Source of the DNA: Pseudodesulfovibrio tunisiensis
GTDB taxonomy: Bacteria > Desulfobacterota > Desulfovibrionia > Desulfovibrionales > Desulfovibrionaceae
Length of the DNA: 64,000 bases
Assembly: GCF_022809775.1 (NCBI RefSeq)
Contig: NZ_CP094380.1
Span: forward strand, 2,517,501 to 2,581,500
Reading direction: 5' to 3'
In this document: positions 1 through 64,000 of the stretch, one piece after another
How positions within the stretch are numbered: the stretch's first letter is position 1
Layout of the letters: every line of letters starts with the position of its first letter
Translations under genes and position numbers: made by a program
Notes under the pieces: model-generated
Told to the model about the DNA's origin: nothing
Database searches by the model: none
Seen by the model: only the letters and a program-made list of their open reading frames with translations

Positions 1-595
1 CTGCCGCGACAACGCAGCCCTATCCGCAAAAGGCATTCGCCCTTTGCTTCCGGTTTCAACACATACCGTGAACAGGAAAGTCAATTTTTGAATGGGGAAA
101 AAGAGACGCAACCGAACACCGCACAACAAGCCAATCCAAGGCGAAAGTGTCGCACAATATCCGCCAACAATCAAAAAGTCGAAACCCAGCAAGCATTCAA
201 CCTCCTGCCTTTCCTCATTTATTAAATGATCCCGGCAGGAAGAACACAATTATAATCATCAGGATTCCACGAACCGCAAAACCGCCGCAAACGGCCTCAT
301 GCACATGCACGGACAATCTGCGACGGCTTCGACAAAAGGCTTTGGAAAGGCCTCCCCCCTCTGCCTCCTTCTTCAACAAGACAAATTCTCCCCGAATGGG
401 GAGAAACAGGGGGCAACGGATCGCATGCCCTGAAACACCACACCAATCCACGCAAAACCGCCGCAAACAGCCCATGCACATGCACGGACAGTCTGCGGCG
501 GTTTCGACAAAAAGCTTTGGGGAATCCTGACCCCCTTTCCCGAAAGGGGTTCAAGCCGCCGGAGGCCTCTTCAACGCCCGGCGACAGGCACCCTG
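1..595. other. Non-coding segment with repeats
   Basis: I see no convincing gene here. The open frames are short, overlap one another on both strands and encode Arg/Pro-rich peptides without family resemblance. The segment contains a direct repeat of about 70 bp (275-345 and 451-520) and short hairpins at about 383-402 (CTCCCC/GGGGAG) and 532-549 (CCCCTTT/AAAGGGG). The second hairpin lies 46 bases past the stop of the minus-strand GNAT gene but has no T-tract, so a terminator role is uncertain. Confidence 0.5.
275..520. repeat. Pair of ~70-bp direct repeats
   Basis: Copies at 275-345 and 451-520 both begin with CGCAAAACCGCCGCAAAC and end with GCTTTGG. Both contain CATGCACATGCACGGACA. They differ at a handful of positions plus one indel, with period about 176 bp. 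Both copies are in the same orientation. The function is unknown, and an intergenic repeat family is the simplest reading. Confidence 0.7.
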
Positions 596-1456
596 CTAGT
601 CCAGCTTGAGCCCCAGCAGCACGACTTCGGAATAGGCCAGATCAATGTCGGCCGGGGCCACGCGAGAGGACTTGCAGAAGCGCGGGGCCTTGATGCGCTC
701 GACCTGCGCACCCGGGCCGTCGTTGTCCACGAACCGGCGATCCGCGGCCAGCACGCATTTGCCCTCGGGCAGAAGCGCCTCGGCAATGTCGTGCACCCGA
801 TCCGAGAACAGCCGGGCATTGGAGCGGTACAGCACGTCGTGATACAGGACATCGTCGCCCTTGAGCGCCCGGGAAAGCAGAAGCAGGCATTGCGTGCAAC
901 GCGTGGTGACGAGTACCGGAGTTGCAAAGAATCCCTGATGATCCTCGAACACCCGAAGCTCATTGGGATTGGCCTGCCGCCGAATTTCCTCGGGATCGGC
1001 CACCACTTCCAGATTGTCATAGGCATGGCCGTCCTTTTTCCAGAGCAGACGCTCCTCCTCCAGCACGTCCAGACCGAGCTTCCTGTAATGTTCCCTGCGC
1101 TTTGGCGAAAGCGAAACAACGGAATAGGTCACGTCCGGATCGGACGCGGCAAGACGCACGAGCTCGCTGCCCAACCCCTGCCCGCGATATTCGCGCATCA
1201 GGTACCAGGACGTGAAGTTCACGAACCGTTCGCGGTGGCCATTGATCAGACGGGACGAGCAGATGTGTCCGTGAAATCCCACGATGGCCCCGTCGTCCTC
1301 GACGACAAGACCGATGTCCGGGTTGTCCGCACACCAGTCCGGAGCGAACAGGCCGAGCCAGCGTTCCATGGAAAATTCGGGATTCATGCGGGAATGCAGC
1401 AATCGGCAGATGCCGACAACGTCTTCGCGTTCGGCTTTGCGGATGATGGGGTTCAT
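596..1456 (-). CDS. GNAT family N-acetyltransferase
   Basis: A 286-residue protein whose N-terminal ~150 residues form a GNAT acyl-CoA-dependent acetyltransferase domain. The acetyl-CoA loop is visible as YRGQGLGSEL, following a typical strand WYLMRE. The C-terminal half is less conserved and may bind the acceptor. The start at 1456 was chosen over an upstream in-frame ATG because a GGAGG precedes it at correct spacing. It also overlaps the stop of the upstream deacetylase by four bases (ATGA), so the two are translationally coupled. Context with a NodB-like deacetylase and divergent glycosyltransferases suggests a sugar or cell-surface amine as substrate (inference). Confidence 0.82.
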   Translation of the reverse strand: MNPIIRKAEREDVVGICRLLHSRMNPEFSMERWLGLFAPDWCADNPDIGLVVEDDGAIVGFHGHICSSRLINGHRERFVNFTSWYLMREYRGQGLGSELVRLAASDPDVTYSVVSLSPKRREHYRKLGLDVLEEERLLWKKDGHAYDNLEVVADPEEIRRQANPNELRVFEDHQGFFATPVLVTTRCTQCLLLLSRALKGDDVLYHDVLYRSNARLFSDRVHDIAEALLPEGKCVLAADRRFVDNDGPGAQVERIKAPRFCKSSRVAPADIDLAYSEVVLLGLKLD

Positions 1457-2235
1457 GTCCTTGCCTCCTCGGGCCAGATTTCCGGGGGTACGGCCCAGCG
1501 TGCCGCGGGATGCCGGGCCAGTGCGGTTGCCAGTGTCTCGAAGAAATTCCATGCCGCCCGGTCCATTTCCAGATGATGCGTGAGAATGCCGGACGGCAGC
1601 AGCGGGTCATGTTCGCCGGTGCGCTTGCGCTGAAGATGCTCCACCAGATCGGCCACGCACCGGGTTTCGCCGCTGAATCGCGCCTGCCCGCTCTCCCAGT
1701 CGAGCAGATCGCAGGGCACGCCCACCACGCGTACGCCGGGAGGCGGCGTCGGCCCGGACCTGCGGTAGCCTGCGGAAACGCCTCGAATGCCCAGCCCGGG
1801 CAACTCGGGCCAGAGCGCGGGATCCATCCTGTTCCACGGCGGCACCACCACGGGCACGAATCGTTTGCCGAACAGACCGGACAGGATGTCCCTGCCCTGA
1901 CGCAGATCGGCCAGCACCTGAGGCAGCGGACGGTGCAAGCCCAGCTCCCATGCTCCGTTGCCCTTGGGCGCATGATTCACATGGGCCAGCCCGTGCTGGA
2001 GAATCCAGATCAGCGGTTCGGACTCCAGCCGACGCGCCAGCGGCTCGCCGACCCGGGCCGGAATCGCAGCCAGCCCGCACGGCGCACCGTACCTGTTGGT
2101 CATGTTCAGCAGTTCGTCCAGTTCCGGACAGGGATGTGCGGCATCGTCGTCCCGCCACCAGAACAGGGCATCCCGGCCCGCAAGGGACCAGGCGTCAAGT
2201 TCCTTGAGCAGGGGGACAAGCGCGTTCGAGGTCAT
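1453..2235 (-). CDS. Polysaccharide deacetylase-like protein
   Basis: A 260-residue protein with the NodB-type metal-dependent deacetylase pattern. It has an N-terminal Asp cluster (WWRDDDA), a His pair spaced as in the zinc-binding motif (HGLAHVNH), the PPWNR segment and a late HHLEMD motif. There is no signal peptide, so it probably acts in the cytoplasm on a sugar precursor. A GGAG stands before the ATG at 2235. It is the first gene of a two-gene minus-strand unit with the GNAT protein, a plausible deacetylate/reacetylate pair. The divergent radical SAM gene begins 115 bp away. Family assignment is good; the substrate is unknown. Confidence 0.78.
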   Translation of the reverse strand: MTSNALVPLLKELDAWSLAGRDALFWWRDDDAAHPCPELDELLNMTNRYGAPCGLAAIPARVGEPLARRLESEPLIWILQHGLAHVNHAPKGNGAWELGLHRPLPQVLADLRQGRDILSGLFGKRFVPVVVPPWNRMDPALWPELPGLGIRGVSAGYRRSGPTPPPGVRVVGVPCDLLDWESGQARFSGETRCVADLVEHLQRKRTGEHDPLLPSGILTHHLEMDRAAWNFFETLATALARHPAARWAVPPEIWPEEART

Positions 2236-2349
2236 GGCATCTCCGCTGGGGGTGGCAGCCACGCCCTTTTATCAGAACCTATAGAGAAACGCCAATGGAA
2301 TTGCTGGCATTTTTCCCTGTGCCATGGCAGTGTGGCTGCGGAGGTTTCC

Positions 2350-3459
2350 ATGAACCCGCACGTCCCTGTGAACAACCTGCTGTGGAACATGACGCGCAAG
2401 TGCAATTTCCGTTGCGAATACTGCTACTTCCCGCATGACAACACCCCTGTCGAGACCACGCTTCCCGTGGAACGCATTCTGGATTTCCTGTCCGCAACCA
2501 ACGAAAAATGGACCGTGGGCATGACCGGAGGCGAGCCGTTCATCTACCCGAAATTCGTGGATATCTGCGCGGCTCTCTCCGCAGAGCATAGAATCGCCGT
2601 AGACACCAATCTGTCGGTCTCGTCCAAGGTGCGGGACTTTGCCGAACGCATCGACCCGGACCGGGTGGACGATCTGTACGTGGCCCTGCACATTGCGGAA
2701 CGGGAACGCGTCAAGGGGGTGCCCGCGTTCATCGAAAACGCACGGCTCCTGCTGGACAAGGGCTTCAACGTGATCGTGAACTACGTGGTGCATCCCGACC
2801 TGCTGGACCGCTATCACGAGGACGCGGCCCGTTTCGCTTCCCACGACATCCGCATCACGCCCCGGCCCTTCAAGGGCAGACACGAGGGCAGACGGTATCC
2901 CGAGGCATACGGAGAACAGGGCCGGGCCGTATTTGCGGACTTTCCGGAACAGGGACGCAAGATCGCCTACAATTTCGAGGGCATCCCCTGCTCGGCCGGA
3001 CGCACTCTGCTGCGCATGGAACCGGACGGCACCGTGTTCCGCTGCCCGGGCGACAAGACCGTGCTCGGCAACGTCATGGAGGACGTGACCCTGCTGGATG
3101 GCGACGAACCGTGCCGGGTGCGGCGCTGTCCGTGCCGAGGGCTGGATCACCTCCGGCTGGAACCGTTTCAGCAGCACATGGTGAACGGGGTGCAGTACCT
3201 TGTGGTGGGCGACCCGGAAAACGCGCGTGCCGAGCTGGAACAGGCGGATTCGCTGCGCCCCGGACTGGGGCAGGTACTCAACAATCTGGGCGTTGCCGCA
3301 TGGAAGCAGGGCCAACGCGGCGAGGCTGCGGACCTGTTTGCGCGCGGTCTGGATGCGGCTCCGGAGTCCGAGACCCTGCGCGCCAATCTTGCGGGCATAC
3401 TGGATCCGGCCCCGGATTTCGAACCGGGCATCAGCCTGCGCATCGTGCCAACTGCCTGA
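2350..3459 (+). CDS. Radical SAM protein with SPASM-like cysteines and TPR tail
   Basis: A 369-residue protein. The radical SAM 4Fe-4S signature CNFRCEYC (Cys18, Cys22, Cys25) is followed by the MTGGEPF glycine-rich SAM-binding motif. A second cysteine group around residues 218-262 (CSAGR, FRCPG, RRCPCRG) resembles a SPASM/twitch auxiliary cluster. The C-terminal ~90 residues read as two TPR-like helices hairpins (ending before LAGILDPAP). A much longer open frame extends upstream but overlaps the deacetylase antisense. ATG 2350 gives the conserved N-terminus. It lies upstream of two glycosyltransferases and divergent from the deacetylase, so it may modify a glycan or a glycopeptide. Its substrate is not known. 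Confidence 0.85.
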   Translation: MNPHVPVNNLLWNMTRKCNFRCEYCYFPHDNTPVETTLPVERILDFLSATNEKWTVGMTGGEPFIYPKFVDICAALSAEHRIAVDTNLSVSSKVRDFAERIDPDRVDDLYVALHIAERERVKGVPAFIENARLLLDKGFNVIVNYVVHPDLLDRYHEDAARFASHDIRITPRPFKGRHEGRRYPEAYGEQGRAVFADFPEQGRKIAYNFEGIPCSAGRTLLRMEPDGTVFRCPGDKTVLGNVMEDVTLLDGDEPCRVRRCPCRGLDHLRLEPFQQHMVNGVQYLVVGDPENARAELEQADSLRPGLGQVLNNLGVAAWKQGQRGEAADLFARGLDAAPESETLRANLAGILDPAPDFEPGISLRIVPTA

Positions 3460-3625
3460 ACACACGGAAATAGTATCCTCAAGAGTATAAAATATTCAAC
3501 CTTCTTAAACCTTTTGTAGACAGAAATTCGTCATGCAGGTAACGTGCTGGCTACTTCCGGAGGGAATGGGAGCCCTGTGGAAAAACAGAAATGAACCAGC
3601 CCGCGCCCCTGGCGCGTGATTCCAT

Positions 3626-4794
3626 ATGCACGAACCCGGCACCTACGATATCCTGATGTATTCCCACGACACCTATGGTCTGGGGCACATCCGGCGCACC
3701 ATGGCCATCGCCCGGCACCTTGCCGAACCCGGGGTGAACATCCTCATCGTCACGGGCTCGCCCATTGTGGGCCGGTTCTCCTTTCCACAGGGCATCGATT
3801 TCGTGCGCATGCCCGGCATGATAAAAAAAGCAATTCCCTGTATGTGCCCCACTCCATCAAGGTGGACCCCAAGCACGCCATTTCCATCAGGAAAAACATC
3901 ATCTCGGCCACGGCAAAAACCTTCAAGCCCGACCTGTTCATCGTGGACAAGGTGCCCACAGGGCTGAAGAACGAGGTCATGCCCACCCTGAAATGGATGC
4001 GCAAGCACCTGCCCTGCTCCAAGGTCGTATGCGGCCTGCGCGACGTGCTGGACAGTGCGAAAAGCACACGTGCGGAATGGAAGCGCAAGAAATTCGCAGA
4101 TGTGCTGCGCGAGCTGTACAGCGAAGTCTGGGTCTACGGAGAGCAGTGCCTGTATGACGCGATCGAACAGTACGCCATTCCCGAGGACATTGCGGCCAAG
4201 ACCGTGTTCACGGGCTACATTCCGCGCAAGCGGCCGGGCAGACGCAACGGCCGGAAAAAGGCCAAACAGGTGCTCGTGACCATCGGGGGCGGTGGCGACG
4301 GATACGACGTGCTGGACACGTATCTGCGCATGCTGGAGTCCAACGGCACCGTGGACTTCGAAACCCTGATGATCACCGGACCGTTTCTGGCCCCGAGCAA
4401 GCTGGACGAGCTGGCGGACCGCGCCCGGGCCGTGCGGGTACGCATCACCCCGTTCGTCAAGAACATCGAGAAGAAGATGTCGCTGGCCGACGTGGTGGTG
4501 AGCATGGGCGGCTACAACACCATGTGCGAGATACTTTCCCTGCGCAAACCCGCGCTGGTCATCCCGCGCGACATGCCGCGCGAGGAACAGCTCATCCGGG
4601 CCCGGGTATTCCGGGAACGCGGCCTGTGCGACTACATCAGGTGGGGCGAGGTCACGCCCGAACGCATGCGCGAAAAACTTGACACCCTGCTCAACCGCCC
4701 CGAACCCTACATCGACGCCATCAGCAATTTTCCCATGACCGGGCTGGATGTGATGCGCGAGCGCATAGCCCGGTTCCGCGAGGAATGTTCATGA
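3626..4794 (+). CDS. GT28-like glycosyltransferase (COG4671-type), interrupted by a -1 frame change
   Basis: Two overlapping frames together encode one protein. The N-terminal part from ATG 3626 (MYSHDTYGLGHIRRT, a MurG/GT28-type glycine-rich N-domain) runs into an A7 run at 3824-3830 (ATG ATA AAA AAA GCA). The rest continues in the -1 frame from SNSLYVPHSIKVD through a GT28 C-domain with VTIGGGGDG and the donor-binding VVVSMGGYNTMCEIL. Adding one A, or slipping back one base on A AAA AAA, restores MIKKSNSLYV and a protein of about 390 residues. It overlaps the next glycosyltransferase by ATGA. Either programmed slippage, a true one-base deletion or a sequencing error is possible. The predicted role is glycosyl transfer to a surface glycan. 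Confidence 0.75.
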
Positions 4795-6071
4795 CCCGAC
4801 ATCCGGATTCCGACGGGAATTCCGCTGGTACCCTCGGCATGGTCCTGAAGGGGTACCCCCGCATTTCCGAGACCTTCATATCCAATGAAATACGGCTGCT
4901 GGAGCGGATGGGATTCCGTATCCACATCTTTTCCATGCGCGCGCCGCGCGAGAACTTCACCCACGATTCCATCAGGGAGATCAGGGCCCGGGTCACGTAT
5001 CTGCCGGAAACCATGATCAAGGGGCTGCCCGCGCTCCTGCGCCAGACCTTCCGGTTCGCCCTGCGCCATCCGCGCCGATTCGGCAAGGGGCTGGCCCTGA
5101 TGCGCACGCGATTCGCGCTGGCCCCCAAGGTGCATACATGGGTCAAGCACATCCTTCAGGGCGCATATCTGGCCCAGACCGTGGAGGACGAGCACATCGA
5201 TCTGGCGCACCTGCACGCACATTTTGCGCACACCCCGACCACGGTGGCCATGTACGCGGCCATCTTCACGGATGTGCCGTTCAGTTTCACGGCCCATGCC
5301 AAGGATATCTATACGCAGGACCCGCGCCGCATTCTGGACAAGCTGGACATGGCCAGATTCGTGGTCACCTGCACGAAATACAACGAGCTGCACCTGCGTA
5401 CCATCTGCCACAATGCCAGGCCGGTGCACTGCGTGTACCACGGCATCAATCTGGACCTGTTCTCGCCCAACGGCAAATCCGTGCAGGCAATGCCACCCTA
5501 CGACATCCTGACCGTGGCCAGATTCGTGCCGAAAAAGGGACTGGACACGGTGCTGCGCGCCCTGAAGCTCCTGCGCGATCAGGGCATGGACTTCCGCTAC
5601 ACACTGGTGGGCGAAGGCACGGAACAACCGCGCATCACGGCCCTGATTCACGATCTCGGACTGGAGCACGTGGTCTCCCTGCCCGGCACCATCACGCATG
5701 ATCAGGTCATCCGACTGCTGCACACTGCGGACTGCTTTGCCCTTGGCTGCCGCGAGGCCGAGGACGGGGACCGGGACGGCATTCCCAACGTGGTGGCCGA
5801 GGCCATGGCCGTGGGCGTTCCGGTTGCCGCAACCACGGTATCCGGCCTGCCGGAGATGGTGGAACACGAATCCACGGGCCTGCTCTGCGCCCCGAACGAC
5901 CCCGCAGCCCTGGCCGCCAACATCCGCCGCATTCTGGAAGACGCGCCCCTGCGCGCCCGCCTCATCCCGGCCGGCATCGACAAGGTCCGCGCCGTGTTCG
6001 ACAACAAGCAGCTCATCCGCGAGCTCGGCGAAATCTACGCGGCACACGGCGTGCCGAGAGCCGGGAACTGA
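4791..6071 (+). CDS. GT4 family glycosyltransferase
   Basis: A protein of about 426 residues with the two-Rossmann GT-B fold of GT4 retaining glycosyltransferases. The N-domain carries HLHAHFAH and FTAHAKDIY, the linker to the donor domain reads VARFVPKKGLDTVLRAL, and the nucleotide-sugar site shows the E-x7-E arrangement around GIPNVVAEAMAVG. ATG 4791 was preferred to the ATG at 4785 because GAGGA stands 6 bases upstream and the start overlaps the preceding stop as ATGA. It works with the preceding GT28-like enzyme in the same operon; the acceptor is unknown. The gene ends 205 bp before the lipoprotein gene. Confidence 0.88.
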   Translation: MTRHPDSDGNSAGTLGMVLKGYPRISETFISNEIRLLERMGFRIHIFSMRAPRENFTHDSIREIRARVTYLPETMIKGLPALLRQTFRFALRHPRRFGKGLALMRTRFALAPKVHTWVKHILQGAYLAQTVEDEHIDLAHLHAHFAHTPTTVAMYAAIFTDVPFSFTAHAKDIYTQDPRRILDKLDMARFVVTCTKYNELHLRTICHNARPVHCVYHGINLDLFSPNGKSVQAMPPYDILTVARFVPKKGLDTVLRALKLLRDQGMDFRYTLVGEGTEQPRITALIHDLGLEHVVSLPGTITHDQVIRLLHTADCFALGCREAEDGDRDGIPNVVAEAMAVGVPVAATTVSGLPEMVEHESTGLLCAPNDPAALAANIRRILEDAPLRARLIPAGIDKVRAVFDNKQLIRELGEIYAAHGVPRAGN

Positions 6072-6276
6072 CGGACTGTTGGAAACCAAATCCCGGCAAT
6101 CCGTTCACATGAATCATGGCGATTGATAGACAGACACATTGTTTTGTTGTATTCGATCGTCGTTTTTCAATATTTCCTTTGACTTCTTCTTGACCGCAAA
6201 TCGAATGGTACGTCAGGCAATGCCGCTGACCTCATGATCCCAACAGGTATTCCTACTCATCGCAAGGAGTTGAAAA

Positions 6277-7323
6277 GTGCCCAACCAGATAAAACGCCTG
6301 ACCATATTTTTCATACCATGTCTGGCCTTTTGTTTTCTGCTCGGATGTTCCAATGCGAAAAAGGAAAGAGAGGCTTGGGTTCTCACCAATTCGTTGGCAA
6401 CACGCGATGCATACGAATCCTATATAAGAGAATTCCCTGAGGGTATTCATGTGGTCGATGCATCATGGAAACTGCTGAGCATGAAAGGCTCCGAGCAATC
6501 ATACAGGAATTTTCTGTCGATGTATCCCGACAGCCAATACAGGGAGGATGCCCTGTGGGCAATTGCCCGGGAATCTCGCGACGTACGGGATTATGAGAAA
6601 TATCTGGATGAATTCAAGCATGGAAAATACTCGGGCGAATGCACCTGGCTCATTGCCAAAGAGATCAATACCGTCGAATTGTACGAACAAGTGGCGGAAT
6701 TGATTCCCGCCAGATTTCAAGACAAGCTGAAATCAAATCTGAGCAGACTCTATGAAGAGATGCTCGAATCCCAACTGGCCAGCATCGGCAGAGCAATCGT
6801 CGACAAATGTTTTCTTGGCGGACAAAACATTGATTGCTACGCAAAAAACATCACTCGCGTCGGCAAGGACATATTCAAGGCAGATGTAAGAATCGATTGG
6901 AATGGAGCCATATTCCGATCCAACATTCACGATACCAAAGGAAATCTTCTTTTCAATGCGGACACCAGGGAATACTACTACTCAAACGATTCCGAAACCT
7001 GCTACCCCGGCATGGCCATAGAGCTAAAGAACACCACCTCGCATACCGTGCAGCTTTGGCTTGCCTATTACAGCCCGATGGATTCCGACAAACTGCTCTC
7101 CGATGGCATTTGGGAAATTCCTCCGGGCAAGTATATGACATTCTCCTCCAACGGCTTCAAAGTCTCCACTTCCCGAAGAGGCTTTTTCTACTATGCCAAG
7201 TCCAAGGATGGAAGTCGTGAATGGGCAGGAGACAATCGCATTGAGGTAAACGGACAGACTCGAAACATGCGCGTCCACAACATGAAGCAGGAAGACAATG
7301 AACTCTGCGTTGTCCTGAGATGA
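6277..7323 (+). CDS. Orphan lipoprotein
   Basis: A 348-residue protein with a signal peptide ending in the lipobox LLGC (Cys24), so it is probably an outer- or inner-membrane lipoprotein. The GTG start at 6277 is supported by AAGGAG eight bases upstream. Residues ~35-150 look like degenerate helical repeats (AYESYIREFPEG, SYRNFLSMYPDS, YEKYLDEFKHG), recalling TPR or Sel1-like stacking. The second half is beta-rich with no family I recognise. Base composition is visibly more AT-rich than flanking genes, including the ~150 bp upstream, which suggests transfer. It is monocistronic and ends before a bidirectional terminator. Confidence 0.7.
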   Translation: MPNQIKRLTIFFIPCLAFCFLLGCSNAKKEREAWVLTNSLATRDAYESYIREFPEGIHVVDASWKLLSMKGSEQSYRNFLSMYPDSQYREDALWAIARESRDVRDYEKYLDEFKHGKYSGECTWLIAKEINTVELYEQVAELIPARFQDKLKSNLSRLYEEMLESQLASIGRAIVDKCFLGGQNIDCYAKNITRVGKDIFKADVRIDWNGAIFRSNIHDTKGNLLFNADTREYYYSNDSETCYPGMAIELKNTTSHTVQLWLAYYSPMDSDKLLSDGIWEIPPGKYMTFSSNGFKVSTSRRGFFYYAKSKDGSREWAGDNRIEVNGQTRNMRVHNMKQEDNELCVVLR

Positions 7324-7392
7324 TTCGCGTCCTGACGGCAATGGCCTCAAGTGAGGCAGGAGCACAGGGACTCACTCCGACACAAACAAGAA

Positions 7393-7433
7393 AAACGGCC
7401 CGGCATCTCGCGAGATGCCGGGCCGTTTCGTTT
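7393..7433. terminator. Bidirectional rho-independent terminator
   Basis: An 18-bp perfect inverted repeat (7393-7410 with 7411-7428, AAACGGCCCGGCATCTCG and its complement) lies between convergent genes. It is followed by CGTTTTC on the plus strand and by TTCTTGTTTG on the minus strand. It serves the plus-strand lipoprotein gene and the minus-strand MBL gene. Confidence 0.85.
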
Positions 7434-7451
7434 TCTACAGGTCCATGCGGG

Positions 7452-8069
7452 CTACTTGAAAAAGGGGTTGTGTTCCTTTTCCTCGCCGGCCTTGGTGGCC
7501 GGGCCGTGGCCCGGAAGGAGCACGGTTTCCTCGGGCATGGTGAAGATGTGGGTGCGGATGGAGTTCATGAGATCCTGCGTATTGCCGCCGGTGTAGTCGG
7601 TGCGGCCCACGGAGCGGGCAAAGATCAGGTCGCCCACAAAGGCCACGCCTTCGTCCGGGAAATGGAAGGTCACGCTGCCCGGGGTATGGCCCGGGGTGGG
7701 CAGGACCACGCACTTGCAGCCCAGAAATTCCTGTTCGCCCAGTTCGAGCGGGGTGTAGGTGAATTCCTTTTCCAGTTCGGGATACCCCATTTCCCAGCCG
7801 TTGCGCACCTCTTCCTCGATCAGGAAGGCGTCCTTTTCATACACCAGCACCTCGGCTCCGGTCTCGTCGGCCAGTCTGGTCGCGCCGTAGAAATGGTCGA
7901 GATGGATGTGGGTGATGAGCACGTGCGTCAGTTCCAGACCTTCGGACTTGATGAGCTCCAGCACCTTTGCCGGATCGTCGCCCGGATCGATGAACACGGC
8001 CTTTCCATTGTCGGAAAGCAGGAAACCATTGGTCTGCAACGGGCCAAGGGGAATGATCCGAATCTGCAT
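7452..8069 (-). CDS. MBL-fold metallo-hydrolase (glyoxalase II-like)
   Basis: A 205-residue metallo-beta-lactamase-fold hydrolase. The dinuclear metal site is visible as THIHLDH (THxHxDH), with later ligands in PTPGHTPGS, the bridging Asp in FVGDLIFARSVGRTD, and the C-terminal LLPGHGP His. Short stand-alone proteins of this type are usually annotated as hydroxyacylglutathione hydrolase-like thioesterases, but the glutathione-binding C-terminal domain is absent, so the true substrate is unknown. GAGGAGAG precedes the ATG. It is transcribed alone between a terminator and the 244-bp gap below the TetR gene. Confidence 0.88.
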   Translation of the reverse strand: MQIRIIPLGPLQTNGFLLSDNGKAVFIDPGDDPAKVLELIKSEGLELTHVLITHIHLDHFYGATRLADETGAEVLVYEKDAFLIEEEVRNGWEMGYPELEKEFTYTPLELGEQEFLGCKCVVLPTPGHTPGSVTFHFPDEGVAFVGDLIFARSVGRTDYTGGNTQDLMNSIRTHIFTMPEETVLLPGHGPATKAGEEKEHNPFFK

Positions 8070-8313
8070 TATCTCTCCTCGAAAAGCTTATCCTGAATAA
8101 AGACGCCAACATGGATTGCGGAGCAAGGTTGATTTCCCTGCCGCCCGACGAATGGCGTCACGATTGCCGGAAGACATGATTGTCATGAAAATCCGTGCTT
8201 CCGGGCCTGCGTTCGGACCGGACAATCCATGTGGTACGGGCTACAATAGATATTCCCGAGCCAAGGTCAACGCACTTTTTGCTGTACGCTCGTTCGCTTG
8301 AACCGCAGAAATG

Positions 8314-9021
8314 CTAGCTCCAGCGTTCCATGACCCGTTCCAGCTCCCTGTCATGGCCGGGCAGCATGTAGCAGCCCAGAAGCTGGAAATAGTACTTCAT
8401 GGTCAGACTGACAGCGGTTTCCCTGTCCAGTTCGCCGCTGCGCACGTCCTGCAGAATGGATTTGAAGACCCGGAGGCTCACGTCGAGAAAATCCACGGTG
8501 CCTTCGGTGGTGAAGAACCCTTCTTCCACGCAATAGTCCATCATGACCCGGTTGCGCGCATACATGTTGTTGATGTTGAAGAACTGGTTGAACGGCCTGG
8601 GCCAATCCTGCACCACCTTTTCCGGAAAAAGATCATAGTACTGGTGCGTGTATTCCTCAAGTTTTTCATCGCTGTGCGTAAAAAAGATCAGTTCGTACAC
8701 TTCGGGATCGGCAAACGCGAACTCGGAAAAACATTTGCAGATGGCCATGTACCATTCGATGGAGTTCTCGCATTTGGCCAGATACGCGGGCAATGCCGCA
8801 TGATACTCGTCCAGATAACTCATGGTGGCCAGGAAGACCAGATGCGGCAGATTGTCGAAATAATTGTAGAGGGTCGCGCTGGAATATCCTGCAATATCCG
8901 ACGCCTTGCGGATCGTTACCGCATCGATGCCCTCTTTCTCGATGATCTCCCTGGCCGCTTCGATAAAGAACTTTATGGTGCGCTGCTGCTTGAGCTTCAG
9001 TCTGTCCTGAGATGTCTGCAT
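8314..9021 (-). CDS. TetR/AcrR family transcriptional regulator
   Basis: A 235-residue repressor-type regulator. The N-terminal helix-turn-helix is clear (IEKEGIDAVTIRKASDIAGYSSATLYNYF, shown here as AVTIRKASDIAG plus TLYNYFDN), and the long all-helical C-terminal ligand domain has no diagnostic motif. I chose ATG 9021; a TTG four codons upstream is also possible. It is the nearest DNA-binding protein to panF and the carnitine locus, and is read in the same direction 460 bp below panF. Regulation of either is only a guess. Confidence 0.85.
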   Translation of the reverse strand: MQTSQDRLKLKQQRTIKFFIEAAREIIEKEGIDAVTIRKASDIAGYSSATLYNYFDNLPHLVFLATMSYLDEYHAALPAYLAKCENSIEWYMAICKCFSEFAFADPEVYELIFFTHSDEKLEEYTHQYYDLFPEKVVQDWPRPFNQFFNINNMYARNRVMMDYCVEEGFFTTEGTVDFLDVSLRVFKSILQDVRSGELDRETAVSLTMKYYFQLLGCYMLPGHDRELERVMERWS

Positions 9022-9480
9022 GGCTTTCTTCAATACCTTTTATACTCTTCTCTCACATTCACAACAAACACTAGCCTGATAACATCTACTCGATTTCTTT
9101 TCCACGAAATCCCGGTCAAGGACCGAAATCAGAGCTTCCATCAGCACTCCGGAGGCTAATACTGCGCAAGTTGAGACTTCCCTGAAAGGGAGTGGTTTCG
9201 CCATGCGCGAGCATGGCAGATTTGCGGGATTTGGTTTTGCGTGCAACCATCTTCACGCCCTGCGCCTGACGAACGTACGGCACAACACGATCCAGCACAC
9301 AGGGAACCCCTTCTCCCCGAAACATTGCGACCGCCATGGAAAAACCGACGTTGTCGATTCGGCTCCGCGGCCGCCCGCACATGCCGCTGCAATGCTGCTC
9401 CGGCCCCCCGACCGGATTGACGCGCGTCTTGCCCGTCCTGCCGGGCAAGACACACGATATTTTATATGTTATTCTTTTTT
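9022..9480. other. Intergenic gap below panF
   Basis: About 460 bases lie between the panF stop and the TetR start. A 10-bp perfect hairpin stands at 9426-9451 (GTCTTGCCCG/CGGGCAAGAC, six-base loop), 30 bases past panF on the minus strand. It may end the panF transcript although no T-tract follows. The short open frames have no family resemblance. The TetR promoter must lie in the AT-richer stretch next to 9030-9100. Confidence 0.45.
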
Positions 9481-10950
9481 CTATCTTTTGTCAAAGTCGG
9501 CCAAGACCGGCTTTCCCAAATACGTTCCGACAGTGAACGCGATCAGCGCGGCCAATGTGGTGGGCACGATGGCGTGCCGCACCCCCATGGCCGGTTTCAG
9601 GATGCTGAGGGCAAAGAAGGTGCCGCAGCCGACCACGATGGAGGCCACGGCCCCGGTCGCATTGGCGCGCTTCCAGTACAATCCCAGCACGATGGGCCAC
9701 AGGAACACGGCTTCCAGCCCGCCGAACGCGAACAGGTTGATCCAGACCAGCAGGTCCGGCGGCTCGATGGCCGCGAAAAAGACCATCAGCCCGATGACCG
9801 CCGTGGAAATCAGGCTCATGCGGCGCAGGCTGACCGGGGTCATGCGCGAGGCATCGCCCTTGAGCCTGTAGTGCACGTACAGATCCTTGATGATCGCGGC
9901 CGAGGCCAGCAGCAGCATGGAGTCCACCGTGGACATGATGGCCGCAAGCGGCCCGGCAATGAACACGCCCGCCCATGTCGGTGACAGCAGCTCCACGATC
10001 AGGGTGGGCATGGCCAGATCGCCCGCAGGCAGATTCGGAAACACCGCCCTGCCCAGCGTTCCGGCCAGATGCGCGCACAGGATCATGAACCCGATGATCA
10101 GGGTGCCGATGATCATGGCGTCGTGCATGGCGCGGGAGTCCCGATAGGCCATGCATCGCTGCGTGGTCTGGGGCAGGCCCAGCACGCCAAGGCCCACCAG
10201 CACCCAGAACGAGAGAATGAATGGCTGGGGCACGGCATTGTCCGGCCCGGTCGGCGTGATCAGTCCGGGATCGATGCTCTTGAGCGTGGCAACGCACTGC
10301 TCCATGCCGCCGCCAGCCTCGATCACGGCCATGAGCACGACCACCACGGCCACGACCATGACCATGCCCTGAATCGCATCGGTCAGGACAACGGCCCGAA
10401 ATCCGCCGATCGCCGTGTACACGACCACGGTAATGCCGAACAGGACCAGTCCCACGATGTACGGATATCCGGTCACGGACTGGAACAGACGCGCGCCGCC
10501 GATGAACTGGGCGAGCATGGCGGCCATGAAGAACACGAGCAGGGCCACGGAACAGAGCACCACCACGGTGTCGCTTTTGAACCGGGCGCGCAGAAAATCC
10601 GTGAGGGTCACGGAATTGGTGCGCCGGGCCTCCATGGCGAACCGCTTGCCCAGCACGCCCAGCGTCAGAAAGGTGGTAGGCACCTGAATCATGGCCAGCA
10701 GAACCCAGCTCAGGCCGAGACGATAGGCCACGCCCGGGCCGCCCACGAAGCTGCTCGCGCTGGTGTAGCTGGCGATGATGGTCATGGCGAGCACGAACCC
10801 GCCCATGGACCTGCCGCCGATGAAGTAGTCCTCGAGAAATCCCTGCGAGGAACTGCTTGCTGCTGCCTTTTTTCTGGCCCACAGGGCCACGGCAAAGGAA
10901 AGGACCAGATACAGTGCCACCGGAATCATGATTTCCGAATTCGCGGTCAT
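9481..10950 (-). CDS. panF: Sodium/pantothenate symporter PanF
   Basis: A 489-residue, ~13-TM member of the sodium:solute symporter family that imports pantothenate with Na+. It is strongly PanF-like along its whole length as I recall the E. coli protein: EDYFIGGRSMGGFVLAMT, ASSFVGGPGVAY, FIGGARL, YTAIGGFRAVVL, SFWVLVGLGVLGLPQT and WINLFAFGGLEAVFLWP. It overlaps the upstream YhdT-like gene by ATGA, the same partner as in E. coli, which supports the assignment. The type III pantothenate kinase gene at 60465-61238 would use its product. Confidence 0.92.
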   Translation of the reverse strand: MTANSEIMIPVALYLVLSFAVALWARKKAAASSSSQGFLEDYFIGGRSMGGFVLAMTIIASYTSASSFVGGPGVAYRLGLSWVLLAMIQVPTTFLTLGVLGKRFAMEARRTNSVTLTDFLRARFKSDTVVVLCSVALLVFFMAAMLAQFIGGARLFQSVTGYPYIVGLVLFGITVVVYTAIGGFRAVVLTDAIQGMVMVVAVVVVLMAVIEAGGGMEQCVATLKSIDPGLITPTGPDNAVPQPFILSFWVLVGLGVLGLPQTTQRCMAYRDSRAMHDAMIIGTLIIGFMILCAHLAGTLGRAVFPNLPAGDLAMPTLIVELLSPTWAGVFIAGPLAAIMSTVDSMLLLASAAIIKDLYVHYRLKGDASRMTPVSLRRMSLISTAVIGLMVFFAAIEPPDLLVWINLFAFGGLEAVFLWPIVLGLYWKRANATGAVASIVVGCGTFFALSILKPAMGVRHAIVPTTLAALIAFTVGTYLGKPVLADFDKR

Positions 10951-11270
10951 ATGGCGTCCCTCCCGCGCCCGGTCTCCTCGGGCGGCACGCTCCCGTCGGG
11001 ATCGCCGGACTCGCCGTCAAGCGGCATGTCCCTGTAGAAAAGGCGTACCATGGCCCAGAGCAGCAGCGTGATGAGCGGATAGCCCACGATGCAACTGTAG
11101 AAGAACCATTCGGGCAGTCCCAGAACATAGGCATACTGTTCCGGGTCGCTGTCGCCGAGTCCATAGGCGAACGCGTACCACCAGATGAAGTACAGACCGT
11201 ACGCGCCAAGGGCGAGCAGGGCCTCCTTGTTGGCCTGGGCGTAACGCCAGTCCTGCTTTTTCTCTCTCAT
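10947..11270 (-). CDS. yhdT: YhdT family (DUF997) small membrane protein
   Basis: A 107-residue protein with two predicted TM helices (LGAYGLYFIWWYAFAYGLG; WFFYSCIVGYPLITLLLW) and the FIWWYAFAYG signature of DUF997. It sits immediately upstream of panF with a four-base overlap, the conserved yhdT-panF pairing. It is presumably a small accessory of the symporter; the function is not established. The start at 11270 (MREKKQDW) was preferred to an upstream in-frame codon because GAGGA precedes it. Confidence 0.88.
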   Translation of the reverse strand: MREKKQDWRYAQANKEALLALGAYGLYFIWWYAFAYGLGDSDPEQYAYVLGLPEWFFYSCIVGYPLITLLLWAMVRLFYRDMPLDGESGDPDGSVPPEETGRGRDAI

Positions 11271-11317
11271 AACGCAATTCCTCACGGGGTGCGGGCAAGG
11301 TTGTTCCCGGCTCCGGA

Positions 11318-11355
11318 CAAAAAATACAGGCAACGTCGGAGAACGTTGCCTGTAT
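11318..11355 (-). terminator. Terminator of the fixCX end of the carnitine locus
   Basis: A 13-bp perfect stem (ATACAGGCAACGT with ACGTTGCCTGTAT, 11324-11355) is followed on the minus strand by TTTTTTG. It lies about 180 bases past the fixX stop and before yhdT, which separates the carnitine and pantothenate transcripts. Confidence 0.85.
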
Positions 11356-11531
11356 CAGTTTTCGTCATGGTGCGGGTGTGTGCAAGTGTCGTCGCGCGGC
11401 AAAGCTCCCGTTTCTCCTCAGCCCGGGGCTGGAGAAAGGGTCGTTCTCAGTAATGCTCCTCGGCATGGTGCCTTCGAGCTTGCATGGCTGCATTCACGGA
11501 CACTTGGGTACCCTTCTTTGCGTCGGGCTGT

Positions 11532-11819
11532 CTAGCCGTAACGGTATTCAACGCCGAACGTGCCGTTCGGGTATTCCCATTTGCGGAGGATGGTATTTCC
11601 GCACAGGATGCGGCAGGTGCCGCATTCCAGACAGCCTGCGTAGTCGAAGTGGATGTTGCCGCTCTCGTCCTTCTTGTACAGACCGGCGGGACATGCGGCT
11701 TCGAGCTTGGCGAACTCCTTGGGATCGGGATTCTCCACGAGTTCGATATGCGGATTGCCTTCGTCGACAAAGAACTTGTTGACGCCCAGTTTCACATCGA
11801 CATTCACTGCGTCGCTCAT
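11532..11819 (-). CDS. fixX: FixX ferredoxin-like protein
   Basis: A 95-residue ferredoxin-like protein with the cysteine pattern CLECGTCRILC plus an upstream CPAG cysteine, as in FixX/EtfX proteins. It is the iron-sulfur partner of FixC and passes electrons between ETF (FixAB) and FixC/quinone. The start overlaps the fixC stop by ATGA. In enterobacteria fixABCX is needed for anaerobic carnitine reduction, which matches the position here at the end of the cai locus. Confidence 0.93.
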   Translation of the reverse strand: MSDAVNVDVKLGVNKFFVDEGNPHIELVENPDPKEFAKLEAACPAGLYKKDESGNIHFDYAGCLECGTCRILCGNTILRKWEYPNGTFGVEYRYG

Positions 11820-13102
11820 ATGGATTTCACTCCTTTGAAACCGTCTTTGATCAGGTTCATGAAACCGACTTTCTTCAGATGGGGCATGACCTTCTTGCGC
11901 AGGGGCGCGGAGGCGCCGTTGATGGTGAAGAGGTCGTTCATGATGCCGGTCACCATCTCCGGGTACTCGTTGTACATGCGGGTGTTGTCCAGAAAACCCG
12001 GCAGGTTCCTGTACAGTTCCATGTCCTTCATCACGAAGCTGTTTTCCAGCGCGCTCTTGTAGGAGGACAGGGAGCCCTCGGAAAAGTCGCCCTTTTCCTT
12101 GGCCGCGATCACGGCATTGGCAGCGGCTTCGCCGGAAGCGATGGCCAGATCCATGCCGCGCACGGTGTAGCCCACGTTCAGGCACAGACCGGCTGCGTCG
12201 CCCGCGATGAGCACGCCGTCGGCCACCATCTTCGGCAGCATGGCGAGTCCGCCCTCGGGCACCACGTGGCCGGAGTATTCAACCGAGGAACCGCCCTCGA
12301 TCAACGGCTTGACCGTGGGATGGTTCTTGAAGTCCTCCAGCATCTGGGGAACGCTCTTGCGCACTTCGGCCACGTTGTGCAGGCCGAAGACCAGCCCCAG
12401 AGACACGGATTCCTTGTTGGTGTACAGGAAGCCGCCGCCCATGTAGCCGGCGGAGGGCATGCCCGCGAACAGCCAGGCAGCGCCGCCATTGCCGGAACAG
12501 CCGAAGCGGTCGTTGATCTGCTGTTCGCTGAGCTGGATGATTTCCTTCACGCCCACGGCGCAGTGGTGCGGGCTGACCTTGGGAACCAGACCGAGCTTTT
12601 CGCCGAGGATGGAGTTCACGCCATCGGCCAGAATGACCACATCGGCCTCCATTTCCTCGCCAGCCGCGATCACGCCGCAGACCTTGCCGTCGCGCACGAT
12701 CAGGTCGTCCACGCGGATGCCGGGCACGATGCTGGCTCCGGCGTCCTCGGCCTTTTCGGCCAGCCACTGGTCGAAGCTGGAACGCATGACCGAGTAGGAG
12801 CGGTTCGCGGGATCACCGGCCTCGGGAGAGGCGTAGTCCAGCGTGGTGCTGCGGGTCTCGTCGATGAAGGAAATCTTCTCGTGGACAATGCAGCGCTCCA
12901 CCGGAGCCTCTTCCGCGAAGTTCGGGAAGATCTTTTCCAGACTGTGGGCATACAGCCGACCGCCGGTCATGTTCTTGGCACCCGGGAAGTTGCCGCGCTC
13001 GATCACGAGCGTTTCCAACCCGGCCTGGGCCAGCAGATAGGCGGCGGTGCATCCGGCCAGACCGGCACCCACCACAATTGCATCAAATTTGTCTTCAGAC
13101 AT
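11816..13102 (-). CDS. fixC: FixC flavoprotein, ETF:quinone oxidoreductase-like
   Basis: A 428-residue FAD-dependent oxidoreductase of the geranylgeranyl-reductase/ETF-QO superfamily. The N-terminal dinucleotide fold reads VVGAGLAGCTAAYLLAQAG, the second FAD motif is VILADGVNS, and the C-terminal motif is LIAGDAAG. With FixX it links FixAB to the quinone pool or a bifurcating flavin. It is separated from fixAB by a symporter gene and its micro-protein, an unusual split of fixAB from fixCX. Confidence 0.93.
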   Translation of the reverse strand: MSEDKFDAIVVGAGLAGCTAAYLLAQAGLETLVIERGNFPGAKNMTGGRLYAHSLEKIFPNFAEEAPVERCIVHEKISFIDETRSTTLDYASPEAGDPANRSYSVMRSSFDQWLAEKAEDAGASIVPGIRVDDLIVRDGKVCGVIAAGEEMEADVVILADGVNSILGEKLGLVPKVSPHHCAVGVKEIIQLSEQQINDRFGCSGNGGAAWLFAGMPSAGYMGGGFLYTNKESVSLGLVFGLHNVAEVRKSVPQMLEDFKNHPTVKPLIEGGSSVEYSGHVVPEGGLAMLPKMVADGVLIAGDAAGLCLNVGYTVRGMDLAIASGEAAANAVIAAKEKGDFSEGSLSSYKSALENSFVMKDMELYRNLPGFLDNTRMYNEYPEMVTGIMNDLFTINGASAPLRKKVMPHLKKVGFMNLIKDGFKGVKSI

Positions 13103-13243
13103 CGGTTACCTCACACAAGGGCACATAGGCCAAAGAGATGTTGGTTGTTTTCTCGAAACGGCCCCCCATACACGAATCAAGAGCCGTACCATCCCAATAG
13201 TATTTGCTGATTATCGAAAACCCCTCTCCCCTGCTCACGGGAA

Positions 13244-14857
13244 TCAGAACGGCAGGACCTCCCTGCCGAGAATGGCATTGTAGGGCAACGCCCAGTTAAT
13301 GATGAGAAACGTGGAAAGCGCCACGCCCGCGAAAACCAGAAGCCAGCCGTAAATCCTGTCCCGGCGATAGTCGGCCACAAGGGTTTCCCCTCGGGGAATG
13401 ACATGCAGACCGGCCTGAAATTCGGTTTCCTCACGGGAACGGGTCTGGCCTCTGGATCCCAGAATGCCGAGCACCACGCTCACGACCACGCCGATGAAGA
13501 ACGGATCGAAAATGTTGTTGAACGGCACACCCGCCAGTTCCTTGAGCAGCTTGCAGACGAAGTAGCCCGCAAACCCGCCGACCATGGCGTAGTATGCACC
13601 GCGCTCGGTGAGCTTTCTGCTCCAGATGCTGGCAAAGGCCACGTATCCCCACGAAGCGGCCAGAATGGTGCTGGCGAACCACGTGATGATCCGGATCGTG
13701 GACAGGTTCAGGCAGGCCAGAACAAGGGCGACAACGCCCACCACCAGCACCATGATGCGGGTGAAGTTCAGATGGCTGGCCTCGCTCTTGAAATCGAGAT
13801 CAAGGACATCGCTGGAAAGACTGAAGCTGATCACGGACAGGAACGTGGAGGCCGAGGAAAGTCCGGCGGTCATGATGCCGGTGAGCAGCAGCACGCCGAT
13901 GAACTTGGGCATGACCTCGGTCGCGGCCCAGATGATGACCTGTTCCGGCTGCGCCATGCCCGGATTGATCTGGATCATGGAGATGGCCATCACATACAGA
14001 TAGAAGAGAAAGAAGATGGTCAGCAGGCAGGACACGGCTCCGGAACGGAACGTGACGTGCTCGTTTCTGGCCATGAGGTTGCGGCCCGCCTGCCACGGGC
14101 TGACGCTCACCGCAATGAGCCAGATGATGCCCATGGTCACCGCGTACCACACGATGTCGAACACCGAACCGCCGCCAGTGTTGCCGTGGTAGTCGAGCAG
14201 ACCTTCCGGGGTGTTGGGATTGGCCGCGAGATTGGCCACCAGATCGCCCAGACCACCGGCCGCGCTGAACACGTACGGCCCGGCAACCATGGTGGCGATG
14301 AGGAAGAAGATGCACATCAGGGTGTCGGTCAGGATGACGCCCTTGGACCCGGAATACATGGTGAAGCAGGTGATGCAGAACCAGGCGATGACCAGACAGG
14401 TGATGCGGTCGTATCCGAGCAGGGTCTGCATGAGGATGCCCGTGCCCTGAATCACGCTGAGCAGATACGCGGCAAGAGACACGATGGTGGTCAGCCCGGC
14501 GAACCGGCGGATGCGTCGGCTGTTGAAGCGCTGGCCGAAATAGGACGGCATGGTGTTGACCTTGGCGCGACGAATGTATCGTCCGAAAAACAGGGGGCCG
14601 AGAATGTAGCCGCAGGCGCACAAGGTGTTGAGCAGGATCATGGTGGTGATGTTGCCGCCGTAGCAGTAGGCGGTGTCACCCATGAAGCCGTTGGTGCTCA
14701 GCATGGAAGCGAACAGGGTTCCGGTAATCAGGATGGTCGGGGCATTGCGGCCACTCACGTAGTAGTCCTCGACCCCCTTGACCTTTCGTCCGGCATAGGA
14801 GCCGATCAGAATGTAAATTAAAACACTGACCATGACTCCAATTGTATATATACTCAC
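13244..14857 (-). CDS. Sodium:solute symporter family transporter within the fix/cai locus
   Basis: A 537-residue SSS-family transporter with ~13-14 TM helices. Characteristic segments are VEDYYVSGRNA near the N-terminus, LSVIQGTG, and MTAGLSSASTFLSVIS in the sodium-site helix. The start is GTG (14857) with GGGAG eight bases upstream. A 39-codon membrane micro-protein gene ends 13 bases before it. The position between fixB and fixC suggests uptake of a trimethylammonium compound or a co-substrate such as a carboxylate; this is inferred from context only. It is clearly distinct from PanF in sequence. Confidence 0.88.
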   Translation of the reverse strand: MSIYTIGVMVSVLIYILIGSYAGRKVKGVEDYYVSGRNAPTILITGTLFASMLSTNGFMGDTAYCYGGNITTMILLNTLCACGYILGPLFFGRYIRRAKVNTMPSYFGQRFNSRRIRRFAGLTTIVSLAAYLLSVIQGTGILMQTLLGYDRITCLVIAWFCITCFTMYSGSKGVILTDTLMCIFFLIATMVAGPYVFSAAGGLGDLVANLAANPNTPEGLLDYHGNTGGGSVFDIVWYAVTMGIIWLIAVSVSPWQAGRNLMARNEHVTFRSGAVSCLLTIFFLFYLYVMAISMIQINPGMAQPEQVIIWAATEVMPKFIGVLLLTGIMTAGLSSASTFLSVISFSLSSDVLDLDFKSEASHLNFTRIMVLVVGVVALVLACLNLSTIRIITWFASTILAASWGYVAFASIWSRKLTERGAYYAMVGGFAGYFVCKLLKELAGVPFNNIFDPFFIGVVVSVVLGILGSRGQTRSREETEFQAGLHVIPRGETLVADYRRDRIYGWLLVFAGVALSTFLIINWALPYNAILGREVLPF

Positions 14858-14870
14858 AACGCAGCTCCCG

Positions 14871-14990
14871 TTATCCTTGTTTTCCGCTTGTTCCGTGTTT
14901 CTTTTCTTCCCGGTACAGAGTCCAGTTCATGAACAAGCCGACCGCAGCGATACATGCGCCGACAAATAGCGAGAAAATCAATTCACCCAT
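14871..14990 (-). CDS. Symporter small accessory-type micro-protein
   Basis: A 39-residue open frame (starts MGELIFSLFVGACIAA, ends in a charged tail with YREEKKHG). It has one hydrophobic TM helix followed by a basic/acidic cytoplasmic tail, directly upstream of the symporter start. Tiny single-TM proteins in exactly this position are known for a group of SSS transporters in sulfate reducers. Upstream codons in this frame run quickly into a TGA, so the ATG at 14990 is the only good start. It is too short for ordinary gene finders. Confidence 0.75.
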   Translation of the reverse strand: MGELIFSLFVGACIAAVGLFMNWTLYREEKKHGTSGKQG

Positions 14991-15646
14991 TGAGAGTCAC
15001 CATTCCTTTTCCCTCTCCAACGGCCCTTCGCGCGTTCATGAGGTCCATGCTGCAGAGAGGATATGCCTTTCCGCGTCCACGCAAAATCGCGTTGCTGCGT
15101 GGATGCGGCTCACGTTGTTGTTTCCGCTGTCAGACGTCATGTGATGGGCAGGCCTGTCCGGAAAGTCACCGGAAACGCCACTCATCAAGGTGGGGGAACG
15201 CCGTCTGACGCGTTCGTATCAATAATGGCAATGCAAATTGGAGGGGCTGAACAGGAACAGGAGAATCGGATGGACCGCTCTGACCATGACCGCCATCATG
15301 TAAAGCGGGCTTCGGAAGTATGTCTTTCCCCGAGGTCCCGACCGGAAATCCGGTCCGAGACGACCCGAGCGTCGTAAACCAGGTCCGGCTTTACCGCAAG
15401 ATGCATATTCCGGTGGAGGAAATTTCATGGGGAACGATATGCATGTCCTGCGATCCTGCCCGGGCAGCGCGCCGTGTGACGCGGCCCGAATTGCGGCCTT
15501 CCGAAAAGCGCTCCGCTCATGGCATCGCGCTCAAGTCTGTTCTCTGCTTTCAGCTACCCTGTTTCATTTCCTCCGTTTTTTCCCGTGGCAGGCAGGACCG
15601 CCTTGCCGCGTCGTCAGCAAGCCGGCCCCACCCATGCACTCTTGAG
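14991..15646. other. 656-bp gap between fixB and the symporter unit
   Basis: No gene can be supported on either strand. The open frames are Arg/Cys/Pro-rich and lack start signals. The region probably carries a separate promoter for the micro-protein/symporter/fixCX unit and the end of the caiTABC-fixAB transcript. Imperfect hairpins occur just past the fixB stop (about 15583-15612) and at 15339-15354 (GACCGG/CCGGTC), but neither has a T-tract. Confidence 0.5.
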
Positions 15647-16588
15647 CTAGGCCTTGAAGGCTTCGATCAGTGCGGGAACCACAGTGTAGAGATCTCCCAC
15701 GATGCCGTAGTCGGCGAACTGGAAGATCGGAGCATTCTTGTCCTTGTTCACGGCAACGATGGTCTGGGCGCCGTTGGCACCGACCATGTGCTGAATCTGA
15801 CCGGAGATGCCCAGGGCCAGGTAGACTTCGGGCTTGGGCATGACGCCGGAAATGCCGACGTAACGCTCCTGCTCCATCCACTTCTCGCCTTCGGCGATGG
15901 GACGGGAGCAGCCCAGCTCGGCACCCAGCACGGAGCACAGCTCTTCGGCGAGCTTGAGGTCTTCCTGCCTGGCAATGCCGCGGCCCACGGAAACAACGCG
16001 CTTGGCCTTGTTCAGGTCCACGCTGCTGCCTTCCTTGGCGCGACGCTCGATGCACTTCACGGAAGCCTTGGGCTCCACGAAATCCACGGCAACGGTCTCG
16101 CCGGAGCGGGAGGCGTCAGCCTCGGCAGCGGCAAAGGTACCGGCGGCAGCCACGAGAATGGCGACCTCGGAGGTGATCTTCTCGGCACCCAGAGCCAGAC
16201 CGCCGTAGACCATGTGCTTGGCCTGCACGGAACCCTCGGCAGCCTCGATCTCGGCAGCCTCGGTGATGACACCGGCATTCAGGCGCACACCCAGCAGGGA
16301 AGCCAGAGCCTTGGAACGGCGGGTGGAGGGCAGCAGCACCAGGGAAGAACCGCCTTCGGCGATGACCTTGGCCATGGTGTCGGCGTAATTCTCGACAATG
16401 CGGGCGGAGTCGGCCTCGCCAAGATGGTAGACCTTGGCGGCGCCGTAAGAGAAGGCAGCGGCCACGTCATCCTGGGAACCGATCACGAAAGCGGAAACCT
16501 GCTCGCCGAGCTCGAGGCCACCGGCCACGACTTCGGCAAGGCGGGAGGCCGCGTCACTGAACACCCATACGTTGGAAAACTTGCTCAT
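15647..16588 (-). CDS. fixB: FixB, electron transfer flavoprotein alpha subunit
   Basis: A 313-residue ETF alpha-subunit-like protein. The C-terminal FAD domain shows SVGRGI, the ISGQIQHMVG motif and VAVNKDKNAPIFQFADYGIVGD, all classic for FixB/EtfA. The N-terminal domain pairs with FixA. It begins 10 bases after the fixA stop. As part of FixABCX it passes electrons to the crotonobetainyl-CoA reductase CaiA. Confidence 0.95.
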   Translation of the reverse strand: MSKFSNVWVFSDAASRLAEVVAGGLELGEQVSAFVIGSQDDVAAAFSYGAAKVYHLGEADSARIVENYADTMAKVIAEGGSSLVLLPSTRRSKALASLLGVRLNAGVITEAAEIEAAEGSVQAKHMVYGGLALGAEKITSEVAILVAAAGTFAAAEADASRSGETVAVDFVEPKASVKCIERRAKEGSSVDLNKAKRVVSVGRGIARQEDLKLAEELCSVLGAELGCSRPIAEGEKWMEQERYVGISGVMPKPEVYLALGISGQIQHMVGANGAQTIVAVNKDKNAPIFQFADYGIVGDLYTVVPALIEAFKA

Positions 16589-16598
16589 TTCATTCCCC

Positions 16599-17372
16599 CT
16601 AGTTCAACACTTTGCGCAAGTTGCTCACGAATTCGGCGATCTTGTCCTCGGCGTCGCCTTCAACGATGATGTTCTTGCGGTCCTTCTGTTTCGGGGCCTT
16701 GACCTCGACCAGCTCCACCAGGGCGGAATCGGCTTCCAGACCCAGATCCGCAGCGGACATGGCATTCACGGGCTTCTTGGAAGCGGCGAGAATGGCCTTC
16801 ATGCCGGGAATGGTGGGCTCGTTGATGTCGGCGGACACGGACACGACAGCGGGAAGGGCGATTTCCAGCACTTCCACTTCGTCTTCCAGAGCGCGCTCCA
16901 CCACGAGCTTGCCGGCCTCGGCGGACACGATCCTGCTCACGCCGGAAACAGTGGCCACTTCCAGCTCCGCGCCCAGACGCAGGCCAACCTGCTGGGCATA
17001 GAGGTCGCCGGAACCGTCGCCGCACAGGATCAGGTCGAAACCGATCTTTTCGGCAGCGGCAGCCAGCACCCTGGCGGTCTGGTGAGGCAGAGCATTCTTG
17101 AAGCCTTCGTCGATGACGGCGGCCAGCTCATCGTTTCCGCGGGACAGAATGTCCTTGCGGGCCTTGGTGTTTTCCAGCTCCTTGCCACCCATGCTCAGGG
17201 CGGTGATGGTGCCTTCGCCGACCATGCCCTTGATATCAACGGCAGCCTGGACAGCGTTGAGGTCGAACTGGCTGATCTTGGGAGCGGCCTTGCTCAGGTC
17301 GAGCGCGCCGTCCTTCTGAACAGCGATGTCCTGCTCTTCAGGGACGAGTTTACAACCAACAATGATTTTCAT
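16599..17372 (-). CDS. fixA: FixA, electron transfer flavoprotein beta subunit
   Basis: A 257-residue ETF beta-like protein beginning [15 protein letters not shown]. The segments [29 protein letters not shown] and [21 protein letters not shown] match the beta-subunit fold that binds AMP or, in the bifurcating FixA type, a second FAD. The start at 17372 replaces a longer frame that would add 26 non-conserved residues. It lies 115 bp below the hydratase gene and directly upstream of fixB. Confidence 0.95.
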
Positions 17373-17487
17373 ACTTCTCCATCCTGTCTTATCTAGTGCT
17401 TTAGAGCCGCATCCCGAAGGGTGCGACTCTTCCCGCAATCGGCTCCGCACCCGGAAGATCCGGATGCGGAGGCCGTTAACAGTTCAG

Positions 17488-18339
17488 TTACTTCCACTCC
17501 GCCAGAGCGTAGTTGAGGTAAGCGATCTCGGGGTTCTCCGCATCGATGACACGGAAGTGAACGGAATTGTCGTCCCACTTCCAGATCTGGGTCTTGGCGG
17601 TGCATCCCGGGTACAGGGACTTGGTGATACGGGTCTTGAAACGGGTCAGACGCTCGGGCTCGCCCGGAATCATGGTCGAGATGATGTGGCGGCAGGCCTG
17701 ACCAGCGGTGCTCACCGCATGCAGGTTCGGCTTGGGATGGCCGAATTCCTGGGCGTAGGCCCAGTCGATGTGCTGCGGATGATAGTCGCCGTTCAGGCGG
17801 TAGATCAGGGCGCGGTTCAGGGCCACGGTCTCGACAACCTCGAAGTCGGGCTCGCGATCGGGAATCTCGACGATGTCCTTGGGAGCCTTGGGGCCACCCC
17901 AGCCGCCGTCGTACAGGGCGCAGTCCCAGCTCTCGTTGGTGAACAGCTTGGTGCCGTTCTCGTCGTAGGTGTCGCCGATGTGCTGAGCCAGCAGGCCACG
18001 GCCTTCGCCACGGTCGTACAGGCCCTTGAGCAGCACTTCGGTGCGCAGGGTGCCGGACAGTGCGGTCATGGGCTGGTGGAACTGGAGGTCGAAGCCCCAG
18101 TGCAGGGAACCGCCCCAGTTGAAGCCGTAGTCGATGGTCTTGGTGACTTCGCTGTCAACGATGGGCATGGCAGCGAACATCGGCAGGATCTTCATGTCCT
18201 TTTCGTACACGTACTCGAGGTCGGTCTTGCCGTCGAAACCGGCGCCGCAGCTGATGGCGAACAGGCTCAGTTCACGGAAATCGTAATCCCGCATGAACGG
18301 ACCGTAGGTCTTGCCTTGCATGTCCAATTTCAGTGCCAT
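17488..18339 (-). CDS. MaoC/hydratase-2 family enoyl-CoA hydratase in the caiD position
   Basis: A 283-residue double hot-dog protein. The N-terminal half shows LEYVYEKDMKILPMFA and ALSGTLRTEVLLKG, as in the non-catalytic half of hydratase-2 enzymes. The C-terminal half has YRLNGDYHPQHID, the hydratase-2 motif with the catalytic Asp/His pair kept and the usual Asn replaced by His. MALKLD at 18339 has AAGGAG upstream. It stands between caiC and fixA where enterobacteria have the crotonase-type CaiD, so hydration/dehydration of crotonobetainyl-CoA/carnitinyl-CoA is the likely reaction (inference). No other hydratase is in the locus. Confidence 0.82.
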   Translation of the reverse strand: MALKLDMQGKTYGPFMRDYDFRELSLFAISCGAGFDGKTDLEYVYEKDMKILPMFAAMPIVDSEVTKTIDYGFNWGGSLHWGFDLQFHQPMTALSGTLRTEVLLKGLYDRGEGRGLLAQHIGDTYDENGTKLFTNESWDCALYDGGWGGPKAPKDIVEIPDREPDFEVVETVALNRALIYRLNGDYHPQHIDWAYAQEFGHPKPNLHAVSTAGQACRHIISTMIPGEPERLTRFKTRITKSLYPGCTAKTQIWKWDDNSVHFRVIDAENPEIAYLNYALAEWK

Positions 18340-18458
18340 TGGAGTTCTCCTTTGTCTTGAAGACAATGTTTAATTTTTGACAAGTGATTAATAACTAAAC
18401 ATGATCAGCAAACAGAATGGACTTCACCGTCTTCAGCACTCGGCTTTCCCGTCGTTCC

Positions 18459-20075
18459 CTAGTTCACCAGCACATTGCCCTGCGCATCGCGAGAAGCGGC
18501 ACAGGCTGCAACGGCTTCGTCCCTGAGGACGTTCTTCCGCACCTTTCCGGTGCAGGTTCTGGGAAAGTCTGTACGAATTTCAATGGAAGAAGGCACCTTG
18601 AACTTGGCGATGTGTTCGGTGCAATAATCGAAGACATCCTCCACAGTGAGGGTCTCCCCTTCCTTGACGACGATAAAGGCCTTCACAGCCTCGTCACAGA
18701 TATCGTCCGGAATACCGACAACCGCAGCGTCGACGATCTTCGGATGCGTCACGAGGAAATTCTCGATCTCCGTGCTGGAGATGTTCTCGCCGGACCGCTT
18801 GATCAGATTCTGCTTGCGATCCACGAAATAGAAATATCCGTCCTCGTCCATGTACCCCTTGTCTCCGGTGTGGAGCCAGCCGCCGCTGGTCAGGGTCCGG
18901 GCCGTTGCCTCGGGCTCCTCGTAGTACTCCCGGAAAATGGTCCGCCCGGGCTCGCCCTTGATCAGGATTTCACCCAATACCCCGGGTGCGGCCTCGTTGC
19001 CGGCCTCGTCCGCGATCCTGGCCTCGTAGCACAGGCCGGTCTGGCCGATGGAGGGCCAGCGACGTTCCGCGCCCGGACAGTCGCCCAGAATGCCCACGAT
19101 GGTCTCGGTCATGCCGTAGGAGGTGAACAGGCGGACATTGAACCGCTCGATGAATGCGTCCTTTTCCGCCTCGGAAATGTTGAGAAAGAACATGACCTCG
19201 CGCAGACAGTGGTCCTTTTCCCAGACCTGCTGCGGCTGAAGCATCAGGGTGCGGATCATGAGGGGGATGCATTCCGTGACCGTGGCGCGATGCAGGCAGA
19301 CCTGCCTCCAGAATCTGCGGGCGCTGTACTTTTCCAGAAGGATGAAGGTCGCGCCGATGGTGAAGGTGGGCATGGCTGCGGTGCACTGGAAATCGATGTG
19401 GCACGAGGGCATCATGGTCATGAAGCGGTCATCCTCGCGCAGATTGCACTGCCACGCGGTGTAATGACCGGCAAAGACCTGATTGTAGTGGGTGATGACC
19501 ACGCCCTTGGGATTGGAGGTGGTGCCCGAGGTGAACAGGATTTCCGCAGTGTCGCTGCTGCTCAGGGGCACGACCCGTTCCAGTTCCGCGGACTGCTCGC
19601 GCAGCAGCCTGCTGAAATTTTCCGCACCGGGGAATTCCCGGCCAACAGGCTCCCGGGCGATCAGAATGCCTTCCAGGGCAACGGTCTTTTCCTCCATCAT
19701 CTTTTCGTACTGATGGGCGAACCGCTCTTCCGCGACGATGAACCGAGGGGCGCACTTCTGCAGGATGTACAGGGATTCCCCGTGCAGATAGTGCACGTTG
19801 ATGGGGACCATGATCGCACCGATCTTGGCAAGGCCGAACCAGACGGCCAGAAATTCGGGGCTGTTGTGCAGCTGGACGGCGACGCGGTCGCCCTTTTCCA
19901 CGCCGAGACCGAGAAACAGGTTCGCGGCCCGGTTTATTTCGCCGTTCAGTTCGGCGTAGGTGTATTCGCTCGTCTCGCCCGAGGTGGACTCGAAAACGAG
20001 CGCGGTCTTTGCGCCATGGCGTTGGGCCAGCCCGTCCCAAACCTGGCGTAATGTCCTGTCGCCTATGATATCCAT
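18459..20075 (-). CDS. caiC: Crotonobetaine/carnitine--CoA ligase
   Basis: A 538-residue AMP-forming acyl-CoA synthetase. The P-loop-like motif is [20 protein letters not shown], with adenylate motifs [23 protein letters not shown] and the C-terminal catalytic Lys region TCTGKVRKN. It resembles E. coli CaiC end to end as I recall it (MDIIG start, [30 protein letters not shown]). It activates carnitine, crotonobetaine or gamma-butyrobetaine with ATP and CoA. A 266-bp spacer with a large hairpin separates it from caiB. Confidence 0.95.
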
Positions 20076-20262
20076 GTCAATTCCCCGTCATTGAGCAACT
20101 GGCAGAGCCGTGCCTCGGCAGCGCAAACTGATGAACAGCGCGTCGAGGGCTGTCAAATTGGTACTTGTCAATAATTGTGATTTGCGCCGGGAGGTTGCGG
20201 ATTGTTCAGGAGTGCCTTGCCGCGGTATGGCCGAAACAGCCTTCCCCCTGCAAGCAGGAGAG

Positions 20263-20308
20263 CAAGGGGTGCCCGTGGCGTTTCGGGCCACATGCACTGC
20301 ACCCCTTG
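20263..20308 (-). promoter_or_regulatory. Two-stage hairpin in the caiB-caiC spacer
   Basis: The outer stem CAAGGGGTGC/GCACCCCTTG encloses an inner stem GTGGC/GCCAC. It lies in the 266-bp spacer after caiB and no T-tract follows on the minus strand. It may be an mRNA-stabilising or attenuating element, or a leaky terminator. Confidence 0.5.
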
Positions 20309-20341
20309 AACAATCCGCTGAACCTCTCTTTTATCGGCCCC

Positions 20342-21574
20342 TTAGTTCTTCTTGGGGGCTTCGCCTATTTTCACGAGTTTCTTCTCGGCGAGTTCGTTGA
20401 TCTGCTCCTCGGAGTAGCCGATCTCGCTGAGAATGTCGGTGGTGTCCATGCCCTGATTCGGCATGGGACGCCACACCTTGCAGGGGTTGTTCTTGAACTT
20501 GGGCATCACGTTGGGGCCCTTGAACTTGCGTCCGGACAGGGTCTCCCATTCGGTGAAGGACTCGCGGGCGATGTACTGGGGATTGTCCTCCAGTTCGGTG
20601 AACTCCAGCACCTTGGCGCCGGCGATCTTCATTTCGCCCAGAGCCGCGAGAGCTTCCTCGACGTTGCGTTCGGCAAAGAACTTCTCCAGTCCGCCCTCGA
20701 ACTCCTCGGCGTAGCGATTCTCGCGAGCGATGAGCTGAGTGCCTTCCGGAATTTCCTCGGTGCCGAGCAGATGCTCGATGCCCAGCGTCTTGAACATCTC
20801 GATCATCTGGTTCACGCCCACGACTTCGGTGACGACGTAGCCGTCCTTGCAGTTGAAGAGACCGCAGCCAGCCCAGATGGGATCGCGGCCCTTGACCTGA
20901 CGGGGGCAGATTTCGCCACCGTTGAAGTAGTCGATCATGTAGTACTGGCCCACGCGAAGCATGGCCTCGTACATGGCGATGTCGATGCTTTCGCCCTTGC
21001 CGGTCTTCTGCACATTGTAGATGGCAGCCAGAACCGAGCTGGTCACGGTGAAGCCGCAGATGTAGTCGGCAGTGTACGGGAACGCCGCCATGGGCTGATC
21101 CTTGTCGCCGTTCTGAATCAGGTAGCCGCTGAAGGCCTGGGCGATGGTGTTGTAGGCAGCGCGATTGGTGTACTCGTCGTCACCGTACTGGCCGAAGCCG
21201 GACAGGTGGGCGATGACGAGCTTGGGATTGCGCTCCCACATCACTTCGTCAGTGATGCCGCGGCGGGCAAAGGCGGGGCCCTTGCTGGATTCGATGAACA
21301 CGTCCGCAGTCTCGATCAGCTTGAGGAAAGCCTCCCTGCCCTCGTCCTTGAAGATGTTCATGGACAGAGCGTACAGGTTGCGGCGAGACAGTTCGGGGTA
21401 GTTCTTCTGCACACGGATGGTGTCGGCGTAGGCCGTATTCTCGATCCAGATGACTTCCGCGCCCCATTCCGCGAACATCTGTGCGGAGAAGGGACCGGCG
21501 ATCTCGATGGCGGAAAACACGACGCGCATGCCGGACAGCGGTCCGAACTTGGGGGTCTGCAACTTCTTGGTCAT
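20342..21574 (-). CDS. caiB: Crotonobetainyl-CoA:carnitine CoA-transferase
   Basis: A 410-residue family III CoA-transferase that exchanges CoA between gamma-butyrobetainyl-CoA and incoming carnitine or crotonobetaine. The catalytic-Asp segment [12 protein letters not shown] aligns with E. coli CaiB Asp169, and [23 protein letters not shown] near the N-terminus and [15 protein letters not shown] are CaiB-like. Length is close to the E. coli enzyme (405). The stop is 45 bp from caiA on its upstream side, so it is co-transcribed with caiTA. Confidence 0.95.
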
Positions 21575-21619
21575 TGTGACGTATCCTTGTATTGAAACGG
21601 CGAATGTTCGCCGAAATCC

Positions 21620-22756
21620 TTAACGGTACTGCTTCAGGACGGCGCGGCCCAGGGTCAGGATCTGCATTTCGTCGGAACCGCCGGAGAGACGGTCGATGCG
21701 CAGATCGCGCCAGAAGCGGCCCACGCGGTGACCGGTCACGCCGATGCCGCCGAGCACCTGCATGGCAGTGTCCACGACGTAGAAGGCGGAGTTGGCGCAG
21801 TAGTACTTGCACATGGCGGAGTCGCCGGAGGTCATGGTGCCGTTGTCGCACTTCCAGGCGGTCTCAAAGAGCATGTTCTTCATGCTGTTGATCTTGATGG
21901 CCATGTGGGCGAACTTTTCCTGAATGAGCTGGGTGCGGCCGATGGCTTCGCCGAACTGCACGCGCTGGTTGGCGTACTTGGCGGCGTCCTCGTAGGCGCA
22001 CAGGGCAATGCCGTAGTTGGTGCAGGCAACCAGGAAACGCTCGGCGTCGAACTCTTCCTTCACGCGGTTGAAGCCGTTGCCGTCCTCACCGAACAGGTCC
22101 TTTTCCTCGAGCTCGACATTGTCGAAGACGAGTTCGCAGCAGCTGTCCATGCGCAGGCCGAGCTTGTCGAGCTGGTTGCGCTTGATGCCGGGCTTGCTCA
22201 TGTCCACGAACCACTCGGAGAAGACCGGCTTGTCCGGGGAATCCGCGTCGCGAGCCATGACCACGATATACGGGCAATGGGCGCTGGAGGTGATGAAGCA
22301 CTTCTGGCCGTTCAGGTACACCTTGCCGTTCTTGCGGGTGTAGGTGGTCTTCAGGCTGCCCACGTCGGAACCGGCGCTGGGCTCGGTGATGGCGGAGTTC
22401 CACATCTGCTCGCCAGTGCCGCGGTAGGCGAAGATCTTGTCGATCTGCTCCTGGGTGCCCCAGCGCAGGATGGTGCTGAAGCCGGGCAGCTGGTACAGGA
22501 CGTAGGTCGGAGCGCCGTGGCGGCCGAGTTCGGCCCAGATCGCGGTCAGGGTCACCATGCTGGCGTCCATTCCACCGTGCTCCTCGGGGAGCAGCATGGT
22601 GTCGATGCCGAGTTCGGCGAGTTCCTTGACCCAGCGGATGGGATATTCGTGCTTTTCGTCGCACTCCACGAAGTAGGGTTCCCAGTTCTCACGAGTCATG
22701 AGCTCGCGGACAGCGGCGACAAACAGTTCCTGTTCTTCGGAAAGATTGAAATCCAT
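21620..22756 (-). CDS. caiA: Crotonobetainyl-CoA reductase
   Basis: A 378-residue acyl-CoA dehydrogenase-fold flavoprotein that runs as a reductase, forming gamma-butyrobetainyl-CoA with electrons from FixAB. It begins [20 protein letters not shown] and shows [55 protein letters not shown] and the C-terminal [21 protein letters not shown], nearly all as in E. coli CaiA. It lies 54 bp below caiT. Confidence 0.96.
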
Positions 22757-22810
22757 GAGGAATTCTCCTTTAGGTTTTCCTAGGTTATCGACTATTTTCT
22801 ACTGGCTAAA

Positions 22811-24325
22811 TTACCAGTTGTTCTTCTTGGCGTCCTTGAGGAAGGACCAGATGATCATCAGGTTGACGAAGAAGAGCGGGCAACCGCCAGCGATGATCGC
22901 GGTCTGGAGGGGCTTGAGGCCGCCCAGAGCCAGCAGGGTCACGCCGATCACGCCGACCAGCACGGACCAACCCACGCGGACCCAGACAGGGGGCTCGGAG
23001 TAGCCGTCAGCCTCGGTGCAGGTGGACATGGCCAGGGTGTAGGAGCAGGCGTTCACCAGAGTCAGGGTGGCGATGAAGCACAGCACGAAGAAGATCACGA
23101 TGGTGAAGGTCGGCATGGGCAGAGCGGCCCAGGTCTCGATGACCGCACGAGGTGCGCCGTATTCGCCCACCAGATGGGTCAGGTCGATGGCGCCGCGACG
23201 GATCAGATCCATGGTGTTGCCGCTCAGCACGGTCCACATGAACCAGGTGGTGGCGGTCAGGCCGGCAACCATGCCCACGCACACTTCGCGGACGGTACGG
23301 CCCTTGGAGATGCGGGCGAGGAACAGGCAGGTCTGGATGCCGTAGATGACCCACCAGGCCCAGTAGAACACGGTCCAACCCTGCGGGAATCCGCCGCCGC
23401 CGATGGTGTCGGTGTACAGCAGCATGCGGCCGAAGCGGTCGAGCAGCACGCCCATGGAGTCGGTGAAGTAGTTGGCGATGAAGGTGGTGCCGCCGAGGCA
23501 CAGGACCCACAGCAGAACACCGATGGACAGGTAGCTGCGGAAGTCGGAGGCAAGGCGCATGCCCTTGTTCAGACCGAAGGCCACGCAAATGGCGTTGAGC
23601 ACGATCCAGCAGGAGATGATCGCGGCGTCGAGACCCAGGGTGTGGGGGATGCCGAACAGGTACTGCATGCACTCGGTGACCAGCGGAGTGGCCAGACCAA
23701 GGCTGGTGCCCATGGCGAGAATCAGGGCCACGATGTACAGGTTGTCGATGATCACGCCGACAAGGCCCTTGCAGTGCTTTTCACCAAGCAGCGGAACCAG
23801 GGTGCCGCTGGGGCGCATGACGTTGATCTTCTTCACGAACAGGAAGTAGCCGAAGGCAACGGTGAAGAAACCGAAACCGGCCCAGGGCAGCGGTCCCCAG
23901 TGGAACAGGCTGTAGGCCAGACCATATTCCTGCGCAGTGGCGGAAAAGGGTTCGAATCCGAAAGGCGGGGTGGCCACGTAGCAGTAGGCCTCGTAGGAGC
24001 CCCAGAAAAGGACTGCGGCGGACGTGGAAGACGCGAACAGCATGAAAATCCAGCTCGCGGTGCTGAATTCGGGCGCTTCGTCACCAAGCTTGTTGTTCTT
24101 CCAGGGGCCGAAAACCATCCAGCACCAACCGGCCAGCATGACGATCATGTACCACTCGAAGGCCCAACCCCAGGAGTAGGTCACGTAGTGGAACAGGGCG
24201 TTGATGGCGTTGTTCGCGGCATCCAGATCCCGCACGGTCAGATACGAGAGGAATCCCACGAAGATCAGCGAAGGGAAAAACACCTTCGGATCAATAGTCA
24301 CTTTCTTTGCTTTCTCGGGTTTCAT
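22811..24325 (-). CDS. caiT: Carnitine/gamma-butyrobetaine antiporter CaiT (BCCT family)
   Basis: A 504-residue, 12-TM BCCT transporter exchanging external carnitine or crotonobetaine for internal gamma-butyrobetaine. The tryptophan box is present ([13 protein letters not shown]), as is the ASDFRSYLS arginine matching Arg262 of E. coli CaiT. Counting from the WW pair, the position equivalent to E. coli Met331 is Thr (VIYGIQTC rather than VIYAIQMS). ATG 24325 (MKPEKAKK) has GGAG nine bases upstream and is preferred to a TTG five codons before it. It is the first gene of the locus. Confidence 0.95.
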
Positions 24326-25053
24326 CCGGAAATTCTCCAACTGATGGTTAAAATATCGTTCCTAACAGTTCCTCAGCTCGTGGCCCCAGCCTGGCTTCAG
24401 GCCCCCCATGGCCGCCGATCCGTCGGAACTCCGCATGCAATGCTGCCAGCGTCCTCGGCTGGCGAAATTTCTTTTCCCCAGCATGTCCTCCTGACTTGTC
24501 CGAATCTGTGTTTGTGATTTTTTGCATAATCGTGATCATTTTGCAATCGCATTTTTTAAAAAATCATGATCAGAGTCTGGAAAATAGAGAAAAAAACACT
24601 TATTTTGAAAAGTTATACTTGTTCCAAAATGCGGAATTCGGAGGCGGGATACTCGCGATTATAGACAAATATCGACATGAAAAAGATTGTTTCATATCGA
24701 AAGACAATTTAATCGCGTCAAAAAATGACCAGCGTTCACTTTGCACATGGACTTCCCCAGCTGTTCACCCTGCCCCGAACAACTTCCGCACCATTCAATG
24801 AAGCAACCTTGGCCTGCCGGAGTGAACCACACGCAACATCCTGAAAAAAATAGCATATCCAAATTCATGGATATGCCATTCCAGCAATGCCGGAACTCTT
24901 TCGGGCAGTCGCTGCTTGTGCCGCACAGCAACAAGGGGCCGGGCAATGTGAAAGCCTTCACAGCCCGGTCATCCGACTGAAGTCAAATGAAAATGTCGTT
25001 GTTTGAACCGTTGCCGAAAGCGATGCGGACAGGGTGTCCGCTGCATGAATCGC
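24326..25053. promoter_or_regulatory. AT-rich upstream region of the carnitine locus
   Basis: About 730 bases without a supportable gene, much more AT-rich than the surroundings between roughly 24500 and 24740. A 14-base palindrome ATTTTTTAAAAAAT (24551-24564) is flanked by two TGATCA sites (24533 and 24566 areas). The caiT promoter and any operator should lie here. I found no convincing CRP, FNR or sigma-54 site by eye. Confidence 0.55.
24844..24876 (-). terminator. Rho-independent terminator below the DUF362 gene
   Basis: On the minus strand the stem GCATATCC/GGATATGC (24853-24876) is followed by TATTTTTTT. It lies about 180 bases past the DUF362 stop and insulates the caiT promoter region from upstream minus-strand transcription. 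Confidence 0.8.
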
Positions 25054-26070
25054 CTATCCCAGCTCCTTTCTGATCCGTTCGACCATTCCGGAGGCTTCGC
25101 CATTGACCGGAATCAGCTCGATCCCGGCTGGCGAGGTTGCGCCAAGGCCGAGCCGGGCCGCGCGGTGAATCTGTTCCTGTTCGAAAATCGCACCTTCCGC
25201 CACTTCCGGCGTGGTGCCGAGCAGACGCAGGACAGCGACTCCGACCGCATCCATGGCCACGGGATCGGACGCGGCGAACATGAGTTCGGGTGCGGCCAGT
25301 TCCCCCTTGTCCGGCCCGCCCGAGGTAAAGGCGAATCGTCCGTCCATGAGAATGAGATCGCTGCGAAACGCCAGCCCGATTTCCGCGATGAGCAGCCGCT
25401 GCAGGGGCGAGGCGTGCAGTTCGCGCATGTAGTTGTAACGGGTGTCGGGGTCATGCTTGGCAATGGCGCCCACGGCATTTTTCAGGGACATGGTGAAATG
25501 ACCGCCGAACCGGTGCGTCTTGAGGCAGCAGGTCTGCACCACGGCTTCGGCCTCGGCAAAGACGCGCGCCAGACAGAATCCCTGCTTCCACGAACACCCC
25601 ACGGGCTCGTAATGCACGTATCCGTCCATGCCGAGCTCATCCATGTCCACCACGGACACGCCGAGTTCCCGGCACACGCTCAGGATGCGGGTGGCGTCCA
25701 GCACGTCCCGGGTGGTGCCCATGCCGCTGCGCTCGGCCAGAGTGATCGGGCCGCACCCCGCGCCCTGAAGCGCGGTCACAAGGGCGTGCAGCGTTTCCGG
25801 GGATGTGGATGCCGGGAACGGATCCGCACTGTTGGCGTTGGCCTTGAGCCCGATCGAAAGGGTACGGAAATCCTCCAGCCCGAAGCGCTCCAGCAGGGCC
25901 GGGACCGCCCTTGCCGGATCGGTTCCCTTGTACACGTACACGCGTGATGCAGGCATGGCGTCCCCCTTGTGCGGCAGGGACAGTCCGGCCAGCAGCCCCG
26001 CGCCCAGCACAAGGGCGCTGCGAATGCACCTGCGACGGCTCACCACGGAGGAAAAACCTGTCTCGGACAT
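25054..26070 (-). CDS. DUF362 domain protein, probable Tat-exported
   Basis: A 338-residue protein. The N-terminus has a twin-arginine-like signal (SRRRCIRSALVLGAGLLAG), followed by a DUF362 fold with CCLKTHRFGGHFTMSLKNAVG and DLILMDGRFAF. The family is often found with ferredoxins and has no proven reaction. No 4Fe-4S ferredoxin motif is present here, only isolated cysteines. It lies 80 bp below the DUF116 gene and may be the last gene of the def-fmt-DUF116 unit. Confidence 0.8.
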   Translation of the reverse strand: MSETGFSSVVSRRRCIRSALVLGAGLLAGLSLPHKGDAMPASRVYVYKGTDPARAVPALLERFGLEDFRTLSIGLKANANSADPFPASTSPETLHALVTALQGAGCGPITLAERSGMGTTRDVLDATRILSVCRELGVSVVDMDELGMDGYVHYEPVGCSWKQGFCLARVFAEAEAVVQTCCLKTHRFGGHFTMSLKNAVGAIAKHDPDTRYNYMRELHASPLQRLLIAEIGLAFRSDLILMDGRFAFTSGGPDKGELAAPELMFAASDPVAMDAVGVAVLRLLGTTPEVAEGAIFEQEQIHRAARLGLGATSPAGIELIPVNGEASGMVERIRKELG

Positions 26071-26150
26071 GAAAAATCCCTCCCTGCCTCCGTGATACGA
26101 CCGGAGCGGGAGGGATGTATATTAGAAGAAGGGAAGTGCGGAACGGATGG

Positions 26151-26984
26151 TCAGCGGGAAGCGCCCTGAGCCGTGCTGATGGTCTTGCCGGTCCCCTGTT
26201 TTCCTTCGAGATATTCCGGATACAGGAAACGATGCAGGGCCTTTTCCAACTCCTCGATGGAAACCGTGGTGTCCAGACACGGACCATGGGGCCGCTCGTT
26301 GAGCACGCCGTACACGGGCAGGGGATAGGTATCCTGAATGCCGCTGGACAGATCGCGGTAGCAGGCCACGGCAATGATCATGCGCGGTCGAAGCTGGACC
26401 ACGATGCGCCGCGCCACGGTGCCGCCCGTGGCAATGGCCAGATGCACGCCGTACTTGTCGTGCAGGTCCAGAAGCCCGGCGATCGGACACTTGCCGCACC
26501 GCTTGCAGTTGTTGATGTCGTAGGTCAGACGGCGGTTGCACCGGCTGTTCTGCAGGCAATGCGGCATGAGCAGCAGAATGTCTTCCGGCAGATACTTCCC
26601 GGCCTCGGCCAGCACGAGTTCATTGTTCACGCTGACAAAGGACAGCAGGATTGCGGGCTTGGAAATGCCGAAGGCCCGCCCGAGCAGCACCATGAGCGGC
26701 AGGAACAGCTTGACCGTCAGGCCCCGGAACCGCTGCGCTCCGGGCAGGGGCCGCTTGAGCACGATGTTCAGGAACAGTCCCCAGTAGGCCACGCAGACCA
26801 ATGCGCCGAGCAGAAAGACAATGCCGCCCAGCAGCCACTTGGCAGCCGGATGAATGTTTTCCAATCCCACGTACGGGATGAGCCAGGCCAGAGTCAACGC
26901 GAGGCACATCACGAAACAGGCCACGCTGATCAAGGCGATGAAGAGTCTTTTGCGCGCCTTGCGCACGCTTTTGGGATGCTGCAT
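26151..26984 (-). CDS. DUF116 domain membrane protein
   Basis: A 277-residue protein with two or three N-terminal TM helices (LFIALISVACFVMCLALTLAW; WLLGGIVFLLGALVCVAYWGLFL), then a cytoplasmic DUF116 domain rich in cysteine: LLMPHCLQNSRC, NCKRCGKCPIAGLLDL and ACYRDLSSG. The pattern suggests a metal or iron-sulfur site. It starts six bases after fmt, so it belongs to the def-fmt operon. The function is unknown. Confidence 0.85.
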   Translation of the reverse strand: MQHPKSVRKARKRLFIALISVACFVMCLALTLAWLIPYVGLENIHPAAKWLLGGIVFLLGALVCVAYWGLFLNIVLKRPLPGAQRFRGLTVKLFLPLMVLLGRAFGISKPAILLSFVSVNNELVLAEAGKYLPEDILLLMPHCLQNSRCNRRLTYDINNCKRCGKCPIAGLLDLHDKYGVHLAIATGGTVARRIVVQLRPRMIIAVACYRDLSSGIQDTYPLPVYGVLNERPHGPCLDTTVSIEELEKALHRFLYPEYLEGKQGTGKTISTAQGASR

Positions 26985-26990
26985 ACGTCG

Positions 26991-27953
26991 CTAATCGCAA
27001 TCCTTCATGTATCCGCAGGCGAACGCGCTCGCGTCCATGTTCTTCCTCCCCTGAGGCTTGACCCCGGGAGTCAGGTAGATGCCGTCCGACGCAACAATGG
27101 CCAGCTTGCCGTCCATCTCGCCGAGAATGGTGCCCGGAGCCACGGCCGGTGCGGTCTCCTGACTGATCTCCCCGGGCTGGACATTCAGGCGCAACGGCTT
27201 GCCGTCGGGCCGGGTCCACTGGAAATACGCGCCGGGCCAGGGATGCATGGCCCGAATCCGGTTGTGGATGTCCTTGACCGGCTGGCTCCAGTCGATCTCG
27301 CCTTCGCTCTTTTCCAGCTTGGCCGCATACGTGGCCAGGGAATCGTCCTGCGGCTTGAGTTCGTAATCCTTGCGCACCAGCCGGGCCAGCGCCTCCACGA
27401 TGCAGATGCCGCCAAGGGCGGCCAGCTCGTCGTGAATGGTTCCGGCATGGTCGTTGTGCCCGATGCGCAGGGCGCGCTGCACCATGACCGGGCCGGTATC
27501 CAGCCCGGCCTCCATGCGCATGATGGAAATGCCGGTCACGATGTCGCCGTTCTGGATGGCGCGCTGGATCGGGGCCGCGCCGCGCCACTGGGGCAGCAGG
27601 GAGCCGTGCACGTTCAGGGGCAGCAGTCTGGGAATGTCCAGCACGGACTGGGGCAGAATCAGGCCGTAGGCCGCCACCACGAGCACATCCGGCTCCAGCG
27701 CGGCAAGTTGGTCCACGTCCTTCCGTTCCTTGAAGTTCACGGGCTGAAACACGTCGATGCCGTTTTCCAGAGCCACCTGTTTCACGGCGGACGGCTTGCA
27801 CACCCTGCCGCGTCCGCACGGACGGTCGGGCTGGGTATACACGGCAACGACCTCGGCCCCTTCAAAGCCGAGCAGGGCCTTGAGGCTCTCTGCGGCAAAA
27901 TCCGGGGTGCCCATGAAGACAATGCGAAGTTTGGGAAAATCTATCTGGTCCAT
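26991..27953 (-). CDS. fmt: Methionyl-tRNA formyltransferase
   Basis: A 320-residue enzyme that formylates initiator Met-tRNA. The 10-formyl-THF catalytic segment is seen as LNVHGSLLPQWRGAAPIQRAI, with the SIMRMEAGLDTGPVM motif, and the C-terminal OB-fold region includes AMHPWPGAYF. The start overlaps the def stop by 13 bases, the usual def-fmt coupling. Confidence 0.96.
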   Translation of the reverse strand: MDQIDFPKLRIVFMGTPDFAAESLKALLGFEGAEVVAVYTQPDRPCGRGRVCKPSAVKQVALENGIDVFQPVNFKERKDVDQLAALEPDVLVVAAYGLILPQSVLDIPRLLPLNVHGSLLPQWRGAAPIQRAIQNGDIVTGISIMRMEAGLDTGPVMVQRALRIGHNDHAGTIHDELAALGGICIVEALARLVRKDYELKPQDDSLATYAAKLEKSEGEIDWSQPVKDIHNRIRAMHPWPGAYFQWTRPDGKPLRLNVQPGEISQETAPAVAPGTILGEMDGKLAIVASDGIYLTPGVKPQGRKNMDASAFACGYMKDCD

Positions 27954-28438
27954 TTGGCGGCCTTCTTGCGATACATGGCCTGTTTCAGGCGACTGGAACG
28001 ATCCACGATGGTGGTCCCCTCCAGATGGTCTATCTCATGCTGGAGAATGATGGCAAGGAATCCGTCGGTCTCGATGCAGACATCCTCGCCCTCGGGATTC
28101 ATGGCCGTGACCTTGACCCGCTCCTTGCGCTTGATCTTGGCCCCGAACTGCGGGCAGCTCAGGCACCCTTCCTCGGATTCGACCTCGCCGCCGCATTCCA
28201 CGATCTCCGGGTTGATGAGCACGCGCAAATCCTCGCGCACCTTGGGGCCGGTCTGGTCAACGCAGATCAGACGGATGGACTCGCCCACCTGAGGCGCGGC
28301 AAGGCCCACGCCGTCGCCTTCATACATGGTTTCCACCATGTTTTCGATAAGTTCCCTGAGTTCGGGCGTCACCTCGGTCACGCGTTCGGCCTTTCTGGCC
28401 AGAACCGGATCAGGCCACGTGCAGATATCCAGTTTCAT
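27941..28438 (-). CDS. def: Peptide deformylase
   Basis: A 165-residue metalloenzyme removing N-formyl groups from nascent proteins. The three family motifs are present: GVGLAAPQ, EEGCLSCP (Cys ligand) and QHEIDHLEG (two His ligands and the catalytic Glu). ATG 28438 is preceded by GGAGG; the longer frame would add 46 unrelated residues. Confidence 0.96.
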   Translation of the reverse strand: MKLDICTWPDPVLARKAERVTEVTPELRELIENMVETMYEGDGVGLAAPQVGESIRLICVDQTGPKVREDLRVLINPEIVECGGEVESEEGCLSCPQFGAKIKRKERVKVTAMNPEGEDVCIETDGFLAIILQHEIDHLEGTTIVDRSSRLKQAMYRKKAAKWTR

Positions 28439-28476
28439 ATACCCTCCGGCGCAATGCACCAGCTTGTTCATTTCGG

Positions 28477-28506
28477 AAAACGCACCGCAGTCCGCTGCGC
28501 GGTGCG
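28477..28506 (-). promoter_or_regulatory. Hairpin in the def leader
   Basis: The stem CGCACCGC/GCGGTGCG (28481-28506) is followed on the minus strand by TTTTCC, about 40 bases before the def start. It could attenuate def-fmt transcription or mark the end of an upstream transcript. Confidence 0.35.
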
Positions 28507-28652
28507 GCAATGATGGTGTCTCATATAATAATAAGGCAGGAATTTCAAAAAGCGAACCTCGGAGGTAAAAATTCAACCCAACCAGCCGGTTCGCCGAATA
28601 CTTTTCCGAAACTCATGCCTAAAGGAATTTCCTCCGCCTTCCGATAGGACCC

Positions 28653-29486
28653 ATGATGATCATACAGGCGGGCAATCTCAACTACGCCTTGATGCAGAAG
28701 GCGGACACTTCGGGCAGGCAGGCATTTCCGCGCACCGCGGATCAGGCCGGGCCGGGCCTGAGGCTCGGACACGCGATTTCGCCCGCAAAAAACGGTCTTG
28801 CACCCGCAGCCCCGCAGGCCCGGGAACAAGGGGTGGCGGCCGGGCCGCAGACCCTGGGCCGGACGTTCTCCGACGAAATCATCCGCCGCATGGACCTCCA
28901 GGCGGACGAGACCGGACAGGTCAAGGACCCGGCCGCCCTCAACGATTCCCTTGCCGCGACCATGGACTGGGTACGCGAGCGGTTCGGAGACGAAACCGCA
29001 GCAGCCGCCGCCGGCATGATCCTTCAGGACACCTCGGACACCGTGAACGAGGACGGGCTGGGCAACGGCCTGCTCAACACCCTGCGCTTCATCGACCGCA
29101 ATTTCGGCATTGCGGCCGGAGACGAGGCCATGGCCCGGTTCAACTCCGGAATCAACGAGGCCCTGAACGACTACTTCGACAACGGGTCCGAGGAAATCTT
29201 TCATGCCGTTGCCGCGCAGGACGGCGCAAATGCGACTCGGGACCTGAATCAGCGATTCTTCATTCAGGCTTCCGAATCCGCAGAAACCGCAAGCCAGAAA
29301 AAGGACCCCACCCTTGAAATGCTGGACCAGTTCCGCAAGGAGCTGGAGGAAAAGGCGGGCCTGACTTCACTCAAGGAAGACCTTGATCAGCAGTCCGATC
29401 CGACCCGGACCACCACGGCCAGAGCCCTTGCCGCATACAGCGCGATTCCGGCCCCGGAACCGCAGCTCACCGAAGCCGTGATCTGA
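28653..29486 (+). CDS. Hypothetical protein
   Basis: A 277-residue soluble protein I do not recognise. The first ~70 residues are Ala/Gly/Pro-rich and look disordered. Residues ~75-200 appear helical (RTFSDEIIRRMDLQ, FIDRNFGIAAGDEAMARFNSGI). A coiled coil with charged repeats occurs near KELEEKAGLTSLKEDLDQQ, and the tail is Ala/Pro-rich. There is no signal peptide or TM helix. It is transcribed alone, 68 bp before the VUT transporter. Codon usage resembles its neighbours, so the frame is probably real. Confidence 0.65.
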   Translation: MMIIQAGNLNYALMQKADTSGRQAFPRTADQAGPGLRLGHAISPAKNGLAPAAPQAREQGVAAGPQTLGRTFSDEIIRRMDLQADETGQVKDPAALNDSLAATMDWVRERFGDETAAAAAGMILQDTSDTVNEDGLGNGLLNTLRFIDRNFGIAAGDEAMARFNSGINEALNDYFDNGSEEIFHAVAAQDGANATRDLNQRFFIQASESAETASQKKDPTLEMLDQFRKELEEKAGLTSLKEDLDQQSDPTRTTTARALAAYSAIPAPEPQLTEAVI

Positions 29487-29559
29487 TCGCACCCCGCGCA
29501 TTCCACCACGCCGAACCGAAAGGCATCGCCACACCCGGGCAAAGTGATAATCCTTGACC

Positions 29560-30273
29560 ATGGCCGGAAATCCGGGCATGGCACGGGCCATGAATGAAGC
29601 GCTTTGGATGGGATTTGCTCTGGTCGACCTGAGCATGGTCCTGCTGATCTATCGTTTTTTCGGACGCGTGGGGCTGTTCAGCCTGCTCGCCTTCAACCTG
29701 ATTCTCTGCAACATCCAGGTCATGAAGACCGTGGAGCTGTTCGGACTGACCACCACGCTGGGCAACATCCTGTATGCCAGCGTGTTTCTGTCCACGGACC
29801 TGCTCAGTGAATTCCACGGCAAGGAAGAGGCAAAGAAAGGCGTGCTGCTCGGATTCATCACCCTGCTGCTCATGACCATATACATGCAGGCCGCGCTCTA
29901 CTTTCAGCCCGCTGCCAACGATTTCGCGCACCCGCATCTCGCGGCCCTGTTCGGTTTCATGCCGCGCATTGCTCTGGCCAGCCTTGCCGCCTACCTGATA
30001 TCCCAGCTCCACGATGTCTGGGCCTTCCACGCCATCAAGCAACGCACCGGCTCCCGCCTGCTCTGGCTGCGCAACAACGCTTCCACCATGCTGAGCCAGT
30101 TTCTCGACTCCGCCGTCTTCTGCACCATCGCCTTCTACGGCATGTTCCCCATGAACGTGTTCTGGGAAATCCTGCTCTCCACCTACGTCATCAAGATCGC
30201 CGTGGCCGTGCTCGACACCCCGTTCATCTATCTCGCCAGAAAGATCATCCCCGGAGATACCGCGCAAGCATAG
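29560..30273 (+). CDS. VUT family (YhhQ-type) queuosine precursor transporter
   Basis: A 237-residue integral membrane protein with about six TM helices. It matches the VUT/YhhQ pattern: FNLILCNIQVMKTVELFG, ASVFLSTDLLSEFHGKEEAKKG, AAYLISQLHDVWAFHAIK, RNNASTMLSQFLDSAVFCTIAF and the C-terminal YVIKIAVAVLDTPFIYLARK. It probably imports a 7-deazaguanine queuosine precursor. ATG 29560 is used; a TTG two codons upstream and internal ATGs are alternatives. Confidence 0.88.
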   Translation: MAGNPGMARAMNEALWMGFALVDLSMVLLIYRFFGRVGLFSLLAFNLILCNIQVMKTVELFGLTTTLGNILYASVFLSTDLLSEFHGKEEAKKGVLLGFITLLLMTIYMQAALYFQPAANDFAHPHLAALFGFMPRIALASLAAYLISQLHDVWAFHAIKQRTGSRLLWLRNNASTMLSQFLDSAVFCTIAFYGMFPMNVFWEILLSTYVIKIAVAVLDTPFIYLARKIIPGDTAQA

Positions 30274-30289
30274 GTTCGACCATTTCAAG

Positions 30290-30335
30290 CCAGAACGGAC
30301 CTCCACGCAGTTGTCTGCGCGGCGGCCCGTTCTGG
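30290..30335 (+). terminator. Hairpin after the VUT transporter gene
   Basis: A long stem-loop (CCAGAACGG...CCGTTCTGG outside, CGCAG/CTGCG inside) starts 17 bases past the stop. It is followed by TTTGC only, so it is a weak T-tract terminator. It separates convergent genes and may act in both directions. Confidence 0.6.
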
Positions 30336-30357
30336 TTTGCACTACCTGCCAGGAGGG

Positions 30358-30759
30358 CTATGACTTCAGACTTTGCTTAAATTCGTCATACGACCTGATA
30401 TATTCGTGCTCGTCATAATATTGGTTGGCAAGCACCATCAACACGCAGCCCTGGGAAAAATTTTTCATTTCCCGCCAGATGTTTTTCCCGATGTACAACC
30501 CCTGATCCGGATAATCGAGTTTCACTTCTTTCACGGAACTTCCATCGTCCAGAACAATGGTGCAACTGCCGTTCACGCATATCAGCACCTGTTCGAGATT
30601 TCTGTGGGCATGCTTGCCGCGATCCACACCGTGCCGTGTGTCAAAAATGTAATACACCCGCTTTATGTCGAACGGAATCTGCCTGAACTGCTCAAGAGCA
30701 ACAAGAGCGCCCCGGTCATCGCCCATGACGTCGAACCGTAGAAAATCTATGTTCTTCAT
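30358..30759 (-). CDS. dTDP-4-oxo-6-deoxyglucose 3,4-ketoisomerase (FdtA/WxcM-like)
   Basis: A 133-residue cupin of the sugar 3,4-ketoisomerase family. Typical segments are RGALVALEQFRQIPFDIKRVYYIFD, the metal-free cupin site GKHAHRNLEQVLICVNGSC and WREMKNFSQGCVLMVLANQYYDE. FdtA gives the galacto- and QdtA the gluco-configured 3-keto sugar, and I cannot tell which applies. The start at 30759 gives the family length. It follows the aminotransferase gene by 22 bp, the expected next enzyme. Confidence 0.85.
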   Translation of the reverse strand: MKNIDFLRFDVMGDDRGALVALEQFRQIPFDIKRVYYIFDTRHGVDRGKHAHRNLEQVLICVNGSCTIVLDDGSSVKEVKLDYPDQGLYIGKNIWREMKNFSQGCVLMVLANQYYDEHEYIRSYDEFKQSLKS

Positions 30760-30781
30760 GTTGTTTACCACGTTGTCCAGA

Positions 30782-31888
30782 TTAACCGCGCCACGCATTC
30801 AGCGCCGCAGCAACCCTGTCCGCATCATCAAGCGAAAGCACGGGGGACATGGGCAGGGAAAGCACTTCTGCGGCAAGCTGTTCCGCCAGAGGCAGATCAG
30901 CCTCGTCAAATTCCCTGTAAGCGCCCTGCCTGTGTATGGCTGTGGGGTAGTGAATGAGCGTCTGTATACCTTTTTCCGAAAGATATTGCTGAAGTCCGTC
31001 CCTGTTTTTCGACCGGATGACAAACAGGTGATAGACATGCCCTTCTGCTCCATGCACCTCGGCAGGCAACTGGATCGCCGGATTCGTGACCCTACTTCTG
31101 TAACGGGATGCTATGCGCCGACGATGCGCATTGTCCAGATCCAGAAAGGGCAGCTTGACTGAAAGCACGGCAGCCTGCAGTTCATCCAGCCGCGAATTCC
31201 TGCCCTTGGCCTCATGCACGTACTTTTGGGATGAACCGTAATTGCCGAGCCCCCGAATCCTGGCCGCCAGTTCCGCATCATTCGTGGTCACGGCTCCACC
31301 GTCGCCCATGGCACCGAGATTCTTTCCGGGATAAAAGGAAAAGGCTGCGGCATCTCCCAGATTTCCCGCCCGTTTTCCCTGAAACAGGGCCCCATGAGCC
31401 TGGGCAGCATCCTCGATGACCTTGAGACCGTATTTTTCGGCCACGGCATTGATCGACGCCATGTCGCACACCTGTCCGTACAGATGAACGGCCATGACAG
31501 CCCTGGTCCTTTCCGTAATCGCGACTTCAAGCCTTGCTGGATCGATCGTGAACGTGGCCGGGTCCGGCTCCACGAACACGGGAGTGGCTCCGTTGGCGGA
31601 TATGGCCAATACTGAAGCTATGAATGTGTTGGAAGGGACAATCACCTCATCTCCGGGACCGATCCCGTATGCGTTGAGAATCAGATCAAGCGCATCCAAA
31701 CCATTTCCCACGCCGACGCACTCGCCAGTTCCGCAATAGGCGGCAAAATCCTTTTCGAATGCGGCAACCCTGCTGCCGAGAATATACCAGCCCGAATCAA
31801 GAATCCCGTTCACGGACTCGTCTATCCTGTCTCGAAATCTGTCATTGATCTTCTTCAAATCAAGAAAGGGAATTACAGCGGCGCTCAT
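30782..31888 (-). CDS. DegT/DnrJ/EryC1/StrS sugar aminotransferase (FdtB-like)
   Basis: A 368-residue PLP-dependent aminotransferase. The cofactor Lys is in [15 protein letters not shown], the Asp in [11 protein letters not shown], and the substrate loop in [12 protein letters not shown]. With the adjacent 3,4-ketoisomerase it would form dTDP-3-amino-3,6-dideoxyhexose for a surface glycan. The start at 31888 ([12 protein letters not shown]) is the family's usual N-terminus. RmlA/RmlB and a dedicated acetyltransferase are not adjacent. Confidence 0.9.
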
Positions 31889-32031
31889 GTCTAACTCACA
31901 GAGAAAAAAGTGGAAAAGTACACCCAAACAGCTCATGCCTATCCAGCGGCCCGAGGAAAGCAACAAGGCCTACCGACTGTAGGGCAAAGGCAAACCCAAG
32001 ACAAGCCGCAATGGATGCTGCGGAAACAAGA

Positions 32032-32053
32032 GGAACCTCCCGAAAGAGGTTCC
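32032..32053 (-). terminator. Possible terminator below purE
   Basis: The stem GGAACCTC/GAGGTTCC with loop CCGAAA lies 28 bases past the purE stop. On the minus strand it is followed by TCTTGTTTCC, an imperfect T-rich tail. Confidence 0.5.
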
Positions 32054-32080
32054 CCAGACCGCCCAAAAGGCATTCTTCAT

Positions 32081-32563
32081 CTACAAAGTAGCGGCAGCGC
32101 GTTCCACGTCTTCCTTGAACTTGTCGCGTGCGGCCTTGAGGCGTTCGGCGAGTTCGGGATCATGGAGCGCGATGATCTGTGCGGCAAGCCAGGCCGCGTT
32201 TTTCGCGCCGACCTTGTCCAGCGCCAGCGTGCCGACCGGGTAGCCCGGGGGCATCTGGACCGTGGCAAGCAGCGCGTCCATGCCGCCGAGCTGGGACGCG
32301 GTCAGGGGCACGCCCAGAACCGGTTTGATGGTCTTGGCGGCCACGGCTCCGGCCAGATGCGCGGCCAGTCCGGCTGCGCAGATGAACACCTGACACCCGT
32401 CGGCTTCAAGCTCCGAGACGAGCCGGGCCGTGCGTTCCGGGGTGCGGTGCGCGGACGTGACCGTGAATACGCAGTCAACGCCCAGTTCCTTGAGCAGATC
32501 CGCACAGGGGCGCATCTTGTCCTCATCCGAAAGCGAACCCATGAAAACAGCTACCTGAGCCAT
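32081..32563 (-). CDS. purE: N5-carboxyaminoimidazole ribonucleotide mutase
   Basis: A 160-residue class I PurE-type enzyme of purine synthesis. Motifs include [11 protein letters not shown] (phosphate loop), TSAHRTPER with the active-site His, [10 protein letters not shown] and [29 protein letters not shown] precedes ATG 32563. It is encoded 108 bp below purD on the same strand; an intervening hairpin may modulate the ratio. PurK is not in the window. Confidence 0.94.
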
Positions 32564-32640
32564 GTTCACTCCTTGAATGTCCAGGAATTTTCCGGTTCTG
32601 CACATCCCCCGCCCGGGAATGCGCAAGGCTGAATTTCGAA

Positions 32641-32666
32641 AGGCGTCCCCGGTTGCAAGGACGCCT
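32641..32666 (-). terminator. Hairpin in the purD-purE spacer
   Basis: The stem AGGCGTCC/GGACGCCT begins a few bases past the purD stop and is followed on the minus strand by TTTCG. It is weak as a terminator and may be an intercistronic stabiliser. Confidence 0.45.
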
Positions 32667-32671
32667 GTTCG

Positions 32672-33949
32672 TTATTTCATTCTTTTCAGACCTTTTTCCG
32701 CTATGTCGTGTCGGAAATAGCTCTTGTCGAAGTGGACCAGATCCACGCCCTCGTAGGCCTTTTTGCGTGCCTCGGCCAGATCGCGACCCAGCGCCGTGAC
32801 GCAGAGCACGCGGCCGCCGGAGCTCAGAATGCGTCCGTCCTGCTCGCGCGTTCCGGCCTGAAACACCTTGACGTTGTCCAGCGCGTCGGCCTTGTCCAGT
32901 CCGGTGATCTCCATGCCCTTGGGATAGGACGCGGGATAGCCCTCGGCTGCCATGACCACGCCGCACGCGGTCTCGGGCCGAACCTTGACCTCGACCTGAT
33001 CGAGCCTGCCGTCGATGCACGCGAACATGATGTCCACGATGTCCGTATCCAGCCGCATGAGCAGGGGCTGGCATTCGGGATCGCCGAACCGCACGTTGTA
33101 TTCCAGCACGGACGGGCCGTCCTCGGTCATCATCAGTCCGGCGTAGAGCACACCCTTGAAGGGCTGGCCCTTGGACGCCAGCAGTTCGAGAATGGGCCGG
33201 ATCACGAGTTCCGCGGTTGCGGCATATTCGGACTCGGGCAGGATCGGAGCCGGGCTGTACGCGCCCATGCCGCCGGTGTTCGGGCCGGTATCCCCCTCGC
33301 CCACGGCCTTGTGGTCCTGCGAGGACGGAAGGAGCGCATAGTTGCGGCCATCGCAGAACGCCAGAAACGAGGCTTCCTCGCCCTTGAGGCATTCTTCGAC
33401 GACAATGCGGTCGCCAGCGGCATCAAAGGCCTTTCTGACCATCATGTTTTCCGCGGCTTCCAATGCCTCCTCGGTGGTGGAAGCCACCACAACGCCCTTG
33501 CCCGCAGCCAGACCGTCGGCCTTGACCACAAGGGGCGCGCCCTTCTTCCTGATGAACGCGGCAGCAGCCTCGTATTCGTCGAATACCCGGAACGCGGCAG
33601 TGGGCACTCCGGCCTCGTGCATCACGTTCTTGGAAAACGCCTTGGAGCCTTCCAGATTCGCGGCATAGGCATTGGGACCGAAGCAGGGAATCTGCTCCTT
33701 TTCCAGTGCGTTCTGAATGCCGAGCACCAGCGGCAGCTCGGGACCGGCCACGACCAGGTCAACTTCCTCGTCACGGGCCAGCTTGACCAGCGCGGGAATG
33801 TCGTCGTCCTTGACAGGCACATTGCGACCGACCTGCGCAGTGCCGCCATTGCCCGGCGCGCACAGAATCTGATCGACCTTGGCGCTCTGGGCCAGCTTCC
33901 AGCACAGGGCGTGCTCGCGCCCACCTGAACCGACAACCAAAATCTTCAT
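32672..33949 (-). CDS. purD: Phosphoribosylamine--glycine ligase
   Basis: A 425-residue ATP-grasp ligase making GAR. The N-terminus MKILVVGSGGREHALCW is diagnostic. ATP-grasp elements KADGLAAGKGVVVA, EECLKGEEASFLAFCDG, GPNTGGMGAYSPAP and LEYNVRFGDPECQPLL are all present. GAGGGGGATT precedes the ATG. It is the first gene of the purD-purE pair. Confidence 0.96.
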   Translation of the reverse strand: MKILVVGSGGREHALCWKLAQSAKVDQILCAPGNGGTAQVGRNVPVKDDDIPALVKLARDEEVDLVVAGPELPLVLGIQNALEKEQIPCFGPNAYAANLEGSKAFSKNVMHEAGVPTAAFRVFDEYEAAAAFIRKKGAPLVVKADGLAAGKGVVVASTTEEALEAAENMMVRKAFDAAGDRIVVEECLKGEEASFLAFCDGRNYALLPSSQDHKAVGEGDTGPNTGGMGAYSPAPILPESEYAATAELVIRPILELLASKGQPFKGVLYAGLMMTEDGPSVLEYNVRFGDPECQPLLMRLDTDIVDIMFACIDGRLDQVEVKVRPETACGVVMAAEGYPASYPKGMEITGLDKADALDNVKVFQAGTREQDGRILSSGGRVLCVTALGRDLAEARKKAYEGVDLVHFDKSYFRHDIAEKGLKRMK

Positions 33950-34095
33950 CGGAATCCCCCTCTACGGGTTTGCTGTGGAAATGTGTTCCCGGTGTAAGGA
34001 AAATCGGCCCTTTTATCAAGGTTCATGCATGCGGTACACAAGCCGTGAAAACCGACAGCCCGGGATGGAATTGCGGCAACATGCCCTTTCTCCTG

Positions 34096-34132
34096 AAAAA
34101 AAGGCGGAACGCTTCAAAAGCGTCCCGCCTTG
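34096..34132 (-). terminator. Terminator of the peptide ABC importer operon
   Basis: The stem AAGGCGGAACGCTT/AAAGCGTCCCGCCTT (34102-34132, one mismatch) is followed on the minus strand by TTTTTTTC. It lies about 25 bases past the stop of the last ATPase gene. Confidence 0.85.
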
Positions 34133-34154
34133 CATGTTCGATGAACAATCGGTC

Positions 34155-35189
34155 CTAGCTGTATTTTCTCAGACCGTAATTTTCCTTGACCAGCTGCATG
34201 ACCTGATCGCGGCGATGACACGCGACCTTGTGGCCGTTGCCCACGTCCGCGAGCTCGGGTTCGGTTTTGCGGCATTCGTCGATGCAGAACGGACAGCGGG
34301 TGTGGAAACGGCAGCCCTGCGGCGGATTCATGGGGCTGGGCACATCGCCTTCCAGCACGATGCGGTGCGCATCGGAGTGCACGTCCGGATTCGGAATGCC
34401 GGACAGCAGCGCATGGGTGTAGGGATGCATGGGCGTGGCAAACAGGTCGTCGGTCTCGGCCACTTCCATGGCCTTGCCCAGATACATGACCACGATGCGC
34501 GTGGAGATGTACTTGACCACCAGCAAATGGTGGGTGACGAACAGGAAGGTCAGGCCCAGGTCCTTGCGCAGGCTGTCGAGCAGATTCAGAATCTGCGCCT
34601 GCACGGACACGTCGAGCGCGCTGGTGGGTTCGTCGAGCACGATGAATTCCGGCTCGGCCGCAATGGCACGGGCCACGGCGATGCGCTGACGCTGACCGCC
34701 CGAGAATTCATGCGGATAGCGCATCACGTGCATGCCGGACAGGCCCACCATTTCGAGGATGGACACGACCTTGGCTTCCAGTTCGCGGGCGGACAGATGT
34801 TCGCGCTCGCGAATGGGTTCGGCAATGATGTTCTTGATGAGCATGCGCGGATTCAGGGACGTGGTCGGGTCCTGAAACACCATCTGGAGCCGGTTGCGGA
34901 TGCCCATGTGCTTCATGCGCGACAGGGACACGGACGCGATGTCCACGGGATCGCCGTCCTTGGGATAGTAGATGGCCTGTCCCGCAGTCGGATCGTGAAG
35001 CCGGATGATGGCCTTGCCCGTGGTGGTCTTGCCGCAGCCGGATTCACCGACCACGCCGAGACATTCGCCGCGGTAGATGTCCAGATCCAGCCCGTCCAGC
35101 GCCTTGACCGAATTTATCTGGCGCTTGAGCACGCCGCCGACAATGGGATAATGCTTCTGCAATCCCTTGAGTTCGAATATCTTTTCCAT
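34155..35189 (-). CDS. Dipeptide/oligopeptide ABC transporter ATPase (DppF/OppF-like)
   Basis: A 344-residue ABC ATPase. Walker A is GESGCGKTT, the signature is FSGGQRQRIAVARA, and Walker B is FIVLDEPTSALD. The C-terminal oligopeptide-ABC region carries the cysteine set CRFHTRCPFCIDEC typical of OppF/DppF with a possible Fe-S cluster. The start at 35189 (MEKIFELKGLQKHYP) follows the stop of the partner ATPase by one base. Last gene of a five-gene importer operon. Confidence 0.92.
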   Translation of the reverse strand: MEKIFELKGLQKHYPIVGGVLKRQINSVKALDGLDLDIYRGECLGVVGESGCGKTTTGKAIIRLHDPTAGQAIYYPKDGDPVDIASVSLSRMKHMGIRNRLQMVFQDPTTSLNPRMLIKNIIAEPIREREHLSARELEAKVVSILEMVGLSGMHVMRYPHEFSGGQRQRIAVARAIAAEPEFIVLDEPTSALDVSVQAQILNLLDSLRKDLGLTFLFVTHHLLVVKYISTRIVVMYLGKAMEVAETDDLFATPMHPYTHALLSGIPNPDVHSDAHRIVLEGDVPSPMNPPQGCRFHTRCPFCIDECRKTEPELADVGNGHKVACHRRDQVMQLVKENYGLRKYS

Positions 35190-35190
35190 G

Positions 35191-36346
35191 CTATTTGCCC
35201 TCCCCGTACAGATGGCAGGCCACGAAATGGCCCGGTTCGGCCTCGAACAGGGACGGACGATCCTGACGGCACACATCCATGGCCTTGGGGCAGCGCGGAT
35301 GGAACCGGCAGCCCGGGGGCGGGGTCACGAGGTTGGGCACGCTGCCCTCGATGGACTGGAGCGCGCCTTCCTGACTGAACTTGGGCACGGAATTGAGCAA
35401 TGCCTGCGTGTAGGGATGCAGCGGATTGGTGAATACCTTCTCGACCTCGCCGGTCTCGCACAGGTTGCCCGCGTACATCACGCCCACCTTTTCGCAGGTC
35501 TCGGCCACAACGCCGAGGTCGTGGGTGATGAGCAGAATCGAGGAAATGCGGGAACGCTTGAGTTCCTTGAGCAGCTCCAGAATCTGGGCCTGCACGGTCA
35601 CGTCGAGATTGGACGTGGCCTCGTCCGCGATGAGCAGCGTGGGATGGCAGGCCAGCGCAATGGCAATGACGATGCGCTGCTTCATGCCGCCGGACAGGTT
35701 GTGCGGATAGCGCGTGACCACCTCTTCGGGGTTGGCGATGCCAAGCTGGCCGATGATGTCGATGGACCGCTTCAGAGCTTCCTTCTTCAGCAGCCTGTCC
35801 CAGTGCTTGAGCACGGGAATCCGGCCGAGCAGGCGCAGGGCCGGGGAATCCGGGTCCTTGGCCGCCATGCCGTACACCGCGCGATAGAACGGAGTCAGCA
35901 TGCCATAGGTCCTGCCGCCCTCGCCCATGTCCGCGGATATCTTTTCGCACAGGCTCTTCCTGCGGTGGAACAGGAAGCTTTCCGCCACCTGATCGCCAAT
36001 GGTCATGACCGGGTTCAGGGCCGCGTTCGGCTCCTGAAAGATCATGGAAATGGCATCGCCGCGCACCTTCTGCATGTCTTCTTCGGACAGGGACAGCAGG
36101 TCGATGGGCTCGCTGTTCTCGGTCTCGCGGAACAGCACCTGCCCGCCCTCGATCTTGCCCGGGGACTGGATGACCCGCATCATGGAACGCACGGTCACGG
36201 ACTTGCCGCAACCGGATTCGCCCACAAGGCCGAAGGTGCAGCCATGGTCGATGGACAGGGAAAAGCCGTTCAAGGCACGAACCACGCCCTCATAGGTGTA
36301 GAAGTTCGTGGTCAGATCAGATCTTTGCTTCGAGTAATGCCGCCAT
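35191..36346 (-). CDS. Dipeptide/oligopeptide ABC transporter ATPase (DppD/OppD-like) with an N-terminal frame change
   Basis: An ABC ATPase with Walker A GESGCGKSV, signature NLSGGMKQRIVIAIAL, Walker B LLIADEATSNLD and the C-terminal CRFHPRCPKAMDVC cysteine set. The intact frame runs from GTG 36285. The best start signal is GGAGG plus ATG 36346, overlapping the permease stop region, but that frame (MAALLEAKI) meets TGA at 36317-36319 after nine codons. One base removed at AAGATCTGATCTG joins it to DLTTNFYTYEGVVRAL, the expected N-terminus. This is an indel, an assembly error, or a gene using the shorter GTG start that lacks the first strand. Confidence 0.85.
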
Positions 36347-36349
36347 GAC

Positions 36350-37273
36350 TTACCTCCGCCTCAGCTTGGGATCGAAGGCGTCGCGCAGGGCGTCACCGAT
36401 CAGGTTCCAGGCAAGCACGAACAGGATGATGCAGATGCCCGGAAAAACGATGGTGTACCAGAACTTGAAGGGATCGTCCGGCGGTCCCACGATGTAGTTG
36501 CGCGCCAGAGCGACCATCTGCCCCCAGTCCGCATAGCCCTTGGGAGCGCCAAGGCCCACGAAGCTCATGAACGAGGCCGAAATGACCATGGAACCCATGT
36601 CCATGGAGGCCATGATGAGCACAGGATAGATGGAGTTGGGCAGGATGTGCCGCAAAATTATCTTGAAGTCGGACACGCCCATGAGCTTGGCCGCATGCAC
36701 GAATTCCTGATCCCTGAGCTTGAGCACTTCCGAGCGGATCACGCGGACGTACCATCGCCATTCGACCAGGGCCAGGGCGATCATGATGTTCTCCAGCCCC
36801 CGCCCGAAGGCGACCACTATGGTCATTGCGAGCACAAGGGTTGGTATTGACCAGACTATGTCCACGAATCGCATGAGCAATTCATCGAACCAGCCTCCGA
36901 AATAGCCCGCGAGTATGCCGAGGGAAATGCCGATGACACCGGCGATGCCCACGACGAACAGACCGATCTTGAACGCGGTGCGGGTGCCCCACACAACGCC
37001 GTAGAAGATGTCGTACTGGCCCGAGGTGGTGCCGAAGATGTGGGTTTCGGACGGTGCCTTCGGGGTCGGGGAATACCCCTTGTGAGGCATCTTGTACGGG
37101 GCATGGTCGTACTTGGGCGGCGCTATGTACGGCGCACTGAACGCCACGCCCAGAAAGAACAGCAGCAGGGTGAACCCGATGATGGCCGACGGGTTCCGGA
37201 AAATCCGGCGCAGCGTGAACTTGATCTCGCGCAGCCTGGGATCTTCCTGTGTGGTTTCGATTGTTGTTTCCAT
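36350..37273 (-). CDS. Dipeptide/oligopeptide ABC transporter permease (DppC/OppC-like)
   Basis: A 307-residue inner-membrane permease with about six TM helices and the EAA-type loop (EFVHAAKLMGVSDFKIILRHILPN, seen as HAAKLMGVSD then ILRHILPN). An N-terminal DppC-type TM (IIGFTLLLFFLGVAFSAPYIA) precedes the HIFGTTSGQYDIFYGVVWGTR segment typical of the C-type subunit. The start at 37273 was chosen because the longer frame overlaps dppB in another phase. It sits 11 bp below the DppB-like gene. Confidence 0.92.
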   Translation of the reverse strand: METTIETTQEDPRLREIKFTLRRIFRNPSAIIGFTLLLFFLGVAFSAPYIAPPKYDHAPYKMPHKGYSPTPKAPSETHIFGTTSGQYDIFYGVVWGTRTAFKIGLFVVGIAGVIGISLGILAGYFGGWFDELLMRFVDIVWSIPTLVLAMTIVVAFGRGLENIMIALALVEWRWYVRVIRSEVLKLRDQEFVHAAKLMGVSDFKIILRHILPNSIYPVLIMASMDMGSMVISASFMSFVGLGAPKGYADWGQMVALARNYIVGPPDDPFKFWYTIVFPGICIILFVLAWNLIGDALRDAFDPKLRRR

Positions 37274-37284
37274 ATATCTACTCT

Positions 37285-38316
37285 CTACTGGAGCCGGATT
37301 CTCGGGTCGATGTACGCGTACATGATGTCGATGATCAGGTTCGACAGCACGAAGACCACGCCGATGAACATGCACACGGACATGAGCACGGGCATGTCGA
37401 GCTGGGTGGCGGATTCGGCCAGCCACCAGCCCATGCCCTGCCTGCCGAAGACCACTTCCACGGCAATGGAACCTTCCATGGACAGGGCCACCAGCTGCCC
37501 GGCCACGGTAATGACCGGAATCATGGCGTTGCGCTTGGCGTGCTTGTTGTAGATGGTCTTGGAGTCCGCGCCCTTGGCCTGTGCCGTGATCACGTAGTCC
37601 TTGTTCATTTCCTCGATCATGCCGGAACGCATGACACGCATGAGCAGAGCCACGACAACGATGACCTGGGTCAGGACCGGCAGCACCAGATGGGATATGG
37701 CGTTCAGGGTGACGTCCAGACGGCCGTTCAGGATGCCGTCCACGGAATACATGCCGGTATAGCGGGTGAATTCGTCGGGATTGTTGGCGACCCAGAGGGA
37801 AATCTTGTCCGAGATGATACCCGGTTGGAACAGGTCGAAGTAGCCATAGAAGACCATGAGCAGAACCAGGGCGAACAGAAAGGTCGGCAGGGACCAGCCG
37901 ATGATGGCGCCTATCCGGGTGGTGTGGTCGAGCCACGTATCCCGGTTCACTCCGGATAGGGTGCCTAGCCATATGCCCACGATGATGACAAGAGGCGAGG
38001 CGAACAGGTTCAGCTCGAGAGTGGTGGGGAAATAGTTCCAGAACGCCTCGGCCACGGGCCGAGCCGCCACCAGGGACCAGCCCAGGTTGCCTTCGGCCAC
38101 TTCCTTGACCCAGCGCACGTACTGGACATGAAACGGTTTGTTCAGCCCGTACTGTTCGACGAGCTTGGGAATGTTTTCCGCCTGCTGGGGGGTGGTGACG
38201 TATGCTGCGGCGCGGCGTTCCGGGCTGAATGTCATGAGCAGCCCGAAAATGAGTACCGACACCCCGAACAGGACGAACACCAGAAAGATCAGGCGCCTAA
38301 GTATGTATGAGGTCAT
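37285..38316 (-). CDS. Dipeptide/oligopeptide ABC transporter permease (DppB/OppB-like)
   Basis: A 343-residue permease. The N-terminal TM is the family-typical YILRRLIFLVFVLFGVSVLIF, followed by a periplasmic loop and the LPTFLFALVLLMVFYGYF region. The EAA-type loop DYVITAQAKGADSKTIYNKHAKRN contacts the ATPases, and the C-terminus ends in MYAYIDPRIRL. It lies behind a strong hairpin that follows the binding-protein gene. Confidence 0.92.
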   Translation of the reverse strand: MTSYILRRLIFLVFVLFGVSVLIFGLLMTFSPERRAAAYVTTPQQAENIPKLVEQYGLNKPFHVQYVRWVKEVAEGNLGWSLVAARPVAEAFWNYFPTTLELNLFASPLVIIVGIWLGTLSGVNRDTWLDHTTRIGAIIGWSLPTFLFALVLLMVFYGYFDLFQPGIISDKISLWVANNPDEFTRYTGMYSVDGILNGRLDVTLNAISHLVLPVLTQVIVVVALLMRVMRSGMIEEMNKDYVITAQAKGADSKTIYNKHAKRNAMIPVITVAGQLVALSMEGSIAVEVVFGRQGMGWWLAESATQLDMPVLMSVCMFIGVVFVLSNLIIDIMYAYIDPRIRLQ

Positions 38317-38328
38317 AATGGTATCAAT

Positions 38329-38363
38329 CGTGCCCCGAAAGCCGAATCGGCTTTCGGGGCACG
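38329..38363 (-). promoter_or_regulatory. Intercistronic hairpin between binding-protein and permease genes
   Basis: A 16-bp perfect stem (CGTGCCCCGAAAGCCG with its complement, loop AAT) stands in the 73-bp spacer, with no T-tract on the minus strand. Such elements below binding-protein genes commonly protect the upstream mRNA and cut downstream expression, raising binding protein over membrane subunits. Confidence 0.75.
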
Positions 38364-38389
38364 CGGTTTAATCGGCCATGTAACCGGTT

Positions 38390-40123
38390 CTAGTCTTTGT
38401 GAATCCTGCTCAGGTTCTCCCATTCCTGGTCGAACATCGGATGCGGGACAAAACCCTTGACGTTGCTGCGGTAGGCGAAGTTGTCGATCTTCTGGTAGAT
38501 CATGCAGCCCGGGGCGTCCTCGTACCACATGTTCTGGATGCGCTCGTAAATCTTCTGGCGCTTGGCAGGATCGATCTCGAAACGGCCTTCCTTGAGCAGG
38601 CGGTCGCATTCCTCGTTCTTGTAGGCCATGTACTTGCCGTACACGCCCTTGGAACCCATGAAGGTGAACAGGAAGTTGTCCGGATCAGGGAAGTCCGCGC
38701 CCCAACCGATGATGAAGATGGGGTACATGAACTTGCGGTAGGCAACAGTGTAGTCCTTCCAGTCCACGTTGCGCACCTCGATCTCGAACTTGGGGTTCAG
38801 GCTCATCACGTTCTCGGCCAGCATGTGGGCCGCGGCCTCGCGCTGGGCGTTGCCGGTGTTGTGGGTGATGACCATCTTGAAGCCCTTGTCCCAGACCTTG
38901 CCGCCAAAGGCCTGCTTCATCTCGGCAGCGGCCTTTTCCATGTCGAACTCGTAGGTGGGCACGTCGATCTGATAGGGCAGACCCTTGGCGTTCGGGCTGC
39001 TCGGCATGATCACCTTGTTGCTCCACACGTCCTCGGCGTACATCTTGGAGTCGAAGCAGTGCAGGAACGCGCGGCGCACGTGAATGTCGGAGAAGAAATC
39101 AGTGGGGATGCCCTCGCCGTCCAGCTTGCCGGAACCGATGCTCGGGTTGCCCACGGGATTGATGTTCTGGCAGAAGAGCGCGCCGGAAACCGAAAGCTGC
39201 GGCACGGAAGTGACGGTCACGCCGTCCATGTGCTCCACTTCCTCGAGATACTGGGTGTCCAGCATCACGCGGTCCGCATCGCCATTCTGCAGGGCGAGCT
39301 TGCGGGAGCTCCATTCCTTGTTGTAGCGGGCAATGCCGGTCTTCAGGGCCGGCTTTTCACCCCAGTAGCCGTCGAAGCGCTCGAAGATGAATTCCTTGGA
39401 GGGTTCCCACTTCAGCATCCTGAAGGGGCCGGTTCCATTGGCGATCTTGTGCAGCGGCTCGGCGCCGAAGGCGGGATTGTTGAACTTGGCGGCGTTCCTG
39501 ATGTCGCCATCCCAGCAGCCATTGGCAATGGACCATTCCTTGTCCATGACCACGCCGCCGTAGGAGTAGGCCATCACGGCCAGCAGCGGGGGGAACGGCT
39601 TGGGCAGATGCAGCACCACGGTGTCGCCCTTCACTTCCACGGCCTTGTCGATCTTCTCGAAAATGCCGGGGATGGGCTTGTTGTTCTCGCGGGTGGTGGA
39701 AACGCCGACAAGGGCTTCCAGCATCATCCACATGGGGCCGCCTTCCTGGTCACAGATCATGTGACGCTTGATGGAGTAGGCCACGTCCTCGGGAGTCAGC
39801 TCGCTACCGTCATGAAATTTGACGCCCTTGCGGATTTTGAAGGTGTAGGTCCTTCCGCCGTCGGAGATGCCGCCGTTTTCCATGGTCGGCACTTCCGTGG
39901 CCAGTACGGGCACGAACTTGTCCGTGGCCGATCCGTCGAAAAAGATCAGGGACTCGTAAATGTTCATGATGCGCTGATGGGACACCACGTCGTAGGCGCA
40001 CGCCGGGTCAAGGCTGCGGACCGTGCCGTAGCTCTCGAACACGAACGTGTCCTTGCTCGTGGCGGCCAGGGCCGTGGTCGCCATCAGACAGAGCGCGATC
40101 AGGGGCAGTAAAATCTTTCGCAT
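38390..40123 (-). CDS. Extracellular peptide-type substrate-binding protein (SBP_bac_5)
   Basis: A 577-residue periplasmic binding protein with a Sec signal peptide (LLPLIALCLMATTALA). SBP family 5 features include YESLIFFDG, YTFKIRKGVKFHDGSELTPEDVAYSIKR, GTGPFRMLKWEPSKEF and the late IIGWGADFPDPDNFLFTFM segment. It binds di- or oligopeptides or a similar solute such as nickel chelates or opines; specificity cannot be read by eye. GAGGAGGG precedes the ATG. First gene of the importer operon. Confidence 0.92.
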   Translation of the reverse strand: MRKILLPLIALCLMATTALAATSKDTFVFESYGTVRSLDPACAYDVVSHQRIMNIYESLIFFDGSATDKFVPVLATEVPTMENGGISDGGRTYTFKIRKGVKFHDGSELTPEDVAYSIKRHMICDQEGGPMWMMLEALVGVSTTRENNKPIPGIFEKIDKAVEVKGDTVVLHLPKPFPPLLAVMAYSYGGVVMDKEWSIANGCWDGDIRNAAKFNNPAFGAEPLHKIANGTGPFRMLKWEPSKEFIFERFDGYWGEKPALKTGIARYNKEWSSRKLALQNGDADRVMLDTQYLEEVEHMDGVTVTSVPQLSVSGALFCQNINPVGNPSIGSGKLDGEGIPTDFFSDIHVRRAFLHCFDSKMYAEDVWSNKVIMPSSPNAKGLPYQIDVPTYEFDMEKAAAEMKQAFGGKVWDKGFKMVITHNTGNAQREAAAHMLAENVMSLNPKFEIEVRNVDWKDYTVAYRKFMYPIFIIGWGADFPDPDNFLFTFMGSKGVYGKYMAYKNEECDRLLKEGRFEIDPAKRQKIYERIQNMWYEDAPGCMIYQKIDNFAYRSNVKGFVPHPMFDQEWENLSRIHKD

Positions 40124-40521
40124 GCTCGTTCCCTCCTCATTCGGATGAGCTGTCCGCGCCTCCCCCGTAAAACGGAATTGCCGTCTTCAAAGGCGTCGGA
40201 TGTTTCGGAAAAGATCAGATAACAGGCGTACTATAGGCGCTGATTCCACGAAACGCAGTATTTTTTCTCCGCAATTCAGCGAAAAAAAACGTCCCGAAGC
40301 CCGTTTCCGACAGGCAAACCAGTGAAGTCGGATGAAAAAGCCGCACAAAACACCGAAGAACGATCGTCGGATTGGAAACGGGACGAATTGCTCTATACCT
40401 TTATGGGCGAAAACGCAAGGAAGGCACCTTTTCGCTCTGTTTCCAGCCGATGATTATAATTCACGGCATCTTGGAAACCAACTCGCACATATGCTATCCC
40501 TAAAATCGCAAGGAGGACTCC
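40124..40521. promoter_or_regulatory. Divergent promoter region, ABC importer and PilZ gene
   Basis: A 398-base divergent intergenic region with no supportable gene. It is AT-rich near 40200-40290 (ATTTTTTCTCC and AAAAAAAACG runs) and again near 40390, where CTATACCTTTAT could serve a plus-strand -10. No operator was identified. Confidence 0.5.
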
Positions 40522-40878
40522 ATGAGTCGGGAAAAACGAATCGGCACGCGCGTGGACGCGGAATTCGATGCCTACATCACCGTGGATGACGTGGTCACGC
40601 CCGTCAAAACCCTGAACCTCAGCCTGCGAGGAGCCCTCCTGCGCGGCTGCGAGGACTGCCCCATCGGCACGCTCTGCGAATTGCATCTCCCCCTCTCCCC
40701 GGGCGTGCGCATCGTGGTCGAAGGCAAAATCGTGCGCGCTCAGGGACAGGACGCAGCCATGCGATTCACCGATATCGACGAGCTCTCCTTCACCTTTCTC
40801 CACCGACTCGTTCAACTCAATGCCCACGAAGCCGACGATATTGATGACGAACTCATGCAAGTTTTCAGGAAGATGTAA
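40522..40878 (+). CDS. PilZ domain protein
   Basis: A 118-residue single-domain PilZ protein, a probable cyclic-di-GMP receptor. The binding motif has its arginines in REKRIGTRV near the N-terminus and the NLSLRGALL segment matching (D/N)xSxxG. The C-terminus closes the beta barrel (GKIVRAQGQDAAMRFTDID). AAGGAGGACTCC precedes the ATG. The HD-GYP protein at 43737-44510, a predicted c-di-GMP phosphodiesterase, could act in the same signalling network. Confidence 0.9.
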   Translation: MSREKRIGTRVDAEFDAYITVDDVVTPVKTLNLSLRGALLRGCEDCPIGTLCELHLPLSPGVRIVVEGKIVRAQGQDAAMRFTDIDELSFTFLHRLVQLNAHEADDIDDELMQVFRKM

Positions 40879-40960
40879 GAAATGCCTCCGGCGGCCCCTC
40901 CCGGGGGGCTGGGCGCTGCCCAGACCCGCAAGGGGACGGACCTCCCCTTGACCCCATTCT

Positions 40961-41033
40961 GTTTTCCGGAAATCGAACAGCCTGAGAAATGCCCTGTCGG
41001 GACATTTCTCAGGCTGTTCGATTTCCGGAAAAC
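40961..41033. repeat. 31-bp perfect inverted repeat
   Basis: The left arm 40961-40991 (begins GTTTTCCGGAAATCGAACAG) and right arm 41003-41033 are perfect complements over 31 bases. The 11-base centre can itself pair CCC with GGG. There is no flanking T-tract. It may be a terminator-like element, an exported RNA hairpin or a MITE-like remnant. Confidence 0.85.
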
Positions 41034-41200
41034 GGGTGGTCCAAAAGAAAATGGGGGCATCTTTTAACTGCCTGTTTCACCCGAGTCCTGTTTTTCGGCA
41101 GGGCAGGTTCTCGCTTTTCCGCATCTCCCTACGCCGCCAAACGGCCTTTGAAGCCATCTTTCCCTTGCTGGCGGCGTAGAACCAAAAAGCTTTGAAGAGT

Positions 41201-41230
41201 CCAGAGAAACTTTCACGAAAGTTTCTCTGG
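41201..41230. repeat. 13-bp perfect inverted repeat
   Basis: CCAGAGAAACTTT and AAAGTTTCTCTGG are separated by CACG. It lies downstream of the DMT transporter stop on the minus strand, so it could help terminate that transcript, but no clear T-tract follows. Confidence 0.75.
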
Positions 41231-41359
41231 TCGCCGAAGGCAATCTTAAATCAGAATAAAATTCTGTTTTCAACCATCCGATGAATTTTCATGCAGTTTT
41301 GAACAAATAAACCGTGGTTTTCCAATTTGCATTATTGCGAAATCGCGATCAGATTGCCG

Positions 41360-42232
41360 TTATTCCTCATGGTGTTTGTGCTGCCCGATGTACAGGGTAC
41401 CGCCGATGATGAGTGCGGCCCCGGCCCAGGTCCAGATGTCCGGGGCGTCATCAAGGAACAGCCAGCTCAGAAAGGCGGCTTCGACAATCTGGATGTAGCC
41501 CACGGCCGAGAGTCTGCCTGCGGGTTCAAGGGCGTAGCCCCGGGTCATGAAATACTGGCCCGCGTTCATGAGCAGTCCCACGCCGAGCAGCATGGCCCAT
41601 TCCCAGCCCTGCGGCATGACCCATGTGGCGGCCATGAGCGGGGTTCCAAGCACGGTGGCATAGGGCTGGTAGATCATGACGATGGCGGGATGTTCGGTTC
41701 TGGTCAGGGCGCGCACCGTGACGATGGACATGGCGGAGACGACCATGGCGGCAAGGGCGAGCGCCACGCCCGCGGGATCGAGCGGATCGGCCATGCCGAA
41801 CAGGAACGAGGGGCGGCAGATGATGGCGACCCCGGCCAGACTGATGAACATGGCAATGATGGTCCGGCCGGACATGGCCTCGTGCAGGAAGATGGCGGCG
41901 AGCAGCGCAATGATCACGGGCCGGGCCTGCACAATGGTCATGGAGTCGGCCAAAGGCAGCAGGATCATGGCCTGAAACGTGAAGTAGAGGGACAGGAATC
42001 CGAACAGACCACGAAACACGAGCAGCCAGCGGCGGTTGCCAAGCAGGGATTCCCCGACCCCGGTCCGGCGCAGGATGCTCCAGCACACGCCGAGTCCGAT
42101 CACGCCGCGACAGAACAGGATTTCCGAGGCCGGAAGACGCTGGCCCGCAATCTTGACCAAAAGAGACCCCAGACAGAACAGGGTCACGCCGAGAAGCATG
42201 AACCTGACGCCCGGGGAAAGCATCCGAAGCAT
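41360..42232 (-). CDS. DMT superfamily (EamA) transporter
   Basis: About 290 residues with ten TM helices in two EamA repeats (first GSLLVKIAGQRLPASEILFCRG, second ALAAMVVSAMSIVTVRALTRTEHP). It is an inner-membrane exporter or importer of a metabolite, with specificity unknown. The open frame extends to 42343; I chose 42232 because it gives the usual family length, but the ribosome site is weak and 42223 or 42343 are possible. Confidence 0.85.
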   Translation of the reverse strand: MLRMLSPGVRFMLLGVTLFCLGSLLVKIAGQRLPASEILFCRGVIGLGVCWSILRRTGVGESLLGNRRWLLVFRGLFGFLSLYFTFQAMILLPLADSMTIVQARPVIIALLAAIFLHEAMSGRTIIAMFISLAGVAIICRPSFLFGMADPLDPAGVALALAAMVVSAMSIVTVRALTRTEHPAIVMIYQPYATVLGTPLMAATWVMPQGWEWAMLLGVGLLMNAGQYFMTRGYALEPAGRLSAVGYIQIVEAAFLSWLFLDDAPDIWTWAGAALIIGGTLYIGQHKHHEE

Positions 42233-42398
42233 GCGCAGGAGCCTAGGCCGTTCGCGCACGAGCCTCAAGCAAAAGATGCCGAGCGGCGTGACACGGCGAA
42301 AACAGGACAGTTTTCTGTTGTTGTCACATGAAATCGAATCCATAATACAGCAGAACGCATGCCCATCATCCCATTCACCTTATCCCCCGGAGGTCGTC

Positions 42399-43130
42399 AT
42401 GACTCCTTCACAGAAACAGGTACACCCCCTGCTCGACCTACTCCTGAAGCTCATGAAGCACTGCCATTCCGAAAAAACCAACCGTTTCCAAGCGCCCATC
42501 TTCCCCCTGATTGACGGCTGGAAAAACGAGGGCGGCAATGGAGACAGGGGCATGTTCCTGAAATGCCTGGATCACGTCAGGGACACTCCCTTCGTGAACA
42601 GAGTGAATGGCGAGGCCATGGAAACGCCGTTCATCGATGCATACGAGATTGAAAATGATGAAATATCCATCGTGTACAATCAGGATTACATGCGCAACTA
42701 TTTCGCAATGGAACATGAACTGAAGGACCAGTTGGAAAACTTCGAGCAGCCCGAAGCCGAAAGGGAGGCCCCCGACCCGCATGCTGAACTGGGCAGCCTT
42801 GTTACGCTGTTCTGCAAGGTTGCCGCAGCCTGCCTCATGCAGAACACGAACACGATTCGGATCAATCTGGACAACCTTGTACGGCAATGGGTGAAGTGCG
42901 ACGGCAGCGGCGACAGGAATACCCTGCTCGCGTTCACGGCCAACCTGACCAGCACCGAATTCGACTTCGAGTACAACGACACGGCAAGGACATTGCAGCT
43001 TGCCTCCTTTTTCCAGACCGACATGGATTACAATCTGGAAATCGTCCTCAGCAACGACTTTCTGGACACCTGGGCCGACTACAGGGAAAACGGCGGGGAC
43101 CTTTCCCTGACCATGCACGACACCATGTAA
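42399..43130 (+). CDS. Hypothetical protein
   Basis: A 243-residue acidic soluble protein with no family I recognise. There is a good ribosome site (GGAGG) before ATG 42399. It reads as alpha/beta with an N-terminal helix (HPLLDLLLKLMKH), a central helical acidic stretch (MEHELKDQLENFEQPEAERE) and two later helices (LGSLVTLFCKVAAACL). There is no signal peptide or TM helix. It is transcribed alone, convergent to the HD-GYP gene and its repeat array. Confidence 0.75.
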   Translation: MTPSQKQVHPLLDLLLKLMKHCHSEKTNRFQAPIFPLIDGWKNEGGNGDRGMFLKCLDHVRDTPFVNRVNGEAMETPFIDAYEIENDEISIVYNQDYMRNYFAMEHELKDQLENFEQPEAEREAPDPHAELGSLVTLFCKVAAACLMQNTNTIRINLDNLVRQWVKCDGSGDRNTLLAFTANLTSTEFDFEYNDTARTLQLASFFQTDMDYNLEIVLSNDFLDTWADYRENGGDLSLTMHDTM

Positions 43131-43170
43131 GGTCGGGAAAAACCGCACACGAATCCTTGCCTCAAGGCAA

Positions 43171-43207
43171 AAAAACCGCTCGGAACAGAAAACACTGTTC
43201 CGAGCGG
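43171..43207 (-). terminator. Rho-independent terminator for the HD-GYP transcript
   Basis: A 13-bp perfect stem CCGCTCGGAACAG/CTGTTCCGAGCGG (43176-43207, loop AAAACA) is followed on the minus strand by TTTTTTT. Transcripts from the HD-GYP gene would run through the array and end here. Confidence 0.85.
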
Positions 43208-43222
43208 GACGGAAAGCTGCCC

Positions 43223-43735
43223 AAGCCCACACGTACACTCGTACGCGAACCACCAAGCCCTCCCCACTTGCACCACGCGAAAAAGGCATTTTGCTCCGGG
43301 TGGGACGAGTGCAAGGCGCGGAAAGCCGCTGAAGCCCACGCGTACACTCGTACGCGAACCACCAAGCTCTCCCCTCTTGCACCATGCGAAAAAGGCATTT
43401 TGCTCCAGGTGGGGCGAGTGCAAGGCGCGAAAAAACGCTGAAGCCGACGCGTACACTCGTACGCGAACCACCAAGCTCTCCCCTCTTGCACCACGCGAAA
43501 AAGGCATTTTGCTCCAGGTGGGGCGAGTGCAAGGCGCGAAAAAACGCTGAAGCCCACGCGTACACTCGTACGCGAACCACCAAGCCCTCCCCCCTTGCAC
43601 CATGCGAAAAAGGCATTTTGCTCCGGGTGGGGCGAGTGCAAGGCGCGAAAAAACGCTGAAGCCGACGCGTACATCAGTACGCGAGGCGCCAGCGGTTTTG
43701 AGCAACGCAGCAATCGCCCCGCTCGGGGCAAAATG
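43223..43735. repeat. Tandem array of 109-bp units
   Basis: Units begin at 43223, 43332, 43441 and 43550 with exact 109-bp spacing. A fifth at 43659 shares only its first ~40 bases before diverging. Each unit contains the palindrome CGCGTACACTCGTACGCG or a close variant, then AAAAAGGCATTTTGCTCC. Units differ by few bases. The diverged last unit runs to AAAATGCC at the HD-GYP stop codon. Not CRISPR, since there are no unique spacers. Confidence 0.92.
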
Positions 43736-43736
43736 C

Positions 43737-44510
43737 CTAGGATTCCATGCCGTTTTGTTCGATGTCGTCCATAAACGCCTCCACCACGTCCGGGTCCAGA
43801 GCGCTTCCGGCCATTTCGCCGAGCACGGCAAGGGCATGCTGGGGCGTTCGTCCGGGCTGATAGGGCCGATTCGTGGTCATGGCGTCAAAGCAGTCCACCA
43901 CGGCAAGAATGCGCGCGCCGAGCGGAATTTCCCCGTCGCGCAGACCACGCGGGTAGCCCTTGCCGTCCAGCCGTTCGTGGTGGTCGTACACGTATTCGAG
44001 GACCGGACCGAGAAAATCCAGATCCTGAAGGATGTTGTAGCTCCATTGCGGATGGCTGCGGATCTCAAGGAGCATGTCCTTGTTCAGGCTGGTGTCCTCG
44101 TTGGAAAAGATGGTGTCGCTGAACCCGATCTTGCCGATGTCGTGCAGGATGCCGGCAATGCGAAGCTGTTCCACGGTGTCGGCATCCAGCCCGAGCCGCT
44201 GGCCGAGCCGGGCCGCATACGCGCCGACACGGTCGCCGTGCCCGGCGGTATAGGCATCGCGTTCGCCAAGGGCCGTGGCAATGGCGGTCACGGTCTTGAG
44301 GGAATTGGCCTTGAGCTGCTCGGCGAGCTGTTCAAGGTGATATTCCCTTGCCTCGATGCGGACCATCATCATGCCCACGGCCTCGGCGATTTCCCGAATT
44401 TCCGGGGGATAGCCCGGGCCGGTCAGTTCCATGATATCGTCGGAATACGTGCCCCCGGCGATTTCCCTGATCAGCCGCAGCAGGTTTTCCCGGCCCTTGA
44501 GCGGGATCAT
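43737..44510 (-). CDS. HD-GYP domain cyclic-di-GMP phosphodiesterase
   Basis: A 257-residue protein. The C-terminal ~170 residues are an HD-GYP domain with the metal-binding HDIGKIG, the later His pair YDHHERLDGKGYPRGL (HHExxDGxGYP) and AVVDCFDAMTTNRPY. The N-terminal ~80 residues are helical and may be a coiled signal-transmission segment (MMMVRIEAREYHLEQLAEQLKAN). It is predicted to hydrolyse c-di-GMP. GGAAG precedes the ATG, four bases after the stop of the upstream NmrA-like gene. Confidence 0.9.
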   Translation of the reverse strand: MIPLKGRENLLRLIREIAGGTYSDDIMELTGPGYPPEIREIAEAVGMMMVRIEAREYHLEQLAEQLKANSLKTVTAIATALGERDAYTAGHGDRVGAYAARLGQRLGLDADTVEQLRIAGILHDIGKIGFSDTIFSNEDTSLNKDMLLEIRSHPQWSYNILQDLDFLGPVLEYVYDHHERLDGKGYPRGLRDGEIPLGARILAVVDCFDAMTTNRPYQPGRTPQHALAVLGEMAGSALDPDVVEAFMDDIEQNGMES

Positions 44511-44514
44511 GACC

Positions 44515-45381
44515 CTACTTCCAGACAGCCGCGTTTTCCCGGACGAAATCCGCGAAGGTACGCGCGGGCCTGCCGGTCAGGTGTTCCACGGCATGGGTCA
44601 CGTTGGCAGCCAGTCCGAGCTTGACCACGCGGGTGAGGCTGACGAGCATGCTCACGTTCCATTCGGACAGTCCGGAATCCTTGAGCGCACGCACATAGTC
44701 GTCCTCGGGCACGGAATCGTAGCGCACATCACGTCCCGAAGCCTCGGCAATCTGCCGGGCCACGTCGGCAAGGGACAGGGGGGCGGGCCCGGTCAGGGCG
44801 TAGGTGCGTTCGGCATGGGCTTCGGAATCGGCAAAGACGGCCCCAACGCAGGCAGCAATGTCGCGCACGTCGATGTAGCTGATCTTTGCCTGTTCCTCGG
44901 GCACGGCAATGACGCCGTTCTCGCGAATGGACGCGCAGTAGACGCCGGAAAAGAGCTGCATGAAATGATTGGGCCGCAGAATGGTGAACGGGATTTTCGA
45001 ATCCTCGACATACTGATCGACCATGCCGAGTTCCCGGCCCAGTCGCCAGTGCGCATCCGAGCTGACTCCGTATCCGGAAGCGCGCACAATGTGCTTCACT
45101 CCCGAACTTTTGGCGGCCTTGACCGCATTGTTCCCGAACCGGGCCAGCGTCTGGCTGAACGGGCTCATGAGAAACAGGCCGTCGCACTCCTGCATGGCCT
45201 GTTCAAGAGTGTCCGTGTCCTGAAAATCGAATGTGCGCGCTTCAATGCCCTGCTGGGCAAAGGCGTCCGCCTTGTCCGGGGAATGCACTCCGGCAACGGG
45301 CTCCAGACCGCGTTCCTTCAGTTCCCTGACGACTTCCCTGCCCATGTTGCCGGCAGCACCGGCCACGAAAATCCGTTTCAT
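44515..45381 (-). CDS. NmrA-like NAD(P)-binding protein (quinone-reductase type)
   Basis: A 288-residue atypical short-chain dehydrogenase. The N-terminal Rossmann motif is VAGAAGNMGREVV, with IEARTFDFQD ending strand beta-3 and a QtorB/azoreductase-like middle (FTILRPNHFMQLF). No catalytic YxxxK is obvious, so it may be an NADPH-quinone reductase or a redox sensor. GGAGG precedes ATG 45381. It is co-transcribed with the HD-GYP gene. Confidence 0.82.
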   Translation of the reverse strand: MKRIFVAGAAGNMGREVVRELKERGLEPVAGVHSPDKADAFAQQGIEARTFDFQDTDTLEQAMQECDGLFLMSPFSQTLARFGNNAVKAAKSSGVKHIVRASGYGVSSDAHWRLGRELGMVDQYVEDSKIPFTILRPNHFMQLFSGVYCASIRENGVIAVPEEQAKISYIDVRDIAACVGAVFADSEAHAERTYALTGPAPLSLADVARQIAEASGRDVRYDSVPEDDYVRALKDSGLSEWNVSMLVSLTRVVKLGLAANVTHAVEHLTGRPARTFADFVRENAAVWK

Positions 45382-45544
45382 ATCCACCTCCGGAGATTGC
45401 ATGAGTGATCCACGCACCGCAATGCGGCCGCAAACCGCTCCGGTGAGTTGTTCATTGCTCGGAAATGCCTAACAGTCCGTGGGAAAAATGAAAAGCCGGG
45501 CAAGGCGGAAAGGTGCGGAAAATGCGCAGATTCAGGAATGGGCG

Positions 45545-46339
45545 CTATTGCGCATGGGCATCCAGCGAGTTGAGCCGGGATTCCACGACCTTGGGGTTGG
45601 GATAGGTTTCGCGGATGGACATGAGCAGTTCCCGGGCCTTGGCGTATTCGCGTTCGGCCTCGTAGATGTCCGCGAGCAGGAAGGTGCCAAGGGCACGAAT
45701 TTCCTCGTCTGCGCCATCGAGGACGAGAAGCCGTTCAAGGGATTTCTTGGCCTGATTCCAGGAATTGATGAAGCTGTAGCTCTGGGCCAGTTCGTACAGG
45801 CACCGTGCCCGGGCCTGCGGATCGCTGGCCGTGTCCGCGCAGTTTTCCAGCGTGGCGGCCACAAGGTCGAAGTTGCCCTGCCTGCGGTAGAGCTTGGCCA
45901 TGCGCAACTGGGTGTCGGCCACGGCCTTGGGATCGCCAGCGGCATGGGCAAGGCACTTTTCATAGGATTCCAGAGCCTTGGCCCAGTTACCAAGCTGGTC
46001 GTACACATCGCCGAGCTGGGACATGACCTTCCAGGCAAGTTCATTGTCCCGGCCCAGTTCCAGATACATGGCTTCAAGCAGGACAACGGCCCGCTCCAGA
46101 TCGCCCTTGTAGGCAATGGATATTTCCGCAAGCCGTTCCCATGCTTCCTCGCGGAACTTTCCCTGCGGCTGATCCTGAAGATAGTGTTCGTATCCCTTTT
46201 CGGCTTCCAGAAAAAACCCCTTGGAATAGGCTTCCCGGGCCTGCCGAATGTCCTTCATGCCCGGCGCGTCATTCGGTCCGCAGCCGGACAGGCAGATCAG
46301 AAGGGCCGCAAACAGGGCCAGAGCATATGTGCGAATCAT
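45545..46339 (-). CDS. TPR-repeat lipoprotein
   Basis: A 264-residue lipoprotein. The signal peptide ends at the lipobox LSGC (Cys20). The mature protein is a run of about five or six TPR-like units (AREAYSKGFFLEAEKGYEHYL, GDVYDQLGNWAKALESYEKCL, LAQSYSFINSWNQAKKSLERLL, ADIYEAEREYAKARELLMSIRE). It is likely an envelope scaffold, in the manner of BamD or YbgF-like proteins; a specific role cannot be assigned. It lies just below the gyrA terminator. Confidence 0.85.
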   Translation of the reverse strand: MIRTYALALFAALLICLSGCGPNDAPGMKDIRQAREAYSKGFFLEAEKGYEHYLQDQPQGKFREEAWERLAEISIAYKGDLERAVVLLEAMYLELGRDNELAWKVMSQLGDVYDQLGNWAKALESYEKCLAHAAGDPKAVADTQLRMAKLYRRQGNFDLVAATLENCADTASDPQARARCLYELAQSYSFINSWNQAKKSLERLLVLDGADEEIRALGTFLLADIYEAEREYAKARELLMSIRETYPNPKVVESRLNSLDAHAQ

Positions 46340-46408
46340 GCGGATACGAAAACTCCCGAAAAGAATTTGCCGCTCGCTCGCGGCCGGACCAATTTCCCTG
46401 TTCCGGCG

Positions 46409-46450
46409 AAAAAAAGCAAGCGGCGCGCAACAGTTTGTGTTGCGCGCCGC
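46409..46450 (-). terminator. Terminator of the gyrA transcript
   Basis: A 13-bp perfect stem GCGGCGCGCAACA/TGTTGCGCGCCGC (46420-46450, loop GTTTG) is followed on the minus strand by TTGCTTTTTTTCGCC. It lies 28 bases past the gyrA stop. Confidence 0.9.
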
Positions 46451-46477
46451 GTCATCGTCTGAAACAGGCTGAAGAGC

Positions 46478-48922
46478 CTAGTTTTCCTCGGTCTCGTTCA
46501 GGCCGTCGTCCCGCACGAGGTCGAAACCGACCACGGCGTTCTTCTCGTCCATGCGGACCAGACGCACGCCCTGCGTGGCACGACCGCGCGTCAGGCTGAT
46601 CTCCGACACCTTCATGCGGATGATCTTGTTGCCCGAGGTCAGCAGAATGGCCTCGTCGCTCTCGTTGACCAGATTGGCACCGAGCACCTTGCCGGTCTTG
46701 CTGGTCAGGCGCATGTTCAGAATGCCCTTTCCGCCGCGGCTCTGGACCCGATACTGCTCGATATGGGTACGCTTGCCGAATCCGCCCTCGGACACGGTGA
46801 GCACTTCCTGACGTTCGGAATCGCCGGACACCACCAGGGAAACGACCTCGTCATCCCCGCGCAGGGCAATGCCCTTCACGCCGGCAGTGGCGCGGCCCAT
46901 GGGCCGCGCGTCCTTGATGTTGAACCGGATCGCGGTGCCGTCGCGCGTGATGAGCATGGCGTCGGCCTCGGGATTGACCTCGGTCACCATCATGAGCTCG
47001 TCGCCATCCTTGAGGTTCACGGCCTTGATGCCCGTGGTCCGGCAGTTCTGGTACTGCTCCATGCTGGTGCGCTTGATCATGCCCTTGCGCGTGGCGAACA
47101 GGAAGTAGCGATCCGCGTCGAATTCGCGCAGGGACAGGGCCGTGGCAATGTATTCGTCCTTGTCCAGCGGCAGCAGGTTGGCCACATGCGCACCCTTGGC
47201 GTAGCGGCTGCCCTCCGGCACCTGATGCGCCTTGATCTTGAACATCTTGCCGAAGTTGGTGAACAGCAGCAGGAACTGATGGTTCGTGGTCAGCAGGAAG
47301 GTGTGAATGAAGTCGCCATCACCTGTCTGCACACCGGCGATGCCCTTTCCGCCCCGGCGCTGGGCCGTGTAGTTGGACAGGGGCACGCGCTTGATGTAGC
47401 CGCGCTTGGACAGGGTGATCACGGCTTCGTCGTCCGCGATCAGGTCCTCGATGTCGATGCTGCTGGGATCGTGGGCCAGCAGCTGGCTCTTGCGCGGAGT
47501 GGCGTAGCCTTCCTTGATCTCGACCAGTTCCTGACGGATGACCGACTTGAGCACGTCCTCGTTCTCCAGAATGGAGCGGTAGTACTCGATCTTCTTCATG
47601 AGCTCGGCCAGTTCTTCCAGCAGCTTGTCGCGTTCCAGTCCGGTGAGCTTCTGGAGTCGCATGTCCAGAATGGCCTTGGCCTGAATCTCGGACAGCTCGA
47701 ACCGTTCCATCAGGTTGGTTCTGGCCTCTTCCACGGATGCGGACGCGCGGATGAGCTTGACCACCTCGTCGATGTTGTCCACCGCGATGCGCAGGCCTTC
47801 CAGAACGTGGACCCGGCGTTCGGCCTTGTCCAGATCGAAACGGGTGCGCCGGATGACCACTTCGCGGCGGTGCTCCAGGAAGTATTCCAGCACGCTCTTG
47901 AGATTCAGCAGCATGGGCCGCTTGCCCACGACCGCCATCATGTTGATGCCGAAGGAGGTTTCCAGCGGCGTGTACTTGTAGAGCGCGTTGATGATGATGT
48001 CGGGAATGGCGCCGCGCTTGAGATCGATGACCACGCGGATGCCCCTGCGGTCGGATTCGTCGCGCAGGTCGGACACGCCTTCGATCTTCTTGTCGTGCAC
48101 GAGCTGGGCGATCTTCTCGACCAGCGAGGACTTGTTCAGGGCATAGGGAATTTCCCGAATGACGATGGACTGCTTCTTGCCCTTGTTGTGCTCCTCCACC
48201 TCGACCACGCCGCGCATGCGGATGGAACCGCGGCCCGTGGTGTAGGCATCCCTGAGCCCCTGCCCGCCGTAGACCAGTGCGCCGGTCGGGAAGTCCGGGC
48301 CCTTGATGAACTGCATGAGATCCTCGATCTCGCAGTCCGGGTTGTCCAGCAGATGCACGGTGCCGTCCACAAGCTCGCCAAGATTGTGGGGCGGAATGTT
48401 GGTGGCCATGCCGACCGCGATGCCTGCCGTGCCGTTGAGCAGCAGGTTGGGCACCTTGGTGGGCAGGACTTCCGGCTCCTGCAGCGAGTTGTCGTAGTTG
48501 GGCCGGAAATCGACGGTGTTCTTGTCGATGTCGCCCAGAAATTCGCTGGTAAGCCTGGCCATGCGCACCTCGGTGTAACGCATGGCTGCCGCGGAGTCGC
48601 CGTCGATGGAACCGAAGTTGCCCTGACCGTCCACGAGCATGTCGCGCATGGAAAAGTCCTGGGCCAGACGCACAAGGGCGTCATACACGGCCGAGTCGCC
48701 GTGGGGATGGTATTTACCGATGACGTCACCGACGACGCGCGCGGATTTCTTGTAGGCCCTGTTGTAGCTGTTTCCCAGATCGTGCATGGCGTACAGAATG
48801 CGCCGGTGAACGGGTTTGAGCCCGTCGCGCACGTCCGGGATGGCGCGCCCGATGATGACGGAAAGCGAATATTCGAGATAGCTTTTCTTCAGTTCGCTTT
48901 CAATGGTGATCGTGTCGCTCAT
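46478..48922 (-). CDS. gyrA: DNA gyrase subunit A
   Basis: An 814-residue type IIA topoisomerase subunit that cuts and rejoins DNA. The quinolone-resistance region reads [15 protein letters not shown] with wild-type-like Ser and Asp, and the catalytic Tyr is in RYTEVRM. The C-terminal pinwheel includes the GyrA box QRRGGKG and repeated blade motifs ([26 protein letters not shown]). The start at 48922 is preceded by GGAGGG. It lies 148 bp below gyrB. Confidence 0.98.
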
Positions 48923-49070
48923 TCTCCCTCCGGGTAGTCCGCGGAAACCTTCCGCGGCGAAGGCCGGTTTCGGCCTCCGAGGTATCAAAACAATGCGCCG
49001 TCCGTCTTGCGGAACGGCAAAATATCACGCGACGCACGGCGGACGGAATGCCGCCGCGCGCCTCAGTCCG

Positions 49071-51467
<2,397 letters not shown>

Positions 51468-52631
51468 CTAGGCGTTTTCCTCAACGTAGTAGGTTTCCTC
51501 CTGAATCATCATGGGCATGAGAATGACCAGATAGTCGCGGTCATCCTCGCCGGAGATGCCGCACGGCGCCTCGGTACCGGTCAGGGTGAACTTCACGGTG
51601 GGGGAATTGAAATGGTTCAGGATGTCAATCAGGTTCCTGGTGGGGAAGGCGATACGCTCCAGATCGCCCGAAAAAGTGGCGTCCAGGGATTCCTGAGCCG
51701 CGCCGGTCTCCTGTCCCCGGGCGGACACTGTAACGTCCGTGGAGCCAAAGGTAAAGTAGGCGCAGCGGTTGGAATCCGTATTGAACAGCCCGATGCGGCC
51801 CAGGGCGTCCACCAGGGAAAGCCGGTCCACTTCCAGCGTGGACACACCCTCGTCATCCAGCTTGCTCATGAAGTTCTGGTAGTTGGGGTACTGGTAGTAG
51901 GACAGGGGCAGGCTGAAGGTCTCGCCCTGATTTGCGGTGCGGAAGAACAGCCGCTTGTCGCTGATGGCCAGCTCGATCTCCTCGGCCGTGAGCCACTTCT
52001 TGAGCTCGGCCAGGTACTTCTTCTGGATCAGGATGCCGCCTTCCGGGAGCATGGCGTAGATGTCGTCGTTCACGAAGTTGAACATGGCGAACTGATGGCC
52101 GTTCAGACCGCAGACCTCGACCACCTTCTGGCCCATCTTCTCGCGGGGAGCCATGTACAGGCACGCGATTGCCTCCATGGAATCCTCGTCCGAAATGCAG
52201 AAGCCGATCTTGTCGATGATCTCGTGCAGGAAGTCGCCGGACCAGAACACGGTGCCCTCTTCCGGGAAGCTGGAGAACTTCTGGAACCACTCCACGTCGT
52301 TCACCGGGAACTTGTAGCTTCGGGACTGCTGCTTGACCTGCAGGGTGTCCCCTTCAAGGGCAAGGGTCAGCTCGCCCTGATTCCCCTTGAGCTGCTTCAC
52401 AAGATCATAGAAGGCCCTGCCCGAGACACCGGCAAGTCCCTCATTGGTGATCTCGGCCGGATAGGTTCCCCGGAATTCCAGATTCGAATCCGTGCTCATG
52501 ATGTTCAGGCCGCCATTCTCGCACTGAAGCCAGATCGTGCGCAGGAAGGCGGCTCCGGTTTTGGCCGGGATGATGTTCGAGGACTTCTGGAGGCCTTCAA
52601 TGATTTCATCTCTGTTCACTTTCAAAAACAT
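51468..52631 (-). CDS. dnaN: DNA polymerase III subunit beta (sliding clamp)
   Basis: A 387-residue clamp with three topologically similar domains. Recognisable pieces are MFLKVNRDEIIEGLQKSSNIIPAK, SGRAFYDLVKQL and the near-C-terminal peptide-binding region ending YLVILMPMMI, which replaces the usual MPMRL. GGGAG precedes ATG 52631. It stands second in the dnaA-dnaN-gyrB-gyrA string. Confidence 0.96.
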   Translation of the reverse strand: MFLKVNRDEIIEGLQKSSNIIPAKTGAAFLRTIWLQCENGGLNIMSTDSNLEFRGTYPAEITNEGLAGVSGRAFYDLVKQLKGNQGELTLALEGDTLQVKQQSRSYKFPVNDVEWFQKFSSFPEEGTVFWSGDFLHEIIDKIGFCISDEDSMEAIACLYMAPREKMGQKVVEVCGLNGHQFAMFNFVNDDIYAMLPEGGILIQKKYLAELKKWLTAEEIELAISDKRLFFRTANQGETFSLPLSYYQYPNYQNFMSKLDDEGVSTLEVDRLSLVDALGRIGLFNTDSNRCAYFTFGSTDVTVSARGQETGAAQESLDATFSGDLERIAFPTRNLIDILNHFNSPTVKFTLTGTEAPCGISGEDDRDYLVILMPMMIQEETYYVEENA

Positions 52632-52779
52632 AAAAAGATTCTCCCTTATTGAAATTTATTGACTCGGTTCCTTTGTGCGCAACCGTGATAAAAGTTTGTT
52701 TTATTTGAATTTATTTCGAACATGAATTGTCTGGAGTTAGTGACATTCCGCACCGCCAACGTGTTCGGAGTCCAATTGT
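52632..52779. other. AT-rich dnaA-dnaN spacer, possible unwinding element
   Basis: A 148-base spacer with strongly AT-rich tracts (TTATTGAAATTTATTGAC and GTTTTATTTGAATTTATTTCG). It contrasts with the GC-rich genes on both sides. It could be part of oriC or simply the dnaN promoter. I see no perfect DnaA box in it. Confidence 0.4.
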
Positions 52780-54078
52780 TCACGACATGCGACACTTTCT
52801 CTTCAAAGTTTTCAACACCTGTTTCATTTTCTCATCATCCTGCTGCAATTCCTGTATTTTTTTTACGGAATACAGAACCGTGCTGTGGTCCTTTCCGCCA
52901 AAGGTCCTGCCCAGTGACGGGTAGGATGTGTTGAGCAGGGAACGGCACAGGTACATGGCTACCTGCCTTGCCAGCGCTATGTTCTGGTGCCGTTTCGTGC
53001 CGATCAGCTCCTTGACGTGCACATTGTAATGTTCGCTGACCACACCGAGGATGCGCTTGGGCGTGAGGTCGTCGTGTGCCTTTTCCTCGGTGTTGCTCAG
53101 GATGTGTTCGAAATCCTTCTGGGACAGGTCCTTGTGCACGAGTTCCCGGAAGGCGAACAGCTTGAGCAGGATGCCCTGCAGATAGCGGAAATCCGTGAAC
53201 CGCTGGGCAAGGGTCAGCATCTGTTCCTTTCCGAGCTGGAGCTTCTTGAGACGGCATTGCTGCTGGATGTAGTTGACCCGTATTTCCAGGTCCGGCTCCT
53301 TCAGGGTGACGATCAGGCCCCAGCCAAGGCGGGACTGGAGATTGTCGTCCAGGAAGTCGTAGCCCGTGATCTTGTCGCGACAGGCTATGACCATCTGCTT
53401 CTTGTTGTCGTAGAAGTGATTGAAGATGTTGACGAGTTCCTGCTGAAACGCCGGATATTCGCGCACCTTGTGAAAGTCGTCTATGAACAGGTAGTCGTAG
53501 TCGAACACATGGTTGCGCGCCCGGAACGGATCGCCCCGGAACCGGATGGAGTACAGGGAATGGAGCTCGTCCATGGAGCCGACCAGCATCTTCGCAAAAT
53601 CCGCGCTCTTGCTGATCTCATTGGCAACGGCCTTGAGCAGGTGGCTCTTGCCCGATCCCCCTCCCCCGCAGATGATGAACGGGTTGAACAGGGTGCCGGA
53701 CTGCTTGGCCACTTCCTTTGCCGAGGCAATGGGAAAATAGTTCTTCTTGTTGATCAGGAATGTTTCAAAGGTGAATTCACTGCCGAACGGAAAGTCGATC
53801 TTCTTGACCACTTCCCGGGGCGCGACCGCGCGCGAATGGCCGGAAGCGCCGTTGTTCCTGTAGCCGATGAGGTAGCCCGCGCCGAGAAAGTTGTTGAGCT
53901 GGGCCTCGAACTTGTCCTGAACCTCGTTTTCGAACCAGGTTGCGAAGAACGTGTGCGGGAAGCCCACGACAAGGCGTTTGCTCTCTTCCGAGTAGTCGAT
54001 CTGGAGCGGGTCGTACCAACGCTGGAGTTCGGCTTCGGTGCAGGTTTGGAGGAGGTGTTTTCTGAGAGCCTGTTTCAC
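52780..54078 (-). CDS. dnaA: Chromosomal replication initiator DnaA
   Basis: A 432-residue AAA+ initiator. Domain I-like N-terminus ends near residue 80, then AAA+ with Walker A GGGGSGKSHLLKAV, Walker B YDYLFIDDFH and the box VII arginine in FRYLQGILLKL. The C-terminal DNA-binding domain carries the DnaA signature region QVAMYLCRSLLN, LGRTFGGKDHSTVLY. Walker A differs from the usual GxxGLGKTHL. The start is GTG at 54078. Domain II is very short. Assignment is secure because of the signature and the dnaN-gyrB-gyrA neighbours. Confidence 0.95.
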   Translation of the reverse strand: MKQALRKHLLQTCTEAELQRWYDPLQIDYSEESKRLVVGFPHTFFATWFENEVQDKFEAQLNNFLGAGYLIGYRNNGASGHSRAVAPREVVKKIDFPFGSEFTFETFLINKKNYFPIASAKEVAKQSGTLFNPFIICGGGGSGKSHLLKAVANEISKSADFAKMLVGSMDELHSLYSIRFRGDPFRARNHVFDYDYLFIDDFHKVREYPAFQQELVNIFNHFYDNKKQMVIACRDKITGYDFLDDNLQSRLGWGLIVTLKEPDLEIRVNYIQQQCRLKKLQLGKEQMLTLAQRFTDFRYLQGILLKLFAFRELVHKDLSQKDFEHILSNTEEKAHDDLTPKRILGVVSEHYNVHVKELIGTKRHQNIALARQVAMYLCRSLLNTSYPSLGRTFGGKDHSTVLYSVKKIQELQQDDEKMKQVLKTLKRKCRMS

Positions 54079-54329
54079 GATGGAAGTCGTTTCCGGATGT
54101 TGTTTTCAACAGTTTGATTTTGCTGCACAAAAAAAAGGGGCCAAAACTGTTCGAACCACCCCTGATTTCCACAGTTTTCATAGCCTAAAATCGTCCCGAA
54201 GCCAAGCGTTGACCTGCCATTTCACGGATAATTCCGTTTGATTTCGATGCGGTTTTCGGACATGATGCCATTCCTGTTGAAAACATGGTGCATACCGGCG
54301 CGGCGACGCGCTCTTCGGAGGTTCTGTAC
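54079..54329. promoter_or_regulatory. dnaA upstream region with DnaA-box-like repeats
   Basis: A divergent intergenic region upstream of dnaA and of the DUF39 gene. Two near-consensus 9-mers occur, TTTTCAACA (54103-54111) and ATTTCCACA (54165-54173), each followed by GTTT. A third inverted ACAGTTT-type copy lies at about 54144-54152. AAAACTGT and ACAGTTTT form an inverted repeat across the middle. It could be an origin or a dnaA autoregulatory site. Confidence 0.5.
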
Positions 54330-55499
54330 ATGGCTCATTTCGAAGTGAACAAGACCATCGCTGAGATCAACGAACGCATCCGCAAAGGCAAGGCCGTGGT
54401 GGTCAATGCCGAGGAAATGACCGAGATCGTGAAACGCGAGGGCAAGGTCCGCGCGGCAAGGGAAGTCGATGTGGTCACCACGGGCACGTTCTCGCCCATG
54501 TGCTCTTCCGGCCTGCTCTTCAACATCGGTCAGGAGCCCCCGGTGATGAAGGTCTCGAAGATGTGGCTGAACAATGTGCCGTGCTATTCCGGGCTGGCTG
54601 CCGTGGATGCCTATCTCGGTGCGACGGAACCTTCCGAGGATGATGCCCTGAACAAGGTCAAGCCCGGCAGGTTCCTCTACGGCGGTGCCCATGTCATGGA
54701 AGACCTGCTGCGCGGTCGTGCCGTGCATCTGCGCGCCCTGGCCTACGGCACGGACTGCTATCCGCGCCGCGAGCTGTCCAAGGACGTGACCCTTGCCGAT
54801 CTGCCCAACGCGGTCATGCTCAATCCGCGCAACTGCTACCAGAACTACAATTGCGCGGTGAACCTGACCAGCCGCACCATCTATACCTACATGGGCCCGC
54901 TCAAGCCCAATTGCGGCAATGCGAACTTCGCCACGTCCGGTTCGCTTTCCCCGCTGTTCAACGACCCGTATTTCCGCACCATCGGACTGGGCACCCGCAT
55001 CTTCCTCGGCGGTGGCACCGGCTATGTGCTCGGCGCGGGCACGCAGCATGTGCGCAAGCCGCCCAGAAACGAACGCGGCATCCCCACCTCCGGGGCAGGA
55101 ACCCTGATGGTCAAGGGCGATTTCAAGAAGATGGACGCCCGCTACGTGCGCGGTCTGAGCGTGATCGGCTACGGCTGTTCCCTTGCCGTGGGCGTGGGCA
55201 TTCCCATTCCGATCCTGAACGAGGAAATGGCGTGGTTCACGGGCGTGTCCGACGCGGACATCCAGATGCCCATCAAGGATTACGGCTACGACTATCCCAA
55301 CGGCCTGCCGCGCATCCTCGGCCATGCCACGTTCGAGGAGCTGCGTTCCGGTTCCATTACCGTGAACGGCAAGGAAACCGCCACGGTTCCGGTCACCAGC
55401 TATTCCCTGTCTCTGGAGATTGCGAACAAGCTCAGGAAGTGGATCGAGGACGGCAAGTTCCTGCTCACGGAAGCGCAGGAAGAAATAGAAAGCATTTAA
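54330..55499 (+). CDS. DUF39 homocysteine biosynthesis protein
   Basis: A 389-residue HcyBio-type protein. In anaerobes this family, working with an iron-sulfur protein, makes homocysteine from aspartate semialdehyde with sulfide. Visible features are conserved cysteines in TFSPMCSSG and NPRNCYQNYNCAVNLT, the GGAHVMEDLLRG segment and the glycine-rich GGGTGYVLGAGTQHV. CGGAGG precedes ATG 54330, fifteen codons inside the longest frame. The usual NIL/ferredoxin partner is not adjacent. It is transcribed divergently from dnaA and ends at a good terminator. Confidence 0.9.
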   Translation: MAHFEVNKTIAEINERIRKGKAVVVNAEEMTEIVKREGKVRAAREVDVVTTGTFSPMCSSGLLFNIGQEPPVMKVSKMWLNNVPCYSGLAAVDAYLGATEPSEDDALNKVKPGRFLYGGAHVMEDLLRGRAVHLRALAYGTDCYPRRELSKDVTLADLPNAVMLNPRNCYQNYNCAVNLTSRTIYTYMGPLKPNCGNANFATSGSLSPLFNDPYFRTIGLGTRIFLGGGTGYVLGAGTQHVRKPPRNERGIPTSGAGTLMVKGDFKKMDARYVRGLSVIGYGCSLAVGVGIPIPILNEEMAWFTGVSDADIQMPIKDYGYDYPNGLPRILGHATFEELRSGSITVNGKETATVPVTSYSLSLEIANKLRKWIEDGKFLLTEAQEEIESI

Positions 55500-55518
55500 G
55501 CTGTTTGAACAGGTTGCG

Positions 55519-55560
55519 AACAGGGTGTTCCCTTGTCGGGGAGCACCCTGTTTTCCGTTT
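55519..55560. terminator. Terminator between the DUF39 and sensor-kinase genes
   Basis: The stem AACAGGGTG/CACCCTGTT with a CCC/GGG inner pair (55519-55553) is followed on the plus strand by TTCCGTTT. It ends the DUF39 transcript and, being between convergent genes, probably serves both. Confidence 0.75.
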
Positions 55561-55573
55561 GGCGGAGGAGAGG

Positions 55574-58057
55574 CTACTTCCGGCAGAGCAGCATGCCCAG
55601 AACGCGTTTCAGGTCCTCGAAATCCACGGGTTTGGCAACATAGGCGTCCATGCCCGCATCAAGAAATTCCTCCCTGTCTCCGCGCATGGCCCGGGCCGTG
55701 AGCGCGGCAACGGGAATTTCACGCATTTCCCTGAATTCGTGGGCATTGCGGATGAAGCTGATGGTTTCCAGACCGTCCAGAACCGGCATCTGCACGTCCA
55801 GAAGCACGCAGTCGAACTGTTCCGTGGACAATTTGTCCAGCGCCTGCCTGCCGTTTTCCACGCAGACCGGGACATGGCCCAGCTTTTCCACGAATCCGGA
55901 CAGGGCCAGACGGTTGACCCGGTCGTCCTCGGCAATGAGGATGCGTCGGCCCGGTTCGGGCGTGTCCGGGCAGGACCTGTCCGAATTGCTGCGGATGTGT
56001 TCCGCCCGGGTCAGGCCCACGGCAAAGTGCACGGTGGTGCCCACGGACGGCGTGCTGGTCACGGAGACGCTGCCGCCCATGAGATCGGACAGCCGCTTCA
56101 CGATGTGCAGGCCGAGTCCTGTTCCCTGCTGCTTGGCGGGCCCGGATTCCGCCTGGGTGAACGGGTGGAATATTTCGGCCAGCTTGTCCTCGGAAATGCC
56201 TATGCCGGTGTCCGCGACCGTGAACAGCAGGCGGGCTTCATTGTCCCTGCGCGGAGTCAGTGAGTTCACTTCCACCCGGACGTGTCCGGCATCCGTGAAC
56301 TTCAGGGCATTGCCCACGAGATTGAAGATGATCTGGCGCAGCCGCATGGCGTCCCCGACCAGTTCGTCCGGCACGGTCTTTTCCATGGAGATTCTGATCT
56401 CGACCCGCTTGTCCGCGGCCATGGGAGCAAAGGTGGCCCGCACCGTGTCCAGCAGTTCGGAAAGAAGGAACGGCGCGGAAACCAGATCCATTTTTCCGGC
56501 CTCCACCTTGGACAGGTCCAGAATGTCGCCAAGAAGCCGCGTCAGGCTCCGACAGGCGCCGAGCGCAATGTCCACGTACTCGCGCTGCCTGTGCTCCAGA
56601 TTCTCCATGCGCAGAAGCTGGAGCATGCCCAATGTGCCGTTCAGGGGCGTGCGCAGTTCATGGCTCATGTTGGCCAGAAATTCGCTCTTGGATCGGCTGG
56701 CGGCCTCGGCCCGATCCTTGGCCTGCACCAGTTCGGCCTCGATGTGCTTGCGGTCCGTGATGTCCTGAAACGATCCGCGCACCCTTGCCGGGGTGCCGTC
56801 CTCCTCGAATTCCACTTCCGCATGACAGTCCGCGTATCGGGTCGTCCTGTTGTCGAAGAGCAGGCGCAGTTCCATGTCGAAGGGATCGCCCCCGTGCCGA
56901 GCTTGTTCCACGGCATCCAGAAACCGGCGCAGGTCCTCCGGGTGAATCCGTTCCAGAAAATGGGCGAAGTCCGGTTCATCCCAGCCCGGAGTCAGTCCCA
57001 TGATGCGGAACATTTCATCGGACCACACGCAGTGTCCGGTGGCCAGATCGCGTTCGAAATATCCGAGCCGGGCCTGCTTCTGGGCCTTGACCAGACGGTC
57101 CTCGCTGCGGCGAAGACGGTTTTCCGCCAGGGTTCTGGCCTCCAGCGAGCGTTCCAGCGCCGAATGCACCGAGCGCAGCGATCTGTACCGCCAGAGGATC
57201 ATGATGCACAGGGTGAGGATCACGGAAAACACGCTTGCCGTGGCCATGCGCGCCGTGGTCCAGAACGGGCTGGGCTTGCCGTACCAGTGCAGGTAGGCTG
57301 TTCGGTACGTTTCCGAGCCGACCACATGGGCAAGAGCATTGTCCAGTTTCCGGGCCAGAACCGCATCATCCTTGCGCAGCAGATAGCCACGCTTGAGTTC
57401 CATGAGTGGCGCGCCAGCAACCTTGATGCGGTCGTCCACCCCGATCAGCCGGGCCTTTTTCCACAGCACCGGAGCCGGAAACACGAATGCGTCGGATTCC
57501 CCGGCCAGCAGGCTGAACAGGGCCGCGTCAATGGACGGGAACGGCTTGAGCCGTATGCTGGGGTCGTGCACGAGCAGGGTCATGGCCGCGCTCTGGTCGA
57601 TTGCAGCCACATGCTTGTCGCCGAGATCGTCCGGGCCCTTGATCGTCTGGTTGTCCCGGCGCACGAAACAGGAAACGGGCACGGTTTCCATGACCCGGGT
57701 CAACCGGAATTCCGTTTTTCGGGGCAGACTTATGCCTATGCCCGGAATGCAGTCCGCCCGTCCGGAGCGCACTGCGTCCAGAGCCTCGTCCCAATTGGCG
57801 ACGAACAGATATTTCGGGGACAGGCCGGCCCGGGCGCAGACCTGTTCGAAAAGATCGATGGCGAATCCCTGGGGGCTTCCGCCCATGCCTCGGGCATACA
57901 GGGGAGGAAAATCCCGCAGCACGGCCGCCACCACGGGCGGAGGACAGGTTGTCGGGGGCGCGGACATGCCGTGTTCGGCCCGGGCTGTTGCCGCAACCGG
58001 GAAAATCAGGGCGAGCGCAAGAAAAGCGGTTCGAATGGCAGAGCTGATATGTGACAT
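55574..58057 (-). CDS. Hybrid sensor histidine kinase with periplasmic SBP_bac_3 domain
   Basis: An 827-residue hybrid kinase. A signal peptide (~1-27) leads into a bacterial solute-binding family 3 domain (~40-265, FAIDLFEQVCARAGL and CIPGIGISLPRKTEF), then one TM helix (~273-293). A PAS domain follows (EMFRIMGLTPGW), with HisKA (His ~466 in MSHELRTPLNG), HATPase (NLVGNALKFTD, DTGIGI, GTGLGLHI) and a C-terminal receiver with the phospho-Asp (~753) in VLLDVQMPVLDG. It senses a small ligand, perhaps an amino acid, and may pass phosphate to an unlinked Hpt protein. It is transcribed alone. Confidence 0.93.
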   Translation of the reverse strand: MSHISSAIRTAFLALALIFPVAATARAEHGMSAPPTTCPPPVVAAVLRDFPPLYARGMGGSPQGFAIDLFEQVCARAGLSPKYLFVANWDEALDAVRSGRADCIPGIGISLPRKTEFRLTRVMETVPVSCFVRRDNQTIKGPDDLGDKHVAAIDQSAAMTLLVHDPSIRLKPFPSIDAALFSLLAGESDAFVFPAPVLWKKARLIGVDDRIKVAGAPLMELKRGYLLRKDDAVLARKLDNALAHVVGSETYRTAYLHWYGKPSPFWTTARMATASVFSVILTLCIMILWRYRSLRSVHSALERSLEARTLAENRLRRSEDRLVKAQKQARLGYFERDLATGHCVWSDEMFRIMGLTPGWDEPDFAHFLERIHPEDLRRFLDAVEQARHGGDPFDMELRLLFDNRTTRYADCHAEVEFEEDGTPARVRGSFQDITDRKHIEAELVQAKDRAEAASRSKSEFLANMSHELRTPLNGTLGMLQLLRMENLEHRQREYVDIALGACRSLTRLLGDILDLSKVEAGKMDLVSAPFLLSELLDTVRATFAPMAADKRVEIRISMEKTVPDELVGDAMRLRQIIFNLVGNALKFTDAGHVRVEVNSLTPRRDNEARLLFTVADTGIGISEDKLAEIFHPFTQAESGPAKQQGTGLGLHIVKRLSDLMGGSVSVTSTPSVGTTVHFAVGLTRAEHIRSNSDRSCPDTPEPGRRILIAEDDRVNRLALSGFVEKLGHVPVCVENGRQALDKLSTEQFDCVLLDVQMPVLDGLETISFIRNAHEFREMREIPVAALTARAMRGDREEFLDAGMDAYVAKPVDFEDLKRVLGMLLCRK

Positions 58058-58139
58058 GATGCGGCTTTCTTCCCTCCGGGTAATCGGTCGGCCATATCGA
58101 ATATGCCATAAGCCGGAAGAATGACAACCGCGTTAGAAA

Positions 58140-58174
58140 TAAAATCGGCCCGAACGTGCAATCACGCCCGGGCC
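58140..58174 (-). terminator. Terminator of rsmG
   Basis: The stem GGCCCG-AA-CGTG/CACG-CC-CGGGCC (58147-58174) is followed on the minus strand by GATTTTATTTC. It lies about 30 bases past the rsmG stop. Confidence 0.75.
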
Positions 58175-58203
58175 AAGGTCCTTTTTCGATTTTTCAGGAA
58201 GAA

Positions 58204-58881
58204 TCAGCAGGGGCGGACAGCCCAGAAGAACCGTTCCGAGCCTGCCGCGGGATAGGAGGCCACGTCGCCGAGCTTCCAGCCCGACGGCAGTTCCTCGTTT
58301 TTCGGGGCCGGATCATTGGACATGATGACCACGGTGCCGCACTGGTCCGCGTCCTGACGGAGCATGGGCCGCACGAATTCCAGCAGCTTGGGCCACGGCA
58401 TGAACGCCCGGCTCAGGACAAGGTCGGCCGTGCCGCGATGTCCGGCGGCTTCCAGCCGGGAGAGCGCGTCCTCGGCCCTGCCGTGGAACACGTCCGTGCC
58501 TGCCTGCCTGAGTCGGCCCAGCGCCATCTTCATGAACACGGCGCGTTTTTCCCGCACCTCCACCAGCCAGTAGTCTCCGTCCGTCCACAGGGCGCGCAGG
58601 GAAATGCCCGGCAGGCCGGCTCCTGCGCCAAGGTCCAGACTGAGCGGTTTTTCCGGCAGATCCAGTTCGCTCAGAAAATCCGCAAGAAATAGGGAATCCA
58701 CGATCAGGGTGTCGAACACGGTGCGCCAGTCCGATTTGCCCACCAGATTCATCTTCCTGTTCCACTTGATGAGCAGGTGCAGATACGCGGCCACGAGCTC
58801 GGCCTGCGCATCCGTGATCCCGCGTCCAAGGGCCTGTGCCGCTCGGGAAACCGCTTCCGGAGAGGGGTGCTGTTCGTTCAT
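58204..58881 (-). CDS. rsmG: 16S rRNA (guanine-N7) methyltransferase RsmG
   Basis: A 225-residue SAM methyltransferase modifying G527 of 16S rRNA. The family pattern is clear: HLLIKWNRKMNLVGKSD, HDSLF-type segment VDSLFLADFL, the SAM motif LDLGAGAGLPGISLRAL and LVLSRAFMPWPKLLEF. ATG 58881 (MNEQHPSPEAV) starts the family domain; the ribosome site is weak. It is the next gene below eno and is separated from it by a terminator. Confidence 0.92.
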   Translation of the reverse strand: MNEQHPSPEAVSRAAQALGRGITDAQAELVAAYLHLLIKWNRKMNLVGKSDWRTVFDTLIVDSLFLADFLSELDLPEKPLSLDLGAGAGLPGISLRALWTDGDYWLVEVREKRAVFMKMALGRLRQAGTDVFHGRAEDALSRLEAAGHRGTADLVLSRAFMPWPKLLEFVRPMLRQDADQCGTVVIMSNDPAPKNEELPSGWKLGDVASYPAAGSERFFWAVRPC

Positions 58882-59002
58882 CCAGCCGTGGATACACGAA
58901 CTCACGTTTTCGGTAAATGCGAAATTTTGCCGCATCGGAGTCGCGTTCCGCTTCAGCCGGATTTCAAGGCTGCGGCGAGCCTTCAGGTCCTGTTTCACAT
59001 GC

Positions 59003-59041
59003 AAAAGGGGCCGCCCCTTGCGGAGCGGCCCCTTGTTTTTT
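59003..59041. terminator. Terminator between eno and rsmG
   Basis: A 10-bp stem AAGGGGCCGC/GCGGCCCCTT (59004-59034) is followed by GTTTTTTTC on the plus strand and TTTTGC on the minus strand. It ends the minus-strand eno transcript. Confidence 0.8.
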
Positions 59042-59061
59042 TCTCGATGGAATTTCGAGGG

Positions 59062-60408
<1,347 letters not shown>

Positions 60409-60464
60409 CTAGACGAATTTCGCACGGTGCACAAATGTATACGGCAGCGCTGTGCCGGACACAG

Positions 60465-61238
60465 TTATTTTCCAAAGTACGCGCTCCACAGCCCGTTCAT
60501 GACCAGATCGGGTTCCAGATGATGGATGGCCGGGCAGACCTCGGCAATGGAACGGGCAAGTCCGCCCGTGGCCATGACGTACGGTTCGGTTTCCATCTGT
60601 CTGGCCAGCCGGGCGACCAGCCCTTCGATCATGGCCCCGAATCCGAACACCAGTCCCTGATTCAGGCATTCCGCCGTGGAGCGGCCCCATGTGAGCTCGG
60701 TATTTCCCACGCGCAGGTCCACCTTGGGCAGCTTGGCCGTGTCTCCGGCAAGGGCTCGGGCCGAGGACAGCACGCCCGGGCAGATCAGGCCGCCCTGAAA
60801 TGTCGTGTCCGTGACGCACGCCAAGGTGGTGGCCGTGCCGAAGTCGATGACGATCAGGTCCTTGCGGTCGCTGATGCGCCGGGCAGCGGCGCAGCCAACC
60901 AGAATGTCCGCGCCCACCTGTTCGGGCCGGGCATAGCGGTTTTCCAGATGCAGGGGCAGGTCCGCAGGCACGAACAGGGCTTCGCAGTCCATGAACCGCC
61001 GGGCCATGCGCGTGAGCAGCGGGTCCAGCGGCGGAACCACGGACGAGATGACGCACGCCTCCACGCTGGACGGCTTCACGTTTTCGCGCCGCAGGATCAC
61101 GTCGATCTTGAGGCCCCAGTCGTCATTGGTGTTGGCCGGACGCGTGGGCAGGGTGTATGCCGCGCCCAGTCCGTTTTCATCGGCAACCCCGATCTTGGTA
61201 TTGGTGTTGCCTGCGTCGAACAGCAGAATTGTGGACAT
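60465..61238 (-). CDS. coaX: Type III pantothenate kinase
   Basis: A 257-residue ASKHA-fold kinase phosphorylating pantothenate for CoA synthesis. The N-terminal phosphate loop is LLFDAGNTNTKIGV, with GADILVGCAAARRI, VIDFGTATTLACV and YVMATGGLARSIAEV. Start ATG 61238 has GGAGGAAAC upstream; the frame stays open far beyond it but that extension is antisense to the next genes. The PanF symporter in this window would supply the substrate. Confidence 0.95.
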   Translation of the reverse strand: MSTILLFDAGNTNTKIGVADENGLGAAYTLPTRPANTNDDWGLKIDVILRRENVKPSSVEACVISSVVPPLDPLLTRMARRFMDCEALFVPADLPLHLENRYARPEQVGADILVGCAAARRISDRKDLIVIDFGTATTLACVTDTTFQGGLICPGVLSSARALAGDTAKLPKVDLRVGNTELTWGRSTAECLNQGLVFGFGAMIEGLVARLARQMETEPYVMATGGLARSIAEVCPAIHHLEPDLVMNGLWSAYFGK

Positions 61239-61385
61239 GTTTCCTCCGTGGCTGTTGGCTTGACGCAGTGTGTACCGCATCTTCGGCAAATGGCAAGACG
61301 CACGGGCAGGAAATAATGATGCCTCCGGTTGTCGGCGGCGCGGGATTATCCTATTGTTCCGAACTGGAATACCAAGGAGGGAACC

Positions 61386-62426
61386 ATGAATCCGGCAATG
61401 CTCATCCCGGCGCTCGAACCCATTCCCGTGCATTGGGCGTGGATCGACGTGCTGCTTATCGCAACATTTACCGTGCACATCCTGTTCATGAACGCGACCC
61501 TTGGCTCGGCGGCCGTGGCGCTGGTCCAGGCCCTGCGGGGCGATACCGGGCTTGCCCGGGACGTGGGCATGAAACTGCCGCCCCTCATCGCCCTGACCAT
61601 CAACTTCGGGGTGGCTCCGCTCCTGTTCCTTCAGACCAATTACGGGCATCTGGACTATGTCAGCTCCGTGCTCATGGGCGGCTGGTGGCTGTCCGTGACC
61701 GCTGCCCTGATGCTGGCCTACTTCGGCTTCTATTTCTTCAAGTTCCGGTTCGAGTCGCTTGGCGCGTCGCGCAACCTGCTGCTCTTCCTGACCATTGCCG
61801 CGCTGGTGTTCGTGGGCTTCATGTTCTCCAACAACATGACCCTGATGCTGGTGCCGGACCTGTGGGGCGAATATTTCACGAATCACATGGGATCGTTCCT
61901 GAACTTCGGCGATCCGACCCTGTATCCGCGCTTTCTGCATTTCATGGCCGCGACTCTGGCTCTTGGCGGGCTGTTCACGGCCCTGCTCGGCGAGCACAAG
62001 GGCAATGATCATCACGTGCGCGTGGGCATGAAGTGGTTCACCTCGGCCACGCTGGTCAATCTGGGCATCGGCCTCTGGTTCCTGTTCGCCCTGCCCTCGC
62101 GCGTGCAGCAGGCGTTTCTCGGCGGCAGCATTCCGGCCACGGCCTCGCTGGTCGCGTCCCTGATCGGCGCGGGCCTGCTTCTGAGCGCGGGATTTCAGGG
62201 CAAGGTCCGGTCCGCTGCGGTCTGGACCTCGCTCACGGTCCTGTTCATGGCCATCACGCGCCACTGGGTGCGCACCCTGTCCATCGAGCCGTGGTTCAGG
62301 ATCGAATCCATGCCCGTGACCGGCCAGTACGGACCGTTCTACCTGTTCCTGATTTCCCTTGTCATCGGCGGCGGTCTCATGTGGTACATGGTGCGACTCT
62401 TTTTCAAGGCGCAGGGGAGGGCCTAG
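61386..62426 (+). CDS. CydA-like multi-TM membrane subunit
   Basis: A 346-residue protein with about eight TM helices. It resembles the N-terminal core of cytochrome bd subunit I: LIATFTVHILFMNATLGSAAVAL gives a membrane His at the position of a bd heme ligand, and INFGVAPLLFLQTNYG matches the quinol-oxidase second helix pair. There is no CxxCH. AAGGAGGGAACC precedes the ATG. It is translationally coupled (three-base gap) to a heme-c-bearing paralog. A membrane electron-transfer role with quinol is likely; whether it reduces O2 is unknown. Confidence 0.75.
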   Translation: MNPAMLIPALEPIPVHWAWIDVLLIATFTVHILFMNATLGSAAVALVQALRGDTGLARDVGMKLPPLIALTINFGVAPLLFLQTNYGHLDYVSSVLMGGWWLSVTAALMLAYFGFYFFKFRFESLGASRNLLLFLTIAALVFVGFMFSNNMTLMLVPDLWGEYFTNHMGSFLNFGDPTLYPRFLHFMAATLALGGLFTALLGEHKGNDHHVRVGMKWFTSATLVNLGIGLWFLFALPSRVQQAFLGGSIPATASLVASLIGAGLLLSAGFQGKVRSAAVWTSLTVLFMAITRHWVRTLSIEPWFRIESMPVTGQYGPFYLFLISLVIGGGLMWYMVRLFFKAQGRA

Positions 62427-62429
62427 CTC

Positions 62430-64000
62430 ATGGAATATCCCATCTGGAAACTCGCGACTCTCGGCGGCGGCTTCTGGGTCGCCCTGATCTCCACCCTGCA
62501 TGTGTACGTGGCCCATTTTGCCGTGGGCGGCGGTCTGTTTCTGGTGCTCACGGAAATGGCGGCCGCGCGCTCGGGCAATCCGCATCTGCTGGACTATGCC
62601 AAAAGGCACACCAAGTTCTTTCTGGTCCTGACCATGGCCTTTGGCGCGGTGTCGGGCGTGGCCATCTGGCTGAGCATCTCCCTGCTCGCGCCCCAGCCCA
62701 CCATCATCCTGATCAAGTCCTTCGTGTTCGGCTGGGCAACGGAATGGGTCTGCTTTCTGGGCGAGATCGTGGCCCTGCTGGTCTACTACTATGCATGGGA
62801 AAAAATGAATCGCCGGGATCACATCATCGTGGGCTGGCTCTATGCCGTGTTCGGCTGGCTGTCCCTGTTCCTGATCACCGGGATCATCGGATTCATGCTC
62901 ACCCCGGGCGAATGGCTGCAAACCCGGAGCTTCTGGGACGGCTTCTTCAATCCCACGTTCTGGCCGCAGGTGGTGTTCCGCACCTTTTTCGCGGCCGTGT
63001 GCGCCGGACTGTTCGGCTATGTCACGGCAACGCGCATCCCGGACGAGGCCACGCGCCTTTCCACGGTGCGCGTCTGTTCCCTGTGGACCATTGCCGGATT
63101 CGTGCTGCTGGCCCTGAGCGGCTGGTGGTACATTCAGGCCCTGCCCGAACCCCAGTACGCCATGGTCATGGCCAAGTCGCAGCGCGTGGCCACCTACATG
63201 CAATTCTTTTGGATATTCGGCCCGCTCGTGGTGCTCGGCGCACTGGCAATGGCCGTGAAACTGCCGCGTTCCGTGAGTTTTCCGCTGGCGCTCGTGGTCA
63301 TGCTGTTCGGCCTTGGCCTGATGGGTTCGTTCGAGTCCATGCGCGAGGCCGCGCGCAAGCCCTACCTGATCTGGGACGTGGTCTATTCCAATTCCATACT
63401 CAAGGCGCAGGTGCCTGTCCTGAATCAGGAGGGCGTGCTGGCCCACGCCAAATGGACCCCGCCGGACCTGCGCGAGATCACGGACGACAATGAACGGCAG
63501 GTCGGGGAATTCCTGTACCAGCTCGAATGCGCGTCCTGCCATTCCATTGATGGTCCCATGAACGACATCCTGCCCCTGACCGCGCCCTATGCGGATGCGG
63601 ATTCCATGGATGCGTTCCTGTCAGGCATGGGCAGCGTCAGCGTGTACATGCCGCCCTTTGTGGGCAAACCCGACGAACGCCGCGCCCTTGCGCGCTACAT
63701 TGCGGAAGAGTTGCATCCGGATCGTGCCGCGTCCGACACGGCCATTTCCGACGAACCCGTTTCGCCCGCGCCCTTCGACGATGGCGCGGAATTCGCGCTT
63801 CTGGCCTGGGGCCGGGAAGGCATGCATTTTGTCGCGGATTCCCGGTACTGGACCCTGATGCCGTCCGGTACTGCCATTCGCGCCCAGCTCGTGCGTCGGG
63901 ATTCCGCTCCCGAAGTGATCACGCAGGGCGTGGAGATCGGATTCACGGTCGAGAACGGACCGGAAGGTGTGCTTGGCGGTGGCGACGAGGGAATCTTCGA
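62430..64000 (+). CDS. CydA-like membrane protein fused to cytochrome c, 3' end outside the window
   Basis: At least 523 residues, cut by the window end. The first ~320 residues have about eight TM helices with a CydA-like start (LHVYVAHFAVGGGLFLVLTE) and GWATEWVCFLGEIVALLVYYYAWE. A soluble part follows with a single CASCH heme-c site (Cys367, Cys370, His371) and a Met in GMGSVSVYMPPF as the possible sixth ligand. A further uncharacterised periplasmic domain begins after ~residue 440. GGAGG precedes ATG 62430. It pairs with the upstream subunit, giving a quinol-to-heme-c module. Confidence 0.8.
   Translation, partial: MEYPIWKLATLGGGFWVALISTLHVYVAHFAVGGGLFLVLTEMAAARSGNPHLLDYAKRHTKFFLVLTMAFGAVSGVAIWLSISLLAPQPTIILIKSFVFGWATEWVCFLGEIVALLVYYYAWEKMNRRDHIIVGWLYAVFGWLSLFLITGIIGFMLTPGEWLQTRSFWDGFFNPTFWPQVVFRTFFAAVCAGLFGYVTATRIPDEATRLSTVRVCSLWTIAGFVLLALSGWWYIQALPEPQYAMVMAKSQRVATYMQFFWIFGPLVVLGALAMAVKLPRSVSFPLALVVMLFGLGLMGSFESMREAARKPYLIWDVVYSNSILKAQVPVLNQEGVLAHAKWTPPDLREITDDNERQVGEFLYQLECASCHSIDGPMNDILPLTAPYADADSMDAFLSGMGSVSVYMPPFVGKPDERRALARYIAEELHPDRAASDTAISDEPVSPAPFDDGAEFALLAWGREGMHFVADSRYWTLMPSGTAIRAQLVRRDSAPEVITQGVEIGFTVENGPEGVLGGGDEGIF

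Follow-up and report, generated by a model that had tools for sequence, protein, structure and literature searches.

A Hydratase-2 Family Protein at the CaiD Position of Bacterial Carnitine Gene Clusters and Its Possible Role as a Carnitinyl-CoA Dehydratase

Results and Discussion

Organization of the cai-fix Locus

The window, by which we mean the whole 64,000-nucleotide stretch of DNA analyzed here, comes from the genome of Pseudodesulfovibrio tunisiensis (3.61 Mb, one contig with a listed completeness of 100%), and carries a carnitine gene cluster with the minus-strand order caiT-caiA-caiB-caiC-(MaoC)-fixA-fixB-(symporter)-fixC-fixX. Its genes, together with a nearby regulator, are as follows:

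22811..24340, minus strand: caiT, BCCT antiporter (NF002887, 834 bits, cut-off 541; 70% to E. coli K-12)
21620..22756, minus strand: caiA, crotonobetainyl-CoA reductase (NF002885, 720 bits, cut-off 540; 79% to E. coli K-12)
20342..21574, minus strand: caiB, CoA-transferase (NF002914, 674 bits, cut-off 413; 69% to E. coli K-12)
18459..20075, minus strand: caiC, carnitine/crotonobetaine-CoA ligase (NF005947, 866 bits, cut-off 651; 59% to E. coli K-12)
17488..18339, minus strand: MaoC/hydratase-2 protein P0002, ATG start, 283 aa, proposed carnitinyl-CoA dehydratase/crotonobetainyl-CoA hydratase
16599..17375, minus strand: fixA, ETF subunit (NF002888, 387 bits, passes the subfamily model; 61% to E. 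coli K-12)
15647..16588, minus strand: fixB, ETF subunit (NF002889, 397 bits, below the cut-off of 549; PF00766/PF01012; 54% to E. coli)
13244..14857, minus strand: sodium:solute symporter SSF1, between fixB and fixC (TIGR00813, 118 bits, below the cut-off of 184)
11816..13102, minus strand: fixC, flavoprotein oxidoreductase (NF007542, 629 bits, passes the subfamily model; 62% to E. coli)
11532..11819, minus strand: fixX, ferredoxin-like (63% to E. coli FixX)
8314..9033, minus strand: TetR-type regulator (PF00440; 45–52% to regulators in Campylobacterota cai loci)

CaiT, CaiA, CaiB and CaiC all pass their NCBIfam carnitine equivalog cut-offs, and the eight Cai and Fix proteins are 54–79% identical to those of E. 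coli; on this basis, caiTABC and fixABCX are recognizable, as an earlier, sequence-only reading of this DNA had it. That reading also placed a double hot-dog hydratase-2 protein between caiC and fixA, at the position of CaiD, which we find to be correct in its coordinates, with the gene on the minus strand. The P0002 gene is preceded by a sequence resembling a ribosome-binding site (AAAGGAG), and is separated from caiC, ahead of it, by 119 bases and from fixA, behind it, by 112 bases, with no terminator-like site detected on the minus strand in either flanking gap by a simple scan. By eye, the gap to fixA (17376-17487) contains two GC-rich inverted repeats, which are not T-tailed terminators. 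The SSF1 symporter is likewise found in the cai loci of Endozoicomonas and Campylobacterota. Downstream of fixX (window 9481-11297) are panF (641 bits) and a small gene that matches the PRK10633 model below its cut-off and that we take to be YhdT-like, a pair that points to uptake of pantothenate, a CoA precursor, next to a CoA-heavy pathway.

Neither caiD nor caiE is a member of this cluster, and searches of the window with E. coli CaiD, CaiE and CaiF gave no match at E 0.01, in agreement with the claimed absence of a crotonase-type CaiD. The whole genome encodes one crotonase, with 33% identity to CaiD. Among the best 25 of its 72 NCBIfam matches, the 25th of which scores 158 bits, no model is passed at its cut-off; the top ones are for generic enoyl-CoA hydratases, and the CaiD model (cut-off 500 bits) does not appear. 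We therefore reject the possibility that the genome encodes a CaiD ortholog at another site, the finding that was to have overturned the original proposal. The absence of CaiE holds for the locus but not for the genome, which has a 70% homolog at C1:1832709-1833290, away from the cai-fix locus and with no carnitine genes seen in the surrounding 19 kb (open reading frames inspected by eye).

The single crotonase is part of a second cluster in the same genome:

G000:C1 about 3271500-3285100 (L069:5548-19080): second cai-like cluster

This cluster comprises a caiA-like gene (53% to E. coli CaiA), a caiB-like gene (44%), a fixC-like gene (57%), the generic crotonase and fixA, as well as two BCCT transporters, a sigma-54 activator (PrdR as best match, below cut-off) and, by eye, an MBL-fold-like protein. 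Its substrate is likely another betaine or a sulfonium compound.

Active-Site Residues and Nearest Relatives

P0002 has the double hot-dog fold, the matches of the model being double hot-dog proteins, and it gave no crotonase family match at E 0.001 and no hit to the CaiD model NF002936. Alignment to human MFE-2 identifies the catalytic residues E46, D185 and H190, which we take to be the equivalents of human E366, D510 and H515; the catalytic Asp and His are thus retained, as originally noted. The DxNPLH signature with its Asn is not present, P0002 having GDYHPQH, with H187 in place of Asn. Across an alignment of 68 family sequences, E46 and H190 are found in 68/68, and D185 in 66/68, with both exceptions being second copies. 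Our alignments exclude three partial MaoC matches of 70 (L067, L068). The His at the Asn position is invariant (68/68), and we therefore reject the Asn-to-His change as an odd lesion of the window protein: the substitution that the sequence-only reading pointed out is real, but it is a family trait and not a peculiarity of P0002.

The family also has an aromatic residue at positions 71, 73, 75, 81 and 193 in all 68 sequences and at position 83 in 66 of them (Y71, F73, W75, W81, F83 and W193 in P0002), and none of these family aromatics is present in the 11 generic relatives fetched. From these sequence comparisons, the conserved aromatics plausibly form a cage for the trimethylammonium group.

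We note in addition a clade of MaoC proteins (SH-aLRT 100) in which the catalytic Asp is replaced by Ile, Cys or Asn (L003:9108-9959, L019:12198-13049, P0098, P0101 and P0112). The two such copies of known context lie in a cai locus near an intact copy, adjacent to it in L003 and beside a second CaiB in L019, and these proteins are possibly inactive partner subunits.

The closest relatives in the phylum sample are MFE-2-like hydratase domains of Desulfobacterota (L072-L082; 40–44% identity), which, unlike the cai proteins, are mostly found within longer open frames, carry an LHG(E/G/Q)Q motif, and have Phe at the Asn/His position in all 11 fetched, such that the Asn of the hydratase-2 motif is not strict. 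No cai or fix match lies beside these domains in the 3.8-kb stretches of the four annotated (L072-L075). Compared to the 2-enoyl-CoA hydratase 2 of human and Candida MFE-2 (1s9c, 1pn4), the cai MaoC proteins stand alone, with no SDR partner domain, and differ in the Asn-to-His change and in aromatic replacements in LHG(E)Q and in the 71–75 segment.

Distribution Across Carnitine Gene Clusters

One scan of genome contigs with P0002 as query recovered 67 loci with this family from several phyla, covering Shewanella, Ferrimonas, Endozoicomonas, Enterobacillus, Campylobacterota, Bacillota, many Actinomycetota and one Dormiibacterota MAG, a number that is a lower bound since the scan picks up close relatives only. 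We can thus reject a rare one-off swap, and the implication that the arrangement is particular to the window genome does not hold, with Shewanella and Ferrimonas having both enzymes. Other cai or fix genes are present in 66/67 loci, the exception being a short contig (L068). At 85% coverage or more, CaiA is found in 60/67 loci, CaiC in 60/67 and CaiB in 59/67, and every one of the 7 loci without CaiA reaches a contig end. CaiD is not seen in 54/67 loci within the stretch examined, some stretches being short. The 13 loci that do have it all belong to Shewanella or Ferrimonas, with the order caiTABCD-maoC-caiE (L005, a short contig, shows caiD-maoC-caiE only). A genome-wide search for CaiD, covering the genomes of 46 of the 67 loci, gave an 84–89% ortholog in 12/46 and a best match of at most 41% in 34/46. 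In 4/46, nothing in the genome matches CaiD at E ≤ 1e-3, some of these being draft or MAG assemblies. This scoring of the CaiD state leaves out Shewanella sp. WXL01 (P0054).

Among 395 Desulfobacterota genomes, the family was found in the window genome only, the matches at E ≤ 1e-40 in 30 others being relatives of 34–44% identity. The sample missed some members, however, since close proteins exist in Desulfobaculum senezii (91%), Desulfovibrio aminophilus (84%) and Desulfobotulus (82%).

Searches seeded with CaiA gave matches in 3/295 genomes (E ≤ 1e-150), 1/321, 1/299 and 5/296 (E ≤ 1e-120), the four centre genomes included, and thus added few loci, from six non-seed genomes. In three of the six (L096-L098), MaoC lies directly after caiC. 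An enterobacterium (L083) has CaiD and no MaoC, and a member of the Shewanella set (L084/L089) has CaiD-CaiE on a short contig, a CaiA match on another contig with no other cai genes in view, and no MaoC. The remaining locus, from an actinomycetote (L095), has caiABC with neither CaiD nor MaoC (no MaoC match at E ≤ 1e-10), and a crotonase about 4.4 kb from caiA that is 40% identical to CaiD. Such a crotonase, with EchA19 as best model below cut-off, occurs near 2/5 Actinomycetota CaiA loci (L095, and L097, which has MaoC as well). A few cai loci may therefore use another hydratase or none.

Some gene neighborhoods are worth recording in their own right. In Winkia (L036:10906-12225) and Schinkia (L018:10950-12290), MaoC is directly followed by an MFS transporter, sugar-porter-like and below cut-offs, which is a possible carnitine/gamma-butyrobetaine carrier; L018 also has a CaiT-type BCCT gene. 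On a Curtobacterium plasmid (L099:8986-9906), the MaoC gene adjoins genes for an AMP-binding protein and an MBL-fold protein, with an MFS gene upstream.

Coexistence of MaoC and CaiD in Shewanella

Within a set of 129 Shewanella genomes (E ≤ 1e-80), CaiD is present in 28 and MaoC in 18. All 18 MaoC-bearing genomes also have CaiD, 94–204 bases away, leaving 10 genomes with CaiD only and none with MaoC only. No MaoC is in view in any of the 10 CaiD-only loci, 9 of which have caiTABC in view (the tenth, L089, is a short contig). The median dN/dS of the Shewanella MaoC is 0.031, based on the 10 of 45 pairs among 10 genomes that fall within the dS filter of 0.05–1.0, alongside 0.014 for CaiD, 0.010 for CaiA, 0.022 for CaiB, 0.039 for CaiC, 0.054 for CaiE and 0.012 for CaiT. 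Judged by these substitution rates, the Shewanella MaoC is under purifying selection and not decaying, and the idea that it is a dying relic is not supported. As both enzymes are conserved in Shewanella, where redundancy would be odd, a second function is favored.

Phylogeny and Order of Events

Our trees were built on chosen subsets of 48, 54 and 26 rows, and the second-cluster paralog served to root the CaiB tree. In the 48-row CaiB tree, the 23 CaiD-bearing rows group as a single clade (SH-aLRT 100), which is recovered in a careful 26-row tree (12 rows, 100/100), and is nested among MaoC-only rows from Bacillota, Actinomycetota, Endozoicomonas, Enterobacillus, Campylobacterota and the window. 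An AU test rejects the MaoC-only rows as one clade (p-AU 0.0008), this group having been named after a first tree and the outgroup branch being long. In the 54-row MaoC tree, the six Shewanella/Ferrimonas proteins from CaiD loci likewise form one nested clade (98), which also takes in one Shewanella protein of unchecked context. The CaiA tree, unlike the CaiB tree, places Enterobacillus with E. coli (94), and genes of the cluster have therefore been reassorted, with separate histories for parts of it. Across loci, MaoC distances correlate with those of CaiB (r 0.875), CaiA (0.82), FixA (0.75), FixC (0.67) and CaiC (0.61). We read these values as shared history and not as a special link, because other pairs in the cluster correlate up to 0.92 (for instance, CaiA-FixA 0.91).

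Since the CaiD loci are one clade nested within MaoC-only lineages, MaoC looks older, and it is probably the older hydratase of the pathway, having preceded CaiD. From this phylogenetic pattern, CaiD would have entered the pathway a single time among the lineages sampled, in the line that includes Shewanella, Ferrimonas and E. coli, after which some descendants would have kept both enzymes and others lost MaoC; the root, and with it the order of events, depends on a long outgroup branch (1.63). The original wording, that the MaoC-type enzyme “replaces CaiD”, thus probably has the history backwards, because in the rooted CaiB tree the basal positions belong to MaoC-only loci, with those that carry CaiD making up one nested clade.

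Proposed Function and Choice of Enantiomer

P0002 resembles E. coli CaiD in following caiC within a cai cluster that is equivalent in other respects, and in the CoA-thioester pair that we propose for it, whereas CaiD has the crotonase fold, unrelated to MaoC in fold and catalytic residues, and would be expected to work on the opposite face. From gene context, we infer that P0002 would act as crotonobetainyl-CoA hydratase, interconverting carnitinyl-CoA and crotonobetainyl-CoA; CaiB and CaiC would load CoA, and CaiA with FixABCX would reduce crotonobetainyl-CoA to gamma-butyrobetainyl-CoA. By analogy with hydratase 2, Asp185 and His190 would act on the water and the alpha-proton, the reaction being syn, with the conserved aromatic residues holding the trimethylammonium group.

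The choice of enantiomer is less straightforward. L-Carnitine, the common natural enantiomer, is R, and by the priority rules it is spatially the same as an (S)-3-hydroxyacyl chain. It follows from this match that a crotonase-type CaiD fits L-carnitine, while a normal hydratase 2 predicts D-carnitine: the known hydratase-2/MaoC enzymes have R specificity, from which D-carnitinyl-CoA is expected. The stereochemical argument made from the sequence alone is therefore sound by established priority rules. Weighing this against the observations above, we consider L-carnitinyl-CoA the most likely substrate, in that most loci have MaoC only, that CaiT, CaiA, CaiB and CaiC are carnitine-type, that the L form is the natural one, and that a single function would then be changing hands; attack would therefore take place on the opposite face from the one that known hydratase-2 enzymes use. 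That P0002 is the cai-pathway hydratase of an unannotated hydratase-2 branch, with L-carnitine as its most likely substrate, is a proposal that we regard as evenly poised. The fuller scenario, in which this branch is the ancestral L-carnitinyl-CoA dehydratase with opposite facial selectivity, and the CaiD of E. coli a later, single take-over that is half-way in Shewanella and Ferrimonas, is a tentative one that falls short of an even chance.

If the normal hydratase-2 face were instead kept, these enzymes would handle D-carnitinyl-CoA, allowing D/L interconversion via crotonobetainyl-CoA together with CaiD, and reduction of D-carnitine where MaoC is alone. This main rival is rather unlikely on balance, but it would account for the retained fold and E/D/H residues, for the adjoining and joint presence with CaiD in all 18 MaoC-bearing Shewanella genomes and also in Ferrimonas, and for the purifying selection on the Shewanella MaoC, and an enterobacterial “carnitine racemase” activity is described in PMC2131755. 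The same paper presents D-carnitine as waste that arises from chemical synthesis, and the family is spread over several phyla, with the MaoC-only organisms (54/67 loci show no CaiD) being left without an evident route for abundant L-carnitine.

Hydration could also be provided in trans by a crotonase, here that of the second cai-like cluster, in which case the reaction of MaoC would be a side one, with a different intermediate or a related betaine as its substrate. The caiA-, caiB- and fixC-like neighbors of the genome's one crotonase would fit such a role, as would the 40% crotonases near two of the five Actinomycetota CaiA loci; we nevertheless judge it improbable, as this crotonase is only 33% identical to CaiD with the CaiD model outside its best 25 of 72 matches, a search for CaiD at E ≤ 1e-3 comes up empty in four of the 46 MaoC-bearing genomes (some being draft or MAG), and the gene placed with caiABC is the MaoC gene. 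Very improbable, in our view, is that the whole locus serves a different hydroxy-betaine or a sulfonium compound, with MaoC being specific for the enantiomer of that compound: the additional transporters do vary by lineage (SSF1 here, and MFS after MaoC in Winkia and Schinkia), but CaiT, CaiA, CaiB and CaiC pass carnitine equivalog cut-offs, and CaiA is 79% identical to the E. coli enzyme.

Conclusions

Neither the pathway nor the fold nor the reaction type is new. In a literature search at the level of titles and abstract openings, no paper linking MaoC with carnitine dehydration was found, and the match obtained for MaoC, carnitine and caiB concerns, by its opening text, mesaconyl-CoA in Haloarcula. 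As far as the literature searched goes, a dedicated hydratase-2 branch, its apparent priority over CaiD and its possible reversed face have not been described. Among the 120 of 246 database matches listed, many are unnamed, and the names given are “MaoC/PaaZ C-terminal domain”, “acyl dehydratase”, “hypothetical” or a bile-acid-type cholestenoyl-CoA hydratase, with carnitine in none of them.

Many bacteria with carnitine genes thus have MaoC in place of or beside CaiD, probably for the same step. Genomes and metagenomes have been surveyed for the conversion of carnitine to gamma-butyrobetaine with the rule that an intact cluster must have all six caiTABCDE genes, as stated in PMC11857547, a criterion that would miss MaoC-bearing, CaiD-less clusters such as those of an oral-taxon Actinobaculum and of a pus-sample Schaalia. 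Should L-carnitine be the substrate, these enzymes would offer a clean example of the hydratase-2 fold working with its facial selectivity reversed; should it be D-carnitine, they would provide a natural D-carnitine route and, together with CaiD, a two-enzyme epimerization.
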